A stretch of DNA of 64,000 bases from Phocaeicola plebeius. GTDB lineage: Bacteria > Bacteroidota > Bacteroidia > Bacteroidales > Bacteroidaceae. Positions 1 through 64,000 of this stretch are shown piece after piece. The position numbers and the translations under genes were made by a program. Position 1 is the stretch's first letter. Every line of letters starts with the position of its first letter. The stretch lies in the NCBI GenBank assembly GCA_022767125.1, contig JALEPZ010000059.1, forward strand, positions 1-64,000, given 5' to 3'. The notes below the pieces were generated by a model. It did no database searches, was not told where the DNA came from, and saw only the letters and a program-made list of their open reading frames with translations.

Positions 1-1
1 T

Positions 2-73
<72 letters not shown>

Positions 74-82
74 CTCCTGAAT

Positions 83-112
83 CCTCTGGAATCCATTTCC
101 AGAGGTTTTTTT
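83..112 (+). terminator. Intrinsic terminator after tRNA-fMet
   Basis: An inverted repeat CCTCTGGAA / TTCCAGAGG with a short loop is followed directly by seven T. It lies ten bases after the tRNA and before the cysK promoter, so it should end the tRNA transcript. Confidence 0.85.
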
Positions 113-146
113 ATGCCCAGTTCCCATAAATACCACATCTGCGGTA

Positions 147-177
147 TTTCCGGTTCCGCCAGAACCTCTTACCTTTG
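147..177 (+). promoter_or_regulatory. Predicted Bacteroidetes-type promoter of cysK
   Basis: TTTC at the -33 position and TACCTTTG at the -7 position are separated by 19 bases, fitting the Bacteroides consensus TTTG-N19-21-TAnnTTTG with one mismatch. A start near 184 would give a leader of about 30 bases before the cysK ATG. Confidence 0.6.
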
Positions 178-213
178 CCCTCAGAATAATAAACAACTAA
201 ACATTGATTGAAT

Positions 214-1158
214 ATGGCACGTATTTACAACCAACTGACCGAACTGATTGGCCGCACACCGTTACTGCGGCTGAACACACTGGCACAGGCACATCAGGCC
301 CAGGCCAATGTCATCGCCAAACTGGAATACTTCAACCCGGGCGGCAGCGTAAAAGACCGCATCGCCCTGTCCATGATAGAAGATGCCGAAAAGAGAGGCA
401 TCCTGAAACCGGGAGCGACCATCATCGAACCGACCAGCGGCAACACAGGAGTCGGACTGGCTTGGGTGGCCCGTGTGAAAGGCTACAAAGCCATCCTCAC
501 CATGCCGGAAACGATGAGTGTAGAACGGCAGAACCTGCTGAAGGCACGCGGTGCCCAACTGGTACTGACACCGGGCAGCGAGGGTATGAAGGGAGCCATC
601 CGCAAGGCGGAGGAACTGAAAGAGGCCACTCCCGGAGCTGTCATCCTGCAACAGTTTGAGAATCCGGCCAACCCAGCAGCCCATGCGGCAACCGCCCAGG
701 AAATCTGGGAAGACACCGACGGAAAGATTGACGTACTGGTGGCCGGTGTAGGTACGGGAGGCACGCTGAGCGGTACCGGGCGTGTGCTGAAGAAACTGAA
801 TCCGGCCCTCGAAGTTGTGGCAGTGGAGCCTGACTCCTCTGCAGTCCTCTCCGGCGAAAAACCGGGTGCTCACAAGATACAAGGCATCGGAGCCGGCTTC
901 GTGCCACAGACCTTCGACCGGAACGTGGCCGACCGGATTATCCGGGTGAAAGACAATGATGCCATCCGCACCGGTCGGGAATTGTCGGCCCAGGAAGGCC
1001 TGCTGGTAGGCATCTCCTCCGGAGCCGCAGCTTTTGCCGCCCTCCAACTGGCCGCACAACCTGAGTATGCAGGCAAGAACATCGTGGTCATCCTGCCCGA
1101 CACCGGCGAACGGTACTTATCGACCGTACTTTATGCCTTCGAGGAATATCCGCTATAA
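214..1158 (+). CDS. cysK: Cysteine synthase A (O-acetylserine thiol-lyase)
   Basis: A cytosolic PLP enzyme that makes L-cysteine from O-acetylserine and sulfide. The Schiff-base lysine lies in GGSVKDR (about K47), followed by the substrate loop TSGNTG and the phosphate-binding GTGGT loop, all in the family order. Length is 314 residues, normal for CysK. The ORF track begins at a TTG at 208; I prefer the ATG at 214, which gives the typical start MARIYNQL. The gene stands alone between a tRNA terminator and a convergent helicase gene. CysM-type O-phosphoserine use cannot be excluded, but the sequence reads as CysK. Confidence 0.95.
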   Translation: MARIYNQLTELIGRTPLLRLNTLAQAHQAQANVIAKLEYFNPGGSVKDRIALSMIEDAEKRGILKPGATIIEPTSGNTGVGLAWVARVKGYKAILTMPETMSVERQNLLKARGAQLVLTPGSEGMKGAIRKAEELKEATPGAVILQQFENPANPAAHAATAQEIWEDTDGKIDVLVAGVGTGGTLSGTGRVLKKLNPALEVVAVEPDSSAVLSGEKPGAHKIQGIGAGFVPQTFDRNVADRIIRVKDNDAIRTGRELSAQEGLLVGISSGAAAFAALQLAAQPEYAGKNIVVILPDTGERYLSTVLYAFEEYPL

Positions 1159-1170
1159 TCTTGCAGAACG

Positions 1171-1215
1171 CACAAAGAGACAAAGGTGCGAAGTGTAGCG
1201 CCTTTGTCCTTTGTG
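1171..1215. terminator. Shared hairpin between convergent cysK and helicase genes
   Basis: A long imperfect inverted repeat (CACAAAG-GACAAAGG against CCTTTGTCCTTTGTG, one bulged base) sits in the 78-base gap between the two convergent stops. It can fold in either transcript. There is no long T run on either side, so this is a probable rather than a canonical intrinsic terminator. Confidence 0.6.
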
Positions 1216-1236
1216 TGTACCTTTCTGGCAGATGTC

Positions 1237-2655
1237 CTATTCTGTCTGCTCCTGCGGCCAGTTCACCAGATACAGCGTTTCCGTAGCCCGGGTAAAAGCA
1301 GTATACAGCCATCGGAAATAGTCCGGTGAAAGCATCTCCTCCGTCATGTAGCCCTGGTCGACGAACACCCGCAGCCACTGACCGCCCTGTGCCTTGTGGC
1401 AGGTCACCGCATAAGCATATTTCACCTGCAGGGCATTATAGAACGGGTCTTCCTTGATTTTCTTCATCCGCTCGCGCTTGCTGCCTACGTCGGCATAGTC
1501 TTCCCACACCCCATTGAACAAGCGGTTGCTCTCTTCCGAAGTCAGGGAGGGGGCATCGGAATGCAACGTATCGAGTAGCACCTTCACTTCCAGCTCCAAG
1601 TCGCCGTAATCAGGGAAGGCCAAGATTACTTCGGCAAAACGAAAACCATACAGCTCCTGGCAGCGGCGGACTCGGCGGACCACCGCCGTATCCCCGTTGG
1701 CGATGAAGTCGAGCTCCTTGCAGTCGGCCCCCCAGAAATAGTTGTTCTTGGCCACCATCAGTACATCCCCCGTGCTCAGTTCCTCTTCGCGGTACAGGAT
1801 GGTATTCCGTATTCCTTTATTATATAAGTTGGCCCGTTTGTTCGAGCGGCAGATAATCATGGTCTCATCCATTCCGGCATGGTCATAACAATCGTTGATG
1901 GCCTCAATCAGTTCACTTCCAGGTACTCTTTTCACATCCGGGAAACCCGCCATGCGCACCTTGGGCCAATCGAAACAATCGTTCTGTTCCATCCTCCGGC
2001 GCAAGGCCGTCGCATTGAACAGGATTCCCGAATCCTGTTCCTGACGGACCACCTCCGTCAACCGACACTCCGTCACCGCCAGTCCATAGCCCGAAAGGAC
2101 ATCGGCCGAAAGAGCCGGACTCTCCTCCTCCCCCACTGGCGGCAACTGCGCCGTGTCGCCTATCAGCATCAACCGGCAACCCTGCCCGTTATAGACATAC
2201 TGCACCAGGTCATCCAGCAGGCGTCCTGTCCCGAATGAAGGCCCAGACAGCCCCTCATTGGCCACCATCGAAGCCTCATCGACGATGAACAGCGTATCCC
2301 GGTGATGATTGGGCTGGATGACAAAATTGTCCGTCTCGTTCGAGAACACCCGCTGCCGATAAATCTTCTTGTGGATGGTGAAAGCCGTATGTGCGGCAAA
2401 ATGCGAGAACACTTTCGCCGCCCGCCCGGTAGGCCCCAACAAAACTACCTTCCGTTGGAGTTCATCGAGTGTCTTTACCAAAGCCGCCACCAAAGTCGTC
2501 TTTCCCGTGCCTGCAAAACCCTTCAAGACAAAAATTTCATCTTCATTTGCCAAAAAAAGAAAATCTGCAAAACTTTTCATCACAATTTCTTGCCCATCTG
2601 TTGGTTTATAGAAAAAATTTCGCTTAATTTGCTGCGCTAAATCATTATTTAACAT
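1237..2655 (-). CDS. RecD/Dda-like superfamily 1 DNA helicase
   Basis: A 472-residue ATP-dependent DNA helicase, probably 5'-3'. The N-terminal AAA_30-type domain has Walker A GFAGTGKTTL (about 46-55) and Walker B LFIVDEASM (near 125). GPTGRAAK is motif Ia, and the C-terminus carries the UvrD_C_2 signature TCHKAQGGQW and a final TAFTRA segment typical of RecD-like helicases. It lacks the long N-terminal domain of RecD2 and has no RecB/RecC neighbours, so it is a stand-alone RecD-like protein common in Bacteroidales. The ATG at 2655 gives a sensible N-terminus. It diverges from the rsmD operon across a 94-base gap. Confidence 0.88.
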   Translation of the reverse strand: MLNNDLAQQIKRNFFYKPTDGQEIVMKSFADFLFLANEDEIFVLKGFAGTGKTTLVAALVKTLDELQRKVVLLGPTGRAAKVFSHFAAHTAFTIHKKIYRQRVFSNETDNFVIQPNHHRDTLFIVDEASMVANEGLSGPSFGTGRLLDDLVQYVYNGQGCRLMLIGDTAQLPPVGEEESPALSADVLSGYGLAVTECRLTEVVRQEQDSGILFNATALRRRMEQNDCFDWPKVRMAGFPDVKRVPGSELIEAINDCYDHAGMDETMIICRSNKRANLYNKGIRNTILYREEELSTGDVLMVAKNNYFWGADCKELDFIANGDTAVVRRVRRCQELYGFRFAEVILAFPDYGDLELEVKVLLDTLHSDAPSLTSEESNRLFNGVWEDYADVGSKRERMKKIKEDPFYNALQVKYAYAVTCHKAQGGQWLRVFVDQGYMTEEMLSPDYFRWLYTAFTRATETLYLVNWPQEQTE

Positions 2656-2707
2656 AATGGTCTGTAATAAAGTTGGCGTAACGTGTACGCGGTTAAAGTA
2701 ATTTATT

Positions 2708-2715
2708 TATTTTTG
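2708..2715 (+). promoter_or_regulatory. -7 box for the 2750 gene
   Basis: TATTTTTG matches TAnnTTTG. It lies about 35 bases before the ATG at 2750. I see no good TTTG -33 box at the expected distance. Confidence 0.45.
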
Positions 2716-2749
2716 CGCTACGAATATAAACTAAAAAAACAATATTATC

Positions 2750-3436
2750 ATGAAAACAGTAATTAATCTTGTGTTAGCCGCTTGTGTAATTGGCTTAGTG
2801 TACATCTGCTATGGCAGTATTATGGGTCCTATCAAATTTGATAATGAGAAGAGTATCCGCGACAAGGCCATCATCGCCCGTCTGATTGACATCCGCAAAG
2901 CCCAGCAGGAATACCGTTCCCTGCACCAGGGTGCCTATACAGACAACTTTGACTCATTGATTGCCTTCGTCAAGACCGCCAAACTTCCGTTCATCATGAA
3001 GGTAGGTACGCTGACTGACGACCAGCTGAACAACGGCATGACCGAGAAGAAGGCTATGGCTATCATCAACAAGGCCAAGAAGACCAACAACTGGAATGAA
3101 GTAGAAAAAGAAGGCTTGCAGAACTTCCGTCGTGACACCATGTGGGTAGCCGTGCTTGACACTATCTTCGCCAAGGGCTTCAACCCCGACTCGTTGCCGT
3201 ACGTTCCTTACGGTAACGGTGCGAAGTTCGAACTGGCCATCCGCAAAGATACGACCAAGTCGGGTGCTCCGCTGAACCTGTTCCAGGCTCAGGTACCTTA
3301 CGAAGTTTACCTGAAGGGCATCAACGACCAGGAGCTCATCAACCTGAAAGACGTGCAGAACAAGCTCGGCAAGTACTGCGGTCTGCGCGTGGGTGATATC
3401 GAAACTCCGAACAACAACGCCGGTAACTGGGAATAA
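2750..3436 (+). CDS. Conserved membrane-anchored protein of unknown function
   Basis: A 228-residue protein with one N-terminal hydrophobic helix (about 5-25) and a polar, basic, periplasm-facing remainder. After the helix comes a segment rich in D/E/K/R that ends in RKAQQEYRSLHQGAYTD, which looks like the start of a pilin- or pseudopilin-like helix-plus-sheet fold, but I see no prepilin peptidase site. I do not recognise a named domain. The gene is the first of three on the same strand with DUF3822 and rsmD, with only 4 bases to the next start, so it is almost certainly co-transcribed. A function tied to these neighbours is not evident. Confidence 0.75.
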   Translation: MKTVINLVLAACVIGLVYICYGSIMGPIKFDNEKSIRDKAIIARLIDIRKAQQEYRSLHQGAYTDNFDSLIAFVKTAKLPFIMKVGTLTDDQLNNGMTEKKAMAIINKAKKTNNWNEVEKEGLQNFRRDTMWVAVLDTIFAKGFNPDSLPYVPYGNGAKFELAIRKDTTKSGAPLNLFQAQVPYEVYLKGINDQELINLKDVQNKLGKYCGLRVGDIETPNNNAGNWE

Positions 3437-3440
3437 GCGC

Positions 3441-4259
3441 ATGAGCGAAACCTTCGATTTCTCCCAATCGGCACAGTATACATTATCCATCCGTCTTAGT
3501 ACGGATGGATTTTCTTTTTCTATCTATAACCCGCTGCACGGAAGCGACTTCTTCTTCCGCAGCTATCCGGTCAATACCCAGCGCTCGATGGCCGCCAACG
3601 TCAAGGCCTTCCTGGCTGAAGCGGAAGGACTCGACCTGCCGTACCGGCAGACCAACATTCTGGTCCATTCGGCACGCTATACCCCCGTACCGCTGGAGCT
3701 GTTCGAGGACGAACAAATGGAAACCCTGTTTTACCAGAACCTTCCCCGGCAGAACAATGAGATTGTTTTGTGCAACGTACTGGGGAAAAGCAATCTCGTC
3801 ATTCTGTTCTCCATCGACAAACTGACCCACCTTTTCTTGAGCGAACACTTCCCCAAGGCCCGTTTCTTCTCCTCCGTCAGTCCGCAGCTGGAAAGCCTGG
3901 CTGTAAAGAGCCAGCGGGGTAACAACCGCAAGCTCTACACCCACCTCCACCCCGACAGCACCGACGTGTTCTGTTTCGAACGGGGACGGCTGCTGCTGGC
4001 CAATACCTATGCCACTACCACCACCGACGACAGGAGCTACTACCTGCTTAATGTATGGAAACAACTGGGGTATGACGCCGAAAACGACGAGCTCCAGCTG
4101 ACCGGGCGCATCGGCCAACGAGACGAACTGACCACCCTCCTGAAGAAGTACATCCGTAAAGTATTCATCATCCAACCCCAAGCGGACTTCAACGAATCGG
4201 CTTCCAGCCCCATCGAAGACATTCCGTTTGACATCCAATCCTTAGTGACATGCGAGTAA
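3441..4259 (+). CDS. DUF3822 family protein
   Basis: A cytosolic protein of 272 residues matching the DUF3822 family, which in Bacteroidales is regularly found just before rsmD. It reads like an actin/ATPase-fold protein (N-terminal LSIRLSTDGFSFSIYNP, a central HPDSTDVFCFERGRLLLANTY strand pair), but the biochemical role is unknown. The ORF track extends upstream to 3393 inside the previous gene; the ATG at 3441, 4 bases after that gene's stop, is the better start. Its last 10 bases overlap the rsmD start, indicating translational coupling. Confidence 0.8.
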   Translation: MSETFDFSQSAQYTLSIRLSTDGFSFSIYNPLHGSDFFFRSYPVNTQRSMAANVKAFLAEAEGLDLPYRQTNILVHSARYTPVPLELFEDEQMETLFYQNLPRQNNEIVLCNVLGKSNLVILFSIDKLTHLFLSEHFPKARFFSSVSPQLESLAVKSQRGNNRKLYTHLHPDSTDVFCFERGRLLLANTYATTTTDDRSYYLLNVWKQLGYDAENDELQLTGRIGQRDELTTLLKKYIRKVFIIQPQADFNESASSPIEDIPFDIQSLVTCE

Positions 4260-4783
4260 TCAGTGGAATCTACAAACGTCGCCGCTTCGACGTACCTCCG
4301 ACTTTCAAGGCACGTCCCACCACCGACTTTGCCAAAGAGAATCTTTTCAACGTGCTCAACAACTATCTCGACTTCGAGGACGGAGTCAACGCACTCGACC
4401 TTTTCGCGGGGACAGGCAGCATCAGCCTTGAATTGGTATCACGCGGTTGCGACCGTGTCCTTTCCATCGAGAAGGATCCGCAGCACTACGCCTTCATCAA
4501 CAAGGTAATGAAAGAAATCAAGGCAGACAACTGGTTTCCCATACGGGGAGACGTATTCCGCTTCATCGAACGGTGCGGCGAGACTTTCGACTTCATCTTT
4601 GCCGACCCTCCCTATGCCTTGCCCAACCTGAAAGAAATCCCCGACCTGATTTTCGAGCACCAACTGCTGAAGGAAGACGGGCTGTTCGTACTGGAGCATG
4701 GGAAAGACCTCCAGTTTGACCAGCACCCCCACTTTGTGGAACACCGCCACTACGGCAGCGTCAATTTTTCGTTTTTCCGATAG
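4250..4783 (+). CDS. rsmD: 16S rRNA (guanine(966)-N(2))-methyltransferase RsmD
   Basis: A SAM-dependent methyltransferase that modifies G966 of 16S rRNA in the 30S subunit. The 177-residue length is normal. The start MRVISGIYKRRR is characteristic, motif I is DLFAGTGSISLE (SAM binding) and the catalytic motif IV is DPPYALP. The gene overlaps the end of the DUF3822 gene by 10 bases and converges on cls with a 7-base gap. Confidence 0.93.
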   Translation: MRVISGIYKRRRFDVPPTFKARPTTDFAKENLFNVLNNYLDFEDGVNALDLFAGTGSISLELVSRGCDRVLSIEKDPQHYAFINKVMKEIKADNWFPIRGDVFRFIERCGETFDFIFADPPYALPNLKEIPDLIFEHQLLKEDGLFVLEHGKDLQFDQHPHFVEHRHYGSVNFSFFR

Positions 4784-4790
4784 GCAATTT

Positions 4791-6227
4791 CTACAGCAAC
4801 GGCGCCAACAGCCGGATGACCGACTCGGTCACCTTGTTCTTCCACGAACGCCGGGCCCACAACTTCGGAGACAACAACAGACAATGGCATTGATCCTCCC
4901 AAAAGATTTCTTTGAGGCGCAATGCCATTTCCACATCGTAGAAGAAGATATTCGCCTCGAAGTTATGTTCGAAACTCCGGAAATCCATGTTCGTAGATCC
5001 CACCGATGCCATCTCATCATCCCACACCCATAACTTGGAATGAAGGAATCCCGGCTTGTAAAGATAGACCTTTACCCCCGCCTCCATCAGTTCGTCTAAG
5101 TAGGAAAGCGACCCCTTATGCGTAATGAAGGCATCGGCCCGCTTCGGCAACATCACCCGTACATCCACCCCCGCCAGTGCCGCTGTCTGAAGTGCAGTCA
5201 TCACCTCCTCAGTAGGCAGAAAATAAGGAGTCTGTATATAAAAATAGCGCTTTGCATTGGCAATCGCCATCACCAGTCCCTGCATGATGTCTTTCCAGCG
5301 GCCTACCGCATCCGATGTCACCACCTGGGCTACTACTGTCCCACAGTCGTTCTCCATGCTCGGAAAGAATTCCGATGCCGTATAGAGCGTACGGTCCATC
5401 GCATACCAGTCTGTCAGGAAAGCCGTCTGCAGTCCGTACACCGCCTTACCCTCCACCCTGACGTGCGTGTCGCGCCAGGTTCCCCACTCCAATCCATGCA
5501 AGTAACGTTCGGCTATGTTCATCCCACCGATATAGCCTACCTTTCCGTCGACAATCACCAGTTTGCGGTGGTTGCGATAATTCACTTTGCTCGTAAAGGA
5601 AGGAAAGCGGACCTTCAGAAACGCCTGCACCTCGATACCCTCGCACATCATCTGGTCGAAAAACAGCTTGTCCACCTTCCAGCACCCCACATCATCATAC
5701 AACAGACGTACCTGCACACCGGCCCGTGCCCGTTCGACCAAGGCATCGCGCAACCGACGGCCCACCTCGTCATCCTCGAAGATATAGAATTCCAGATGGA
5801 TGTGATGGCGAGCCTGACGGATATCCTTGACCAGCATATCCACCATAGAGGAAGCTTCGGTAAAGACCGACACCCTGTTCCCCCCGAAGGCCAACGCTCC
5901 GTTCACCCGGTGGAAGAATCCACGCAGGCGGTTCGTCTCGGGCACATCAGGCAAGGATACCTGGTTCTGGTATTCCTGCATCGGATGCTTAGACAACCGC
6001 GTGTAGCCGCTCCGGCTGATCAAACGTTCCTTGCGGTTGCTTCTTCCGATAAAGAAATACAAGAACAGGCCGGGCAAAGGCAAGAAATAAAGCAGCAGAA
6101 TCCATGCCATGGTCTTGAACGGACTACGGTTGTCAAGAATGACCAGAAAAACCGTTGACAAGACGAAGGCCAGAAACGACAACTGCCAGAATAGTGAAAA
6201 AAACTGATTTACCATAGTGCCTGTCAT
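4791..6227 (-). CDS. cls: Cardiolipin synthase, phospholipase D superfamily
   Basis: A membrane enzyme that condenses two phosphatidylglycerols into cardiolipin. Two N-terminal transmembrane helices (PLDNc type, with SPFKTMAWILLLYFLP) are followed by two HKD catalytic motifs: HRKLVIVDGKVGYIGGMN and, near the C-terminus, HSKLWVWDDEMASVGSTN. Both histidines, lysines and aspartates are present. The ORF track starts at a TTG (6293); I prefer the ATG at 6227 (MTGTMVNQFF), giving 478 residues, which is the family's usual size. The ATG at 6215 is another option. It is transcribed alone, convergent with rsmD. Confidence 0.92.
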   Translation of the reverse strand: MTGTMVNQFFSLFWQLSFLAFVLSTVFLVILDNRSPFKTMAWILLLYFLPLPGLFLYFFIGRSNRKERLISRSGYTRLSKHPMQEYQNQVSLPDVPETNRLRGFFHRVNGALAFGGNRVSVFTEASSMVDMLVKDIRQARHHIHLEFYIFEDDEVGRRLRDALVERARAGVQVRLLYDDVGCWKVDKLFFDQMMCEGIEVQAFLKVRFPSFTSKVNYRNHRKLVIVDGKVGYIGGMNIAERYLHGLEWGTWRDTHVRVEGKAVYGLQTAFLTDWYAMDRTLYTASEFFPSMENDCGTVVAQVVTSDAVGRWKDIMQGLVMAIANAKRYFYIQTPYFLPTEEVMTALQTAALAGVDVRVMLPKRADAFITHKGSLSYLDELMEAGVKVYLYKPGFLHSKLWVWDDEMASVGSTNMDFRSFEHNFEANIFFYDVEMALRLKEIFWEDQCHCLLLSPKLWARRSWKNKVTESVIRLLAPLL

Positions 6228-6314
6228 TTTGTTGTCCCGACTGAACGGAAGAGACAGAAGAAGGCACTTGACAATGAAGGCTGCCGACCTCAAGACTCAG
6301 GGGTTCAGCTCTTG

Positions 6315-6322
6315 CAAATTTA
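6315..6322 (-). promoter_or_regulatory. -7 box for cls
   Basis: On the minus strand TAAATTTG fits TAnnTTTG. The predicted transcript starts near 6308 and leaves a leader of about 80 bases before the ATG at 6227. No clear -33 box is seen. Confidence 0.4.
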
Positions 6323-6416
6323 GATAAAAACTGCGAGATTCTGCATCGGCACAAGAAAAAAAAAACTCTGGCACGTACGTGGCCCTGATCATATGCCTTG
6401 GGCTCTACGGCATCCT

Positions 6417-6614
6417 TCACCGTTGCATGACACTTCCTGCATGTTTCTCGCTGAACTCCCGGTTGATGTCCGCAAGTTCCTTGAGACCATAAATATAGTC
6501 ATCATACATGTCCGCGAGGTCAATGCCCTCACATTCGCCGTCTGTTCCAAGTGCCTCACGGACAATCTGTGCCCGCTCCGACACAGTGGTATCTTTGATT
6601 AAGAGTGATTTCAT
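6417..6614 (-). CDS. Small conserved hypothetical protein (65 aa)
   Basis: A short acidic, soluble, probably helical protein starting MKSLLIKDTTVSERAQIV. No signal peptide, membrane segment or known domain is visible. It begins 5 bases after the stop of the SUI1-like gene on the same strand and has no promoter of its own, so it is read from the same transcript. The tight coupling and a sensible start make it a probable real gene, but its function cannot be guessed. Confidence 0.65.
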   Translation of the reverse strand: MKSLLIKDTTVSERAQIVREALGTDGECEGIDLADMYDDYIYGLKELADINREFSEKHAGSVMQR

Positions 6615-6619
6615 AAAGT

Positions 6620-7024
6620 TTATTTTGTTTGCGTATAACCTTCTTTTTTGAGTAGTTCAACGAGCCGCTGACGATGGTCGCCCTGGATGATGATCTCTCC
6701 CTCCTTGACAGCACCGCCTACACCGCATTTCTGTTTCAAGAGCCTACAAAGCACCGCAATGTCTTCCTCTGATCCGACAAACCCTTTCACCAACGTAACC
6801 GTCTTGCCGCCACGTCCTGCTCTTTCCACATTCAGGCGCAGTTTCTGCTGCTGCTTCGGAAGCGTATCGGTGGCATCCTGGCCATCCTCCACGTACTCAT
6901 AATCAGGATTTGTGGAATAGACAACTCCTACCCGTTTCTTACGGTCGATGGCTGTCTTTTCTTTCTCATCGTTCGCCTCTGCTGTTCCTCCAAGAGCAGC
7001 GAGAGCGCTTTTCCAATCTGTCAT
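6620..7024 (-). CDS. SUI1/eIF1-like translation factor (YciH family)
   Basis: A 134-residue cytosolic protein. The C-terminal half (about 60-134) is a SUI1 domain, with KTVTLVKGF, the GVGGAVKEGEIIIQGDH strand-loop and a final LLKKEGY, the features of bacterial YciH and eukaryotic eIF1. The N-terminal half is a charged linker beginning MTDWKSALAAL. Family members are thought to influence start-codon or initiator-tRNA discrimination; the exact role in Bacteroidetes is not established. It heads a two-gene operon with the 65-residue protein. Confidence 0.88.
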   Translation of the reverse strand: MTDWKSALAALGGTAEANDEKEKTAIDRKKRVGVVYSTNPDYEYVEDGQDATDTLPKQQQKLRLNVERAGRGGKTVTLVKGFVGSEEDIAVLCRLLKQKCGVGGAVKEGEIIIQGDHRQRLVELLKKEGYTQTK

Positions 7025-7062
7025 TGTTCCCTATCTGTATAATCTATTTTTCAATTGCGAGG

Positions 7063-7070
7063 CAAATATA
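7063..7070 (-). promoter_or_regulatory. -7 box for the SUI1-like gene
   Basis: TATATTTG on the minus strand fits TAnnTTTG, about 39 bases before the ATG at 7024. A -33 TTTG is not visible. Confidence 0.4.
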
Positions 7071-7232
7071 CGATATATAGGTCTCTCTTGCGTCGGGTGG
7101 GTATTTTTTTCTACCTTTTCTCCATGTACCATCAGGCTTTACAGGAGCCGCCTTACCGAATTGATACAACAAATCCTTCCGTTTTTTATGTTGATCCTCA
7201 ACCTCCATAACGACGAGAATCCCACAAAAAGT

Positions 7233-7272
7233 AAAAAGGCATCAACAATCATCAGATTATCAATGCCTTTTT
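7233..7272 (-). terminator. Terminator downstream of tRNA-Pro
   Basis: On the minus strand, immediately after the tRNA, GGCATtGATaATC pairs imperfectly with GATtGTtGATGCC and is followed by TTTTT. The position and T tract mark it as the tRNA's intrinsic terminator. Confidence 0.7.
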
Positions 7273-7275
7273 CAG

Positions 7276-7350
7276 TCGGGGTGACTGGATTCGAACCAGC
7301 GACCACACGCCCCCCAGACGCGTACTCTAACCGGGCTGAGCTACACCCCG
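7276..7350 (-). tRNA. tRNA-Pro (GGG anticodon)
   Basis: Reading the minus strand, acceptor CGGGGTG pairs with CACCCCG, the D arm is GCTC/GAGT, and the anticodon loop CTGGGGG carries GGG after T33. The T arm GCTGG-TTCGAAT-CCAGT is intact and the discriminator is A. The C1:G72 pair is typical of proline tRNAs. Length is 75 bases with no encoded CCA. Confidence 0.93.
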
Positions 7351-7459
7351 CTGTGATGTGCTTGTCTTTGTTTGACGGGTGCAAAGGTACGCACTTTTTT
7401 TGAATCTGCAAGCATTATCCCAGTTTTTTTTCTAAAAAATCCATGTTTCCTTGCGGAAT

Positions 7460-7482
7460 GGGGTAAGAACCCTACTTACCCC
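7460..7482 (-). terminator. Hairpin over the aroB stop codon
   Basis: GGGGTAAG and CTTACCCC form a perfect 8-base inverted repeat with a 7-base loop. The stem contains the aroB TAA stop. There is no immediate T run, so it may be an mRNA 3'-end stabiliser rather than a strict terminator. Confidence 0.45.
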
Positions 7483-8534
7483 ATCGTTTCGCTATAGAAA
7501 TCGAGCAGTTCGTAGATTTCCTCCTGCGTGGCGGTCTGGTTGATACGGATATCTCCCACATCCCCCAGCAGCGTAAAGTTGATGGTGCCCGCAGAAAGGT
7601 TCTTCTTGTCGTGCTTCATGAAGTTAAACAAGGTTTCGTAGTCATCGCACGTAAATGCCAGGCGACCATAGTTCTCCTTGATGAAATGAAGCGTCTGGTG
7701 CAGCCGGTCCTTCGGAAATCCGGTCTTCAGGGCCGACAGGTAAAGTTCGCACACCATGCCCCACGCAACGGCATAGCCATGAAGTACGGGACGCTTCTGC
7801 AGAGCAAAACTCTCGAAGGCATGACCTACCGTGTGTCCCAAGTTGAGGGCCTTGCGGATGCCGTGCTCAAAGGGATCCTGTTCCACAATCTCCTCCTTCA
7901 CATGCACCGATTCGCCGACCAGCTGCTGCAAACGGTCGTAGTCAATGGCCTCCATATCAAAGCTCACCAGCTCGCTCCAGTGGCTGACACGGCTGATAAG
8001 ACCATGTTTCAACATCTCCGCGTAGCCCGAAAGGATGTTCTCATGGTCAAGTGTACGAAGGAACTGGCAATCGATGAGCACTGTCTCCGCCGGACGGAAG
8101 GCACCGATTTCGTTCTTCAGTCCGTTGAAGTTGATACCGGTCTTTCCCCCCACAGATGCATCGACCATCGAAAGGAGCGTAGTAGGTATATTAATATAAG
8201 GTATGCCCCGCTTGAAAGTGGCAGCCGCAAAACCTCCAAGGTCGGTCACCATGCCACCTCCCAGGTTCAGCAGCAGCGAGCGGCGGGTCGCTCCCTCGTT
8301 GCAGAGGCGGTTCCATACATAGGCAAGTGTTTCCAGATTCTTGTGAATGTCGCCCGGACCGATGCAGATGGAGACGGCTTCCTTCAGGCAGTCCAGCTGG
8401 GCGATGACCGGCCAGCACAACCGCTGGGTATGCTCGTCCGTCAGGACGAACAGCTTGTCGAACGACTGTTTCGCCAGTGCCTTGCGGAGATCTTCCGCGA
8501 AGTTCTGGCAGATGATGACTTCTTGTTTGCTCAT
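7476..8534 (-). CDS. aroB: 3-dehydroquinate synthase
   Basis: The second shikimate-pathway enzyme, converting DAHP to 3-dehydroquinate with NAD and a divalent metal. NAD-binding GGGMVTDLGGFAAATFKRG, the PTTLLSMVDASVGGKTGIN segment and the metal-binding histidines in LNLGHTVGHAFE are intact. I use the ATG at 8534 (MSKQEVIICQ), 352 residues. The upstream ATG at 8558 in the ORF track overlaps the predicted promoter -7 box, which argues against it. It is a single-gene unit. Confidence 0.95.
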   Translation of the reverse strand: MSKQEVIICQNFAEDLRKALAKQSFDKLFVLTDEHTQRLCWPVIAQLDCLKEAVSICIGPGDIHKNLETLAYVWNRLCNEGATRRSLLLNLGGGMVTDLGGFAAATFKRGIPYINIPTTLLSMVDASVGGKTGINFNGLKNEIGAFRPAETVLIDCQFLRTLDHENILSGYAEMLKHGLISRVSHWSELVSFDMEAIDYDRLQQLVGESVHVKEEIVEQDPFEHGIRKALNLGHTVGHAFESFALQKRPVLHGYAVAWGMVCELYLSALKTGFPKDRLHQTLHFIKENYGRLAFTCDDYETLFNFMKHDKKNLSAGTINFTLLGDVGDIRINQTATQEEIYELLDFYSETMG

Positions 8535-8555
8535 AAAGAGATCGTTTTTTGGGTA

Positions 8556-8563
8556 CAAATTTA
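8556..8563 (-). promoter_or_regulatory. -7 box for aroB
   Basis: TAAATTTG on the minus strand fits TAnnTTTG. It overlaps the codons of the longer aroB ORF and so helps decide the start at 8534. Confidence 0.45.
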
Positions 8564-8607
8564 GAAAAAAAAGCGAGAAGAGAACAGGTTCTTGGCTATC
8601 ATTTGAT

Positions 8608-8615
8608 TAATTTTG
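8608..8615 (+). promoter_or_regulatory. -7 box for the 8656 gene
   Basis: TAATTTTG fits TAnnTTTG, 41 bases before the ATG at 8656, in the divergent interval with aroB. No clear -33 element. Confidence 0.4.
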
Positions 8616-8655
8616 CACCTTCATTGAATAAACATAGATAGAAAGGAGTTTGAAC

Positions 8656-9063
8656 ATGAAAGGTATTATGCCGGCAGGATGCCGGATATTGGGGTATGCA
8701 CTGCTGATCCTGTCAGTCTTCGCCCCTTTAGGAATGTACATGTCCGGGCAGGTGAACGACGGCAACCTCGCCATTGTAAAATTAGGGATGAAACTCGTCA
8801 TCTGGCTGTCGCTGTTCATGATTTTCTTGGCAAAGCACAAAGAAGAAGACGAGACTGCGGCATCGCTCCGCACGAAAGCGATGAAGTACGCCCTGCTGGC
8901 GTGGGGAGTCTATTACGCCGGGGCATTGGTGAAAGGCATGGCAGAAGGCGACGCACAGGGAGCCGACAACTCGGCCGCCATCATCTACATGGTGCTCACC
9001 GTGCTGTGTCTGGAATTTTTAGTGCAGAAGCGAAAGGCAGAAAAGGCGTTTAAAAGAAAATGA
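8656..9063 (+). CDS. Small integral membrane protein of unknown function
   Basis: A 135-residue protein with about four hydrophobic helices (roughly 10-30, 40-60, 80-97, 104-122) and a very basic C-terminal tail (QKRKAEKAFKRK) expected in the cytoplasm. I recognise no named domain. The ORF track starts at a TTG (8650); the ATG at 8656 (MKGIMPAGCRILGY) is better and follows a purine-rich AAGGAG six bases upstream. It lies between aroB (divergent) and an outer-membrane protein gene, with a weak hairpin after it. Confidence 0.7.
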   Translation: MKGIMPAGCRILGYALLILSVFAPLGMYMSGQVNDGNLAIVKLGMKLVIWLSLFMIFLAKHKEEDETAASLRTKAMKYALLAWGVYYAGALVKGMAEGDAQGADNSAAIIYMVLTVLCLEFLVQKRKAEKAFKRK

Positions 9064-9074
9064 CGATTCTTTAA

Positions 9075-9099
9075 AAAAGGTTACTGCATTAAACCTTTT
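9075..9099 (+). terminator. Weak hairpin after the 8656 gene
   Basis: AAAAGGTT / AACCTTTT form an 8-base A/T-rich inverted repeat with a 9-base loop and trailing pyrimidines. Position fits a terminator, but the stem is weak. Confidence 0.35.
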
Positions 9100-9151
9100 C
9101 CCTACACCTGCATCCAACAGACAGTAGAAAAAAAAATAGAACAGCAGAAAG

Positions 9152-12058
9152 ATGAAAAGAAAAGTATTGAGCACGTTGCTTTTATTCGTCTGCCTGTGTA
9201 CCTTGGCACAGGGCACAGGAGGGAAAGCGACCGTTACAGGAACCGTCGTGGACAACGACGAACAATCTCCAATCATACAGGCCACCGTACAGGTGCTGTC
9301 GGTGAAGGACAGTTCGATGGTAGTAGGCAATGTCACCAACGAGCAAGGCCGGTTCTCGGTCTCTGCCCGGCCGGGCAACTACCTGCTGAAGGTGTCCTAC
9401 ATCGGCTACACCTCGTATTTCCAGCCCCTGACCCTGACCCGGAACAAACCGAACGTGAATGTGGGCAAGATTGCCCTGCGTACGGATGCCATCATGCTGA
9501 AAGAAGCGGTGATTGTGGCAGAGGCTCCCGAAGTGACTGCTTCGGAGGACACGCTGGTGTATAACAGTTCCGCCTACCGGGTTCCCGAAGGCTCCGCGCT
9601 GGAAGAACTCGTCAAGAAACTGCCGGGCGCAGAAGTAGATGAGAGCGGAAAGATTACCATCAACGGAAAGGAAATCAAGAAAATCATGGTCGATGGCAAG
9701 GAGTTCTTTGCCGATGACCCGAATATCGCCATGAAGAACCTGCCGGTGAACATCATCGACAAAGTGAGAGCCTATGATAAGCAGAGCGACATGGCCCGCA
9801 TGACCGGCATCGATGACGGAGAAGAGGAGACGGTACTAGACCTGACCGTAAAGAAGGGCATGAACCGCGGCTTCTTCGGCAACGTGGACGGGGCAGCCGG
9901 CTCGAAGGACCGCTACAGCGGCAAGCTGCTGGCCAACTATTTCCGTGACAAGACACAGCTCACCGTCATCGGCTCCATGAACAACGTGAACGACGAGAGC
10001 TTCCCCGGCGGAGGCGGCGGAGGACGCTGGCGCAGCAACAACGGACTGACCTCCGTCAAGATGGGTGGCTTCAACTTTGCCGCCGAAACTCCGAAACTGG
10101 ATGCCGGAGGCAGCGTGAACTTCAACTACAAGGACCAGGATATCCTCAGCAAATCATCGACGGAGACCTTCGTGTCGTCCGAACGCAGTTCGTTCGCCAA
10201 TGCCTTGAGCCATAACCGCAACAAGAAGACCAACCTCACTGCCGACTTTCGCATTGAATGGAAACCGGACTCGCTGACGAACCTGATGTTCCGTCCGCGC
10301 GTTACCTATGGTAAGACAGACAATGCGACCGCCGAGCAGTCGTACACTTTCAACACCGACCCTGGACTCTCCACCGATGACCTCCTCGGCACGGATAATG
10401 TCACGGGACTGGTACCTGAAGAGAATGTCGTCAACTCGGTACTGAAGAACGCCCTGCAGAAAGGATCCGACGTTTCGGCAGGCGGCTCGCTCCTGTTCAA
10501 CCGCCGCCTGGGCAAGGCAGGACGCAACCTGACCTTCCGCGGACAATACTCCTACACGAACAGCAGCAGCGAACAGTTCTCTGCCTCCGAAACAGAATAC
10601 TTCCAACAGACAGCAGACCTGGCGGATGAGGCCACCCAGGAACGGATGAAGGAAATCCTCCGCCGCTACATTGATACCCCGACCAAAAGCTACAGCTACA
10701 GTGCCCGCCTCTCGTACAGCGAACCCATCTTCAAGGGGGCTTTCCTGCAGTTCGGCTACAACTTCCAGTATAAGCGGTCGGACACGAACAACCGCACCTA
10801 CAACATGCCGGACGACTGGACCGTATGGGGACCTGCTGCCTACGATGGCTACGGCGAACTGGATGCTGCCCTGAGCAAGAGCGCAAAATACGACTATTTC
10901 AACCACCAGATGGACCTGACCCTGCGCTACATGACGAAAAAGTTACGCATGAACGCCGGTCTTTCGTTCCAGCCGCAGAAGACCAAGCTGAGCTATGAAC
11001 AGGGAGTTCTCGACACGACGGTAGTCCGCAACGTGTTCAATTTCACCCCGACCTTAGACTTCCGCTACACCTTCTCGAAGACCAGCCAGCTGCGCATCAA
11101 CTACCGTGGACGGAGCACCCAACCCAGCATGATTGACATGCTGCCTATCACCGACAATACCGACCCGCTGAACATCAAAGTCGGCAACCCGGGACTGAAA
11201 CCGACCTTCACCAATTCGCTGATGGTGTTCTACAACACCTTCAACACTGAGAAGCAGCGCGGCATAATGGCACACCTGAACTTCCAAAACCAGCTGAACA
11301 GCATCAGCAACCGCCGCATCTATAACGAGACGACGGGTGGATACACCACGACCCCCGAGAACATGAACGGCAACTGGAGCGTTTTCGGTATCGTGGGTAC
11401 CAATACGGCACTGAACAACAAAAAGTACACCATCAGTACCTTCACCAATGCCAACTACCAGAACCAGGTGAGCTACATCAGCAACCGAAACGTGACCACC
11501 GATACAGACAAGAACACCATGAAAAACCTCAGCCTGAGCGAACGCCTGCGCGGCACGTACCGCAACAACTGGTGGGAGTTCTCGCTGAACGGCTCCATCA
11601 CCTACGGGCACGCCCGCAACAGCTACAACACGGAGAACAACATGGACACCTACCAGTTCTCTTACGGTGCCAGCACCAACGTGAACCTGCCCTGGAACAT
11701 GACCCTCTCGACCGACCTGACCCAGCAGTCGCGCCGCGGTTATACCCTCTCGTCGATGAACACCAACGAACTCATCTGGAACGCACAAATCGCACAGAAC
11801 TTCCTGAAGGGCAACTCAGCGACGCTGAGCCTCCAGTTCTACGACATCCTGCACCAGCAGAGCAACATCAGCCGCACCATCAGTGCTGCCCAGCGCAAGG
11901 ACGTTGAGTACAACGCCATCTATAGCTATTGTATGGTTCACTTCGTCTATCGGTTGAACCTGTTTGGCGGCAAGGGCGCACAGCGCCCGTCGGGCATGGG
12001 CTTTGGTTCCGGCGGTCCCGGACAGGGTCACGGAGGTCCGGGCCGACGCCCGTTCTGA
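9152..12058 (+). CDS. TonB-dependent-receptor-like outer membrane beta-barrel protein
   Basis: A 968-residue outer membrane protein. It has a signal peptide (to about residue 20), a carboxypeptidase-regulatory-like beta-sandwich (about 24-110, GTVVDNDEQSPIIQATV ... YIGYTSYF), a plug-like region (about 115-230, with KKLPGAEVDESGKITINGKE and DGKEFFADD), and a long beta-barrel of the OMP_b-brl_3 type. The tail is glycine/proline rich (GSGGPGQGHGGPGRRPF). There is no SusD next to it and no TonB-box match comparable to the SusC proteins here, so it is not a PUL transporter. The substrate is unknown. A strong hairpin follows it, separating it from the sigma factor gene. Confidence 0.85.
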   Translation: MKRKVLSTLLLFVCLCTLAQGTGGKATVTGTVVDNDEQSPIIQATVQVLSVKDSSMVVGNVTNEQGRFSVSARPGNYLLKVSYIGYTSYFQPLTLTRNKPNVNVGKIALRTDAIMLKEAVIVAEAPEVTASEDTLVYNSSAYRVPEGSALEELVKKLPGAEVDESGKITINGKEIKKIMVDGKEFFADDPNIAMKNLPVNIIDKVRAYDKQSDMARMTGIDDGEEETVLDLTVKKGMNRGFFGNVDGAAGSKDRYSGKLLANYFRDKTQLTVIGSMNNVNDESFPGGGGGGRWRSNNGLTSVKMGGFNFAAETPKLDAGGSVNFNYKDQDILSKSSTETFVSSERSSFANALSHNRNKKTNLTADFRIEWKPDSLTNLMFRPRVTYGKTDNATAEQSYTFNTDPGLSTDDLLGTDNVTGLVPEENVVNSVLKNALQKGSDVSAGGSLLFNRRLGKAGRNLTFRGQYSYTNSSSEQFSASETEYFQQTADLADEATQERMKEILRRYIDTPTKSYSYSARLSYSEPIFKGAFLQFGYNFQYKRSDTNNRTYNMPDDWTVWGPAAYDGYGELDAALSKSAKYDYFNHQMDLTLRYMTKKLRMNAGLSFQPQKTKLSYEQGVLDTTVVRNVFNFTPTLDFRYTFSKTSQLRINYRGRSTQPSMIDMLPITDNTDPLNIKVGNPGLKPTFTNSLMVFYNTFNTEKQRGIMAHLNFQNQLNSISNRRIYNETTGGYTTTPENMNGNWSVFGIVGTNTALNNKKYTISTFTNANYQNQVSYISNRNVTTDTDKNTMKNLSLSERLRGTYRNNWWEFSLNGSITYGHARNSYNTENNMDTYQFSYGASTNVNLPWNMTLSTDLTQQSRRGYTLSSMNTNELIWNAQIAQNFLKGNSATLSLQFYDILHQQSNISRTISAAQRKDVEYNAIYSYCMVHFVYRLNLFGGKGAQRPSGMGFGSGGPGQGHGGPGRRPF

Positions 12059-12110
12059 CCCGGCTGTGTCTGCCTACTGGCAGCGACAGATCTCCGATAT
12101 CCATATCTCC

Positions 12111-12162
12111 GCCACCGGTTCCGTCCTGACTTCCTCATGATGGAACCGGTGGCGGTCTTTTC
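12111..12162 (+). terminator. Strong terminator-like hairpin before PUL 1
   Basis: GCCACCGGTTCC and GGAACCGGTGGC make a perfect 12-base stem with a 19-base loop, followed by GGTCTTTTCC. It closes the beta-barrel gene's transcript and isolates the ECF sigma operon. Confidence 0.75.
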
Positions 12163-12240
12163 CGTCAGACCAACGATAGGACTCCCTATTCTGCGGCATG
12201 CTGACTGTCTTCCAGTGACGATATAGTTTTCATGTATTTT

Positions 12241-12273
12241 TTTGTATCATCTCATATTTTTTGCCTACTTTTG
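12241..12273 (+). promoter_or_regulatory. Consensus Bacteroidetes promoter for the ECF sigma gene
   Basis: TTTG at 12241-12244 and TACTTTTG at 12266-12273 are 21 bases apart, an exact match to TTTG-N19-21-TAnnTTTG. This is the housekeeping-sigma consensus, so the regulator pair is probably made constitutively from here. The leader to the ATG at 12344 would be about 65 bases. Confidence 0.75.
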
Positions 12274-12343
12274 CTACCGACAGGTAAAATGACGAATAGG
12301 CCGTGCGCCGATCACGTCGGAACGACGGTTGTTGCTGAATACC

Positions 12344-12940
12344 ATGGAAAATGCCGAAAAGAAACTGATAGAACAATTAAAGCAAGGAGACGAGAGGGCT
12401 TATAGCTATCTGTACGACAGCTATTACGTTCTCTTATGCTGCATAGCCAACAGCTATGTAAAGGACAGTTTCACGGCAGAGACCATTGTCAGCGATGTCA
12501 TTTTCCACATGTGGGAAATCCGTTCCACGCTGAACATCACCCTCTCACTCACCTCCTACCTGTCGAGGGCAGTCCGCAACCACAGTCTCAACTACCTCGC
12601 TTCGGGGTACGAGCGGAACGAGCTGCAGCTGTCCTTCCTACTGGCGGAAGAAATGCCCGACGAAGAGGTATTCGTTTCCGACGATACCCCGCAGGTGCAG
12701 ATCGAGCGCAGGGAAATGCTGAAACGAGCCTTCGACTCCATCAACCGGCTGCCCAAAGAATGTCGTGAGGTATTCAAGAAGAGCCGACTGGAGGAAAAGA
12801 CCTACACGGAAATCGCCGACGAACTGGGCATTTCGGTCAATACCGTGAAATACCACATGAAGAATGCCATTGCCTCCCTGCAGGGCGACCTGCGGAAGCG
12901 CACCTTGTTCATAGTATTGGTTTGTTTGGGCAATTTATAG
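12344..12940 (+). CDS. ECF-type RNA polymerase sigma-70 factor
   Basis: A 198-residue sigma factor of the extracytoplasmic-function class. Region 2 spans about 10-85 (DERAYSYLYDSYYVLLCC ... ETIVSDVIFHMWE) and region 4 about 125-175, with a helix-turn-helix in YTEIADELGISVNTVKYHM. There is no region 3 or long N-terminus. The ORF track starts at a TTG at 12329; the ATG at 12344 gives MENAEKKLIEQL. It is followed 71 bases later by a FecR anti-sigma gene and then by a SusC with an STN domain, the classical trans-envelope arrangement that Bacteroides often uses for host- or complex-glycan PULs. It should drive PUL 1 transcription when FecR is inactivated. Confidence 0.92.
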   Translation: MENAEKKLIEQLKQGDERAYSYLYDSYYVLLCCIANSYVKDSFTAETIVSDVIFHMWEIRSTLNITLSLTSYLSRAVRNHSLNYLASGYERNELQLSFLLAEEMPDEEVFVSDDTPQVQIERREMLKRAFDSINRLPKECREVFKKSRLEEKTYTEIADELGISVNTVKYHMKNAIASLQGDLRKRTLFIVLVCLGNL

Positions 12941-13011
12941 TGAATTAAATGCAGGAGACTACCCTCCGGAGACGGTTGGATTGTCCTATGTATGTGCTAA
13001 AAGAACATTTG

Positions 13012-14031
13012 ATGATTAGAGACAAAAAACACATTGACGAACTGATTTCCGCCTGCCTGGCCGGTCAGTTGGACCGGGCTAGTCAGCAGGAACTGGACGC
13101 ATGGACAGACGCTGCGCCGGAGAACGGACGCTACTTCGAGCATCGGCAGCAGGAATGGTTTGCAGCCATCAGCGAACAGCAGAAGGCTGTGTTCGACAAG
13201 GACAGAGCCTTCACCCGTTTTTTGGAAAAGACGGAGGAAAGTTGTGTGCGTACTCATCCCGCCACGAATCCTCCCCGACAGTTCCGGCTGTCCCGCGTAT
13301 GGGAGTATGCCGCCGCGGTGGCCATCACGGTGGTCATCGCCGTATTCTCCTATCGCAGAGGCGAACAGAAGGTAGTCAGCCATTATACGGACATCGTCAT
13401 CGACGTTCCGCTGGGCTCGCGCACCGAACTACAGCTGCCCGATGGTTCCACGGTCTGCCTCAATGGCGGATCGCACATCAGCTACTCGCAGGGCTTCGGC
13501 ATCCACGACCGCTCCCTCACGATGACGGGTGAAGGTTACTTCGAAGTGCAGCACGACGAAGAGTTGCCCTTTCTGGTCAATACCCCCAACCTCTCGCTGC
13601 GGGTCATCGGCACCAAGTTTAATTTCCGCGACTACACCGACGACAAGGAGGCGATTGTCTCCTTACTTGAGGGAAAGGTCAACCTCTGTAACCTGTTGCG
13701 GAAGGAAGAGATCACCCTGTCGCCCAACGAACGGGCGGTGCTGGACAAAGAAAGCGGCAAGATGACCCACGAACGGACTGCCGCCACCAACGCCATGCAG
13801 TGGACCAACGGCTACCTGTTCTTCGACGAGGAACTCCTGCCGGACATCGTGAAGGAACTGGAACGGAGTTACAATGTCCGCATACAGATTGCCAACGAAG
13901 AACTGGATCACATCAAGTTCTACGGCAACTTCATCCGTCGCGAACAGACCATCCAGGAAGTACTGGACATCCTGTCCGCCACCGGAAAAATCAACTACCG
14001 CCAAAAAGACAGCGTCATCATCCTCTACTGA
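13012..14031 (+). CDS. FecR-family anti-sigma factor
   Basis: A 339-residue inner-membrane regulator. The cytoplasmic N-terminus (about 1-80, DELISACLAGQL) would bind the sigma factor. One transmembrane helix follows (about 88-106, AAAVAITVVIAVFSY). The periplasmic part holds a FecR domain (VPLGSRTELQLPDGSTVCLN ... GEGYFEVQHDE, VIGTKFN) and a C-terminal DUF4974/STN-like domain (LLPDIVKELERSYNVRIQI). I chose the ATG at 13012 because upstream residues look unlike the family; starts at 12988 and 12949 are possible. The partner is the sigma factor just upstream, and the periplasmic input is expected from the STN domain of the SusC at 16775. Confidence 0.9.
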   Translation: MIRDKKHIDELISACLAGQLDRASQQELDAWTDAAPENGRYFEHRQQEWFAAISEQQKAVFDKDRAFTRFLEKTEESCVRTHPATNPPRQFRLSRVWEYAAAVAITVVIAVFSYRRGEQKVVSHYTDIVIDVPLGSRTELQLPDGSTVCLNGGSHISYSQGFGIHDRSLTMTGEGYFEVQHDEELPFLVNTPNLSLRVIGTKFNFRDYTDDKEAIVSLLEGKVNLCNLLRKEEITLSPNERAVLDKESGKMTHERTAATNAMQWTNGYLFFDEELLPDIVKELERSYNVRIQIANEELDHIKFYGNFIRREQTIQEVLDILSATGKINYRQKDSVIILY

Positions 14032-14210
14032 CCCCTTATTCCGTCAAGCCCTGTTCTCTTCTCTAACGAACTGTCCGAGAACAGTATGAAAAGACATGGC
14101 CGGTGGCCCAAAGTCCTCGGAGAGTCTTTTTTTAGAAAAAAAGAAGCTTTCCGACTACCCTTTTCTCTCATTTCTCCTGTCTGTGCACTGTAACTGATAA
14201 CTGAATAAAC

Positions 14211-16523
14211 ATGAAATTCACCTTTGTACTGACGGCCCTTTCCTCAGCCCTTCTGTGCTTCAGCTGTACCGAGAAAAAAGAGGAACCAAGTTTTCTTCCT
14301 GATTACCGAGGGGTGTGGACAACACCTCCCGGACATACTCCTACCATCTTGTCGCCCGACGGCGCCATCTGCGGCAACGGCGACATCGGCATGGTGCTGG
14401 GTGGTACCCCCGACCGCCAGACCTTCTATTTGTCGAAAGCTGACTTCTGGAAGGCCCAGAACGGCTATCCCAACGGCGGTGTGGCACACATCGGCCGACT
14501 GCAGCTGACCGTGCCCGGCATGGAGAATGCCTCGTACCACGTTGAGCAGCAAATCAGCGACGCTACCCTGAACGGCTGCTTCTGTCTGCCGGACGGTAGC
14601 GGCTACCGCCTGCAAGCATGGTGTGCCGCCACCCGCAACATCGCCGTCATCCGCGTGACGGCAGAAAACGCTCCTCTCCGCTTCCGGTTAGGATGGGCAG
14701 CCCTGCACAAAAGCCAAGACATCACCACCACCGAAGGCACCACCGACGGCTTCGACTGGTACGTGCGAAAATTCGACGACCCCACCCTGGAATGGCCCTC
14801 CGCCGTCTGCGTCAGCCGTCAGGTTGTACCGGCACCGACGGACAGCCTTATTGCCCTCTCCCCCGGCGAAACGGCCTCCATCGTCCTGGCGTTCTGTACC
14901 AACCACGACCGCGATGACTACCGGCAGCACGCACTCCAGCTGCTGAAGGAGAACGGTCCCGACCGTCTGCAGGCACTGTTCGACACACACCGCCAGTGGT
15001 GGGCATCGTTCTGGAACCAGTCCCAGGTCTGTCTGGGCGACACCACTTTGGAGAAATACTACTACGGCTCCCACTATCTCTTGGCGTGTAGCAGCCGCAA
15101 TCCCGCCTTCCCTCCCGGCCTGTGGGGTACCTGTCTTACGACCGACCATCCGGCATGGGCAGGCGACTACCACCTGAACTATAACCACCAGGCTCCGTGG
15201 TGGGGCGTATATTCATCGAACCATGTCGAGCTGTCCGACCCCTACGACACCCCCATCCTGGAATACATGGAAAAGGGACACGAACACGCCCGGGCCTTCC
15301 TCGGCAAGAAGGGTGTCTATTATCCCGTCGGCATCGGCCCGAAAGGCTGGTGTTCCAGCATGTATCCACTGACCGCCGCCGACATGAAGAAGGTATATGG
15401 TATCACCGAGACCGGATTGGAAGGCGGCTATATGTTCCTCGGGCAGAAGAGCGACGCGGTCTTCGCCACCGCCAACATGTTCATGCGCTTCTACCATACC
15501 TACGACCGCACGTATGCCGAAAAGGTCTATCCCTTCATCCGCGAAGTCGCCGACTTTTGGGAGGACTACTTGGTGTTCGAGGACGGACGCTACGTGAGCT
15601 ACAATGACTGCTTCTGGGAAGTGGGTCCGTGGGAAGGCAAGGACTACAAGAAAAACTTTGGCGACATCAACCCCACCGTCTCTTTAGGGCTGTGCCGGAT
15701 GCTCTTCCGGGGCATCATCGAGATGAGCCAGTTTCTGCAGAAAGACACGGACAAGATAGAGAAGTGGCAGCACATCCTGACCCACCTGAGCGACATCCCC
15801 ACCGTGGAAGTAGAGGGTGTCACTCGCATCAAGGCGTGCGAAGGCGGCAACGGATCGGGCAGCCGGACTGCTCCCGGCTTCGGACGGGTGATGATGCACG
15901 GACTGGTGTTCCCGTCGGGTGCCTTCGGCCCGGTCAACGACCCGGCATTCGCCAAGATACTGCTGGACGAAGTCTATCGCTGGAAGACGGACACCATCCC
16001 GACCACCGCTGAATGGAAAGATGCCGGCTGGACCAACCTGAGCAACGGTTTCGAAACCTATTTCACCTCGGCTGCCCGCTTAGGCTACGACGGCGAGAGC
16101 CTGCTGAGCGAACTTCTGACCCGCATTCAGAAAACGGCACTGCCCAACCTGTGGGTGACCCAGTCGGGCGGCGGCATCGAGACGATGAGTGCCATCCCCT
16201 CGTGCATCAATGAGATGCTGCTGCAAGGCTACGAGGGTGTCATCCGCATATTCCCGGTATGGCCCAAGCACCGTCCCGCTTCATTCCGCCACCTGCGTAC
16301 CCACGGTGCCTTCCTCGTGTCCGCATCGTGCAAGCAGGGCGAAACGGAATCGGTGACACTGTTCAGCGAACAGGGACGCACCTGCATCCTGGAGAATCCG
16401 TGGAAAGGCAGTGCGTGCGAAGTGGTCCGGTCGGACGGATCCCGACAAGTGATTGAAGGCGACCGGATAGAGCTGCCCACCTCGAAAGGGGAAACCCTCC
16501 GACTCCAGAAACAGGCACGCTGA
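14211..16523 (+). CDS. GH95-like (alpha/alpha)6-barrel glycosidase lipoprotein
   Basis: A 770-residue lipoprotein. The lipobox cysteine is C19 (LCFSC) and it is followed by TEKKEE, resembling the Bacteroides surface-export signal of a lysine plus acidic pair, so the protein may face outward. An N-terminal beta-sandwich contains LSKADFW. The barrel carries GDYHLNYNHQAPWW (about 319-332), closely like the GH95 motif whose paired asparagines assist catalysis, within WWASFWNQ ... PPGLWGT ... NHVELSDPY. GH95 contains alpha-L-fucosidases and alpha-L-galactosidases; this one is divergent, so substrate is uncertain and another six-hairpin family is possible. It sits between fecR and susC, an unusual place for an enzyme. 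Confidence 0.65.
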   Translation: MKFTFVLTALSSALLCFSCTEKKEEPSFLPDYRGVWTTPPGHTPTILSPDGAICGNGDIGMVLGGTPDRQTFYLSKADFWKAQNGYPNGGVAHIGRLQLTVPGMENASYHVEQQISDATLNGCFCLPDGSGYRLQAWCAATRNIAVIRVTAENAPLRFRLGWAALHKSQDITTTEGTTDGFDWYVRKFDDPTLEWPSAVCVSRQVVPAPTDSLIALSPGETASIVLAFCTNHDRDDYRQHALQLLKENGPDRLQALFDTHRQWWASFWNQSQVCLGDTTLEKYYYGSHYLLACSSRNPAFPPGLWGTCLTTDHPAWAGDYHLNYNHQAPWWGVYSSNHVELSDPYDTPILEYMEKGHEHARAFLGKKGVYYPVGIGPKGWCSSMYPLTAADMKKVYGITETGLEGGYMFLGQKSDAVFATANMFMRFYHTYDRTYAEKVYPFIREVADFWEDYLVFEDGRYVSYNDCFWEVGPWEGKDYKKNFGDINPTVSLGLCRMLFRGIIEMSQFLQKDTDKIEKWQHILTHLSDIPTVEVEGVTRIKACEGGNGSGSRTAPGFGRVMMHGLVFPSGAFGPVNDPAFAKILLDEVYRWKTDTIPTTAEWKDAGWTNLSNGFETYFTSAARLGYDGESLLSELLTRIQKTALPNLWVTQSGGGIETMSAIPSCINEMLLQGYEGVIRIFPVWPKHRPASFRHLRTHGAFLVSASCKQGETESVTLFSEQGRTCILENPWKGSACEVVRSDGSRQVIEGDRIELPTSKGETLRLQKQAR

Positions 16524-16610
16524 CAATCGGAACGACAGTCAACTTGATTTTTAAACGACACTAAAAAAAGGAGGTACCCGAAGGAAAAAGAGCCCCAACT
16601 TATCAGCAAA

Positions 16611-16642
16611 CAAAAAACCGGAAGGTGTGCGAGACCTTCCGG
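16611..16642 (-). terminator. Intrinsic terminator of the predicted antisense RNA
   Basis: A perfect 9-base GC-rich stem with a 7-base loop is followed by six T only when read on the minus strand. Nothing on that strand is coding nearby, so it implies a short minus-strand transcript. Confidence 0.65.
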
Positions 16643-16699
16643 GCAAGGATTCGATGCACAGTCATCGAAGACTGCACACGTGAAAAAAACCTTGAAACA
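16611..16699 (-). ncRNA. Predicted antisense small RNA in the susC leader (DonS-like)
   Basis: On the minus strand a -7 box (TACTTTTG, 16713-16706) is followed about 65 bases later by a textbook intrinsic terminator, CCGGAAGGT-loop-ACCTTCCGG then TTTTTTG (16642 to about 16611). The predicted transcript of roughly 90 bases lies opposite the leader of susC, in the gap between the lipoprotein and susC. Antisense RNAs in this position (DonS in Bacteroides fragilis) are known to repress ECF-controlled susC operons. Ends are inferred, not measured. Confidence 0.55.
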
Positions 16700-16736
16700 A
16701 TTCTGCAAAAGTAATAAAAACCTTTCTGTTTCAAGG
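16690..16736. repeat. Inverted repeat flanking the antisense -7 box
   Basis: CCTTGAAACA (16690-16699) and TGTTTCAAGG (16727-16736) are exact reverse complements 27 bases apart. The minus-strand TACTTTTG lies between them, and the right arm includes CTTG where a -33 box would be (18-base spacing). It could be a protein-binding operator or an mRNA hairpin in the susC leader. Confidence 0.5.
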
Positions 16737-16774
16737 CTGAATAACCAAAAAACCAACCCTCAATTAGTTTATTT

Positions 16775-19700
16775 ATGAATTACAGAAAGAAGGCTTTACT
16801 TACCATGACGGCATTGCTCTGTCTGAATGCCGGGATTTTTGCCCAGTCCGTCTCCCTGAACTTAGGCAATGTGTCCGTCAAGGAAGCCATGAACAAGGTA
16901 AAGGACACGAGCGGCTACTCGTTTGTCTATTCGAAAGGCGACATTGATACCGGCAAAAAAGTATCCGTCAAAGCCCAGCAGTTAGACGAAGCCATCCGCC
17001 AGATTCTTGACGGGCAGAACGTGACGTACGAAATCAAAGGAAAGAACATCATCATCAAGAGAATCACTGCCGGACGACAGAAAGGCAACTCCCGCAAGGT
17101 GAGCGGTGTGGTCAAGAACAGCCAAGGCGAACCGATTATCGGTGCGAATGTCTCGGTCAAAGGCACCAGTATGGGAACCATCACCGACATCAACGGTAAT
17201 TATGAACTGGATATTCCCAACGGATCGACCATTTCCATTTCTTATATCGGCTTCCTGACACAGGAAATCGCTTCCCACGATAAAAGTGTGCTGGACATTG
17301 TCTTGAAAGAAGATGCTAAAAGTCTGGATGAAGTCGTGGTCGTCGGTTACGGAACCATGAAAAAGAGCGACCTGACAGGAGCCATTACCCAGGTAAAAGC
17401 CAAAGACCTTCCGCAGACAGGCAATATGTCGTTGGGACAAATGCTGACAGGTAAAGCGGCTGGTATGCAGGTATCCTTGCAAAGTGCCCAGCCAGGCGGT
17501 GGTGTCTGGATGCAGATTCGTGGCAATGCTTCCGGAGGAGCCGGCAATAGCGGACCGCTGTACGTCATTGACGGTTTTCCCATTACATCAGACAATGTGG
17601 AACCCGGCAGCGGCAACCAGTACAGTTCCGGTAACAAGTCCGCCCTCAACAACCTGAATCCAGCCGACATCGAATCCATCGAAATCCTGAAGGACGCATC
17701 GGCTACCTCTATCTATGGTGCCCGTGCCGCCAATGGTGTCGTGCTCATCACAACCAAACGAGGCAAGGAAGGCGAGAAACCCAAAATCCAGTATTCCGGT
17801 TCGGTGTCTTTTCAAAAACGGGTCAAACAAATCGATATGCTGGATGCACAAGGATTCATGACCGAAACCAACCGCGTCCTCTATGAAGACTGGCTGTCCG
17901 ACAACCGTATCGCTCCTTACGGCACCACAGACCCTTCTACCGTAGCTCCCTATTCTCCCAAATACACCGACGAACAGATTGCCAACGCCCAGACCACCGA
18001 CTGGTTGGGGGCTGTAGAAAGAACAGGTATCATCACCCAACACAACCTTTCGTTGACAGGGGGTACAGACAAGTCCTCCTACTACATTTCTGGCAACTAC
18101 TACAACCATCAAGGTGTCATCAAGAACAACGGCATCGAACGCTATTCAGGCCGTGTCAACTTCGACCAAAAGTTGGGCAACTACTTCAAAGCAGGAATCA
18201 ACCTGAATCTTAGCGAAGTAAAGAGCGACAACGTCGCATTGGGCACTGGCGGTAACGAGAATGCAGGTGTCATCCGTGCGGCCATGAATGCCAATCCCAG
18301 TCTCCCCATCTACGACGAAGAAGGCAACTATACACTGGATCCTGACCAGCCGTATCTGGCCAATGCCGTATCATTGCTGGAAATGAAAGACCAGAGCACT
18401 ATCGACCAGGTGCTGGGTAATTTCTATTTGTCCGTCAATCCCCTCAAAGGGCTGGAAGTCAAAATGAATGCCGGGTTCCAACAGAATAAGGGTACCCGCA
18501 ATACATATATTCCGAAGACCACTCTGTATGGCCAGAAGGCAGGCGGTTCGGCTTCCCGTGCCTACTCCAACCAGTCGAGCAAGCTGTTTGATGTCACCGC
18601 GTCCTATAATACCATCTTCAACGAGAAGCATCATCTGTCGGCGATGGCAGGTTACTCCTACCAGCACTTCAAGTCCGACGGTTTCAATGCAGGCAATAGC
18701 CGCTTCATCTCCGATGCATTCACCTGGAACAACTTGGCAGCAGGCGAAAACAGCAAGCCCTCGGTTGGCTCCTACGGTAGTGAAGAAGTGTTGGGGTCTG
18801 TATTCGCGCGTCTGAACTACAACTATGACAGCCGTTATCTGATTTCTGCCACCATCCGTGGCGATGCTTCCTCGAAATTTGCCGAGAACCATCAATGGGG
18901 ATATTTCCCTTCCGTAGCAGTGGCATGGCGTGTCATCAACGAGAAGTTCATGCAGAAGCAGGAGGTTATCTCCGACCTGAAACTGCGTGTCAGCTTAGGA
19001 CAGACTGGTAACTCCAATATCGGTAATAATGCGTTGGCACTTTACTCCACCGGATACAACTTCAATTTCGGCGATTCGGAGTCTATAGGTGTTGCACAAA
19101 GCCAGCTGGCGAATCCCAACCTGAAATGGGAGACGACTACCGAACTCAATGTCGGACTGGACTTCGGCTTCTTTCAGAACAGAATCACCGGTTCAATGGA
19201 GTACTTCACCCGAAGGGTTTCCAATCTGTTGGATAGCAAGACATTGATGCAGTACAATCCCATCAGTTCCGTCGTGGCCAATATCGGCGTAAAGGGCAGT
19301 AAGGGTTTCGAACTGGGTATCAATACCCGCAACCTCATCGGTGCGTTTACCTGGTCCTCCGACTTTGTCTTCTCCTTCTACCGCGACCGTTGGATCGAAC
19401 GGAATCCTCAATGGAAGAAAGCAATTTACGAAAACGAAAAGGATATGCTGAATCCGTACTACCTGTACCTGTCGGACGGTCTGGTACAGCCGGAAGACAT
19501 GAATCCGGACGGCACCTGCAAAATCCCCCACATGCCCAATGCTAAACCGGGGATGATCAAGTACAAGGACGTGAACGGACGCGACGAGAACGGCAATCTG
19601 CTTCCAGGTCCTGACGGAAAGCTGGACGATGCAGACATCGTGTACCTGGGTACAAGAACCTCCAAGTTCTACCTAGGTTTCGGCAACACCTTTACTTATA

Positions 19701-20131
19701 AAGGGTTCGACCTGAATATCTTTTTCTATGGCTACTTCGGGCGCAAACTGGAGAATCCGGCATACGACTGGTATCTGAAACGGTCTTGGTTCCTGAAGAA
19801 CGGTGTGAACATGGCACAGGCTGTTACAGACCGCTGGTCACACGATAATCCTACCGGCAAGTACCCGAACAGCATCATGAACCCCTACGAACGCTCTTCC
19901 GACTTCTGGCTGGAGAATGCCAATTTCCTGCGCTGCAAGAACATCACGTTGGGATATACAGTACCCAATATCAAGAAACTGGATAAATTCATACAGAGTC
20001 TCCGAATTTACGGCGATGTACAGAACCCGTTTGTCATCACCAAGTACAGCGGTGTTGACCCGGAAATGGACAGCATGGCTGCCTATCCTACCCAGCTGAC
20101 TGTATCTTTCGGAGTAGATATAACATTCTAA
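16775..20131 (+). CDS. SusC-like TonB-dependent transporter with N-terminal STN signalling domain
   Basis: A 1118-residue outer-membrane glycan importer. Domains in order: signal peptide (1-23), STN domain (about 25-95, VSLNLGNVSVKEAMNKV), carboxypeptidase-D-like regulatory domain (about 108-185, GANVSVKGTSMGTITDINGNY), TonB box region EVVVVGYGTMKKSDLTGA, plug, and 22-strand barrel ending in a phenylalanine (VDITF). The STN domain is the feature that lets such transporters signal to a FecR anti-sigma factor, matching the ECF/FecR genes upstream. It pairs with the SusD 12 bases downstream. Confidence 0.95.
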   Translation: MNYRKKALLTMTALLCLNAGIFAQSVSLNLGNVSVKEAMNKVKDTSGYSFVYSKGDIDTGKKVSVKAQQLDEAIRQILDGQNVTYEIKGKNIIIKRITAGRQKGNSRKVSGVVKNSQGEPIIGANVSVKGTSMGTITDINGNYELDIPNGSTISISYIGFLTQEIASHDKSVLDIVLKEDAKSLDEVVVVGYGTMKKSDLTGAITQVKAKDLPQTGNMSLGQMLTGKAAGMQVSLQSAQPGGGVWMQIRGNASGGAGNSGPLYVIDGFPITSDNVEPGSGNQYSSGNKSALNNLNPADIESIEILKDASATSIYGARAANGVVLITTKRGKEGEKPKIQYSGSVSFQKRVKQIDMLDAQGFMTETNRVLYEDWLSDNRIAPYGTTDPSTVAPYSPKYTDEQIANAQTTDWLGAVERTGIITQHNLSLTGGTDKSSYYISGNYYNHQGVIKNNGIERYSGRVNFDQKLGNYFKAGINLNLSEVKSDNVALGTGGNENAGVIRAAMNANPSLPIYDEEGNYTLDPDQPYLANAVSLLEMKDQSTIDQVLGNFYLSVNPLKGLEVKMNAGFQQNKGTRNTYIPKTTLYGQKAGGSASRAYSNQSSKLFDVTASYNTIFNEKHHLSAMAGYSYQHFKSDGFNAGNSRFISDAFTWNNLAAGENSKPSVGSYGSEEVLGSVFARLNYNYDSRYLISATIRGDASSKFAENHQWGYFPSVAVAWRVINEKFMQKQEVISDLKLRVSLGQTGNSNIGNNALALYSTGYNFNFGDSESIGVAQSQLANPNLKWETTTELNVGLDFGFFQNRITGSMEYFTRRVSNLLDSKTLMQYNPISSVVANIGVKGSKGFELGINTRNLIGAFTWSSDFVFSFYRDRWIERNPQWKKAIYENEKDMLNPYYLYLSDGLVQPEDMNPDGTCKIPHMPNAKPGMIKYKDVNGRDENGNLLPGPDGKLDDADIVYLGTRTSKFYLGFGNTFTYKGFDLNIFFYGYFGRKLENPAYDWYLKRSWFLKNGVNMAQAVTDRWSHDNPTGKYPNSIMNPYERSSDFWLENANFLRCKNITLGYTVPNIKKLDKFIQSLRIYGDVQNPFVITKYSGVDPEMDSMAAYPTQLTVSFGVDITF

Positions 20132-20143
20132 TTATTAGCGAAT

Positions 20144-21637
20144 ATGAAAAGACAGATTTTAAATAAGACCCTTACCCTGTGTGCTGCTGCCTCCTTCGGG
20201 CTGACATCGTGTCTCGATTTGGATCCGGTGGTGCTGGACAAGATCAATCCGGACAACTACTTCCAGAACGAAGACGATGCCCGTGCTGCAGTAACCGCCA
20301 TTTACAGCCCTTTCCGACCCGGATGGAGCAGCACCATCTTCAATGCATGGGTGGGCAGCTATTTCATGATATCCAATCTCTGTGCTGACGACTTGGGCCT
20401 ACAGCGCAATGACCTGGAAATTGTGGAACGCTTCCTGTGGACATCCACCACCAGTCAGGTGACCATGCATTACCGCAATTTCATCAAACACGTCAGCCGT
20501 GCCACTTTGCTCATGGACGATCTGCAAAGAACCCCCATGAACGAAGACCGCAAAAAAGAACTGATTGCTCAAGTGCAGTGCGCACGCGGCCAGTACCTGT
20601 TCATGCTGTACGACTTCTACGGCACTGCCGGTGTAGTGACCGATCCGGAAATACTCCGCAATCCTGAAGAGGAAGTGATTCTGGAACGGATGTTCCACGA
20701 TGACTTTGTTGCTCTCATCGAAAGCGACCTCAAGAGTGCAGCTGCCGTATTGCCTACCACCTACGCAGACAACGACTGGGGACGCTTCACCAAAGGAGCT
20801 GCCTATGCCATCCTTGCCAAGCTCTATATGCAGGAAAAGCGGTGGGCAGATGCAGAAAACGTCTGCCGCGAAATCACCCAACTGGGGTATGGACTGCAAG
20901 CCAAGTATTCATCGGTGTTCTCGGTCGAGAATGCCAAGAACAACGAGATCATCTGGGCCATCCCTTGTCTGGCTGAAGGCGGCGAAGGCAACATGTGGAT
21001 GACCCATATCGTGCCTCCCGGTTATCCGTTGGCGAACACCAAAATCCAACGTTGGTACGTGCATAACACCCCTTGGCGATTCTACAATCTGTACGAACAG
21101 GGGGACGACCGTCTGAATTCTCTGGTGGGTGAATTCAAGTACTTGCCCGATGGGGCCACCGACTCCGTATTGGCTACCCGCGAGAACTACCAGTACCTGG
21201 AAAAAGGTGCCCTGCCTTTCAAGTACCCCGAAGACCCGAAGCAGACAACGGAGTATTCCAGCAACGATGTAGTGGTCTATCGCTATGCCGATGTGCTGTT
21301 GGAACTGGCAGAAGCCATCAACGAGCAGAACGGTCCCACACCCGAAGCCATTTCCTATGTTGAACAGATTCGTTCCCGTGTAGGCTTGCCGAATTCGATT
21401 CCGGCAACGGCTACCGCCAGCAAGGAAGCTTTCCGCGACTTTATTCTTGACGAGCGTGGCAGAGAACTGTTCTGTGAAGGACACCGCCGGCGCGACCTGA
21501 TCCGCCACGGCAAGTTCATCTCGACGGCTCACGAAGAAGGCTACCTGAGTGCACAGCCCCACATGGTGTTGTTCCCGCTTCCACAGAACATTCTGGATGA
21601 ATCGAAAGGAAAGATCCAGCAGAATCCCGGCTATTAA
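20144..21637 (+). CDS. SusD-like glycan-binding lipoprotein (RagB/SusD family)
   Basis: A 497-residue outer-membrane lipoprotein that should form the lid over the SusC barrel and bind the glycan. The lipobox is LTSC with the cysteine near residue 23, followed by LDLDP, the usual SusD start. The N-terminal SusD-like region and the C-terminal RagB domain are both complete, with the typical YRYADVLLELAEAINEQN, LDERGRELFCEGHRRRDLIR and a final SKGKIQQNPGY. It is co-transcribed with the SusC 12 bases upstream; a strong hairpin follows it. Confidence 0.95.
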   Translation: MKRQILNKTLTLCAAASFGLTSCLDLDPVVLDKINPDNYFQNEDDARAAVTAIYSPFRPGWSSTIFNAWVGSYFMISNLCADDLGLQRNDLEIVERFLWTSTTSQVTMHYRNFIKHVSRATLLMDDLQRTPMNEDRKKELIAQVQCARGQYLFMLYDFYGTAGVVTDPEILRNPEEEVILERMFHDDFVALIESDLKSAAAVLPTTYADNDWGRFTKGAAYAILAKLYMQEKRWADAENVCREITQLGYGLQAKYSSVFSVENAKNNEIIWAIPCLAEGGEGNMWMTHIVPPGYPLANTKIQRWYVHNTPWRFYNLYEQGDDRLNSLVGEFKYLPDGATDSVLATRENYQYLEKGALPFKYPEDPKQTTEYSSNDVVVYRYADVLLELAEAINEQNGPTPEAISYVEQIRSRVGLPNSIPATATASKEAFRDFILDERGRELFCEGHRRRDLIRHGKFISTAHEEGYLSAQPHMVLFPLPQNILDESKGKIQQNPGY

Positions 21638-21651
21638 CTAACCGAAAAGAA

Positions 21652-21706
21652 GGATCGTCCTGAACATCTCCCTGTAGCATCAGGGGATGTACGGGACGAC
21701 CCTTTT
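21652..21706 (+). terminator. Hairpin after susD (attenuator or processing site)
   Basis: GG-TCGTCC ... CATC-CCCTG tagcat CAGGG-GATG ... GGGACGACC folds into a long interrupted stem followed by CTTTT. It lies between susD and the enzyme genes, where partial termination would keep transporter levels above enzyme levels. Confidence 0.6.
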
Positions 21707-21723
21707 AAATTTATTACACTAAC

Positions 21724-23721
21724 ATGAGAACAAGTTTTTTTGCCTATTGTATATTTGGATTACTATGTTGCTTGCTGACGGTATGCCCAGGACAGGCACA
21801 AGTCAATAAAGAAGTAACAAAAGTGTATGTCGTTTTCAAGACACATCTGGATGTGGGTTTCACCGACCTAAGTTCCATTGTCGAGAAACGCTACATCAAC
21901 GAATTCATACCGAAAGCAATGGATGTTGCAGAGAAATTGAGAGCAGACGGTTCCGGCGAAAGATATGTGTGGACAACAGGCTCCTGGCTGATCTGGAAGT
22001 ACCTGCAGACCGCTGCTGAAAGCGATGTACGACGCCTGGAAAACGCCATCCGGCAAGGCGACATCGTCTGGAACGGAGTACCTTACACTTGGGAAAGCGA
22101 GGCGATGAACCGGGAATTAATGGAAACGAATCTAAAGCTGGCACGCAGGCTGGATGAAAAATACGGGAAACAGACCATCGCTGCGAAGATGACAGACGTA
22201 CCCGGGCATACTCGCAGTATCATTGCCCCGATGAACCGGGCAGGCATCCGTTTCCTTCACGTAGGGGTGAACCCGGCATCGCCCATACCGGCTGTCCCTG
22301 AATTCTGCCGTTGGCAAGACCCGGAAGGAAACGAGCTGATATTGGTCTATCAACAGGACTACGGTTCGGACAACATACTGCCGGGAGGAAAAATCGCCAT
22401 CTCTGTCAACTTTACCGGCGATAACCACGGCCCACACTCGTATGAAGCAGTCAAGAAGATTTACAAGAATCTACACACGACCTATCCCCATGCACAAATC
22501 GTGGCAGGTTCCTTCAATGAAATCGCACAGGAGCTGTGGAACATGAAGGACGCACTGCCCGTAGTGACCTCCGAGATCGGAGACACATGGATTTACGGAA
22601 TGGGAAGTGCCCCTGTCCGTATGGCCAAGTTCAGATCACTCTCGTCGCTCTATTCGACATGGCTGAAAGAAAAGAGACTGGACCCGGACAGCGACGAAGC
22701 GCTGAACTTTGCCGTAGAACTCGGCTTGATTGCCGAACACACACAAGGTGTCGATGTCAAGACCCACCTACGGAACTGGGATAAGTATGACATGGACCAG
22801 TTCCTGGCTGCCCGCTCCACCGAACCGTTCCAAAAGGCTGAACAGTCATGGAAGGAGCTCGACCAGTATATTGATAATGCCATCCGCTACCTGCCGACAG
22901 ACCTGCAGCAGGAAGCACTGGCCAAGATAAAGGAAATAGATACTCCACAAGTACCTTCTTTCTCGAAAAAAAGCAAGCCGACAACTCCCGAAACCTGGCA
23001 GCTCCCGTTGCTGAAAGACGATGTTCTGAAAGCAGAAGGACTGTTCTATCAGATGTTTGACAGCAAAGATTTCGACCGTTACTTGGACAAATACCTCCGT
23101 GCTCGGTACGGATGGGCGTTGGACGACATCGGCAAGACGGGACTGGACCAGTCGAAGGCCGTCAGTGTCACGCTGCCCGCCCAAGTCATTCGACGGGAAG
23201 TGAACAAGGAGAAACAAGGAACACGCACGCTCTATGAACTGTCTTTTCCTCAGCAGGAAGGAGTGGATGAACGAGTTTATCCGGAGAAAATGTTCGTCAA
23301 CTGCCTGGCGTACAAGAATGGGGAAAAAGCGGAAATCGAACTGACCCTGCTTCATAAACCGGCTGTCCGGCTTCCCGAAGCGTATTGGCTCTCGTTCAAT
23401 GCCGACAACATCGTCTCCATCGTCGCCGAGAAAACAGGCGGACGGGTAGATCTGCTGGATGTCGTGGAGAAAGGCAACCGGCAACAACACGGCATGGACC
23501 GCTATGTAGATATCATCACATCGGACGGAACCATTCGCATCTGGAGCGAGACAGCCTTGCTGGTGAATGTAGGTGAAGCCAACGGCATCAACTATTCTAC
23601 CCAATACCCGGACAAACGGGGAGGCATTCACTTCAACCTGAGCAATAACCTGTGGGGTACGAACTACGCCATGTGGAACGAAGGATCGCTCACGTACCGC
23701 TTCGTCGTAGAGCGCCTGTAA
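21724..23721 (+). CDS. DUF5054/GH38-like secreted glycosidase candidate
   Basis: A 665-residue exported protein with a signal peptide ending near AQA (25). The N-terminal domain resembles the GH38 alpha-mannosidase fold: THLDVGFTD (H41, D43) matches the His-x-Asp zinc ligands, and MTDVPGHTRS (about D158) matches the GH38 nucleophile region D-x-x-GH-[ST]. The later parts are helical, then beta-rich, as in GH38, but the overall sequence belongs to the DUF5054 group, whose activity is unknown to me. It heads the enzyme section of PUL 1. A metal-dependent alpha-glycosidase is likely; mannose specificity is not assured. Confidence 0.7.
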   Translation: MRTSFFAYCIFGLLCCLLTVCPGQAQVNKEVTKVYVVFKTHLDVGFTDLSSIVEKRYINEFIPKAMDVAEKLRADGSGERYVWTTGSWLIWKYLQTAAESDVRRLENAIRQGDIVWNGVPYTWESEAMNRELMETNLKLARRLDEKYGKQTIAAKMTDVPGHTRSIIAPMNRAGIRFLHVGVNPASPIPAVPEFCRWQDPEGNELILVYQQDYGSDNILPGGKIAISVNFTGDNHGPHSYEAVKKIYKNLHTTYPHAQIVAGSFNEIAQELWNMKDALPVVTSEIGDTWIYGMGSAPVRMAKFRSLSSLYSTWLKEKRLDPDSDEALNFAVELGLIAEHTQGVDVKTHLRNWDKYDMDQFLAARSTEPFQKAEQSWKELDQYIDNAIRYLPTDLQQEALAKIKEIDTPQVPSFSKKSKPTTPETWQLPLLKDDVLKAEGLFYQMFDSKDFDRYLDKYLRARYGWALDDIGKTGLDQSKAVSVTLPAQVIRREVNKEKQGTRTLYELSFPQQEGVDERVYPEKMFVNCLAYKNGEKAEIELTLLHKPAVRLPEAYWLSFNADNIVSIVAEKTGGRVDLLDVVEKGNRQQHGMDRYVDIITSDGTIRIWSETALLVNVGEANGINYSTQYPDKRGGIHFNLSNNLWGTNYAMWNEGSLTYRFVVERL

Positions 23722-23784
23722 CCTCCTCTTCACGAGCCACAAACATATAGACTTCTATGTAACGGCTGACACAATCTTCTGATT

Positions 23785-23823
23785 CGCTGGTATGATTCAA
23801 CGAATCTGTTGGAAATACCAGCG
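23785..23823 (+). terminator. Nested hairpin between the GH38-like and GH120 genes
   Basis: CGCTGGTAT and ATACCAGCG are exact complements and enclose a second small stem GATTC-AAC-GAATC. No long T run follows, so it may be a processing or stabilising element inside the PUL transcript. Confidence 0.45.
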
Positions 23824-23914
23824 AGATGAGGCATCTTTGTCTGATGAAAAAAGAACCACCATCAACCACCGTAACAAGCTAAAATAAATTACCTACCTAA
23901 TAAATTTGAACCAT

Positions 23915-25786
23915 ATGAAAAAGTATCTGTTATCCGCAGCCTGTCTGCTGGCAACCGCCAGCCTGTCTGCCAAAGAATATCATGTATCTCCGTCGGGAAG
24001 TGATGCCGCCGACGGGAGTGCCGCTCACCCGTTCCGCACCATCAACTGGGCCGCCCAGCAGGCATTGCCCGGCGATACCGTAACGGTCCACAACGGGGTG
24101 TACCGTGAATGGGTGGATCCCCTGAACGGCGGTGAACGCGACGGCAAACGCATTCTCTACCGCGTAGCGGACGGAGAAAAAGCGGAGCTGAAAGGTTCGG
24201 AGATCGTCACCGGATGGAAGCGCGACAAGAAAGGAGTCTGGAAAGTGGTACTGCCCAATTCCTTCTTCGGCACCAATAATCCGTTCAACGAGAAACTGGC
24301 AGGTGACTGGCTATGGTCGGAACACGTGTATCACACCGGGGATATCTACCTGAACGATGTGTCGCTCTACGAAACCACGTCCTTGGAGAAAGTCTATTCG
24401 CCCGACACCCTACGCACCCTGCGCGACCCGGAAGGCAGCACCCAAGTATGGTTTGCGACGGTCGATGCTGAACACACGACGCTGTACGCCAACTTTGGTT
24501 CCATCGACCCCAACAAGCAGAGGGTGGAAGTGTCTGTCCGCCCGACGTGCTTCTACCCTACCCGTGAGGGACTGGACTACATCACCCTCCGCGGTTTCCA
24601 CATCAGCCAGGCAGCGACCCGCTGGGCGGCTCCTACCGCCGAACAGGTAGGTATGGTCTCCACCCACTGGTGCAAAGGCTGGATCATCGAAAACAATGTC
24701 ATCAAGAACTCGCGTAGCAACGGCATCACGCTGGGGAAGGAACGCAGCAGCGGCCACAACCTGGAATGCAACGACAAGCGTCTGGACGGTACCCTGCACT
24801 ACATCGAAGTCATCTTCAACGTCCTGCGTACGGGATGGAACAAGGACAACGTGGGCTCGCACATCGTCCGCAACAACATTATCTCCGACTGTGAACAGAC
24901 GGGTATCTGCGGCAGTATGGGCGGTGCCTTCTGCGAAATCTACGGAAACCACATCTACAACATCCTCGTGAAACAGCAGTTTGGCGGTGCTGAGATGGCA
25001 GGCATCAAGCTGCATGGTGCCATCGACACCTATATCCACCACAACTGGATCCACATGACCGGAAACTTCGGCATCTGGTTAGACTGGATGGCACAGGGGG
25101 CACGGGTATCTTCGAACCTGATTTATGACAACCTCACCCAAGACCTGTTCTGTGAAGTGGATCACGGGCCGTACATCGTAGATAACAACTTCTTCCTCTC
25201 CCGCTCGTCATTCGCCGAGAATACCGACGGCTGTGCCTTCCTGCACAATGTCGTGGCCGGCGACATCTGGCGCCGCAACGACGGACGCTACACGCCGTAC
25301 CATCTGGGACACTCCACGGAGGTGAAGGGTATCTGCACCATCGAAGAAGGTGACCACCGTTTCTTCAACAACATCTTCCTGCACAGCGACAAGAAAGATG
25401 CCCTTTTCGGCCTGGCGGACTTCGGGGAGGTGAAACGTCCCATCGTAGCAGAAGACAACCTGTTCTGCGGCAAGGCAGAGCCGGTGAAGGGCAAGCAACA
25501 AGGATGGGTGGTCAAAGAAGTCAGTCCGACCCTCCGCATCGAAGAAACACCGGACGGTGTCTATCTCTGCTCGGACGAAGACCTCAGGCAAGTGCTCAAC
25601 TACCGGTGCAAGCCCGTTGACAGCGAACGCTTGGGCATCACTCAGCTGAGCGGTCTGCCGTTCGAAAACTTCGACGGTACGCCGTTCCGTCTGACGAAAG
25701 ACTACTTCGGCAACGAACGCTCGTCACAGCCCGTAGTAGGACCGATGGAAAAAGTGCCTGCTGCCCATCGCATCAAAGTGTGGTAA
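23915..25786 (+). CDS. GH120 family beta-xylosidase-like enzyme
   Basis: A 623-residue secreted right-handed beta-helix protein. From memory of the GH120 xylosidase XylC, the match is extensive: GDTVTVHNGVYREWV, VWKVVLPNSFFG, KGWIIENNVIKN, AGIKLHGAID and the final IKVW. The XylC nucleophile and acid/base correspond to D390 in GIWLDWMAQG and E414 in FCEVDHGPYIVD, spaced as in the family. The signal peptide ends near SLSA, with no lipobox, so it should act in the periplasm. The ATG at 23915 is preferred over the TTG at 23906. GH120 releases xylose from the non-reducing end of xylo-oligosaccharides; other pentose linkages are possible. Confidence 0.85.
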   Translation: MKKYLLSAACLLATASLSAKEYHVSPSGSDAADGSAAHPFRTINWAAQQALPGDTVTVHNGVYREWVDPLNGGERDGKRILYRVADGEKAELKGSEIVTGWKRDKKGVWKVVLPNSFFGTNNPFNEKLAGDWLWSEHVYHTGDIYLNDVSLYETTSLEKVYSPDTLRTLRDPEGSTQVWFATVDAEHTTLYANFGSIDPNKQRVEVSVRPTCFYPTREGLDYITLRGFHISQAATRWAAPTAEQVGMVSTHWCKGWIIENNVIKNSRSNGITLGKERSSGHNLECNDKRLDGTLHYIEVIFNVLRTGWNKDNVGSHIVRNNIISDCEQTGICGSMGGAFCEIYGNHIYNILVKQQFGGAEMAGIKLHGAIDTYIHHNWIHMTGNFGIWLDWMAQGARVSSNLIYDNLTQDLFCEVDHGPYIVDNNFFLSRSSFAENTDGCAFLHNVVAGDIWRRNDGRYTPYHLGHSTEVKGICTIEEGDHRFFNNIFLHSDKKDALFGLADFGEVKRPIVAEDNLFCGKAEPVKGKQQGWVVKEVSPTLRIEETPDGVYLCSDEDLRQVLNYRCKPVDSERLGITQLSGLPFENFDGTPFRLTKDYFGNERSSQPVVGPMEKVPAAHRIKVW

Positions 25787-25823
25787 TCATCCCTTGCCTA
25801 TCAAACATCTAACCTGACTTATC

Positions 25824-28112
25824 ATGAAAAGAAACTTCTTACCTGAAATGGGTATCTGGATGCTGGCAGCGGCACTGGCAGCATCCGGCTGCACTGCCAA
25901 CCGCTCGTGGAATTTCGAGACGGACTATTTCAGCATCGACGTGAATGGGAAAGGGTACATCACCAGCATGAAGAACATGACGGTACGCCCGAACAGGGAA
26001 TTCAGTCCGACTGACCAGCCGTCACCATTGCTGTCTCTCTACAACAGTGAACAGAAGATATACTATGTACCGGAAAATGCCAGCTACAGCCAGCGCGAAC
26101 AGACATTCACCCTGACGTACCCCAACGGTTCGGTCGCGAAAGTGCGCATGGAACCCAAAAACAAGTACTTCAAGATGACGCTGGAAAGCCTTGAACCGAG
26201 AAACGGAGTGGATGCTATCCAGTGGGGGTCCTACTATACCAACATCAACAACCTGCTGGGTGAAATCATCGGTGTGGCACGCGATACGAGCGACGTGGTG
26301 AACTACAGCATCGGTATGCTGGCACTGGACGACAATACGCTGGGAGGAACAGCCGACATCGAAGGCGATGCCGCTCCCTTCGAGTACATCATCCATACGC
26401 CCGATGCCAAGCGTTTCCCGTTGCCCGACAGCCTGCACGAAGGACAGCACTTCTCGCTGGGCGGCAACGGCATCAGCGATGTGGCCTTCTATGCCAACAA
26501 GGCCCCTTACTACCGCATCATGTATGGTAACGCCGCACAGGTGGACAGCAAGGGACAGATTTACCTGAACTACCAGTCGCGCGACCGTACTCGTCCCCGC
26601 CAGGTTCTCTACTCCCTCATCCCGCACATGGAAGCCAACATCCCGAACCACATCGATGTGGAACCGTTGCCGGGTGTCGATTTCATTGGTTCGTCCATTG
26701 CCCTTTGGGGAAGTCCGGACAGTACGGCCCTGATGGATGTCATCCAGGATATCGTGCTGAAAGAAAGCTTGCCCTATCCGACCGTCAACGGGAAATGGGT
26801 GAAGGACCCTGCAGCTTACGCACCCGATATTATGACCAGCGGACAGCAGTACGACAGCATCATCTCGTATGCCAAGCAGTTGGGAGTGCCTGCCATCCAT
26901 GCCTACGACCAGGGCTTCCTGCGTCCGGACCGCGCCAACGGCGGTTACCTCGACGGCAAAGACCAGGCTAAGAAACCGTTCCGTTTCCGTTCGGGGCACC
27001 TCTCGCACCGAGAATTTGCGGACAGGGCGGCTGCCGAAGGACTGATGTTGGGCCGTGTGTGCATCACCAACTCGTTGGCCCCCGGTACGATGGATGCCAG
27101 CCCTGTACCGAGCGATAGCCTGTGCTACCAGCAGAAACGGACCCTGGTGCAGGACATTTCGGACAAGGATACCCTGATCTATATCGATAATCCTGCTTAT
27201 ATGGAAGAAATTGCCAGCTGGGAAGGGCACTGTCCGAACCTGAACATGGTAAAGATCGGCAAGGAGCTGATCCACTACCTGGGCGTAACCGACACGAAGC
27301 CGTATCGCCTGAAGAACGTGACCCGCGGCTATTGGGGGACGAAAGCGGAAGCCCATCTGGCAAACGATACGGTCTATAAGCTACAAGTCACCATCAACTA
27401 CGGGTATGAAGGCATCATCCCGAACATGGCTCTGCAGGACCAGATTGCCGACTACTATGCGGATGTGGCCACCTATTGTGGCGTTACGCTGTACGACTTC
27501 GACGGACAGGAATTCCTCTTCAACCAGGGACACGGCTACTACTCCGTGAAACGTTTCTTCCGCCGCATGTTCGACAGCGCCCAAAAACAGGGAGTGCCCT
27601 ACATCCGTTTCTCCGGTGCTACCCTGTCGGAAGGTTCCTGGCACTACCAGAGCATGTGGAACGTGGGGGGTGGACGTAACCTGTACGATGTGGATACCCG
27701 CGAATGGGGCAGCACCACCAGCCAGGGCAAGGACCTGCGCGACGTGACCTATTCCAACTATTTTCCGGTATCGTTCGGTGGCAACTTTGCTATCCGCGAC
27801 ACATCGTTTGTTGCACAATATGAACACATCGAAGCCATCGCTACCGGATTCGGGGCCACTTACTTCCTGACTATCAACCAGGAAGATGTTGAGAAGTGTC
27901 CGCAGAAAGGACCGATCTTCAAAGCCATCCGCACCTGGGAGAACGCCCGTCATGCCAACGCCTTTCCCCGCTGGCTGAAGAAACTGCTGATGGATCCAAC
28001 CTTCGACTGGAAGCTGGAAGAAAGTGCCGACGGCCATGCATGGACCCTCCACCAATGGCTGAAAGGCAAAGAGATCAAGACGTATGCCTTGAAGCGTGCG
28101 GAAAATTACTAA
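25824..28112 (+). CDS. Large lipoprotein of unknown function, glycosidase-like layout
   Basis: A 762-residue lipoprotein (lipobox AASGC, cysteine near 23). I do not recognise a family. The first ~280 residues look like a beta-sandwich. The next part looks like a barrel with conserved acidic strand ends (IHAYDQGFL, TLYDFDGQEF, YIRFSGATLSEGSWHY). A small insertion (about 475-515) has IGKELIHYLGV ... VTRGYWGT-A-AH, which resembles short beta-modules seen in phage tail and surface proteins. It lies inside the PUL 1 enzyme operon, 37 bases after GH120, so a role in glycan cleavage or binding is likely but unproven. D and E in LYDFDGQE are the best catalytic candidates. Confidence 0.55.
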   Translation: MKRNFLPEMGIWMLAAALAASGCTANRSWNFETDYFSIDVNGKGYITSMKNMTVRPNREFSPTDQPSPLLSLYNSEQKIYYVPENASYSQREQTFTLTYPNGSVAKVRMEPKNKYFKMTLESLEPRNGVDAIQWGSYYTNINNLLGEIIGVARDTSDVVNYSIGMLALDDNTLGGTADIEGDAAPFEYIIHTPDAKRFPLPDSLHEGQHFSLGGNGISDVAFYANKAPYYRIMYGNAAQVDSKGQIYLNYQSRDRTRPRQVLYSLIPHMEANIPNHIDVEPLPGVDFIGSSIALWGSPDSTALMDVIQDIVLKESLPYPTVNGKWVKDPAAYAPDIMTSGQQYDSIISYAKQLGVPAIHAYDQGFLRPDRANGGYLDGKDQAKKPFRFRSGHLSHREFADRAAAEGLMLGRVCITNSLAPGTMDASPVPSDSLCYQQKRTLVQDISDKDTLIYIDNPAYMEEIASWEGHCPNLNMVKIGKELIHYLGVTDTKPYRLKNVTRGYWGTKAEAHLANDTVYKLQVTINYGYEGIIPNMALQDQIADYYADVATYCGVTLYDFDGQEFLFNQGHGYYSVKRFFRRMFDSAQKQGVPYIRFSGATLSEGSWHYQSMWNVGGGRNLYDVDTREWGSTTSQGKDLRDVTYSNYFPVSFGGNFAIRDTSFVAQYEHIEAIATGFGATYFLTINQEDVEKCPQKGPIFKAIRTWENARHANAFPRWLKKLLMDPTFDWKLEESADGHAWTLHQWLKGKEIKTYALKRAENY

Positions 28113-28160
28113 CGGGTGAAGTCACGGACACTCATCAATCAACCACTCATTTTCACCTCT

Positions 28161-30377
28161 ATGAAAAAATTTTTGATTATAGGATGCCTGCTGATGGGGT
28201 TTCTCTCCCTCCAAGCACAAAAATGGCTGCCCAAACGCTATCGTCCGGAAGTTACTGTCCGGGCACTGGGATGCCAGTACAAAGAGGCACAACTGGCCTC
28301 GTTGGAAGAAGTGCCCCCCCAATCCGAACATTGGAAAGTCTGGCAAGAGACGGATACTGAACAAGGCGGTACCCGTTGGATATTCGAAGCCAAACACGCC
28401 ATGAACGAAGTGGGCGTGGCAGTGGCCTTCGACTGCTACAACTGGTGCAGTGACAATTACGTCATGATTCCCTCGGTGGTCTATAACGGCAACCGCCAAC
28501 GCATTGTCAACCGCGAATATGCCACCGGGCTGGACCCATCGGACTATTATCGCCGGGATCTGGCATTGACCTCCAATCCCATTCCCCAACTGTCACCGGA
28601 GTTCGGTGCCCGTTCCTTGCTGGAAGTCAGTGTGTGCAACGCCGCCACTCCCGTCATCACCTACTATGACCGCCGGAGCGGACGCGGTACATTCCTGTTT
28701 ACCGACCAGGGCATTGACTGGCAAGGAGGTATCAAGGACCATTCGCTGATGGTGGAGGAATCCGCCGACCGCAGCGTTGCTACCTTTGTCATCGGTGCGC
28801 CAGGCGTTCGCGAACGAAAGCCGGAGTTCATCGGATTCAGCAAGAGTCCCGACCGGGGAATCAATGTCCAACAGGGCGACCGGCTGGTCATCCGCGTCGA
28901 TCGGGTAGAGTTTTCTGCCAGCAATGTACCCGACTTCCTGTCCCGCTTTTTCCAGGAGCGCAAGTCCCACATATCCAGTGCTGCTCCGCGCCACCTGATG
29001 CCCATGAGTGAAGTCCTCCAGCGGATGCGGCAGAACATAGAAGAACGCTACCACGTGGGCGAGAAATGGCAATATTATTGTCCGGAAAATGCCGACTGGA
29101 TGTCCTACGGATGGATTGGCGGACTGATGAATACTTATCCAATGCTGGCACTGGATGACGATGAACACCTGCAGAAAGTGGCCAACACTTTCAATTTCGG
29201 CCTGCTGAACGGATTCGGAGCCAGCGGGTACTACTATGACGTGCTGGGAGCAGACGGAAAGATTCTGTACAGGGATGGTTCCAAATTCAACCCCGGCATC
29301 GGCCTGACCCGCAAGAATGCCGATGTGCTGTACTGGATGGTGAAACAGTTCCAGCTCCTGCATCGGCAGGGACGTGCTGCCGCCATTGCTCCCGAATGGG
29401 AACAGCAGGTCAGACAGCTGGCCAATGCCTTCGTGAAAACATGGGAAACGGAAGGCACGTGGGGCAACTACCTAAACATTGAAAGCGGAAAGGTGGCGGC
29501 CTACAACACGACGGGAGGTGCCATGGCTGTGGGCGGACTGGCATTGGCTTCCGTCTATTTCAAGGAACCTGCCTACCTGAAAATCGCCCGCGAAGCGGCG
29601 GCTGCCTACTATGACAGTTTCGCATTGGTGGGATTCACTTCCGGTGGATGTGGAGACATCCTACAGAACGCAGACTCCGAAACGGCCTGTGCCTTCATGA
29701 CCGCCCTGATGACCCTTTACGAAGTGACCGGCGAGCCCGTCTATCTGCAGCAGTCCGCCGACTTGGCGAACCTGTGTGCCACATGGACCGTCTCCTTCAA
29801 CTATCGGCTGCCCGCAGAAACTCCGTTGGCCCGTTTGGGAGCCAACCTTACAGGAGCTGTCTGGGCCAGCACACAGAACAAGCACGGAGCACCGGGATTC
29901 TGCACCCAGTCGGGCGATGCCTTGTTCAAGATTTATCGGGCCACCAGGGACGAACGCTATGCAGAACTGTTGCGCGACATTATTCATGCTCATGCAGAAG
30001 GAATACAACCCAATGGAAAGATAACCGAACGACTGACCTATTGTGACGCGGATAGCCGAGGCTCGCGCGGCGACGGAGGAAAGACCGGTTGGAACGAGAC
30101 CAACGGTGCCCTGATGGCGATAGAGATTCCGGGCATCTATGTACGAACCGATTGTCTGCAGGCCTATTGTTTCGACCACGTAGAAATCAAGGATATCCGC
30201 AAGAGCGGCAAGGGTATCAGCCTGACCCTGCACAATCCTACAGCCTATGACGCTGTCGTCACGATATTCGCAGAAGACGCTACCCAGGCCCTGCAACCGT
30301 TGGGAGACAATGCGTTTACCGACTGGAAACAAAAAGTGGTCGTCAAGGCCGGAAAGACAAAGACAGTGAAACTTTAA
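28161..30377 (+). CDS. Secreted (alpha/alpha)-barrel protein, possible glycosidase or lyase
   Basis: A 738-residue protein with a signal peptide (MKKFLIIGCLLMGFLSLQAQ). The first ~270 residues are beta-rich. The rest is a helical toroid with repeated hairpins such as AAYNTTGGAMAVGGLALASVYF and ETACAFMTALMTLYEVTGEPVYL, a layout used by GH88/GH105/GH127-like enzymes and polysaccharide lyases. I cannot assign a family. The GTG at 28116 in the ORF track is upstream of a much better ATG at 28161. It sits between the unknown lipoprotein and a GH2, so it is a strong candidate for an uncharacterised carbohydrate-active enzyme. Confidence 0.55.
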   Translation: MKKFLIIGCLLMGFLSLQAQKWLPKRYRPEVTVRALGCQYKEAQLASLEEVPPQSEHWKVWQETDTEQGGTRWIFEAKHAMNEVGVAVAFDCYNWCSDNYVMIPSVVYNGNRQRIVNREYATGLDPSDYYRRDLALTSNPIPQLSPEFGARSLLEVSVCNAATPVITYYDRRSGRGTFLFTDQGIDWQGGIKDHSLMVEESADRSVATFVIGAPGVRERKPEFIGFSKSPDRGINVQQGDRLVIRVDRVEFSASNVPDFLSRFFQERKSHISSAAPRHLMPMSEVLQRMRQNIEERYHVGEKWQYYCPENADWMSYGWIGGLMNTYPMLALDDDEHLQKVANTFNFGLLNGFGASGYYYDVLGADGKILYRDGSKFNPGIGLTRKNADVLYWMVKQFQLLHRQGRAAAIAPEWEQQVRQLANAFVKTWETEGTWGNYLNIESGKVAAYNTTGGAMAVGGLALASVYFKEPAYLKIAREAAAAYYDSFALVGFTSGGCGDILQNADSETACAFMTALMTLYEVTGEPVYLQQSADLANLCATWTVSFNYRLPAETPLARLGANLTGAVWASTQNKHGAPGFCTQSGDALFKIYRATRDERYAELLRDIIHAHAEGIQPNGKITERLTYCDADSRGSRGDGGKTGWNETNGALMAIEIPGIYVRTDCLQAYCFDHVEIKDIRKSGKGISLTLHNPTAYDAVVTIFAEDATQALQPLGDNAFTDWKQKVVVKAGKTKTVKL

Positions 30378-30403
30378 TCTAACTTCAAAAAAACGATTGC
30401 TAT

Positions 30404-32854
30404 ATGAACAACAAGATTACATGGATGATTTTATGGATCAGTACCTTTGCTATAGGACTGAACGCCCAGAACCAGCGACAGCGTATGCTGATGAACCAAG
30501 ACTGGAAATTCGCCAAAGGCCACGCAGCCAACCCCAACCAGGATTTCCACTATGGACAGGCACTTTCGTTCTCGAAAATCAATTTCTTGCAGGAGGCTAC
30601 CATGCTGCAGGCCGACCAGGAATCGAGGATGCGGATTCCACACACCGAGCGCTTTGACGACAGCGCGTGGGAAAGCATCTCGCTACCTCACGACTGGGGC
30701 ATGAGCTTAGGATTCGATCAGCAACAGCTCAAAATCAAAGGCTACCGCACACTGGGTGGCCGCTCGCCCGAAAACAGCGTGGGATGGTACCGCAAGACCT
30801 TCTCCATAGAAGCTGTCAAGGGATGCCGCTATACCTTAGAGTTCGAAGGTATCTTCCGCGATGCACAAGTCTGGATGAACGGTATTTACCTGGGCAGAGG
30901 AGAAAGCGGCTATGTGCCTTTGGTATTCGATGTCACGGAATGCCTGAACTACGAGAAAGAGGCCAAAAACGTCATCACGGTGCGCGTGGATGCCACCCAG
31001 TCGGAACTGTGGTCGTATGAAGGAGCAGGTATCTACCGCAACATATGGTTGACCCGTACCGCCCATGTCCATGTCGCGCAATGGGGAACATTCGTCACCA
31101 GCCAAGTGGATGTGGCCAAGAAAGAAGCCACCGTACAGGCAGAAGTGGAAATCGCCAACGCATCGGCTATTGACCAATCCGTACAGGTGACCAATACCAT
31201 CATCGACCCGGAAGGGAAAACCATCGCTTCCGCTGAACAGCGCCTGCAGCTGTCTGCACTGGAAAACGGAACAACCCGGATGAGCATTCCCCTGAAGAAT
31301 ATCCGGCTGTGGTCGGTCGCATCGCCCTACCGCTATACCCTACAAACAACCGTCCGTGTCAAAGGTCAGGTCGTCGATGCCTACGAGACACGCTTCGGAC
31401 TTCGCACACTGGAGTTCCACCCCGACAAAGGGTTCTTCCTGAACGGTGAACGCATCCAGCTGCAAGGAGTATGCTGCCATCAGGACCATGCAGGAGTGGG
31501 TATCGCCGTTCCCGACCGTCTGAACCACTGGCGCATCGCTAAGCTGAAGGAATTTGGGGTCAATGCCTATCGTTCGTCCCACAACCCTCCTACGGAGTCT
31601 GTTCTGGAAGCGTGCGACAGCTTAGGAATGCTGGTGATGGACGAACTGCGCGTCATGAGTTCCAGCGATGAAGGCCTTGACCAGCTGCGCACCATCGTGC
31701 GCCGCGACCGCAACCATCCCAGTATCGTCATCTGGAGCCTGGGCAACGAAGAACCTGCCATCCAAGGTTCCGAGAAGGGCCGGATGCTGGCGGAACGCAT
31801 GAAACAGATACAGCACAAGCTGGACCCCACCCGTCCCTGTACGGTAGCCATGAACGGCAGCTGGGGCACCGGTTTCTCATTGGCCGTCGATGTCCAGGGT
31901 TCCAACTACTTCAAGATCGGCAACCTGGACGAAGTACACCGCCAGCTGCCCCAGCTGCCCTGTCTGCTGACAGAGGAAGCCAGTACCTTGACCACCCGTG
32001 GCATTTACCAGACCGACGAGTCGAAAGACTTCCACCCGTCGTACGACAAGGATTGTCCAGGATGGGGCTGCAGAGCTCAGGAATGGCTCCGCTATGTAGA
32101 TGAACGCCCGTACATCGGGGGTGCCTTTGTCTGGACCGGATTCGACTACGGAGGCGAGGCACTGGGTTACTACTGGCCGGGCATTGCCTCCAACTTCGGC
32201 ATCCTGGACTATTGCGGATTCCCCAAAGATGCCTACTGGTACTACAAGGCCTGGTGGACCGACGAACCGGTCCTGCACGTGCTTCCTCACTGGAACGGTC
32301 TGGGTACGGATTCTGTCGATGTACACGTCTATACCAACCTCGACGAGGTGGAACTGGTGCTGAACGGCAAGAGCCTGGGCAAACGCACCGTCGGCAAGTT
32401 CGACATTCCGGCATGGAAAGTGAAATATGCTCCCGGAAAACTGGTAGCGAAAGGCATCAAAGACGGCAAGAAATGGACGGAAACTGTCGTCACTACCGGA
32501 AAGCCGATCCAGCTGCAGTTGGTCAGCGAAACCGGAACGACCGTGAAGGACGGCGGCAACGACATCGCCATCCTGACGGTACAGACCACCGACGCAAAGG
32601 GCCGCCGGGTACCGACTGCCGACAACTACGTGAAGCTGGAGGTTAAGAACGGACGACTCTTGGGGGTAGGCAACGGCAATCCCTCTTGTCATGAGCCGGA
32701 TGTCTTCGCCCCGGGCGAACAGGCAGGCAGAAGTCTCTTCTCGGGCTATGCCCAGCTCATCGTAGCTCCCGACGGTTCCGGACAGCCGATGGAGGTGACC
32801 GCTTCCTCGGACGGCCTGAAACCGGCCTCTATTGTTATCGAAGTAAACGACTGA
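30404..32854 (+). CDS. GH2 family beta-galactosidase-like enzyme with DUF4982
   Basis: An 816-residue exported enzyme (signal peptide to about LNAQ). Order: sugar-binding jelly roll (about 60-215, SLPHDW ... GWYRKTF), immunoglobulin-like domain, TIM barrel, then DUF4982 (ETVVTTGKPIQLQ region) and an Ig-like C-terminus. The acid/base is the glutamate of WSLGNEE (about 449); the nucleophile should lie in CLLTEEAS (about 523). The barrel entry NAYRSSHNPPTE is typical of GH2 beta-galactosidases. Substrate may be galactose, but glucuronide and mannoside activities also occur in GH2. It is followed 2 bases later by GH43. Confidence 0.88.
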   Translation: MNNKITWMILWISTFAIGLNAQNQRQRMLMNQDWKFAKGHAANPNQDFHYGQALSFSKINFLQEATMLQADQESRMRIPHTERFDDSAWESISLPHDWGMSLGFDQQQLKIKGYRTLGGRSPENSVGWYRKTFSIEAVKGCRYTLEFEGIFRDAQVWMNGIYLGRGESGYVPLVFDVTECLNYEKEAKNVITVRVDATQSELWSYEGAGIYRNIWLTRTAHVHVAQWGTFVTSQVDVAKKEATVQAEVEIANASAIDQSVQVTNTIIDPEGKTIASAEQRLQLSALENGTTRMSIPLKNIRLWSVASPYRYTLQTTVRVKGQVVDAYETRFGLRTLEFHPDKGFFLNGERIQLQGVCCHQDHAGVGIAVPDRLNHWRIAKLKEFGVNAYRSSHNPPTESVLEACDSLGMLVMDELRVMSSSDEGLDQLRTIVRRDRNHPSIVIWSLGNEEPAIQGSEKGRMLAERMKQIQHKLDPTRPCTVAMNGSWGTGFSLAVDVQGSNYFKIGNLDEVHRQLPQLPCLLTEEASTLTTRGIYQTDESKDFHPSYDKDCPGWGCRAQEWLRYVDERPYIGGAFVWTGFDYGGEALGYYWPGIASNFGILDYCGFPKDAYWYYKAWWTDEPVLHVLPHWNGLGTDSVDVHVYTNLDEVELVLNGKSLGKRTVGKFDIPAWKVKYAPGKLVAKGIKDGKKWTETVVTTGKPIQLQLVSETGTTVKDGGNDIAILTVQTTDAKGRRVPTADNYVKLEVKNGRLLGVGNGNPSCHEPDVFAPGEQAGRSLFSGYAQLIVAPDGSGQPMEVTASSDGLKPASIVIEVND

Positions 32855-32856
32855 TC

Positions 32857-34590
32857 ATGATGAAGAATACGTTGATAGTACTGACGATGGCACTCCTTTC
32901 TACGGGGTGTCATCGTCAGCCTGACATAAAAGCCACCATAGCGGAACATCCGAAGACCTTCTGCAATCCTGTCGATATTGACTACCGGTTCATGGTTATC
33001 GACGATGGAGCCGGCATCCGCGAAGCTGCCGACCCCGTAGTGGTACGCCACAAGGACCACTACCTGCTGTTTGCCTCCAAATCGTCCGGCTATTGGTATT
33101 CTGCCGATTTCACCCACTGGCAACACGTCATTATCCCCGATTCCGTACTCCCCATCGAGGATTATGCCCCTGCCGTCTTTGTCCACGATGACCAGGTCTA
33201 TTATGTCGGTTCCACCCACGGGAAAGGCATGGTCTATCGTTCCGACGCTCCCGAGACCGGGCAATGGGAGAAAGTCAAGGAAATCTGGTCGTACTGGGAT
33301 CCCGCTTTTTATGTCGAAGGCGACTGCCTGTACCTGTATTACGGCTGCTCCCCAATCGATCCCATCTACGTACAGATACTGGACCTGAACACGCTGGAAG
33401 CCCGGTCGAAGGTCATCGAATGCCTCAACAGCGACATGAAACAGCACGGGTGGGAACGGACCGGCGAGTTCAACGAACTGTCCCGTCGCCCCTACATTGA
33501 GGGCGCATGGATGACCGAGCACAACGGGAAATACTACCTACAATATGCAGCACCGGGCACGGAGTGGAAATCGTATGCCGACGGGACCTATGTGGGCGAC
33601 ACCCCCACAGGTCCCTTCCGCTACATGGAGAACAGTCCGGTATCCTACAAGCCGGAAGGCTTCATCGGCGGTGCCGGCCATGGATGTATGTTCCAGGCCA
33701 ACGGACAGTGGTGGAAGGCGGCTACCAACTCCATCAGCGTACGCCACATGTTCGAACGCCGCCTGTCGTTCTACCCGTCAGGATTTGACCAGGACGGCTA
33801 TCTCTATACGGATACCTATTTGGGCGACTATCCACACTACCTGCCGGGCAGCAACGAAGCGGGTCAAAAATCCATGCCGGGATGGATGCTCCTTTCCTAC
33901 CGGAAACCGGTCACCGTCTCTTCCGAGCTGGATGGCTATCCCGCCACCCATGCCGTGGACGAGGATTCCCGCACCGCCTGGGTCGCCCAAAGCAACCAGC
34001 AGGAATGGATGCAGATTGACCTGACGGAAGAGGCCGACATCCAAGCCATCCAGCTGAATTACGACGAGTACGGTGCCACCTGTCAGGGGGTGAGCGACGG
34101 GCTGTATCAAAGCTACCGGCTTTACGCCTCGCTCGACGGCCAGCACTGGAACCTGATAGCCGACCGATCAGACAAACGGACAGACCGCCCGCACGAATAC
34201 ATCGAGTTCGAGCAGCCCTTCTCGGCACGCTACCTCAAATGGGAGAACGTAGGCTACTCCATCTCGCAGCATGTCTCCCTGCGCGGGTTCCGGGTGTTCG
34301 GAACCGGCCATGGACCTTTGCCGAAGCAGGTAGCCGATGTCAGCGTCCGGCAAGACATGACCGACGCTTGCCGCAGCATCTTGTCCTGGAGTCCATCCGA
34401 GAATGCCGAAGGCTACATTATCCGCTACGGCATCGCCCCCGACAAGCTGTACAGCAGTTTCCAGGTGCTGAAAGGTACCTCGCTGGAAATCGGCAGCCTG
34501 AACGCCGGCACCGACTATTGGTTCACAGTAGATGCCTACAACAGTCACGGCATCACGGCAGGTGCTCCTCCTGTGAAACTGGAAAGATAG
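32857..34590 (+). CDS. GH43 family glycosidase lipoprotein with CBM32-like and FN3-like domains
   Basis: A 577-residue lipoprotein (STGC, cysteine near 18). The five-bladed beta-propeller (about 30-330) has the three GH43 acids: base D59 in EAADPVVV, the middle aspartate in YWDPAFY and the acid E215 in YIEGAWMTEHNGKYY. A discoidin/F5-8C (CBM32-like) domain covers about 345-480 (MQIDLTEEADIQAIQL) and a fibronectin-III-like domain the end (GYIIRYGIAPDKLY). GH43 enzymes mostly remove arabinose or xylose, some galactose. It begins 2 bases after the GH2 stop. Confidence 0.88.
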   Translation: MMKNTLIVLTMALLSTGCHRQPDIKATIAEHPKTFCNPVDIDYRFMVIDDGAGIREAADPVVVRHKDHYLLFASKSSGYWYSADFTHWQHVIIPDSVLPIEDYAPAVFVHDDQVYYVGSTHGKGMVYRSDAPETGQWEKVKEIWSYWDPAFYVEGDCLYLYYGCSPIDPIYVQILDLNTLEARSKVIECLNSDMKQHGWERTGEFNELSRRPYIEGAWMTEHNGKYYLQYAAPGTEWKSYADGTYVGDTPTGPFRYMENSPVSYKPEGFIGGAGHGCMFQANGQWWKAATNSISVRHMFERRLSFYPSGFDQDGYLYTDTYLGDYPHYLPGSNEAGQKSMPGWMLLSYRKPVTVSSELDGYPATHAVDEDSRTAWVAQSNQQEWMQIDLTEEADIQAIQLNYDEYGATCQGVSDGLYQSYRLYASLDGQHWNLIADRSDKRTDRPHEYIEFEQPFSARYLKWENVGYSISQHVSLRGFRVFGTGHGPLPKQVADVSVRQDMTDACRSILSWSPSENAEGYIIRYGIAPDKLYSSFQVLKGTSLEIGSLNAGTDYWFTVDAYNSHGITAGAPPVKLER

Positions 34591-34637
34591 GGAGCCCTCC
34601 TGACTGTACGGGAGTTGTTTTCCGACTTCCTTTTTCC

Positions 34638-34714
34638 CTGTCATTTCGAACGAAGTGAGAAATCTGTTAGCACAAAGTGGATATCCAGATGCTTCACTCA
34701 GTTCAGCATGACAG
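34638..34714. repeat. Dispersed palindromic intergenic repeat
   Basis: A 77-base element bounded by CTGTCAT and ATGACAG, with GAAGTGAGAAATCT on one side and GATGCTTCACTCAGTTCAG on the other. It resembles the widespread bacterial intergenic repeat whose arms read TGTCATTTCGA-CG-AGTGAGAAATCT and the near-complement ending in ATGACA. It can form a long imperfect hairpin. It lies between GH43 and GH3, where it could affect transcript stability. Confidence 0.65.
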
Positions 34715-34772
34715 TTGGATAGATCCAAAAAACGTATCTTTACAACCCTATGAACAAATAATAACCATCATC

Positions 34773-37016
34773 ATGAAGAAATTGACCTTATTATTCGAAG
34801 GAATATGGCTCCTGTTTGCCGGAAACACTTCTCTTTACGCACAAGCAACCACCTATCCGTTCCGGAATCCGTCCCTGCCCATCGAGGTGCGGGTGAACGA
34901 CCTGATTTCCCGACTGACCCTGGACGAGAAAGTCCAGCTCATGAAACACGATTCGCCCGCCATTCCCCGCTTGGGCATCCCCGCCTACAACTGGTGGAAC
35001 GAAGCCCTGCACGGTGTGGCGCGTACTCCGGAAAAGGTAACCGTCTTTCCCCAAGCCATCGGCATGGCCGCTACCTTCGACACGGAAGCCCTTCAGAAAA
35101 TGGGAGACATCACCTCCTCCGAAGGACGTGCCTTGTTCAACGAATCGCTGAAAAAAGGCAAAGTACCCCAATACCGGGGACTGACTTACTGGACCCCTAA
35201 CATCAATATTTTCCGCGACCCCCGATGGGGACGCGGACAGGAGACCTACGGGGAAGACCCGTACCTGACCGGACAGATGGGTATGGCCATCGTACGCGGA
35301 CTGGAAGGCAACGATCCCCACTACCTGAAGTCGGTAGCCTGCGCCAAACATTATGCCGTACACAGCGGTCCCGAAGGCAACCGCCACGAGTTCGATGCCC
35401 GTCCTTCCCTCTACGACCTGTGGGACACCTATCTCCCCGCCTTCCGCGACGTGATTACGAAAGCCAACGTGCACGGCGTGATGTGCGCCTATAACCGTTT
35501 GGACGGAAAGCCCTGCTGCGGCAACGACCCGCTGCTGGTCGATATCCTGCGCAACCAATGGAAGTTCAACGGATACGTGACCTCCGACTGCTGGGCTGTG
35601 ACCGACTTTGCCCACCACCACAAGACCCATGCCGACGATATGGTCGCCGTGAGCGATGCCATGCTGGCAGGTACCGACCTGGAGTGTGGTAACCTGTACC
35701 AGCTACTGGCAGAAGGTGTGCGGAAAGGACTGCATTCGGAACGCGATGTCAATGTGTCATTGGCCCGCCTCCTCACCATCCAGATGAAACTGGGCATGTA
35801 CGACCCGCAAGAACAGGTGCCCTATGCCCGCATCGGCAGAGAGGTCATCGAATGTGATGCCCACCGGCAGCACGCCGCACGGATGGCGCGAGAATCCATG
35901 GTCCTGCTGAAGAACGACCGTCACCTGCTGCCCCTGCAAGCGTCGAAGGTCAAGCGGATTGCGTTGATCGGTCCCAATGCCGACAACGGACAGGCCCAAT
36001 TAGGCAACTACTTCGGGGTCCCTTCGGAAATCATCACTCCCCTCAAAAGCCTGCAACGCCGCTTCGGCAACAAGATGGCCATCGACTATTATCCCGGTAC
36101 GGGCATCGTCACACCCTTGGAGAACGGTCCTACCCCCTCACAGATAGCCGCTGCCGCCAAGAAGGCGGATGTCATCCTCTTCGTCGGTGGCATTACGGCC
36201 GACTATGAAGGAGAAGCCGGCGATGCCGGTGCCGGAGGATTCTCCGGCTTCGCCAGCGGAGACCGTACATCGCTGTCACTGCCGCCCGTACAGGCCGAAC
36301 TGCTGAAAGCCCTGAAGCGGACAGGGCGACCGTTGGTACTGGTCAACATGTCCGGTTCCGTCATGAGCTTCGACTGGGAGAGCCGTAACGTGGATGCCAT
36401 CCTGCAGGCATGGTACGGTGGCCAGGCAGCCGGTGATGCCATCGTCGATGTACTGTTCGGCGACTACAACCCGGCAGGACGAATGCCGCTGACCACGTAC
36501 AAGAGCGAGGCCGACCTGCCTCCGTTCGAAAGCTATTCGATGGAGAACCGCACGTACCGCTACTTCCAGGGCGAGGTCCGCTATCCGTTCGGCTATGGCT
36601 TGAGCTACACGACCTTCGCCTATAGCGACCTGGACTGTACTGCCAGCGCCCCCACCGGCCAGCCGGTAGAGGTGAGCGTAAAAGTGACGAACAGCGGCCA
36701 GCGGGACGGTGACGAAGTGGTACAACTGTACGTATCGCATCCGCAGGACGGACAGGTCCGCCGGCCGCTCCGTTCGCTGAAAGGTTTCCGCCGTATTCAC
36801 CTGACAGCCGGTGAAACACAGACCGTCCGCTTCACCCTCTCGCCCGAAGACCTGGCACTGACCGACAAGGTAGGTATACTGACGGAGAAAGCAGGCGAAA
36901 TGCAACTGTTCGTCGGCGGCGGACAACCGGGCTACACCACCGGCAGCACCGCCACCCTACAGCTGACAGGCGATCCGTACCAACTGGTCTTCAGTAGCTG
37001 TTCAACAGGTCGGTGA
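34773..37016 (+). CDS. GH3 family beta-xylosidase/beta-glucosidase
   Basis: A 747-residue secreted enzyme. The signal peptide ends near LYAQ. Domains: GH3 TIM barrel (about 30-330), GH3_C (about 365-600) and fibronectin-III-like (about 630-710). The nucleophile aspartate is in GYVTSDCWAV (about 271); KHYAVHSGPEGNRHEF and HKTHADD are typical of the beta-xylosidase branch. I chose the ATG at 34773; upstream residues in the ORF track overlap the intergenic repeat. It is the last plus-strand gene of PUL 1 and converges with GH20. Confidence 0.9.
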   Translation: MKKLTLLFEGIWLLFAGNTSLYAQATTYPFRNPSLPIEVRVNDLISRLTLDEKVQLMKHDSPAIPRLGIPAYNWWNEALHGVARTPEKVTVFPQAIGMAATFDTEALQKMGDITSSEGRALFNESLKKGKVPQYRGLTYWTPNINIFRDPRWGRGQETYGEDPYLTGQMGMAIVRGLEGNDPHYLKSVACAKHYAVHSGPEGNRHEFDARPSLYDLWDTYLPAFRDVITKANVHGVMCAYNRLDGKPCCGNDPLLVDILRNQWKFNGYVTSDCWAVTDFAHHHKTHADDMVAVSDAMLAGTDLECGNLYQLLAEGVRKGLHSERDVNVSLARLLTIQMKLGMYDPQEQVPYARIGREVIECDAHRQHAARMARESMVLLKNDRHLLPLQASKVKRIALIGPNADNGQAQLGNYFGVPSEIITPLKSLQRRFGNKMAIDYYPGTGIVTPLENGPTPSQIAAAAKKADVILFVGGITADYEGEAGDAGAGGFSGFASGDRTSLSLPPVQAELLKALKRTGRPLVLVNMSGSVMSFDWESRNVDAILQAWYGGQAAGDAIVDVLFGDYNPAGRMPLTTYKSEADLPPFESYSMENRTYRYFQGEVRYPFGYGLSYTTFAYSDLDCTASAPTGQPVEVSVKVTNSGQRDGDEVVQLYVSHPQDGQVRRPLRSLKGFRRIHLTAGETQTVRFTLSPEDLALTDKVGILTEKAGEMQLFVGGGQPGYTTGSTATLQLTGDPYQLVFSSCSTGR

Positions 37017-37024
37017 GAGAGGGA

Positions 37025-39247
37025 TCATTCCTCGACTTTTTTCACGAACACGAACCCAAAAGTGTCATTGCCGCCTTCCGGCTGTGTCTCCACTTCCACA
37101 TAGAACGGCAGACCGGCTTCAAATTCCTTCACCTCCAGGCGGCAAGTCACGACGGGGCGGGCAGCGTCCACCTTCCCTTGCAAGGGAATTTCCACCAGCT
37201 TCTCGCCCCGCTTATAATAGACCAATGTCCCCAGATGAAGCGGATGAGTTCCTCGGGTACGGACAAAGGAAATCTCGTACATACCATTGCCGACCATCTT
37301 GCCGGTCGTTTCAAAACGCCATACCGTCTTCTCGGGCGCAATCACCACGGGTTTCCATTCAGCTACAAACGTCCCGTACTCCTGGTAGGCGGAATAGTCG
37401 GGTGCGAAATAGAGCGGCAAGGAACAATGCCGGTCGCTGACCCGCGTCATGGCACGCAGGTCGGTCTTCGTGTCCACTTCAATCGGACCGGTGTAACGGG
37501 CAGAATGGGCATGCGGATAAGTTCCGTCGGTCGTATAGAGAATTTCGGCCCCGTCTACCGGCGAAGCCAGTTCGAAACGAACCTTTCCTTCCTGCTCCTG
37601 CATCGAGACAATCTCCGGTTCGGGTACACGGTAATGACAATCCTTATAATCCAGACGAGCAAAATGCGTGCGGATACGCTGACGGAAGTCCGACCAGTTC
37701 CGTTGCGCCTGTCGGCACCATCCCAGTTCAGCCACCGCCAACAGGCGGGGGAAAGTGAGGTACTCCGCATAATTTTCCGAACGGTTCTCGTTCAGCAAAG
37801 GTAGTTCCTGCAACAGTGTACCATGGATGAACTGGTCGCTCCAGAAACAGCCCTGTACTCCCATCACCGTCGATGTCGGCGCATAGTCATTCATTGCAGT
37901 CGTATAGCATTTCTCCAACGATACCGGAGGCATCCAGGTGGCCGCCTTGATTTCTCCGGGTGTCTTGCCTTCCGGAAAGTCCAGATACAGGCTGGCCGCC
38001 GGCGAAAGAATGGCCTTATGGCCCGCACGGGTAGCAATCAGACTGTCAGCCACATTGTGCCACATCACGGCCACCACCGGCTGGTTCACCTTGCCGCGCA
38101 TGATGATTTCCTCCCATCCCACCACGGTTTTTCCTTTTTTGGCCATCATGTCGGCCACCACATTCGTCAGGTAGCCTTGCAGGTCCGACGGTTGCCGCAA
38201 CCCTTCCCGCTTCATCACAGCCTGGCACAACGGACACTCCTTCCAGCGGTCGTACACCGCCTCGTCACCTCCTATATTAATATAGGAAGACGGGAACAGG
38301 TTCACTGTTTCTTCCAGCACATCGGCCAAGAACGTGAAGGAGGTTTCCTTTCCTACACAGAGCAGGTCGCGGCTGATGAAGTGCTGGCCGGGCACCTCGT
38401 GCTGCAGGCCGGTACACGACAGCCACGGATAAGCCGCTACTGCCGAAAGCATATGGGCAGGGAACTCGATTTCGGGAATAATCTCCACGTTGCGTACGGA
38501 AGCATAGGCAATCATCTCCTTGATTTCCTCCTGCGTATAATAACCTCCCAGGCGTTTTTCGTCCTTACCCGACCATGCTCCGACCTCGGTCAGCCGAGGG
38601 TATTTCTTGATTTCTAACCGCCAGCCGGAATCATCAATCAGGTGGAGCTGCAACTTGTTGAGCTTGTACATCGCCATCATGTCGATGTATTTCATGACAA
38701 ATTCCTTGTCGAAGAAATAACGGGCCACATCCAGCATCATTCCTCGCCACGGATGGTCAGGAGCATCGGTGATAGTGACCTGAGGCACTGTCCACACCAC
38801 GCCTGGCTGGAGCGAACGGCTGTAGATGGCTGGAGGTAGAAGTTGCAGAAAGGTCTGGATGCCATAGAACAGGCCGCCGCGATCATGTCCACAGATGCGC
38901 ACGCGTTTGCTATCCACTTCCAGCCGGTAGCCTTCCGCCATCGGCACCCGTTCCGCGTCTATCTCCAGCAGCACGTCAGCCCGTTTGGCTACAGAGGTGG
39001 TCTTCCACTGAAATCCAGTCGACCGAAACACCACCTGCTGCAGGTAAGCGGCCTGTTCGGCAGCTTCGGCCGGGAAAGACAGTACCCTCTCCCCAGTCAG
39101 CTGCCAAGTACCCTGCTGTTCTTCGCACTGCAAGGGACGCGGAATCACCTGTAGGCTCTGTGCCGTCCCTTGGAACACCCAACCCAGCAAGACGGCTATC
39201 ATAACCCGTCTAAGCGTAAAAATACATTGTTTCATCATTCTTATCAT
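37025..39247 (-). CDS. GH20 family beta-N-acetylhexosaminidase
   Basis: A 740-residue exported enzyme (signal peptide to about FQGTAQ). An N-terminal GH20b domain (30-155) precedes the TIM barrel (about 165-500) with the paired catalytic residues D328-E329 in INIGGDEAVYDRW and the motif LHLIDDSGWRLEIKKYP. The C-terminus has a chitobiase-like Ig domain and a discoidin-like region. It removes terminal GlcNAc or GalNAc using the substrate acetamido group. Its ATG overlaps the stop of a decayed upstream gene (TAATG), which implies it was once the second gene of an operon. It converges with GH3. Confidence 0.92.
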   Translation of the reverse strand: MIRMMKQCIFTLRRVMIAVLLGWVFQGTAQSLQVIPRPLQCEEQQGTWQLTGERVLSFPAEAAEQAAYLQQVVFRSTGFQWKTTSVAKRADVLLEIDAERVPMAEGYRLEVDSKRVRICGHDRGGLFYGIQTFLQLLPPAIYSRSLQPGVVWTVPQVTITDAPDHPWRGMMLDVARYFFDKEFVMKYIDMMAMYKLNKLQLHLIDDSGWRLEIKKYPRLTEVGAWSGKDEKRLGGYYTQEEIKEMIAYASVRNVEIIPEIEFPAHMLSAVAAYPWLSCTGLQHEVPGQHFISRDLLCVGKETSFTFLADVLEETVNLFPSSYINIGGDEAVYDRWKECPLCQAVMKREGLRQPSDLQGYLTNVVADMMAKKGKTVVGWEEIIMRGKVNQPVVAVMWHNVADSLIATRAGHKAILSPAASLYLDFPEGKTPGEIKAATWMPPVSLEKCYTTAMNDYAPTSTVMGVQGCFWSDQFIHGTLLQELPLLNENRSENYAEYLTFPRLLAVAELGWCRQAQRNWSDFRQRIRTHFARLDYKDCHYRVPEPEIVSMQEQEGKVRFELASPVDGAEILYTTDGTYPHAHSARYTGPIEVDTKTDLRAMTRVSDRHCSLPLYFAPDYSAYQEYGTFVAEWKPVVIAPEKTVWRFETTGKMVGNGMYEISFVRTRGTHPLHLGTLVYYKRGEKLVEIPLQGKVDAARPVVTCRLEVKEFEAGLPFYVEVETQPEGGNDTFGFVFVKKVEE

Positions 39248-39444
39248 TAAGGTTCATAAATTCCGGATACCGGGCCAAGATAATGATAATAATTGGATTG
39301 TGCAAGCAACCAGCCGGCAAATTTCAGCGACTGGCCCCGATACATCAGCTTGCATCGGTCGCCTCCTACCATATATGAGGTAGATGAAATGCCCCATTTG
39401 CGGTATGTTCCAGCCGGAATTTTGATGGTACATTTGCGCCAGGA
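39247..39444 (-). pseudogene. C-terminal remnant of an unknown gene, coupled to GH20
   Basis: A 65-codon open stretch without a start, ending IKIPAGTYRKWG ... LGPVSGIYEP and a TAA that shares bases with the GH20 ATG (TAATG). The stop/start overlap and protein-like composition indicate the genuine end of a former operon partner of GH20. The frame closes abruptly at 39445, exactly where an oppositely oriented amidotransferase fragment begins. I cannot name the family. Confidence 0.5.
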
Positions 39445-39448
39445 TTAG

Positions 39449-39757
39449 GAGCAGCTGATTACCTCCTTGTCCGTCGGCAACAAACTGAACCTGATGGTGT
39501 GGGACGGTACATTCCTGTATGTCCACAGCAACTATGCCCATACCCTTCACTACAGCCGGTTGGCATCGGGCGGTCTGCTGTTCTCCACGCATCCGCTCCG
39601 TTGCCTGCCGGCCGAGGACTGGCAACCATTGCCTTTTTTGAGGCTGATGGTGTACCAGGGCGGCGAAACGGTCTACACGGGTGCCCCGCTGAGCCAGGAA
39701 TACTTCGATCCGGAAGAAAACTATGAGTACAAGGAACTGGACTATACCAACCTGTAG
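39449..39757 (+). pseudogene. C-terminal remnant of a class II glutamine amidotransferase
   Basis: About 103 codons with no proper start encode LNLMVWDGTFLYVHSNYAHTL, THPL, WQPLPFLRLMVYQGGETVYTG and a final LDYTNL, the C-terminal part of the Gn-AT_II/YafJ-like class II amidotransferase family (usually about 260-280 residues). The catalytic N-terminal cysteine (MC...) and two thirds of the domain are missing, and a TAG stands at 39446. The remnant cannot have amidotransferase activity. Confidence 0.7.
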
Positions 39758-39766
39758 GGCGGCAGG

Positions 39767-40417
39767 CTAAATGTAGTATTCCGCCATCTCAATCAGTCCG
39801 GCCCGCAAAGCATATTTGGTGGCCTCGTACACATTGTTCACTTCCAGTTTGCGGAAAATGTTCTTCTTGTGAGTAATCACAGTATGAATGCTGGATATAC
39901 GTTCTGCTGCAATCTCCTTCACGGACTTGCCCCGAGCAATCTGCCGGAGGATTTCCTTCTCGGTCGCTGTCAGCACGGACGGTGCTTTCGAGTCACTGGA
40001 GTGACTGATGAGCAGATTGGTAATCTGATGACAGAGGAACCGCTCCCGGTGTGCCGCACACAGCAAGGCCGACCGGATTTCCTCGCCGGTATTCTCCTTC
40101 AAGATCATGCTGACTTTCTCTTCTGCACTCAGCTTTCGGATAAAATCCTCGCTCAGGTCGTTCGAGAACAGTAGCCAGCAGGCATCGGTGAACCGCCGTA
40201 CCAGAATCAGGAACTCCTCGACCCCGTTCAAGTCGAACAAGGTATAGTCGAGAACCACCACACTGTCCGGATAGTCCGTCAAGAGGTCAGTCAGTTGCTT
40301 TTTACCGGATGCCTCTGTGATGAGATTCGTCCCGAAAAGGTGTGCAATGAAGCCCCGCATTCCCATACGGGTAATATCCTGATTATCGGCCAAGACAAAC
40401 GAAAGTTGCTTATTCAT
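39767..40417 (-). CDS. NarL/FixJ-type response regulator (LuxR HTH)
   Basis: A 216-residue transcription factor. The receiver domain (1-125) has the acidic pocket ADNQD and a probable phosphoacceptor D57 in VVLDYTLFDLNG, and a lysine in MILKEN. The C-terminal LuxR HTH (about 150-208) reads LTATEKEILRQIARGKSVKEIA ... STVITHKK-like. No cognate kinase is adjacent. It is 19 bases downstream of the tusA-like gene on the same strand and may have belonged to the same sulfur-related operon. Confidence 0.88.
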   Translation of the reverse strand: MNKQLSFVLADNQDITRMGMRGFIAHLFGTNLITEASGKKQLTDLLTDYPDSVVVLDYTLFDLNGVEEFLILVRRFTDACWLLFSNDLSEDFIRKLSAEEKVSMILKENTGEEIRSALLCAAHRERFLCHQITNLLISHSSDSKAPSVLTATEKEILRQIARGKSVKEIAAERISSIHTVITHKKNIFRKLEVNNVYEATKYALRAGLIEMAEYYI

Positions 40418-40436
40418 AGTTAGTTCCTCCTATCCG

Positions 40437-40676
40437 TTAGCGATGAAAAGATATGGGTTTTTCAATGACGATTCGAAAGACGGTGTCCTCCACCTGTTCC
40501 GTCGAGCACACCGTGTACCCTTGTTCCTCCACGCTGCCGGGAATGTTGTTCAAGGGTTCACCTTGGCAGAGCAGCAGTTCAAGCGTATCGCCTGCTGCCA
40601 TCTGTGCCAGTTTCAGTTTGGTCCGGACCAAGGTCATCGGACAATGTTCATGCGTAATGTCAAGTGTATGTTTCAT
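40437..40676 (-). CDS. TusA/SirA-like sulfur carrier protein
   Basis: A 79-residue cytosolic protein with the TusA signature CPMTLVRTKLKL; the persulfide-bearing cysteine is C12. TusA-type proteins relay sulfur as a persulfide. The start is the ATG at 40676 (MKHTLDITHEHC), since upstream residues do not fit the family. It overlaps no gene but lies 17 bases after the broken DsrE gene, with which family members often cooperate. Confidence 0.85.
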   Translation of the reverse strand: MKHTLDITHEHCPMTLVRTKLKLAQMAAGDTLELLLCQGEPLNNIPGSVEEQGYTVCSTEQVEDTVFRIVIEKPISFHR

Positions 40677-40693
40677 CCGGTTGTCTCCTTCAA

Positions 40694-41232
40694 TCAAATG
40701 AATAATGTACGTCCTCCCTCAGAGATTTTCAGGAACGTGGCCACCCCCACTTCGTCCTTCACCTCCTCGATAAAATCAGTTTTTTGCAAGCCTAGCACAT
40801 GCATGGCCATCTCACAGGCATACATCCGTATGCCCAGCAATCTGGCAGCTTCTACCAGTTCCTCCAGCGTAGCCACATGGTTCTTGCGCATCAGGTAGCG
40901 GAAAAGTCGCGGGCCAAGGCCTCCGAAATGGAAACGGCTGCACGGTGTGGCTTTCAGCCCCCCATCATCCAGCCGAACAGCTTCGGCAACACGCCTGTTC
41001 CGACAAACGCGCGTCCCTGTTTCCGCTTGATGGCATCCAGCCCCCAAAACGTAAAGAAAAGATTCACTTCATACCCCAGCGAAGCCGCTCCGGTCGCCAA
41101 AGTGAACACAGCGGTCAGCCGATCGAAATCGCCACTGAAGGCAATGATGGAAAGTTTTTTCGGCCCCGCTGCCGCAGGGTGTTGAAACTGCGAAAGGTCA
41201 ATAGCATCCATATTCTTGTCTGTTGTATTCAT
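40694..41232 (-). pseudogene. DsrE/DsrF-family sulfur-relay protein, frameshifted at a G6 tract
   Basis: The first part (41232 to 40954) encodes KKLSIIAFSGDFDRLTAVFTLATGAASLGYEVNLFFTFWGL and stops after GWMMGG. The rest continues in another frame (LKATPCSRFHFGGLGPRLFRYLM ... GIRMYACEMAMHVLG). Both belong to one DsrE-like protein of about 180 residues. The break is at a run of six G (40958-40963); seven G would restore the frame. DsrE proteins pass persulfide sulfur between partners such as TusA. Either a real mutation, slippage-based phase variation, or a base-calling error. Confidence 0.8.
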
Positions 41233-41251
41233 AATAAGTCATGTAACGTAT

Positions 41252-41890
41252 TCATCCGTGCCGATTCAGGTCACAGGCCGTCGGCTCACAGGCCATCGCC
41301 AGCCCGGTAATGGAAGGGCACACACCACACAGCGGGCATCCCTCATGCCGCAGCACACTGATTTTCTGAAAGTCCATGGTCAGGGCATGGAAGGTCAGCA
41401 GGCAGTCCGTCAGCAGTTGCCCGGTTCCGGTCAGGTACTTCAGTACCTCCGCAGCCTGGATGGTTCCCAACATACCGGCAATGGCTCCCAGCACCCCCGC
41501 TTGCGAACAAGTAGGTACACTTCCTGCCGGCGGCGGTGCACCGAAAAGACAGCGGTAACAGGCGGTTCCCGGAAGATGGGTAAAGGACTGCTCTTCGTAC
41601 CGAAAGATACCCCCATGCGAAAAAGGTTTCCCACTCATGACGCAGGCATCGTTAATGAGGAACTTCACGGCAAAGTTGTCTGTCCCGTCCACCATGAAAT
41701 CAAAGAACGTGACCGTAGGGTTCATGACTCGGGAATAGTCGGGAGCATCCGTCCTACCGCAAAAGGCATCCGACATGCTGACCGCATCCTCGAACTCGTA
41801 GGCTGCCGTATGATAGACCGGCATACTGAGTGCATTATACGCATCCCGGTGCTGGAACCGGGTATGAATCGCTTGCGTCTGTTTTTTCAT
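41252..41890 (-). CDS. Chimeric ORF: MetY-type PLP enzyme N-terminus fused to ThiF/MoeB C-terminus
   Basis: Residues 1-63 (TQAIHTRFQHRDAYNALSMP ... DYSRVMNPTVTFF) are the start of a Cys/Met-metabolism PLP enzyme such as O-acetylhomoserine sulfhydrylase. From about residue 64 the protein is the second half of a ThiF/MoeB/HesA E1-like enzyme: VDGTDNF, HGGIFRYEEQ, CYRC and CPLCG zinc cysteines, PTCSQAGVLGA. The PLP lysine and the ThiF ATP-binding half are both absent, so neither activity is expected. A promoter and a strong purine-rich site (AAAGGAGAG) precede it, so it may still be expressed. The neighbours DsrE and TusA suggest a former sulfur-transfer operon. Confidence 0.85.
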   Translation of the reverse strand: MKKQTQAIHTRFQHRDAYNALSMPVYHTAAYEFEDAVSMSDAFCGRTDAPDYSRVMNPTVTFFDFMVDGTDNFAVKFLINDACVMSGKPFSHGGIFRYEEQSFTHLPGTACYRCLFGAPPPAGSVPTCSQAGVLGAIAGMLGTIQAAEVLKYLTGTGQLLTDCLLTFHALTMDFQKISVLRHEGCPLCGVCPSITGLAMACEPTACDLNRHG

Positions 41891-41930
41891 TTTTCTCTCC
41901 TTTTATCTAACTATTGGTAGGTATTGGGAA

Positions 41931-41938
41931 CAAAAGTA
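41931..41938 (-). promoter_or_regulatory. -7 box for the chimeric sulfur operon
   Basis: TACTTTTG on the minus strand fits TAnnTTTG, about 40 bases before the ATG at 41890. It shows that the operon head, including the metY-like start, has been kept. Confidence 0.5.
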
Positions 41939-41980
41939 ACGATAAAAAGCAGAATAAAGGCTACGAAAGGACAAGAAGAT

Positions 41981-42022
41981 GGCCGGAACAGAAGCATTTT
42001 GGAAGATTATTCTGTTCCGGCC
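41981..42022. terminator. Inverted repeat, 12-base perfect stem
   Basis: GGCCGGAACAGA and TCTGTTCCGGCC are exact complements around an 18-base loop. It lies between the fructokinase stop and the promoter of the chimeric gene on the same strand, so it probably helps end the fructan operon transcript. Confidence 0.55.
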
Positions 42023-42033
42023 GGCAGGATGAC

Positions 42034-42066
42034 GGGAAGCATAGAATATTATTCTACCGGCTTCCC
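42034..42066. terminator. Second hairpin downstream of fructokinase
   Basis: GGGAAGC-TAGAAT pairs with ATTCTA-GCTTCCC with a 3-base loop. It is 16 bases from the kinase stop. Together with the adjacent repeat it gives two tandem hairpins; neither has a strong T run. Confidence 0.55.
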
Positions 42067-42081
42067 TATCCTAAGAAAGAA

Positions 42082-42975
42082 TCAGATGCCTTTCAGTTCT
42101 TCGGGCAGCAACGGCATGGCTCCCTGCTGCGTGCAGACGTAGGCACTGACGTTCACCGCTATGCGGTGTGCTTCGGCCACTGGCTTGCCGGCCAGCAGGG
42201 AGGAAACGAACGAACCGGTGAACGAGTCGCCGGCCCCCACCGTATCGGCTACCTTCACTTTCGGTGTCTCGTAATAGCTCATCGCTCCTTTCGAGAAGAC
42301 ATAGCTGCCGTTCACGCCGCAGGTGAGCACCAGCATATCCAGGTTATATTTCCCCAGAATCAGCCAGCACTTGTTCTCGAAGTCCATGCCCGGATAGCCG
42401 AACATGCGGCCGATGATGACCAGCTCCTCATCGTTAATCTTGAGGATGTTGCAGCGGCGCAGCGACTCGCGGATGATTTCCTTGCTGTAGAAGTTCTGGC
42501 GCAGGTTGATGTCGAAGATGCGCAGGCAGTCCTTCGGGGTGCTGTCGAGGAAGCGGTAGATGGTCTGGCGTGACACCTCGCTGCGTTGGGCCAGTGAGCC
42601 GAAGCACACGGCGCGGGAGCGGCGGGCGAGGGCTTCCAGTTCGGGGGTGAAGGGAATGTTGTCCCAGGCGGCCCCTTCCTTGATGTCATAGCTCGGGATG
42701 CCGTCGCCGTCCAGTGTCACCTGCACGGTGCCTGTGGGGAAGTCCACCCGGGGCAGGGCGTAGTTCAGTTTCTTCTCTTCGAAAGCCTGGATGGTCTCGT
42801 CACCCAGCTCGTCATTGCCGACAGCACTGACGGCGTATGCCTCGTTGCCAAACTGGGACGTGTGATAGGCAAAGTTGGCGGGCGCGCCGCCCAGCTTCCG
42901 GCCTTCGGGGAGGCAATCCCAAAGTGCCTCGCCCAGTCCTACGATAATACGGTTGTTTTCCATGATGTGTGTCAT
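42082..42975 (-). CDS. Fructokinase, PfkB family
   Basis: A 297-residue cytosolic sugar kinase that phosphorylates imported fructose. The N-terminus has GLGEALWDCLPEGRKLGGAPANFAYH, the PfkB substrate motif of fructokinases, and the C-terminus the anion-hole motif DTVGAGDSFTGSF with the catalytic aspartate. Its ATG overlaps the MFS stop as ATGA, which supports the start at 42975 over the ATG at 42963. It is the last gene of the GH32-MFS-kinase operon, parallel to the Bacteroides thetaiotaomicron fructan locus. Confidence 0.93.
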   Translation of the reverse strand: MTHIMENNRIIVGLGEALWDCLPEGRKLGGAPANFAYHTSQFGNEAYAVSAVGNDELGDETIQAFEEKKLNYALPRVDFPTGTVQVTLDGDGIPSYDIKEGAAWDNIPFTPELEALARRSRAVCFGSLAQRSEVSRQTIYRFLDSTPKDCLRIFDINLRQNFYSKEIIRESLRRCNILKINDEELVIIGRMFGYPGMDFENKCWLILGKYNLDMLVLTCGVNGSYVFSKGAMSYYETPKVKVADTVGAGDSFTGSFVSSLLAGKPVAEAHRIAVNVSAYVCTQQGAMPLLPEELKGI

Positions 42976-44132
42976 TTCTTTATGTTAGGTAAATATGTAA
43001 ACAGGTAAATCACTCCGACGGCCATGACCGCCACGGCTCCCACCTGCCCGAAGGCATCGGCCGAGAAGCCCATCAGCAAGGGGAAGAGGGTACCCCCGAA
43101 GAGGCCCATAATCATCAGGCCGCTGATTTCGTTCTGATGGGAGGCATCCGAAAGCAGGGCCCGCGAGAAGACGAGCGAGAAGATGTTGGAGTTGCCGTAC
43201 CCCACTAAGGCAATGGCGGCATACAGGACCGTCTTGTCCGTACCGACCGCCAGTCCAGCCATCGCTGCCGCCATCATCACGGCACTAATGAGGAAGAACA
43301 GCCGGTTGCTCATGATCCGGAGGAAGAACGAGCCGGTCAGACAGCCGACGGTGCGGAAGATGAAATAGAGCGAGGTGGCGAAGGCTGCGTCATTGAGCGT
43401 CATGCCGAGCCGTTCCATCAGGAGCTTCGGGGCGGTGGTGTTGGTGCCTACGTCAATGCCCACATGGCACATGATGCCGATGAACGACAGCAGGATCAGC
43501 GGATGGGAAAGCAGGCGCACGCAGTCGGGCAGAGAGGAGGTCTTGCCTTCGCTCTTTTCCTCCTCGATGGGGGTGGACGAAAGCAACAGCGTAGCGAGCA
43601 CACCGATAATCAGGTAGATGGGGAAGAGCACGCGCCAGCCCATCCCGAATGTGGGGATGGTGGCCAAAGCACCCCAAGAGGCGATATAAGGCGCCATGAA
43701 CGAGGCGATGGCCTTGACGAACTGTCCGAAGGTCAGTGTGGAGGCCAGATTGCCTTTGATGACCAACGACACCAAGGGATTGAGTGAGGTCTGCATCAGG
43801 GCGTTACCGATGCCGAGCAACGAGAATGAGGCGAGCATCAGGGGGAAGGTTTCTCCAAAGATGGGTAGCAGGAGTGACACCATGGTCACTACAAGCGATA
43901 GCAGTACGGTCTTCTTACGGCCTATCTTGTTCATCAGCATCCCAGTGGGGACGGAGAATATGAGGAACCAGAAGAATACCAACGAGGGGAAAATGTTGGC
44001 GACGGAGTCACTCAGGTCGAGGTCTGCCTTCACATAGTTCGAGGCGATGCCCACCAGGTCCACAAATCCCATGGCGAAGAAGCAGAGCATCAATGGGAGG
44101 ACGGTCAGTTTGCTATTGTTGTTCATAATCAT
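42972..44132 (-). CDS. MFS sugar transporter, probable fructose importer
   Basis: A 386-residue inner-membrane protein with about 12 hydrophobic helices. It is of the FHS (fucose/glucose/galactose permease-like) branch: FFAMGFVDLVGIASNYVK in helix 1, GMLMNKIGRKKTV in the loop between helices 2 and 3, and GIGNALMQTSLNPLVS. The start overlaps the GH32 stop by one base (TGATG) and its stop overlaps the kinase start, so all three are translationally coupled. Context indicates fructose or short fructan import. Confidence 0.88.
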   Translation of the reverse strand: MIMNNNSKLTVLPLMLCFFAMGFVDLVGIASNYVKADLDLSDSVANIFPSLVFFWFLIFSVPTGMLMNKIGRKKTVLLSLVVTMVSLLLPIFGETFPLMLASFSLLGIGNALMQTSLNPLVSLVIKGNLASTLTFGQFVKAIASFMAPYIASWGALATIPTFGMGWRVLFPIYLIIGVLATLLLSSTPIEEEKSEGKTSSLPDCVRLLSHPLILLSFIGIMCHVGIDVGTNTTAPKLLMERLGMTLNDAAFATSLYFIFRTVGCLTGSFFLRIMSNRLFFLISAVMMAAAMAGLAVGTDKTVLYAAIALVGYGNSNIFSLVFSRALLSDASHQNEISGLMIMGLFGGTLFPLLMGFSADAFGQVGAVAVMAVGVIYLFTYLPNIKK

Positions 44133-45832
44133 CAGTTTTTAAGGGAGTAGATTTTTGCTTTCGCCTTTCCTTTCAGGGTAAGGCGGTTATAAGGGGTGGT
44201 GGGGAAGACCAAATTGGTCATGGCCACCTTGCCTTCTTCATCGAACAGTTCGATGCTGCAGCGATCGATGAAGATGCGCAGTTGGTGCACTGTTCCGTAA
44301 GTAGGCGTTGTGACAATGGTGGGGAAGGCGTCGCTGAAGGACACGTTTCCGCTGTGGCGTCGGTCGAAATCGATGATGCCATCTTCTTGATTGTAGCTGA
44401 TGACCACTCTCTCGTTGCGGTCGTTACGCAGGGTGAGTTGTGCATCGCCTTTTAAGGTGACGACCATCTCACAGGCTTCTGACGGAGTCTTGCGTTGGTT
44501 GCCACGCAGGGTATCCATCTCTTTCACCGGTTTCACGCTACAGTAGGTCTCGCCGTTGTACTCGAACAGGCCGTACTCGCGGGCGATGCTGTTGGCTGAG
44601 CGGAACTGCTGGGTCGGCACCTGGTTGGCGTACTGCCAGTTGCTCATCCAGGCGATACCGACACGGCGGCCGTCCGGGGCGTTGTCGAAGGTGACGGTGG
44701 CGTAATGATCCTTCCCGTAGTCCATCCATTTGGTCACTTCCGGCTTCGATTCACAGGTGAATGTCTTTCCGTCGAAGTCGCCAATGAAGTACTGTGCGGC
44801 AGATCCTCCCCACGGTCCACCGGGGTTGATGTTGCAGATGAGCATCCATTTCTCCTTATCGGTGCCGGCTACGGGGAGTTTCATCAGGTCGGGGCATTCC
44901 CACACGCCGCCGTGGTTGCCGTAGGTCGCTCCGAAATCGCTTTCATGTTTCCATTCCTTCAGGTTGGCCGATGAGTAGATGCTCATCTGCTGTCCGGCGG
45001 CAAGGATGAGGTTCCAGTGGCCGGCCTCTTCATTCCAGAACACGTGAGGGTCACGGAAGTCGGGTACGGTGGATGTGATGATGGGGTTACGGTCGTACTT
45101 GGTGAAGGTCATCCCGTTGTCGGTGCTGTAGGCCAAGCACTGGGTCTGGCTCTGTCCGGCCGAGGTGTAGAACGCGATGATGGCATCCTTGCCGAATCCC
45201 GCCGTGTTTTCCTTGTCCACCACGCAGCTACCGCTGAAGATAGAACCTAAACCGTCCGGCTCGATGGGTGCGGGATGATGTTCCCAATGCACAAGGTCGG
45301 TACTGGAGGAGTGTCCCCAGGTCATGTTTTCCCATTGTGAACCGTAGGGGTTGTATTGGTAGTAGAGGTGCCACGTGCCGTCCTTGTAGAACATGCCGTT
45401 GGGGTCGTTCATCCAGCCGCAGGCCGGCGAGTGGTGGTAGAGGGGACGGTGCTGCTCGCGGTTGGCAGTGTCGAAGGTATCGGCATAGGTCATCCGTTTC
45501 CAGCAGGCGAAGTCGCCGATGCTGCCGTTCGAGCGTGGAGTACCCTGAAAGGTGATGTCGAGCAGTTCGCCTTCGCCCACTTCATAAGGCACGAAGTAGT
45601 CGGCCTTTTCGGTGGCTAACTTGCAGTTGAAGGTCTTGACGAGCTGGTTGTCCTTAATGACGCGGATGTGCGCGTTATCTTCTTTCTCCTCGACGGGCAG
45701 CAGCAAGTATTTCTTGGGTGTGTCCAGTCGCAGCAGTGCATGGCGGCTGCTGAGGAATTCCGCTTTCTGCGCGCCTGCCGTGACGGCGAGGAACAGGGTG
45801 GCGGTGAAGGTCAGTAATCTTTCTGTTTTCAT
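44132..45832 (-). CDS. GH32 exo-acting fructan hydrolase (inulinase/levanase type)
   Basis: A 566-residue secreted enzyme. The signal peptide ends near TAGAQ without a lipobox, so it should be periplasmic. A short N-terminal beta domain is followed by the five-bladed propeller with nucleophile in GWMNDPNGMFY (about D145), transition-state aspartate in FRDPHVFW (about 259) and acid/base in WECPD (about 312), then the C-terminal beta-sandwich (LRIFIDRCSIELFDEEG). The ATG at 45832 (MKTERLLTF) is preferred over the upstream ORF start. It releases fructose from levan, inulin or sucrose-type substrates. Confidence 0.93.
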   Translation of the reverse strand: MKTERLLTFTATLFLAVTAGAQKAEFLSSRHALLRLDTPKKYLLLPVEEKEDNAHIRVIKDNQLVKTFNCKLATEKADYFVPYEVGEGELLDITFQGTPRSNGSIGDFACWKRMTYADTFDTANREQHRPLYHHSPACGWMNDPNGMFYKDGTWHLYYQYNPYGSQWENMTWGHSSSTDLVHWEHHPAPIEPDGLGSIFSGSCVVDKENTAGFGKDAIIAFYTSAGQSQTQCLAYSTDNGMTFTKYDRNPIITSTVPDFRDPHVFWNEEAGHWNLILAAGQQMSIYSSANLKEWKHESDFGATYGNHGGVWECPDLMKLPVAGTDKEKWMLICNINPGGPWGGSAAQYFIGDFDGKTFTCESKPEVTKWMDYGKDHYATVTFDNAPDGRRVGIAWMSNWQYANQVPTQQFRSANSIAREYGLFEYNGETYCSVKPVKEMDTLRGNQRKTPSEACEMVVTLKGDAQLTLRNDRNERVVISYNQEDGIIDFDRRHSGNVSFSDAFPTIVTTPTYGTVHQLRIFIDRCSIELFDEEGKVAMTNLVFPTTPYNRLTLKGKAKAKIYSLKN

Positions 45833-45847
45833 ATTCTGTTCGGTAAG

Positions 45848-45855
45848 CAAATGTA
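45848..45855 (-). promoter_or_regulatory. -7 box for the GH32-MFS-kinase operon
   Basis: TACATTTG on the minus strand fits TAnnTTTG, only about 16 bases before the GH32 ATG, so the leader would be very short. It is separated from susD by a terminator-like hairpin. Confidence 0.4.
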
Positions 45856-45926
45856 AGTTTATGATATGTTTTTCGTTCTCATGTATCCTGTCAACAATCT
45901 TTCTACCTTAAAAAAAGTGTTATACC

Positions 45927-45974
45927 TAAAAAAGGAAGGCCAACCCCTGTACTTTCACAAGCTGGAGGCTGGCC
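45927..45974 (-). terminator. Intrinsic terminator downstream of the PUL 2 susD
   Basis: On the minus strand GGCCAGCC pairs with GGTTGGCC (one G:T) across a long loop and is followed by TTCCTTTTTT. It lies about 160 bases beyond the susD stop and ends the susC-susD transcript or a short RNA starting near 46032. Confidence 0.6.
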
Positions 45975-46038
45975 CTATTGTCCCTTCTAACCTAACCTCA
46001 TTATAAGTGTAACATCTCTGTCTTCTTGTTTACGGAGG

Positions 46039-46046
46039 CAAAATTA
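46039..46046 (-). promoter_or_regulatory. Orphan -7 box in the susD-GH32 gap
   Basis: TAATTTTG on the minus strand fits TAnnTTTG and is followed about 60 bases later by the terminator at 45974-45927, with no ORF between. This could make an RNA of about 105 bases. No -33 box is visible, so the evidence is weak. The rest of the 299-base gap 45833-46131 shows nothing else. Confidence 0.3.
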
Positions 46047-46131
46047 CATCCGTTTTTCGGTTCAGGCTTGAACAAATGATGCAAGAATGTGCAAAAAGCG
46101 TTCATGTATCCATTCTGTGATGCATGATGTA

Positions 46132-47871
46132 TCAATTGTAGCCTTTGTTTTGCGTGTACAGACCCGGTACGTAGTACATCTGGTTGTACGGCACTGGCCA
46201 GAACTCGTTCTTCTCCGGCGTGAACCGGGCGTCCTTCAGGTACTGGGCGTAGGTCTGTCCATCGTAGGTGTCCTGTTGCTCGGAGGCAAAGTAAGCGTTC
46301 AGGGTCTGCGAGGCGATGCCCCAGCGGCGCAGGTCGAAGAAACGGCTGCTCTCCATGGCCATTTCGAGCCGGCGTTCCCAGCGCACGCACTGGCGGGCGA
46401 TGTCCTGGCTGGCGAAATACCCGGCGGGGTAGAGATTGATCTCCACCTGGTCGGCGGCGTAGGCGATGTGCTTCGCTACGGAGTTCTTGGCGCGGTTACG
46501 GATATCGTTGACAATCTGTTCGGCTTCCGGCAGCTGGTTCAGCTCCACGAGGGCTTCGGCCCGCATCAGCATTACATCGGTGTAGCGGAACACGTAATCG
46601 TTCATGGCGAAGGCCTGCCAGGGCTGGTTGAAGGTCTCTCCCTTCGAGCGCTGCGGCACGTCCTTCAGCGAGGTGTAGTAGCCGTAGGTGTTCGGCGTGC
46701 GCGAGTTGGCGGTTGTCTGCGTGTATTCCTCCTCGTACTTGTAGGGGAAGGTGGGCATGCCCACGGTGTGGAAGAGGCGTGGATCCCATTTCTGGCTGGT
46801 GGGCTGTCCGTTCTTCGGGTAGTCGATGCGGTCGTTGTAGTGGTCGAACATCGGCAGTCCGTTCTCGGTCTTGAAGGCGTTTACCAGGTTCTGGCTGGGC
46901 TTGTGGAAGTCCCATCCGCACGACCACATTCCCCAGCAGCCGTTCAGCATGTTGCTCCAGTTGGCGCGTCCGTAGGTGGTGTTGTCGTCCTTGTAGTCGC
47001 TCATCTGGACGGCGAAGATGCTTTCCTTCGAGTTCTTGTAGTCGGGCAGGAAGATGTCACCAAAGTCTTCCAGGTAACCGTACTGAGAGGTCTTCACCTC
47101 ATTGGTGTAGTTCACCACCTTCTGCAGGTAATCCTTGTTGAGGTGGGCGATTCCGGTATTCGACTCGTAGCCTTCGCCGTAGGCCTGGTTCAGGTAGCAT
47201 TTGGCCAGGTAGCTGGCGGCGGCTATCTTGTTGACACGTCCGCCGTCCTTTTGTTGGGCAGGCAGCGTTTCGTATGCCTCCTCGAAGTCGGCTATGACCT
47301 TGTCGAAGAGCTGCTGGTAGGAGAACTCGTCGTTGCGCACGCTTTCGTGCGAGCCTTCGCGCACCACGTTCTCGTCAATCCAGGGGATGTTGTGGAACAG
47401 GGTCAGCAGCTTGTAATAGAAGTGTCCGCGCAGGAACTTCACCTCGGCCTTGCGTTGTGTCACCGTGGCGGCGTCCAGTCCTTCGTAGTCTTCGAGCGAG
47501 ATGAGGGCCTTGTTGCAGCGGGCGATGGCGCAGTAGAGGCGGTACCACAGCTCGTCCATGTGGTTGGGGGTGGCCGGGGTCAGGGTGGAGAACACTTCTA
47601 CGGAGTGGTATTCCGTGTCGGTCGTTCCCGATCCGCCTTTCAGGCAGTCGTCACTGGCCAGATCGCCGTACGGCCAGAGGTTGAACGGATAGGTGTACCA
47701 GCAGTCGCCCAGCATGGCGTAGGCGGCGGTGACCATTTCCTCCTGGTGGGAAAAGGCGGTGTCCTCGTCAATCTTGCCTTCGGGAGCCACGTCGATGAAG
47801 TCGTCGCAGGCGTTGAAGGACAGGCCGAGTGTGGCGGCCAACAATATATTCTTGAATCTGATTGCTTTCAT
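46132..47871 (-). CDS. SusD-like fructan-binding lipoprotein (RagB/SusD family)
   Basis: A 579-residue outer-membrane lipoprotein (lipobox FNAC, cysteine near 22, then DDFIDV). The N-terminal SusD-like domain (KIDEDTAFSHQEEMVTAAYAML) and C-terminal RagB domain (FRYTDVMLMRAEALVELNQL, WERRLEMAMESSRFFDLRRWG) are complete. It pairs with the SusC 56 bases upstream. The fructan specificity is inferred from GH32, fructokinase and the regulator nearby. Confidence 0.93.
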   Translation of the reverse strand: MKAIRFKNILLAATLGLSFNACDDFIDVAPEGKIDEDTAFSHQEEMVTAAYAMLGDCWYTYPFNLWPYGDLASDDCLKGGSGTTDTEYHSVEVFSTLTPATPNHMDELWYRLYCAIARCNKALISLEDYEGLDAATVTQRKAEVKFLRGHFYYKLLTLFHNIPWIDENVVREGSHESVRNDEFSYQQLFDKVIADFEEAYETLPAQQKDGGRVNKIAAASYLAKCYLNQAYGEGYESNTGIAHLNKDYLQKVVNYTNEVKTSQYGYLEDFGDIFLPDYKNSKESIFAVQMSDYKDDNTTYGRANWSNMLNGCWGMWSCGWDFHKPSQNLVNAFKTENGLPMFDHYNDRIDYPKNGQPTSQKWDPRLFHTVGMPTFPYKYEEEYTQTTANSRTPNTYGYYTSLKDVPQRSKGETFNQPWQAFAMNDYVFRYTDVMLMRAEALVELNQLPEAEQIVNDIRNRAKNSVAKHIAYAADQVEINLYPAGYFASQDIARQCVRWERRLEMAMESSRFFDLRRWGIASQTLNAYFASEQQDTYDGQTYAQYLKDARFTPEKNEFWPVPYNQMYYVPGLYTQNKGYN

Positions 47872-47927
47872 GATGTTCTTGTTTTTTATGCGATGATGAT
47901 ATGATGTTCAAAGTCAGTGGGTCGGTA

Positions 47928-50900
47928 TCAGAATCCTAACTGCATACCGAAGGAGAGCGACATGGGGCGCGGATAGGCCCATGCGGTGTTCTCGGGGTCA
48001 GAGCAGGTCAAGCTGCTGCTCTTCAAGGTGAGCAGGTTGCTGCCCGATACATAGAAGCGGGCACTGGTCATCTTGAGCTTGCTGACGGCCTTCTGCGGCA
48101 CGTTGTAGCCGATCTGCAGGGTACGGAGCTTCAGGTAAGAGCCACTTTCCACGAAGTAGCTTGACACGCGGCCTTCGTCGCCCACGTTGTTGGTGGTCAG
48201 TGCCGGGATGTCCGACGAGGTGTTGTCGGTGGTCCAGGCGTTCAGCAGCCGGTTGCCCTTGTTTGAGCCGGCATCTGTCAGGCTCCAGAAGTCGGTCTGG
48301 AACTTCTGGTCGTTATAGACATCCTGTCCGTACACGCCCTGCCAGAACATGGAGAAATCGAAATCCTTGTAGCTGAGCGCGATGTTCAGACCGTAGGAGA
48401 ACTTGGGCACGGGGTTGTAAATCCAGTCTTGGTCTTCGGCGTTGATGATGCCGTTGTGGTCCAGGTCGGCGTACTTCAGACCGCCCACACGGGCACCCGG
48501 CTGGCCGGAAGCGTCCACTTCCGCCTGGTTCTGGTAGAGTCCTTCTACGATGTAGCCCACACGCGAGCCGTACGGCTTTTTGGCTTCCACGAGGTTCTGG
48601 GTCGTGGTGTGCTGGTAGGAACCGGTGGTGGTTTCGGGCAGGTAGGTCACCTTGCTGCGGAAGAAGTCAAGGTTTCCCTTGATGTCGTAGTCCACTCCGC
48701 CCAGGTTGTTCCGGTAGCCAAGGGTGTATTCCATGCCCCAGTTCTGGAGGCTGGGTCCGTTCACCCATGAGGCACCGCCTTCTCCCCATGCGGCGAGGTA
48801 GGCCGGGTTGATGAGCATGTCATCCACCTTCTTGATATAGTAGTCCACGGTGCCGTAGAGGCTGTTGCCGAAGAGGTTGAAGTCTGTACCGAGGTTCCAC
48901 TGCGTGGTCGATTCCCATTTCAGGTTGTTGTTGGCGGTCTGGTAGGTGCGGAAGCCCGATGGGAGTGTTCCCGAACCTTGCAGCAGGAGGTCGTAGGCGG
49001 TGGATGTCACGCGGTCGGATCCGTAGTCAGCGATGTAGAGGCCGTAGCGGGCATCGTTCGAGATGGCCTGGTTACCAGTCTTTCCCCACGAGCCGCGGAG
49101 TTTCCATTCGTCCATCCAGTCGGCCTGGATGTGTTTCGAGAGGCGGTAGCCGAGGGTGATGGCCGGGAAGGTACCGTAGCGGTTGTTACGGCCGAAGCGG
49201 GAGCTGCCGTCGCGACGGATAGTGAACGAGGCCAGTACGAGGTCTTTCCAGTTGTAGTCCACTTTCCCGAAGAACGATACCAGGGCGTAGCCTTCCTGTA
49301 CGCCGGTAGAGCGGCGGGTGCCGGTGGAGGCGTCGGGCCACATGTAGTCATAGTCTTCGAGGGCGAAGTTCTCCGCATAGCCCGAGAAGTCCACACTGTT
49401 CTGGCGGAAGAGTTCCATACCGGCCAGGAAGTTGAAGGTGTGTTCGTCCCAGAGGGTGGTGTTGTAGGTGGCGGTGTTCGACCATGTCCATTCCAGTCTG
49501 TTGGCGTGGCTGAGGGTCACACTGGGCACGTTGTTGTTCACGATGTCCGAGTGGAAGGTCTGGTTCACCGAGTGGATGAACGACGAGGTGTGGTCAATAC
49601 CGAAGTTGGAACGGAGCGTCAGTCCTTCGAGGGGCTTGATGTCGATGTAGGCGTTGCCGAACATGCGCCAGGTCTTCAGGCGGTTGTTGCGGTTGTAATA
49701 CAGTTCGCGAAGCGGGTTCTGGCGGTCGCTCATGCCCCCTACGGGACCGCTGAATGTCGTCCCGTCTTCTTCGTAGAGCGGTACGGTGGGGGCCATCTTC
49801 AGGGCGTTCTCCATCGGATGGCTGTCCACCTGGGTGGTATAGGTCACGGTCAGGTTCTCGCCCACGGTGACCATCTTGTTGACATTGTAGCTCATGTTCA
49901 GACGGGCGGAGATGTTGCTGAAGTCGGTGTACTTCAGGATGCCCTGATTGTTCTTGAAGCCCACGGAGAAGAGGGCGGAATACTTGTCGGTGGCGTTGGA
50001 GAGCGAGAGGTCATAGCTCTGCTGCAGGCCGGTGCGCGAGATGGCTTTCAGCCAGTCGGTGTCAGAGTAGCGCATGGTCTGCTTCTGGTTGATGTAGCCG
50101 CCGTAGAGGCCGTTTACTGTATATTCCTTGTACGAGCCGGTGGCAGGGTCGTAGGCCCGGATGGGCGTACCGCTGGCTGCCTGGAGATTCAGTCCGTAGT
50201 TGCCGGCGTAGGCGACAGGGTCCAGTCCGTCGTTCAGGGCGGCCTGTGCCATGGCGGTGGCATATTCCGCCGTGTTGCAGAGGTCCATGGTGGACTGCGA
50301 GGTATAGAACTGGGCGGTCAGGTTGGCCGAGAAGTCCACTTTCACCTTGTCGCCTTTCTTTCCTTTACGAGTAGTGATGATGATGACACCGTTGGCGGCG
50401 CGCGATCCGTAGATGGAGGCCGAGGCGGCGTCCTTCAGCACCTGCATGCTTTCGATATCGTTCATGTTCAGCGAGTTCAGCGAGGCAGTCGTAGGCACAC
50501 CGTCAATGATGTACAGTGGATCCTGCGAAGCGTTGAACGACCCGATACCACGGATGCGTACGGTACCCGTTCCCGAGGGAGATCCGTCGGTGGTTACGGT
50601 CATACCGGCCACTTTTCCCTGCAGGGCCCGCATCGGGTCGGTGTCGGCCGAGGTCTTCAGGTCCTTGGGTTGCACCACAGCCACCGAACCGGTCAGGTCG
50701 GCCTTGCGCTGGGTGGTATAGCCGGTCACCACCACTTCTCCCAGTGTTTGGGTGTCTTCCTGAAGGACGATGCGCAGGTTCGGTCCAGCTGTCACTTCTT
50801 GTGTCACATATCCCACATAACTGATGACCAAGGTGGCTCCTTTAGTGGCGTTGAGTTGGAAATTGCCGTCGAAGTCGGTGATGGTACCGTTCGTGGTGGC

Positions 50901-51041
50901 TTTTTCTTGTACGGTAGCGCCGATAATGGCCTCGCCGTTGGCGTCGGTCACTGTCCCGCTGACTTCCAGGGTTTGTGCGGCTGCGAGGGTGTAAGCCATC
51001 AGCAGCAGTGCGCTCAGCAAAAATCTTCTTACTGTTTCCAT
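47928..51041 (-). CDS. SusC-like TonB-dependent transporter, fructan PUL
   Basis: A 1037-residue outer-membrane importer. Signal peptide (to about AAAQ), then directly the carboxypeptidase-D-like domain (VSGTVTDANGEAIIGATV), TonB box region EVVVTGYTTQRKADLTGS, plug with VRIRGIGSFNASQDPLYIIDGV and a barrel ending QLGF. Unlike the PUL 1 SusC it has no STN domain, which fits control by a hybrid two-component system instead of ECF/FecR. It forms a pair with the SusD downstream. Confidence 0.95.
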   Translation of the reverse strand: METVRRFLLSALLLMAYTLAAAQTLEVSGTVTDANGEAIIGATVQEKATTNGTITDFDGNFQLNATKGATLVISYVGYVTQEVTAGPNLRIVLQEDTQTLGEVVVTGYTTQRKADLTGSVAVVQPKDLKTSADTDPMRALQGKVAGMTVTTDGSPSGTGTVRIRGIGSFNASQDPLYIIDGVPTTASLNSLNMNDIESMQVLKDAASASIYGSRAANGVIIITTRKGKKGDKVKVDFSANLTAQFYTSQSTMDLCNTAEYATAMAQAALNDGLDPVAYAGNYGLNLQAASGTPIRAYDPATGSYKEYTVNGLYGGYINQKQTMRYSDTDWLKAISRTGLQQSYDLSLSNATDKYSALFSVGFKNNQGILKYTDFSNISARLNMSYNVNKMVTVGENLTVTYTTQVDSHPMENALKMAPTVPLYEEDGTTFSGPVGGMSDRQNPLRELYYNRNNRLKTWRMFGNAYIDIKPLEGLTLRSNFGIDHTSSFIHSVNQTFHSDIVNNNVPSVTLSHANRLEWTWSNTATYNTTLWDEHTFNFLAGMELFRQNSVDFSGYAENFALEDYDYMWPDASTGTRRSTGVQEGYALVSFFGKVDYNWKDLVLASFTIRRDGSSRFGRNNRYGTFPAITLGYRLSKHIQADWMDEWKLRGSWGKTGNQAISNDARYGLYIADYGSDRVTSTAYDLLLQGSGTLPSGFRTYQTANNNLKWESTTQWNLGTDFNLFGNSLYGTVDYYIKKVDDMLINPAYLAAWGEGGASWVNGPSLQNWGMEYTLGYRNNLGGVDYDIKGNLDFFRSKVTYLPETTTGSYQHTTTQNLVEAKKPYGSRVGYIVEGLYQNQAEVDASGQPGARVGGLKYADLDHNGIINAEDQDWIYNPVPKFSYGLNIALSYKDFDFSMFWQGVYGQDVYNDQKFQTDFWSLTDAGSNKGNRLLNAWTTDNTSSDIPALTTNNVGDEGRVSSYFVESGSYLKLRTLQIGYNVPQKAVSKLKMTSARFYVSGSNLLTLKSSSLTCSDPENTAWAYPRPMSLSFGMQLGF

Positions 51042-51103
51042 AAGAAAAGGTTGTTTTGTTTGTTAATAATTAGGTTTTCAGAAAAGGTTCTTTTTAGTTA
51101 TAA

Positions 51104-52690
51104 CTAATCTGCCGCAAAAGTAGGGAGAAGGGGGCGGTGAGGTGGAAAAAAAACGTTCCGTGTCAGCAAAAAATGTTTCGATGTATCATTTCTTGCCGAT
51201 ATGGAACGAATTTTAGGGAGACGGACGATGAAAATGGGCAGAAGCAGGCTCATCCGAACAAGTCGTTCAGGGTGACGACCCGCTGGAAGACACCACTGTG
51301 GATACCCTGCTTGAGGCCGTAGGTGGTCACTAAGGTCATCTGTACGGTTCTGCCGCTTGCCCATTTGTCCGCTGATCCAGTTCAGCCGCGTGCGCAGGGT
51401 CTGTTCGTAGTCGTTGCTCACGCTGAAGGGAGCGTTGACAAACTTCATCTCGCACACGTTGACCACCCGGTCCTCCCGCGAGATGATGAGGTCAATCTGC
51501 ATGCCCGGGTGCTCGTCGGTGCCCTGGAGGTTCCATCCGGAGGCTTCGCAGGCGACTCCTGTGATGCCCAGCGCACGCTTGACTCCTTCCAGATGGACCA
51601 GACAGGCATTCTCGAAGGCTCTTCCCCGCCAGGTGTTCAGCTGGGGCAGGTTCTCGTGGTCCTGCCAGAAGGTGTGGCTTCTTCCCTTTCCCTCCACCTG
51701 TTCCAGGTAGAACAGGCAGAACGGGTCGGTCAGCCGGTACAGCAGCTGGCGCTTGCTGTTCCCGAAGGGGCGGTAGCATTCGATGAAGTCGCTGGCCTCC
51801 AACGTGCGGAGCAGGGTGGTCAGTCCTTTCCCTGATTCGATGCCTGTCTGTTGGCTGATTTCCTCCCGGCTGCATCCCTGCCGGTGCCGGGCCAGTAGGG
51901 TGACGACGGTCTTGTACCGTTCCGGCGAGCTGAAGATGGAGTTGAACAAGCGGGTGAATTCCATCTTCAGCTTGGCCTTCTTCGAGAAGAACAGCTCGTC
52001 GATGGTCTGTGCCAGACTGAGTCCCGGACGCACATAGCTGATGTACATGGGAATGCCGCCGAGGGTCATGTACAGTTGCAGGATGTCGTACCGGCTCATG
52101 GTGACTCCCTGTTGGGTCAGCAGTCGTTCGGTTTCCGACAAGGTGAACGGCGATAGCTGCAGTTCGGCGTTCACCCGGTCGTACAGTCCGCCATACGAAT
52201 TGATGAGGTTGTCCTTTATCCACGAGGTGGCCGAACCGCAGACAATCAACAGCAGCTGGTCTTGTTCGGCTCCCCATCCGTTCCAAAAATGCTCAAAGGC
52301 GGTGATGAAGCCCGCACGCTGGGTGTCCATCCAAGGCATTTCGTCGATGAAGACCACTTGTCGTTCGTCTGTGTCCTTTTGGAGCAGCAGCGTACGCAGG
52401 CGGTCGAAGGCTTCCTGCCAGTTCGAGGGAGGCGTGGTGGCCTCCAGTCCGTAAAGGACAAGGCTGGAGTGGAAGGCCAGTAGCTGGGCCGACAGCAGGC
52501 TTTTCCCTTTCAGCTCGACAGGCGACAGCCCTGTGTGATAGAAGGCGAAACGGTTCTTGAACACTTCCCGTACGAGGAAGGTTTTCCCCACCCGCCGGCG
52601 TCCATAGACGGCGACCAGTTGTGCCTGATGCAGGTGGAAGAGGCGCATCAGTTCCTCCTGTTCTTGCTTTCTTCCGATAATGTTGCTCAT
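51104..52690 (-). CDS. AAA ATPase of the DUF234 type, frameshifted near its C-terminus
   Basis: A cytosolic ATP-binding protein with Walker A YGRRRVGKTFLV (about 25-36), Walker B VVFIDEMPWMDT, and a C-terminal DUF234/PD-(D/E)XK-like part (GRAFENACLVHL, QIDLIISREDRVVNVCEMK). These proteins are common in Bacteroides; their role is unclear. The family tail, reading QMTLVTTYGLKQGI ... VVTLNDLF and ending at 51250, is present in another frame. One extra C in AACC (51346-51347 on the plus strand as GG) shifts the ORF so it runs on to 51104 with about 60 unrelated residues. The ATG at 52690 is preferred over the longer ORF. It is inserted between susC and the regulator of PUL 2. Confidence 0.82.
   Translation of the reverse strand: MSNIIGRKQEQEELMRLFHLHQAQLVAVYGRRRVGKTFLVREVFKNRFAFYHTGLSPVELKGKSLLSAQLLAFHSSLVLYGLEATTPPSNWQEAFDRLRTLLLQKDTDERQVVFIDEMPWMDTQRAGFITAFEHFWNGWGAEQDQLLLIVCGSATSWIKDNLINSYGGLYDRVNAELQLSPFTLSETERLLTQQGVTMSRYDILQLYMTLGGIPMYISYVRPGLSLAQTIDELFFSKKAKLKMEFTRLFNSIFSSPERYKTVVTLLARHRQGCSREEISQQTGIESGKGLTTLLRTLEASDFIECYRPFGNSKRQLLYRLTDPFCLFYLEQVEGKGRSHTFWQDHENLPQLNTWRGRAFENACLVHLEGVKRALGITGVACEASGWNLQGTDEHPGMQIDLIISREDRVVNVCEMKFVNAPFSVSNDYEQTLRTRLNWISGQMGKRQNRTDDLSDHLRPQAGYPQWCLPAGRHPERLVRMSLLLPIFIVRLPKIRSISARNDTSKHFLLTRNVFFPPHRPLLPTFAAD
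51115..51122 (-). promoter_or_regulatory. -7 box for the PUL 2 susC
   Basis: TACTTTTG on the minus strand fits TAnnTTTG, giving a leader of about 67 bases before the ATG at 51041. It lies inside the out-of-frame tail of the AAA ATPase ORF, which supports the view that this tail is not real coding sequence. Confidence 0.5.
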
Positions 52691-52825
52691 ACTGTTGTCC
52701 GTTAGTGGTTGGATATGAAGCTGTAAAGTAACGGATTCTTTCGCTGACCACCAAGCGGGACGGTGCTTATTTGTCCACGAACGCACTAAATACCCGTTTC
52801 GTGGACGAATAAGGAACTTCGGAAC

Positions 52826-55099
52826 TCAGCTTCTCCACTCGCCCGGACTCTTGCCGTACTCGTCCTTGAAGCACTTGGCAAAGTAGGAGGGAGCACTGAA
52901 CCCTGTGTCGTAGGCGATTTCGGAAATGGACTTGTCGGTGGTTTCCAACAGTCGGCGGGCCTTCTCCACACGCGACTTGCGCAACAGTTCCACGGGCGAC
53001 AGGCCGGTCAGTGCCTTGGTCTTCCGGTAGAGCTGTACACGGCTCATGCCGATTTCTTCGCCGATGCGCTCCACGCTGAAGTCCGCGTCGGCCAGGTGCT
53101 GCTGGATGATGCCGCGCAGGCGTTCCACAAAATTGCTGTCGCGGTCGTCGGCGGCCGGAACGGCAACGGGCTTCTCCGCTGTCAGTCCTTTGCTGAACAC
53201 CCGCCGCAGCGTACGCCGGGAGGCCAGCAGGTTGTCGATGCGGGCGGTCAGTACGGAGGCGGTGAATGGCTTGGTGATGTAAGCGTCCGCCCCATGGGCG
53301 TAGCCCTCCACCCGTTGTTCCTCCAGCGTGCGTGCGGTGAGCATCAGCACGGGGATGTGACAGGTCACAGGGTCCCGCTTCACTTCGCTGCACATCTCCA
53401 GTCCGTCCATGACGGGCATCATCACATCACTCACAATCAGGTCGGGGACAATCCGCCGTGCTTCTTTCAGCCCTTCCTTGCCGTCGGCGGCCAGGGTCAC
53501 GTGGTGGTGTTCTTGCAATAGGGTCTTGACCAGCAGGCGCACGTCGGGATTGTCGTCCACCACCAGCACTTCAGGCAGCTCACCGTCCGGCTTGTCCGTT
53601 GCCTCGACAATTCTTCCGGCGGTGGTCGATGCGGGGGCGGCAGGCTCTTCCGGCAGGTCGCCGAGCTGTTCCGTACCGATTTTCCGGAAGTCCAGTATCT
53701 CATCGACCAGCTGCTTCAGCCGTTCCAGGTTGCGGTGCATCATCTCCACGAGCTGCCGCTGCGGACCTTTCAGGCTCTTGTCCGCCGCCAATTGTTCGGC
53801 AGGACCGGCGATGAGGGTGAGGGGGGTGCGCAGCTTATGGCCTACGTTCGTAAAGAACACTAACCGGGCGTCGGCCATGTCCTCCAGCTGCTTGTACAGC
53901 TGTTGCAGTTCGTCGTTGCGTTGCTCCAGTTGCTGGTTCAGCTGCTGTTGTTCTACGTTGAGTTGCTGCAGCTCCTCGTTGAGGCGCGACTTGGTCACGT
54001 AGGCCCGGAAGGCGATGACCGACAGAGCCATGATGAGCACGACCAGCAGGAGGAAGAAGGTGATGACCTTCCGCTGTACGTTTACCTGCGAGAAGTATGT
54101 GTCCAGTTTGCGATGGACCGTTTCCAGCTCCCCGCTCACCCGCTGCTGCTCGCGGTACTGCATCTTCAGCAGTTCTGCGTTGCGGATATCGACCACTGCC
54201 GAGTGCAGCAGGTTGTTGCGCTCAAAGGGTTGCCCGTTCAGGATGCGGAGTGCCAGTTGCGTCAGCTCCAGGCCTTGGGTGGGATAGATATAGGTGGCCT
54301 GCAGGATACCGTCCAGCACAAGGTCGATGCCGCCGCCGGGCGTGGGCAGTGCGTCCACCCCGTAGTAGCGGATGTCCTGTTGCCCGTGTTCCATCGCCAA
54401 CTGCCGGGCGCCCATGGCCAGTCGGTCGTTGTGTCCGAACAGGCAGTCGATGTCCAGGTCGGGATGCAGCCGCAGGATCTCCTCCATGGCCGCCCGCCCG
54501 CTCAGCTCCGTCCAGTCGCCCAGTTCGGAGGAGACCAGTTGGATGTCGGGATAGTCGGCCAGTGCCTCCAGAAAGCCTCGGTGGCGCTCAATGGCGGGCG
54601 AAGACCCCTTCAGTCCTGTAATCTCCACCAAGGTCCCCTTCCGCTCCATCTGTTCGGCGATGAGGTGTCCCATGGTGTGCCCGATTTCGTAGTTGTCGGC
54701 TCCCATGTAGGCAGTGTATTTGTCGCTGTTGGTCTTCCGGTCGAAGAGGATGACGGGGATGCCCCGGTCGTAGGCCTCATCGACGACGGCGGAGAGGGTG
54801 GAGGCCTGGTTGGGAGCCACGATGAGCAGGTCCACCTTTTCTTCGATGAAATGGCGCACCTGTTCTATCTGCCTCTGGTCGTTGTCTTCAGCCGAGAGGA
54901 ACTCCAGGTACACGTTGTTGTTGGCATAGCCGCCGATGGTCAGCTCGCGGTTCTGCTTGTTGCGCCAGATGTCCTCGCTGCATTGTGAAACGCCGATGTG
55001 CCACTGCTTCTCGCTCCGATTGCACGAAAGGCAGAGGAGGGCCAGCAGTACCGTCATCAGGACGGGGAGGCGGAACGATAGGGTAGAGTAGTGTCTCAT
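52826..55099 (-). CDS. Hybrid two-component regulator lacking the kinase ATP-binding domain
   Basis: A 757-residue protein of the fructan-sensor type. Signal anchor (about 10-26), periplasmic LacI-like sugar-binding sensor (about 33-310, KQWHIGVSQCSEDIW), transmembrane helix (about 345-365), glutamine-rich coiled coil (375-410), HisKA with H421 in TNVGHKLRTPLTLI, then after only about 35 linker residues a receiver (VLVVDDNPDV, phosphoacceptor D558 in VSDVMMP, K610) and an AraC-type HTH (about 660-757). The HATPase_c domain (N, G1, G2 boxes) expected between 475 and 510 is absent, and the HisKA motif is altered (GHKLRTP for SHELRTP/SHDFRTP). The ATG at 55099 is the best start. Confidence 0.88.
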   Translation of the reverse strand: MRHYSTLSFRLPVLMTVLLALLCLSCNRSEKQWHIGVSQCSEDIWRNKQNRELTIGGYANNNVYLEFLSAEDNDQRQIEQVRHFIEEKVDLLIVAPNQASTLSAVVDEAYDRGIPVILFDRKTNSDKYTAYMGADNYEIGHTMGHLIAEQMERKGTLVEITGLKGSSPAIERHRGFLEALADYPDIQLVSSELGDWTELSGRAAMEEILRLHPDLDIDCLFGHNDRLAMGARQLAMEHGQQDIRYYGVDALPTPGGGIDLVLDGILQATYIYPTQGLELTQLALRILNGQPFERNNLLHSAVVDIRNAELLKMQYREQQRVSGELETVHRKLDTYFSQVNVQRKVITFFLLLVVLIMALSVIAFRAYVTKSRLNEELQQLNVEQQQLNQQLEQRNDELQQLYKQLEDMADARLVFFTNVGHKLRTPLTLIAGPAEQLAADKSLKGPQRQLVEMMHRNLERLKQLVDEILDFRKIGTEQLGDLPEEPAAPASTTAGRIVEATDKPDGELPEVLVVDDNPDVRLLVKTLLQEHHHVTLAADGKEGLKEARRIVPDLIVSDVMMPVMDGLEMCSEVKRDPVTCHIPVLMLTARTLEEQRVEGYAHGADAYITKPFTASVLTARIDNLLASRRTLRRVFSKGLTAEKPVAVPAADDRDSNFVERLRGIIQQHLADADFSVERIGEEIGMSRVQLYRKTKALTGLSPVELLRKSRVEKARRLLETTDKSISEIAYDTGFSAPSYFAKCFKDEYGKSPGEWRS

Positions 55100-55112
55100 A
55101 GATAGGATAGGT

Positions 55113-55703
55113 TTACATAGTACATAATTCTTCCACTTGTTTCTCGAAATCTTCTTTTTGTCGGGCCCGGTTCTTGACGGCGCTGCGGTAATCCTGTCGG
55201 TAGTACGTGGGGGCATAGACCTGGTCGTCGGAGTATTCCGCCCACATGCTGTAGGCCCATTCATACGCCGTGTAGTAGTCCACCCGCCGTTCCAGCAGGA
55301 GGGTGGCGGAGGAGATGGCTTGCAAGTTCTGGACGGATTCGCTGAAGTAGCCGGCAGTGGCCAGCAGTACAGAGCGATGGATGCGGCAGAGGTTCTGCAG
55401 GTCAGTGTCGTTCAAGGCTTCGGCTAGTTCCGTTTCCTGCTTGACGTAGTGCATGGCGGAGTCGAACCGATAGGTATGGTATTCCTCATAGATGGACTGA
55501 CACCAGCGGAAACGGTCGCGCAGGTCCATGTCCGGATGGAACTGCCGTTTCAGGCTGTCAATGCGTGCTTCTTTCTGCCGGGTGAAGACAGCACGCCGTC
55601 CCAATACCCGCTCCAGTTCGGCGAAGACCGGGTGCCGGGCGTGGGCGTCCAGAAAGCAGAAGACGCATCCCAGAAAGATTCCTATTAACAAAGGTTGTCT
55701 CAT
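55113..55703 (-). pseudogene. DUF6377-type regulator with internal deletion
   Basis: A 196-residue protein. The N-terminus has a signal anchor and the TPR-like start typical of DUF6377 proteins (KEARIDSLKRQF ... IYEEYHTYRFDSAMHYV). The last ~25 residues (YRSAVKNRARQKEDFEKQVEELCTM) match the very end of the same family, just after its LuxR-like HTH. The usual full protein is about 500-560 residues, so roughly 350 internal residues, including the transmembrane helix and most of the HTH, are missing in frame near 55187-55205. It precedes the hybrid regulator by 13 bases and shares its promoter. I name the family from pattern memory. Confidence 0.65.
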
Positions 55704-55730
55704 ATCATTCAGGTCATTGTGTGTCGCTGG

Positions 55731-55738
55731 CAAAGATA
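55731..55738 (-). promoter_or_regulatory. -7 box for the regulator pair
   Basis: TATCTTTG on the minus strand fits TAnnTTTG. The predicted start near 55724 leaves about 20 bases before the ATG at 55703, which supports that start over the longer ORF from 55760. Confidence 0.5.
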
Positions 55739-56003
55739 GCAATTGTTTTGAAATTACCATCGAATGTCACGGTTTTTTTAGCATGCATTCGCATGAAACA
55801 TTTTTTGTATCTACTTGGATTTATCGGAATAATATTTGTAATAGATTGTATTACAATACTATAAAATCCTTTGATTCCTACTGGCAGCCTACCTGTATGC
55901 TACTGTCCCCTCCAAATATGCCTGTTCATTCGCAACTTTGCATCAGCGGGTCGGAAATCTCCCAGACCCCTGCGGAATACGAGTTATGTGTGTAATAAGA
56001 TAA
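55739..56003. other. A/T-rich gap without a recognisable gene
   Basis: This interval separates two damaged genes on opposite strands. It is visibly richer in A/T than its surroundings, has stops in all frames, and shows no hairpin with a T run. It probably holds promoter DNA for the minus-strand regulators and leftover intergenic sequence. Confidence 0.5.
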
Positions 56004-57185
56004 GTTCAGGAAACAGGTAAGAAGGAGGCGAAAAACCTGGGGGTGGATATGTTCCTGCTCGATGACGGCTGGTTCGGCAACGGTGAGAACGCCCGCAACC
56101 ACGACCGTGCCGGACTAGGCGACTGGGAGGTGAACCACGCCAAGCTGCCCAAGGGCATCGGGGAGCTGTGCGACGCTGCCACGGAGGCTGGTGTGAAGTT
56201 CGGCATCTGGATAGAGCCGGAAATGGTGAACCCCCGTTCCGAACTCTATGCGAAACATCCCGAATGGGTCATCCGCCAGCCCAACCGGGAGACGTACTAC
56301 TACCGTAACCAGTTGGTGCTGGACCTGAGCAACCCCGAGGTACAGGACTATGTGTTTTCGGTGGTGGACCGTATCCTGACCGAGCATCCCCGCGTGGCGT
56401 ACTTCAAGTGGGACTGCAACTCGCCCATTACCAATGTCTATAGTCCGTACCTGAAAGAACGGCAGGGGCAGCTGTATGTGGACCATGCCCGGGGCGTGAC
56501 AGAGGTGATGCGCCGCGTGAAGGAGAAATACCCTGATGTGCCGATGATGCTCTGCTCGGGCGGTGGCGCCCGTTGCGATTACGAGGCGTTGAAATACTTC
56601 ACCGAGTTCTGGTGCAGCGACAATACCGACCCCATCGAGCGGTGCTACATCCAGTGGGGATTCTCGCAGTTCTTTCTTGCCAAGGCCATGTGCGCCCATG
56701 TGACGAGCTGGAACAAGACGGCTTCCGTGAAATTCCGTACCGATGTGGCGTCGATGTGTAAGTTGGGCTTTGACCTGGGGCTGAAGGACCTTACTCCCGA
56801 TGATCTGGCGTATTGCCAGACGGCGGTCGCCAACTGGAAACGGTTGCAGCCGGTCATCCTTGACGGCTGTCAATACAGGCTGGTGTCGCCCTATGAGTCT
56901 GCCCACATGGCGGTGAGCTATGTCAGCGAGGGACGTGACCAGGCCGTACTCTTCGCCTACGACCTCCATCCGCGCTTTGCCGAGAAGACGTTGCCGGTCC
57001 GTCTGGAGGGACTGGACCCTGACGGTCACTACTTGGTGCAGGAAATCAACCTGCTGCCGTCGGCCGCTTCTTCGCTGAAGGAGAACGGTCAGGTCTTCAC
57101 GGGCGATTACCTGATGAAGGTCGGTCTGAACGTGTTCCGCAGCCGGCATCTGCAAAGCCGTGTGATTGAGCTGGTAAGGCAGTGA
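56004..57185 (+). pseudogene. 5'-truncated GH36 alpha-galactosidase
   Basis: Homology starts at about KKEAKNLGVDMFLLDDGWFG (56019 on) and continues to a natural end. GH36 catalytic parts remain: nucleophile in YFKWDCN and acid/base in FWCSDNTDP, plus the C-terminal beta domain. A complete GH36 has about 720-740 residues; the N-terminal beta-supersandwich and barrel start (about 340 residues), any signal peptide and the promoter are missing. A stop (TAA, 56001) precedes. The GTG at 56043 could only initiate a 380-residue fragment, unlikely to fold as an active enzyme. Confidence 0.88.
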
Positions 57186-57207
57186 TATTCCCTTTTCTCC
57201 ATTGATT

Positions 57208-57245
57208 CCGCCGCCCCCGTCCCGTTCCCCGGACTGGGGCGGCGG
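57208..57245 (+). terminator. GC-rich hairpin after the GH36 remnant
   Basis: CCGCCGCCCC and GGGGCGGCGG are exact complements around an 18-base loop, 23 bases after the stop. No T run follows, so it may act as a stable 3' end. The 160 bases to 57405 hold no other clear element. Confidence 0.55.
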
Positions 57246-57405
57246 GATATATCCGTAGCCGGAACTTGCATGATGTAACCGCCTAAATATAAATAATGTT
57301 AAGGAAGGGGTATTTCGTTTGGTGCCTGCATTCATCCTACTGATTTTTTGACTATTCTTGCAGTGAGAATAATCAATACTAGAGTTATCCACAACACTAC
57401 ATCCT

Positions 57406-57675
57406 ATGAGAAATGTCATCATCTTTCTATTCTTTTGTTTTTGTTACCTGAGCACGAAGGCGACAGAAAGAGAAATAAAGGTAGTCGGGACTACACTTGC
57501 CGATATGGCCAGTGCAGTGGATGTTCTCGGACAACAAGCTGGCATTGATTTCGTGAACAACAAGATAATATCGCCCGGATGTTCGACTGTCCGGACTCCC
57601 TCATCGGCGAGTGTTGCGATGCCATCCGCATCTACAGTGTGGCGTTTTGGCTCTTCTGCCTGCTGTATCTGCTAA
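57406..57675 (+). pseudogene. Signal-peptide fragment joined out of frame to the next gene
   Basis: The ORF opens with a convincing signal peptide (MRNVIIFLFFCFCYLSTKA) and about 37 plausible residues (TEREIKVVGTTLADMASAVDVLGQQ...). From about 57585 it runs out of frame through the coding sequence of the next gene, giving a low-complexity tail that is not real protein. It looks like the start of some exported protein whose remainder was lost. I cannot identify the family. Confidence 0.4.
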
Positions 57676-58298
57676 TGGTCAACTACAAGCTGCTGCAACG
57701 CTCTGCCTTGGCCAACTTCATCTCCTTTTCGCTCAACCTGTCGGTCATTCCTGTCATTTGGACGCTGTCCGTAGTGTCACCCGACATCATCTGGTGGAGC
57801 AATATGATTGCCTATGCTCTCGTTATGCTGGTGGTGATCGTTATGGCTGAGGCTGCACGCAGGAAGGACAAGGGACTTTCGCCGTTGACACTCCTGCCCA
57901 AATCGACGCCTTTCCCCACTTTCGAACTTTCGTTTAAGTATTCTATTGAAGACATGGGCAACTGCTTCAACGAGATAAGCCAATGGCTGAAAGAGCAGTC
58001 GTTGGACGACGACACCGTGTTCAAGGTGAGGATAATAGCCGAGGAACTGATGTCAAACGTTGCTGAGCATGGTAAAGTGAAGAGCAGGAAAGCTTTCATC
58101 GACATTCGAATCCTTCTTCAGCCCCAGAAGGTGATCCTGTCCATTGCCGACGACAGCACACCTTTCGACACGGTGGCCAACAAGGACAAGGGGCTTGGCC
58201 TGACAGTCGCCAATGCCATCCCCTACCGCCTTGACTACAAGCACCAGTTTGGGCAGAACATCACCACCGCCACCCTTCTTTACTCTCGTCCATCCTGA
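57579..58298 (+). pseudogene. 5'-truncated membrane protein with RsbW-like HATPase domain
   Basis: The 239-residue ORF starts with two or three hydrophobic helices (IRIYSVAFWLFCLLYLLMV, ALANFISFSLNLSVIPVIW, MIAYALVMLVVIVMA) resembling the end of a MATE-type transporter. It ends in an anti-sigma-type ATPase domain (about 115-235, KVRIIAEELMSNVAEHG as N box, DDSTPFD, GLGLTVANAI). Bacteroides genomes contain long MATE-like/HATPase_c_2 fusions of about 650-700 residues; here roughly the first 430 are missing. The ATG at 57579 is in frame but is not the original start. The ATPase motifs look intact. Confidence 0.65.
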
Positions 58299-58343
58299 CT
58301 TCAGATGAGGGTGGACGAGAACAAAGAAGGGATATTCCGGCAC

Positions 58344-59885
58344 TCACCGGCCGGCAGGGGCAGCGCTTTCCGGCAAGGTGACCTGAAAATACGGACTCGG
58401 CGTATGCTCCCGGCGGATGATGTCCACCATCTGACGCACCAGGTCAGGATGGGCAGCGGCCACGTCGTGGTCTTCGTGAATGTCTTCTGCCAGGTTATAC
58501 AGCAACGGCCGGCCCTTCTTCACCACCATTTTCCAGTCGCCCATGCGCAGACCGATCTGATCGGTTTCCTCGAACTCCCAGTACAGGAATTCATGCTGCG
58601 GCTGTTCCCCCTGGCCCAGCAAGGTCGGGGCAAAGGAAAGTCCGTCGAACCAGTCGTGCTCTTTCTTCCGGTGGGTGTATTTCTTCACGTAGTTCTTCAC
58701 CCCCGCCAACTCACAGAACGTGGGCATGAGGTCGTAGAAGGCCAACTGATGGTCGTTCACCGTGCCGGCCTCCACCTTTCCCGGCCAACGGGCGATGAAC
58801 GGGACACGGATGCCTCCCTCGTAACACTGGCGCTTCAGGCCACGCAGCCGGCCGTCGCGACCGAAGAAGGTGGGGTCGGCCCCTCCCTCCTCATGCGGGC
58901 CGTTGTCGCTCGTAAAGATGACCAGCGTATTCTCGTCCAGCCCTTTCTCCTTCAGCTTGTCCAGCACTTCCCCCACATACGCATCCAGACGGGTAATCAT
59001 GGCGGCGAACTGGGCATGGGTGTGTTCGGAAGCATTGTAGCGCGACCCTTCCTGACCTCCCCAGGTATGGTCGCGGAAGAACTGTTGCTTGTAGCCTTCC
59101 ACGATGGAATCCTCGGGCTGCACCAGTTCGGCATGCGGCAGCGTGTAGGTAAAGATGCCGAAGAACGGCTGCCGGCCGTCCTGCCGGTCGAGCCAGTCCA
59201 ACGCAGCCCGATGGATCAGGTCGGCGGAATACTGCGGACGCCGGGTGTATTCCTTACCGAACATGGGGTAGCGGATATTCTCGTCCATCACCACCCGTAT
59301 GGTAGCCGTGTCGCCTGCCGCCCGGCTGTATCGATTCAGGAAATTGGGATAGTACAGATGGGCCTGGAACTGGCAGATGTAACCGTAGAATTCATCAATG
59401 CCCCGCTTGTCGGGCGTAGACACCGACCCTTCATACCCGCCGGCCCACTTGCCGAACATACCGGTGGTGTACCCGTTGTCTTTCAGGATCTCGGGCAGGA
59501 TGACATGGTCGGGGTCATACGGATGCTGGCCGACGATGCTGAAATCGGCATTCTGCCCATACATGACCATGGGGACATTCCGCCAATACTCCTTGTTGCC
59601 CCTCACCTCACCATGGCCCGAATGCTGGCCGGTCATGAAACAGGCCCGCGAGGGCGCACTGACCGGACTGCCGGCATAGGCTTGCGTAAAGCGCATCCCT
59701 TCCTCTGCCATCCGGTCGATATGCGGCGTATGGATATACGGCTGTCCGTAGCAGGCCAGGTCGCCATATCCCATGTCGTCACACATAATGTAGATAATGT
59801 TCGGCTGCGGCTTTTTCTGTGCGGCTGCAGCGGTGAGCGAAAGCAGCAGGCTTCCGCCCAACATCCAATTCTGTCTTCTATTCAT
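58344..59885 (-). CDS. Family S1 sulfatase, serine-type FGly site
   Basis: A 513-residue exported hydrolase (signal peptide to about AAAAQ). The metal-binding pair is in IMCDDMGYGDLA (D36, D37). The modification site is S76-A-P-S-R, a serine-type sulfatase motif that an anaerobic sulfatase-maturating enzyme must convert to formylglycine. VIFTSDNGPHEEGG and a lysine in RGLKRQCYEGGIRVPF complete the site. Substrate is unknown. Its start overlaps the lgt stop by 8 bases, so it is translated from the lgt transcript. No maturase gene is in the window. Confidence 0.92.
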   Translation of the reverse strand: MNRRQNWMLGGSLLLSLTAAAAQKKPQPNIIYIMCDDMGYGDLACYGQPYIHTPHIDRMAEEGMRFTQAYAGSPVSAPSRACFMTGQHSGHGEVRGNKEYWRNVPMVMYGQNADFSIVGQHPYDPDHVILPEILKDNGYTTGMFGKWAGGYEGSVSTPDKRGIDEFYGYICQFQAHLYYPNFLNRYSRAAGDTATIRVVMDENIRYPMFGKEYTRRPQYSADLIHRAALDWLDRQDGRQPFFGIFTYTLPHAELVQPEDSIVEGYKQQFFRDHTWGGQEGSRYNASEHTHAQFAAMITRLDAYVGEVLDKLKEKGLDENTLVIFTSDNGPHEEGGADPTFFGRDGRLRGLKRQCYEGGIRVPFIARWPGKVEAGTVNDHQLAFYDLMPTFCELAGVKNYVKKYTHRKKEHDWFDGLSFAPTLLGQGEQPQHEFLYWEFEETDQIGLRMGDWKMVVKKGRPLLYNLAEDIHEDHDVAAAHPDLVRQMVDIIRREHTPSPYFQVTLPESAAPAGR

Positions 59886-60708
59886 AGGCTTCCTTCCGTT
59901 TTTTGCACGTCATGATAAGGTACAGCCCCAAGGCAATCAGGGGCAGGCTCAGTAGCTGTCCGATGTTGAAGGTCATGCCCACTTCTTCCGCCACCTGCGG
60001 ATTCTTCATGAACTCCAGGGCGAAACGGGAACCGAAGAAAATGAGCAGCGACACACCGGTAATCAGGCCGACGTATTTCTGCAGGGCCCATTTATGATAC
60101 ATCACCCACGACACGGCGAGGGCAGTGAAGCAATAGAGCATTTCGTAAATCTGGGTGGGATGGCAGGGCAAGGCAGTGCCTCCCTGGTTGTAGAGTTCCT
60201 GCCATTCGCGCGAGCGGACGAACTCGAAGCCCCAGGGCAAGGTAGTGGGGAAACCGAAGATTTCGGAATTCATGAGGTTACCGAAGCGGATGCAGGCGCA
60301 GACCACGGCCACAGCGGGAATCATGCGGTCGAACAGCCACCAGACACTTTTCTTCGTCACCGTCTTCGAGTACCACACCAGCGAGAGGATGAGGGCAAAC
60401 ACGCCTCCATGGCTGGCCAGCCCTCCCTTCCAGATCTTGAGGATTTCAGCCGGATGGGCACCGTAGTAGTCCCACTCATAAAACAGGCAATGCCCCAGAC
60501 GGGCACCGATGACGGTGCTGACGATGCAGTAGACAAACAACTTGTCCACCCATTCTTCGGGATATTTTTCCTTACGGAACAGGCGGGCCACTATCTCATA
60601 GGCAAAGATGAAGCCCAGGCCCCACATCAGTCCGTACCATCGTATCTCCAACGGACCCAGATGTACCAACACCGGGTCTACATTCCAAACAATGCTCAGC
60701 AATGACAT
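59878..60708 (-). CDS. lgt: Prolipoprotein diacylglyceryl transferase
   Basis: A 276-residue inner-membrane enzyme with seven helices that attaches diacylglycerol to lipobox cysteines, required for all the lipoproteins in both PULs. The signature GARLGHCLFYEW and the following GGLASHGG and CIRFGNLMNSE stretches (the latter equivalent to the GRIGNFINGE signature) are present, as is the HPTQIYE segment. It is the first gene of a two-gene unit with the sulfatase. Confidence 0.95.
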   Translation of the reverse strand: MSLLSIVWNVDPVLVHLGPLEIRWYGLMWGLGFIFAYEIVARLFRKEKYPEEWVDKLFVYCIVSTVIGARLGHCLFYEWDYYGAHPAEILKIWKGGLASHGGVFALILSLVWYSKTVTKKSVWWLFDRMIPAVAVVCACIRFGNLMNSEIFGFPTTLPWGFEFVRSREWQELYNQGGTALPCHPTQIYEMLYCFTALAVSWVMYHKWALQKYVGLITGVSLLIFFGSRFALEFMKNPQVAEEVGMTFNIGQLLSLPLIALGLYLIMTCKKRKEAYE

Positions 60709-60739
60709 ATTCTTCTATTATCTTTAGGATTATTGTCGG

Positions 60740-60747
60740 CAAACTTA
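60740..60747 (-). promoter_or_regulatory. -7 box for lgt
   Basis: TAAGTTTG on the minus strand fits TAnnTTTG, giving a leader of about 25 bases before the ATG at 60708. The -33 region has only a T-rich stretch. Confidence 0.5.
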
Positions 60748-60932
60748 CAAAAAATCTACGGGAAAAACGAAGGATGCCGCAGAATTCAGCACAAGAAGCT
60801 GTCCGTATTGTCCGTTACCGCTTTTCCAAGTATCTGCTCCACGCTTCACCAGGCATTGCTATCTGGCCTGTAATCGCCTTTTCCAAGCTGTCCGAGAATT
60901 GTTTTCCGCCGTTTTTCTTGCATCACTCCGGA

Positions 60933-61080
60933 GCCTGTTCTTACACCTTAAGAATGCCTATTCTTGCACTTTAAGAATGCCTGTCGAAGCGACCTAAGAA
61001 TGCCTGTCGTCAGGGTGTAAGAACTGCTGTCGTTAGAAGCTCACGATGCCTGTCGTAAGCTCCTAACGACAGCAGTCGTC
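60933..61080. repeat. Six tandem 23-base degenerate repeats
   Basis: Six directly adjacent units of exactly 23 bases start at 60933, 60956, 60979, 61002, 61025 and 61048, with a partial seventh. Each opens GCCTGT(C/T) or a close variant and closes TAAGAAT, CACGAT or AACGAC, with a variable middle of 6-9 bases. Several units are themselves near-palindromic (TTCTTA...TAAGAA, GTCGT...ACGAC). The block fills most of the 376-base gap between lgt and the GH2 gene; the rest of the gap shows only the lgt promoter. Confidence 0.8.
61024..61075 (-). terminator. Large hairpin at the end of the repeat block
   Basis: CTGCTGTCGTTAG and CTAACGACAGCAG are exact 13-base complements, extended by AGCT on both sides. 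The hairpin lies 10 bases beyond the GH2 stop, on the side where its transcript ends, so it may terminate or protect that mRNA. It is built from the last two 23-base repeats. Confidence 0.55.
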
Positions 61081-61084
61081 ATTT

Positions 61085-63136
61085 TTACAAAAATTCAGAT
61101 TCTGACACTTTGACAGCGATTACCGTCTCGTCCTGTACAACGTGCTTCTTGTTCCCCACCGAACACACGACGATGCGGTTTTCGCCGGGAGCCAGACGGA
61201 CCTCCTTCCACTCGGCCATGGCATACTTGTCAGGGACGACGGTGCCACAGGACTTGCCGTTCACCCACAGCTCCACTTTCGGGCAGTTGGTAAAGACCTG
61301 GATGGTCTGCACGTACCGGGATGCCTGCCGCAGCCGCTTGCCGGCGATGTGCACCATCGGTTCGGGATTCCAGTTGGCCTTGTAGAAATAGAACGCATCC
61401 TTCTTCTGCTTGCGGTCGAAGGTCACCAGTCCCTTGTCGTTGATGCCCGGACGGTCGCCCTCGTGCCGGTGAGCGGCCCCGAAGTCGAACATGTTCCAGA
61501 CAAACGTTCCCCAGACGAAGGGACGCTCCGACAGGATTTTCCAGTTCTCGATGTGGTAATAGGTCTGCCAGTTCTCCGGATGCCAATAGTCGGTCGGCAC
61601 CGGTTGCTTCAGGCTGTCCTGCTGGTGATAGACACTGGCCCCTGCCCCGTACTCGCTGATGGCAATGCACAGCTCCGGATGGGCAGTATGGGTCTTGTCG
61701 AGGAAGGTGGCCAATGTGGAGGGACGGCTGCCGTACCACCCGTCGTACCGGTTCCAGGCAATGAGGTCCGTGATGAAGTTCATGTCTCCTCCCTGATTGC
61801 TGGCCGCCGTTGTGGGACGGGTCGTGTCTTCCTGGTGGGCCAGTTCATTCAGTTCTTTAATATAAGGTATCGGATTGTCCCCTTCTTCCTTCAGTTCATT
61901 GAACAATCCCCATACGCAGATGGACGGATGGTTGAAGTTCTGACGGATGAGTTCACGCAACTGCTGCTGCCCGTTCGCGCGGAAGGCCGGCAGGTCGACA
62001 AAACCTTTGTCGGCATAACCGCCGGGCCCCACGAACGGAATCTCTGCCCACACCACGATACCTTCGCGGTCGGTCAGGCGGTACATGTCTTCCGCCTGCT
62101 GGTAGTGGGCCAGCCGGGCAGCGTTCACGCCCATCTCGCGCATCAGCCGGATGTCTTCTTCGTGGTGGCGCAGGCGGAGGGCATTGCCGATTTCGGGACG
62201 GTCCTGATGCCGACAGACGCCATGCAGGGGCAAGTGCTTGCCGTTCAGGAAGAATCCTTCCGCCGGGTCAATGCGGTAGAAGCGCAGTCCCAAGGGCTGT
62301 GCCACGCGGTCGGTCTCTCGGCCGTCTGCCCAGAGCGTCACTTCCGCCCGATAGCTGAACGGGTCGGCCGTGCCGTTCCACAGCCGTGGCTTCAAGATGC
62401 TGACAGGCAGACGGACTTCACTGTCCTGCCGGGCTGCCAGGGTCACGGTCTGCTCAGCACGCACCACTTCCCGGTCTCCGTCTTTCACACTCAGCTTCAC
62501 CTGCACTTCCTGGGCGTCGCCCCGGTTGGACAACTTGACCACTGCATCCACATCTGCCTGTTCGGGAGTGACGCGGGTCTGTCGGAGATAGACGCCCGGC
62601 GAGGCATAGTCGGTCAGGGAGATGCACGCCGGTTCGGTCACCACGAGATGGACATCACGGTAGAGGCCGCCGTAGAAGTTGAAGTCGCCCACCAACGGCA
62701 TGACATCCAACTGCTCGCCATTGTTCACCCGCACCCACAACTGGTTGTCGGCCCCGTAACGGACACGGTCGGTGATTTCGAAGACGAAGGCACTGTAGCC
62801 GCCCCGATGTTCGCCCACGTGCTTGCCGTTGATGAACACATCGGCCACGCTGTTGGCCCCCTCGAAACGGAGGAAGAGGCGTTTGCCTTTCCATTCGGGA
62901 CGGACATAGAGCTTGCGCTGGTAATTCCCGATGCCTCGCTTATAGTCTGTCTTTCCTGAAAGGGCATCCTGTGCATTCCAGGTATGGGGCAACGAAACAG
63001 GCGACGAGGAACTTTTCTCCACCTGATGGGAGAAGCGGAACATCCAGCCGCCGTCCAACAGGAGGTCGGCACGCTGGGCAAACAGGGAGGAAGCTCCCAA
63101 GGCCATAACGGCCAGTAAGGTTTTCCGTAGTATCAT
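61085..63136 (-). CDS. GH2 family beta-glycosidase
   Basis: A 683-residue exported enzyme (signal peptide to about SLFAQ). It has the sugar-binding domain (SLPHTWNAQDA, VGEHRGGYSAFVFEI), Ig-like domain, TIM barrel with acid/base in WGLFNELKEE (about E413) and nucleophile in AISEYGAGAS (about E493), and one C-terminal Ig/DUF4982-like domain (LWVNGKSCGTV). It is shorter than the PUL 1 GH2 and lacks the last domain. Likely a beta-galactosidase, but beta-mannosidase or beta-glucuronidase activity is possible. No SusC/D pair is adjacent. Confidence 0.9.
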   Translation of the reverse strand: MILRKTLLAVMALGASSLFAQRADLLLDGGWMFRFSHQVEKSSSSPVSLPHTWNAQDALSGKTDYKRGIGNYQRKLYVRPEWKGKRLFLRFEGANSVADVFINGKHVGEHRGGYSAFVFEITDRVRYGADNQLWVRVNNGEQLDVMPLVGDFNFYGGLYRDVHLVVTEPACISLTDYASPGVYLRQTRVTPEQADVDAVVKLSNRGDAQEVQVKLSVKDGDREVVRAEQTVTLAARQDSEVRLPVSILKPRLWNGTADPFSYRAEVTLWADGRETDRVAQPLGLRFYRIDPAEGFFLNGKHLPLHGVCRHQDRPEIGNALRLRHHEEDIRLMREMGVNAARLAHYQQAEDMYRLTDREGIVVWAEIPFVGPGGYADKGFVDLPAFRANGQQQLRELIRQNFNHPSICVWGLFNELKEEGDNPIPYIKELNELAHQEDTTRPTTAASNQGGDMNFITDLIAWNRYDGWYGSRPSTLATFLDKTHTAHPELCIAISEYGAGASVYHQQDSLKQPVPTDYWHPENWQTYYHIENWKILSERPFVWGTFVWNMFDFGAAHRHEGDRPGINDKGLVTFDRKQKKDAFYFYKANWNPEPMVHIAGKRLRQASRYVQTIQVFTNCPKVELWVNGKSCGTVVPDKYAMAEWKEVRLAPGENRIVVCSVGNKKHVVQDETVIAVKVSESEFL

Positions 63137-63163
63137 AACTATTCGCTTTTAATTGATTTTCGG

Positions 63164-63171
63164 CAAAGTTA
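63164..63171 (-). promoter_or_regulatory. -7 box for the GH2 gene
   Basis: TAACTTTG on the minus strand fits TAnnTTTG, about 27 bases before the GH2 ATG. No clear -33 box is present. Confidence 0.45.
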
Positions 63172-63243
63172 CGGCTTTCCTGCGCATCCGACCCCTTATT
63201 TTGTCCGCAAAACCCATAAAAATCGTCCATCACCGACCGAATG

Positions 63244-64000
63244 CTACATATCCGCTACCGACAGGCACCCCAACGTCAGTTCCATCTTCCGGAGTTCCTT
63301 GCACTGCTTCAGCAGTTCCTGCACCTTGGCTTCGAGCAAGGCAGGTACGTACCGCTTCGACTGTTTCTTCACCTCGTAGATGTCAGCCGTGTTCGTCAGT
63401 TCGTTGACGGCTATCAGGTCAATCTCGTTCTCGCCGCTCCTGTCCCAGAACTTCCCGATGCGCGTATAGCGGCCCGATTCGCGCAGCTTCCGTTCGAAAT
63501 AGCGTTCGAGCTGGAAACCGGAGAACACATCGTAATCGCGACGGATGACCACCGCCAGCTGGTTCAGGGCATCATTGGCGACAAACGACTGGTACTTGAA
63601 GAAGAAACGGAACCAAAGATGCAGGAAACAGTCGCTCAACGCATAGCGCACCTTCTTGGAGCTCTCCTTCGCAAAAATGGGCAGCTGTTTCTCGATGAGT
63701 CCATAGTAATTCTCCAGTTTGTGCAAGTAGCTGCCTATGTTGTCATTCTTCAATGCACTTTCTATCTCGCTGCGGCTGCGCTGCCCTTCGGCGATGCAGG
63801 TAAGGATGGAAAAATAAATGGTGTAGTCTGTTCCGAATTCTTCGATGAGGATATTCTTCCCTTCAGTGATGAACGGGGAATTCTCCTCGGTGAGGTAAGC
63901 CAGCATACGGTCTTTGTCGGTATAGCCACGGTCTATCAACAGCGAAACATACCAGGGCACACCTCCCGTGATGCAAAACAAGGCCAGCAGGTCCTCCCCG
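63244..64000 (-). CDS. DUF234-type AAA ATPase, C-terminal part (runs off the window)
   Basis: The frame is open to the window edge; the first readable residues are GEDLLALFCITGGVPWYVSLL, the helical region that follows the AAA domain. A winged-helix-like part (RSRSEIESAL) and the DUF234 nuclease-like end (FERKLRESGRYTRIGKFWDRSGENEIDLIAVNE ... YEVKKQ) follow. The ATG at 63981 in the ORF track is internal. It belongs to the same broad family as the ATPase at 51-52.7 kb but is clearly a different subgroup, and its end is intact. Confidence 0.85.
   Translation of the reverse strand, partial: GEDLLALFCITGGVPWYVSLLIDRGYTDKDRMLAYLTEENSPFITEGKNILIEEFGTDYTIYFSILTCIAEGQRSRSEIESALKNDNIGSYLHKLENYYGLIEKQLPIFAKESSKKVRYALSDCFLHLWFRFFFKYQSFVANDALNQLAVVIRRDYDVFSGFQLERYFERKLRESGRYTRIGKFWDRSGENEIDLIAVNELTNTADIYEVKKQSKRYVPALLEAKVQELLKQCKELRKMELTLGCLSVADM

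Follow-up and report, generated by a model that had tools for sequence, protein, structure and literature searches.

In the 64,000-nt stretch of Phocaeicola plebeius DNA analysed here (hereafter, the window), the start of a metY gene is joined in frame to the end of a thiF gene, forming a chimeric metY'-'thiF ORF of 212 codons on the minus strand (41252..41890) that opens with ATG and contains no internal stops. It is very likely that this hybrid is a pseudogene, generated by deletion in an operon that belongs to a known type and is now in decay, and not a new enzyme. The event is an ordinary one, but it offers a clear snapshot of a linked sulfur pathway falling apart, and matches to metY or thiF in such genomes need not signal a working pathway.

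The hybrid ORF and its two parents

Pfam assigned residues 4-64 of the predicted protein to the start of the Cys_Met_Meta_PP profile (PF01053; E = 2.2e-7) and residues 60-186 to positions 108-237 of the 238-position ThiF profile (E = 3.6e-29). A search of the PDB matched residues 4-65 to O-acetylhomoserine sulfhydrylase and Met gamma-lyase and residues 58-190 to MoeB/ThiF/Uba4, and NCBIfam divided the protein between the same two groups at the same point. All three agree with the first-pass annotation, which had read the ORF as an in-frame chimera of 63 sulfhydrylase-type residues and the C-terminal half of a ThiF/MoeB protein; the strand, which it left unstated, is minus. The metY 5' remnant (codons 1-63; 41702..41890, minus), which lacks the PLP-lysine region, is identical to the metY of Parabacteroides massiliensis at 57 of 63 residues (90%) and to that of the closest relative, a species of the same genus (genome G018), at 53 of 63. 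The thiF 3' remnant (41252..41701, minus), delimited by the Pfam and PDB matches and by alignment, begins at about codon 123 of 269 and is 75% identical to one intact relative. At these levels of identity, both matches are far above chance.

Upstream, TACTTTTG, a Bacteroides-type -7 element (TAnnTTTG), lies 48 nt before the ATG (41931..41938, minus), and the same motif precedes metY in G018 and at L143, L150, and L075. An AGGAG resembling a ribosome site stands 5' of the ATG (41897..41901, minus), so that promoter motif, start codon and ribosome site are all still present, as had been noted earlier. The 212-residue hybrid would now be driven by the metY promoter and start.

Junction and predicted deletion

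Comparison of codons with those of L143, G018, L074, L075, and others placed the change of parent between F63 and D64, at TTT|GAT (41699..41704, minus), in keeping with the earlier estimate of a join near 41700. The codons across the junction are ACG TTC TTT GAT TTC (41710 to 41696, minus strand), and the hybrid protein reads NPTVTFFDFMVDGTDNF there; relatives have T-F-F-E or T-Y-F-E at this point in metY and Y-D-F at ThiF codons 122-124. Since the inferred parental ends have at most 3 nt in common, the pattern is that expected from illegitimate recombination. On a layout like that of G018, the missing segment would be ~1,363 bp, an estimate given that the parental sequence itself is not known. 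A search of the rest of the genome found neither metY 64-307 nor thiF 1-121 of this clade.

We envisage an ancestral operon, metY-thiF-dsrE2-tusA-regulator, that formed part of a protein-thiocarboxylate homocysteine pathway and from which ~1.36 kb, from about codon 63 of metY to about codon 122 of thiF, would have been lost by illegitimate recombination. The first-pass annotation had proposed that one deletion removed the end of metY and the ATP-binding half of thiF, and the G018 layout supports this. Such a deletion, at a junction known from one assembly, would account for the fusion. Directly observed are the hybrid itself, the gene order common to relatives, the lesion in dsrE, the missing carrier and peptidase, and the separate thiF lesions in relatives, whereas the single deletion, the order of losses, and the lack of function are inferred.

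Predicted function and constraint

The hybrid has neither the full-length fold nor the PLP-binding lysine (Lys204 in G018 MetY) expected of a functional MetY. Its C-terminal half aligns to the E1-like adenylyltransferases (MoeB 119-248, ThiF 114-245); however, unlike MoeB, ThiF, and Uba4, it has lost the nucleotide-binding loop along with the rest of the N-terminal half, and GxGGLG, SNLQRQ, and the conserved Lys after it are all gone. Since the PLP lysine and the ATP-binding half of the E1-like enzyme are both missing, neither reaction should be possible. What the ThiF remnant does keep is the zinc site of the C-terminal domain (CxxC pairs CYRC and CPLC), the PTC cysteine and the VDGTDN aspartate.

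The remnant deviates at 7 of 83 columns that are invariant in the others, compared with 0-3 in each of 17 intact relatives; one of the seven sits at the junction and may derive from metY. For both halves, synonymous sites were saturated and dN/dS was therefore uninformative. The ORF is open over 212 codons and the zinc-binding cysteines are unchanged, which points either to a recent deletion or to some role retained by the ThiF half. The hybrid is truncated relative to intact orthologues in the same gene order, and it bears signs of relaxed constraint in the deviating columns and in the frameshift of the adjoining dsrE, which together are marks of a pseudogene. A functional product is unlikely, and the hybrid, although still readable, is almost certainly useless. 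Other Cys/Met PLP enzymes are present in the genome, so the loss of this metY would be tolerable.

Downstream genes

The first-pass annotation had placed dsrE and tusA after the fusion. Both are present, and tusA is intact (40437..40697, minus; PF01206, E = 1.5e-19), but dsrE2 (40694..41232, minus; PF13686) is frameshifted, which had been missed. It lies in two pieces (41232-40954 and 41047-40694), with positions 3-67 and 72-149 of the PF13686 profile in different frames; in G018, L063, L074, and L075, dsrE occupies a single frame. A six-G run (40958..40963, minus) is one base short in comparison with the dsrE of relatives. Since dsrE is also frameshifted, the decay is wider than the metY-thiF fusion. 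An intact LuxR/GerE-type response regulator follows (39767..40417, minus), and regulators of this type are linked to metY or sulfur genes in G018, L063, L071, L072, and L143. On the plus strand, a 96-aa ORF (39467-39757) has a sequence reminiscent of class II glutamine amidotransferases at their C-terminal end; it has no Pfam match and is possibly another gene remnant.

Gene order in relatives

The G018 locus (L026, on contig C4 of that genome) has the order seen in the window, i.e., metY (full, 397 codons), thiF, dsrE, tusA, and a LuxR-type regulator, and the start of its thiF overlaps the end of metY by 8 nt. The first-pass annotation had suggested looking for a relative with intact metY, ThiS-like, and thiF genes in the same order before dsrE/tusA; G018 answers to this in gene order and in its full metY, though its thiF is damaged. 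The proposed metY-(carrier)-thiF-dsrE-tusA operon thus held as to order; however, the carrier slot between metY and thiF is empty in G018. Carrier-containing sets were found at L063 (genome G284) and L076, both with metY-cysK-ThiS-ThiF-DsrE2-TusA-JAMM, which bears out the earlier appeal to the logic of Wolinella. In full, the L063 order is regulator, metY, cysteine synthase, ThiS-like carrier, ThiF, DsrE2, TusA, JAMM peptidase, and encapsulin. Gene sets like it occur at L076, L073 (apparently the same contig as G255), L077, L082, and L085, and the same families stand in other orders at L069, L070, L071, L072, and L081, some of which are cut by contig ends. Pfam domains in the relatives' loci include ThiS, Prok-JAB, ThiF, an SrpI-like encapsulin with cNMP-binding domain, aminotransferase class V, and PALP. 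From this gene content, the MetY of these relatives is predicted to use the carrier thiocarboxylate to make homocysteine.

The fusion itself was absent from 100 related genomes searched, in which the two halves match different places, and no second fusion occurred among the best 80 of 163 confirmed loci; a fusion conserved under purifying selection is what the first-pass annotation had named as the mark of a real protein. A wide match at L143 (residues 1-199) was rejected as a second fusion, as L143 encodes an ordinary full-length MetY.

Relative to the neighbouring pfkB, transporter, and GH32 genes, the operon is oriented oppositely in the window (39767-43000) and in G018 (L026:6105-10266), which suggests a local inversion or a separate insertion. 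We considered the operon as an invertible or excisable element and rejected this, since inverted repeats were short and imperfect, with none convincingly flanking it and no long ones.

Carrier loss and thiF damage

Neither a ThiS-like carrier with near-terminal GG nor a JAMM peptidase gave a match in the window genome at E<=0.1. No JAMM peptidase of this pathway was found in G018 either, and an encapsulin of the family-2 type was found in neither genome. Searches for the carrier in G018, G048, L074, and L075 returned only weak matches (E 0.003-0.06), that in G018 lying ~6 kb from another ThiF-family gene.

Lesions of thiF also occur in other genomes that lack a clear carrier. In G018 (L026:7291-7786), an out-of-frame internal deletion joins codon ~102 of thiF to codon 205, and the surrounding metY, dsrE, and tusA are intact. 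In a Mediterranea MAG (L075:7620-8456), thiF lacks its first ~64 residues and has instead a 29-residue start joined in frame, which resembles the N-terminus of biotin synthase and is identical to the BioB of the same locus at 13 of 28 residues. In Parabacteroides distasonis An897 (L074), thiF-dsrE-tusA is intact and no clear carrier or JAMM peptidase was found. In a count set up after the data had been seen, on small and related groups consisting mostly of MAGs, thiF was damaged in three of four carrier-less loci (the window genome, G018, and L075; L074 being intact), whereas it was intact in all 15 loci that contain the carrier (Fisher p = 0.004). These comparisons suggest that damage to thiF goes with loss of the carrier, as the E1-like enzyme would no longer be needed without it. 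On this reading, loss of the sulfur carrier would have come first and the operon in the window would have been decaying since; carrier and JAMM peptidase were not found, and dsrE is frameshifted.

Alternative explanations

The hybrid could conceivably be a new functional protein, made from the metY promoter, in which the C-terminal half of ThiF, still bearing its zinc site and a reactive cysteine, would partner TusA/DsrE, either relaying sulfur or serving as a dock. It is encoded by an open, in-frame ORF that retains the zinc-site cysteines, PTC cysteine, and VDGTDN aspartate; the promoter motif and AGGAG are kept as well, and in L075 the C-terminal part of thiF is likewise in frame behind a foreign start. 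However, the adjoining dsrE is frameshifted, 7 of 83 otherwise invariant ThiF sites are changed, neither the 100 genomes nor the best 80 of 163 loci held another such fusion, and the 3' end of thiF in G018 is out of frame, and we regard a functional hybrid as highly improbable. A broader version, in which the C-terminal half of a truncated ThiF survives time and again, using any available start (metY here, BioB-like in L075), as a nucleotide-free cysteine/zinc protein that would relay sulfur with TusA after carrier loss, has only a slender chance of being correct.

Artefact is a further concern, since the draft assembly is fragmented (125 contigs, 92.8% complete) and the apparent break in dsrE falls in a homopolymer; an assembly or binning error might have joined two real sequences or haplotypes from an organism with intact metY and thiF. 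Yet a 113-kb contig carries the junction in its interior, along with matching operon genes and flanking sugar genes common to G018; no intact metY or thiF N-terminal half of this clade occurs elsewhere in the genome; and assembly error could hardly account for every one of the separate lesions within genes of G018 and L075. This explanation is therefore very unlikely. There is scarcely any probability that a rearrangement, as opposed to a simple deletion, moved the metY tail to another contig of the same genome (C45:42005-42247), where a C-terminal metY fragment (residues ~309-390) does exist. That fragment is at best 65-73% identical to any metY compared, vs. 90% for the hybrid N-terminus and P. 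massiliensis metY, it begins at residue ~309 instead of 64, and thiF sequence is absent after it. We rejected it as the moved tail, since it is diverged and appears to be what is left of another metY copy. The C45 remnant (L167:8009-8254) is isolated in otherwise non-coding sequence, with a transposase-like ORF ~2 kb downstream.

Relation to known sulfur systems

The gene set of Wolinella succinogenes reportedly comprises metY, a ThiS-like carrier, ThiF, a JAMM peptidase, and TusA. Protein thiocarboxylate-dependent methionine synthesis in that bacterium is attributed to Krishnamoorthy and Begley (2011) in a passage of PMC5764234. A MetY-type enzyme, ThiS-like carrier, ThiF-like E1, JAMM/JAB peptidase, and TusA likewise occur in a single locus at L063, L076, L087, and L091, and the window keeps pieces of this set; however, it is without carrier or peptidase, and its MetY and E1 are truncated. 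The Bacteroidales version also differs in adding DsrE2, cysteine synthase, sometimes a regulator, and often an encapsulin and cysteine desulfurase. Row 4e of a published survey (PMC1779556) describes operons of ThiS/MoaD, E1, JAB, SirA, and O-acetylhomoserine sulfhydrylase in which the E1 has no rhodanese domain. The gene families there, including SirA/TusA and the sulfhydrylase, are the same as those considered here, whereas for row-4e operons the passages of the survey consulted make no mention of DsrE2, encapsulin, or cysteine desulfurase, and the copy in the window is degraded.

In a set of Bacteroidales loci (L063, L068-L073, L076, L077, L081, L082, L085, and L090), a ThiS-like carrier, ThiF, JAMM, TusA, DsrE2, and MetY and/or cysteine synthase have as neighbours a SufS-like cysteine desulfurase and a family-2 encapsulin of the cNMP-binding kind; contig edges cut off several of them, and not every member is visible in each. 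Encapsulins of family 2 that carry a cysteine desulfurase as cargo are described in PMC8049743 and PMC8346489, in whose main text searches found neither ThiF nor methionine. Our literature searches found no description of the thiocarboxylate set combined with encapsulin and desulfurase and no paper combining encapsulin, Prevotella, and sulfur metabolism. The window genome differs from these systems in having no encapsulin of that kind, and the intact, encapsulin-linked version in its relatives is of more interest than the fusion itself, as it represents an uncommon wiring in which a Wolinella-type methionine-sulfur pathway lies beside an encapsulin-linked cysteine desulfurase in Bacteroidales. 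As in the family 2 systems, the SrpI-like shell of the relatives, with its cNMP-binding domain (PF19307, PF00027), adjoins a SufS-like desulfurase that carries an N-terminal extension.
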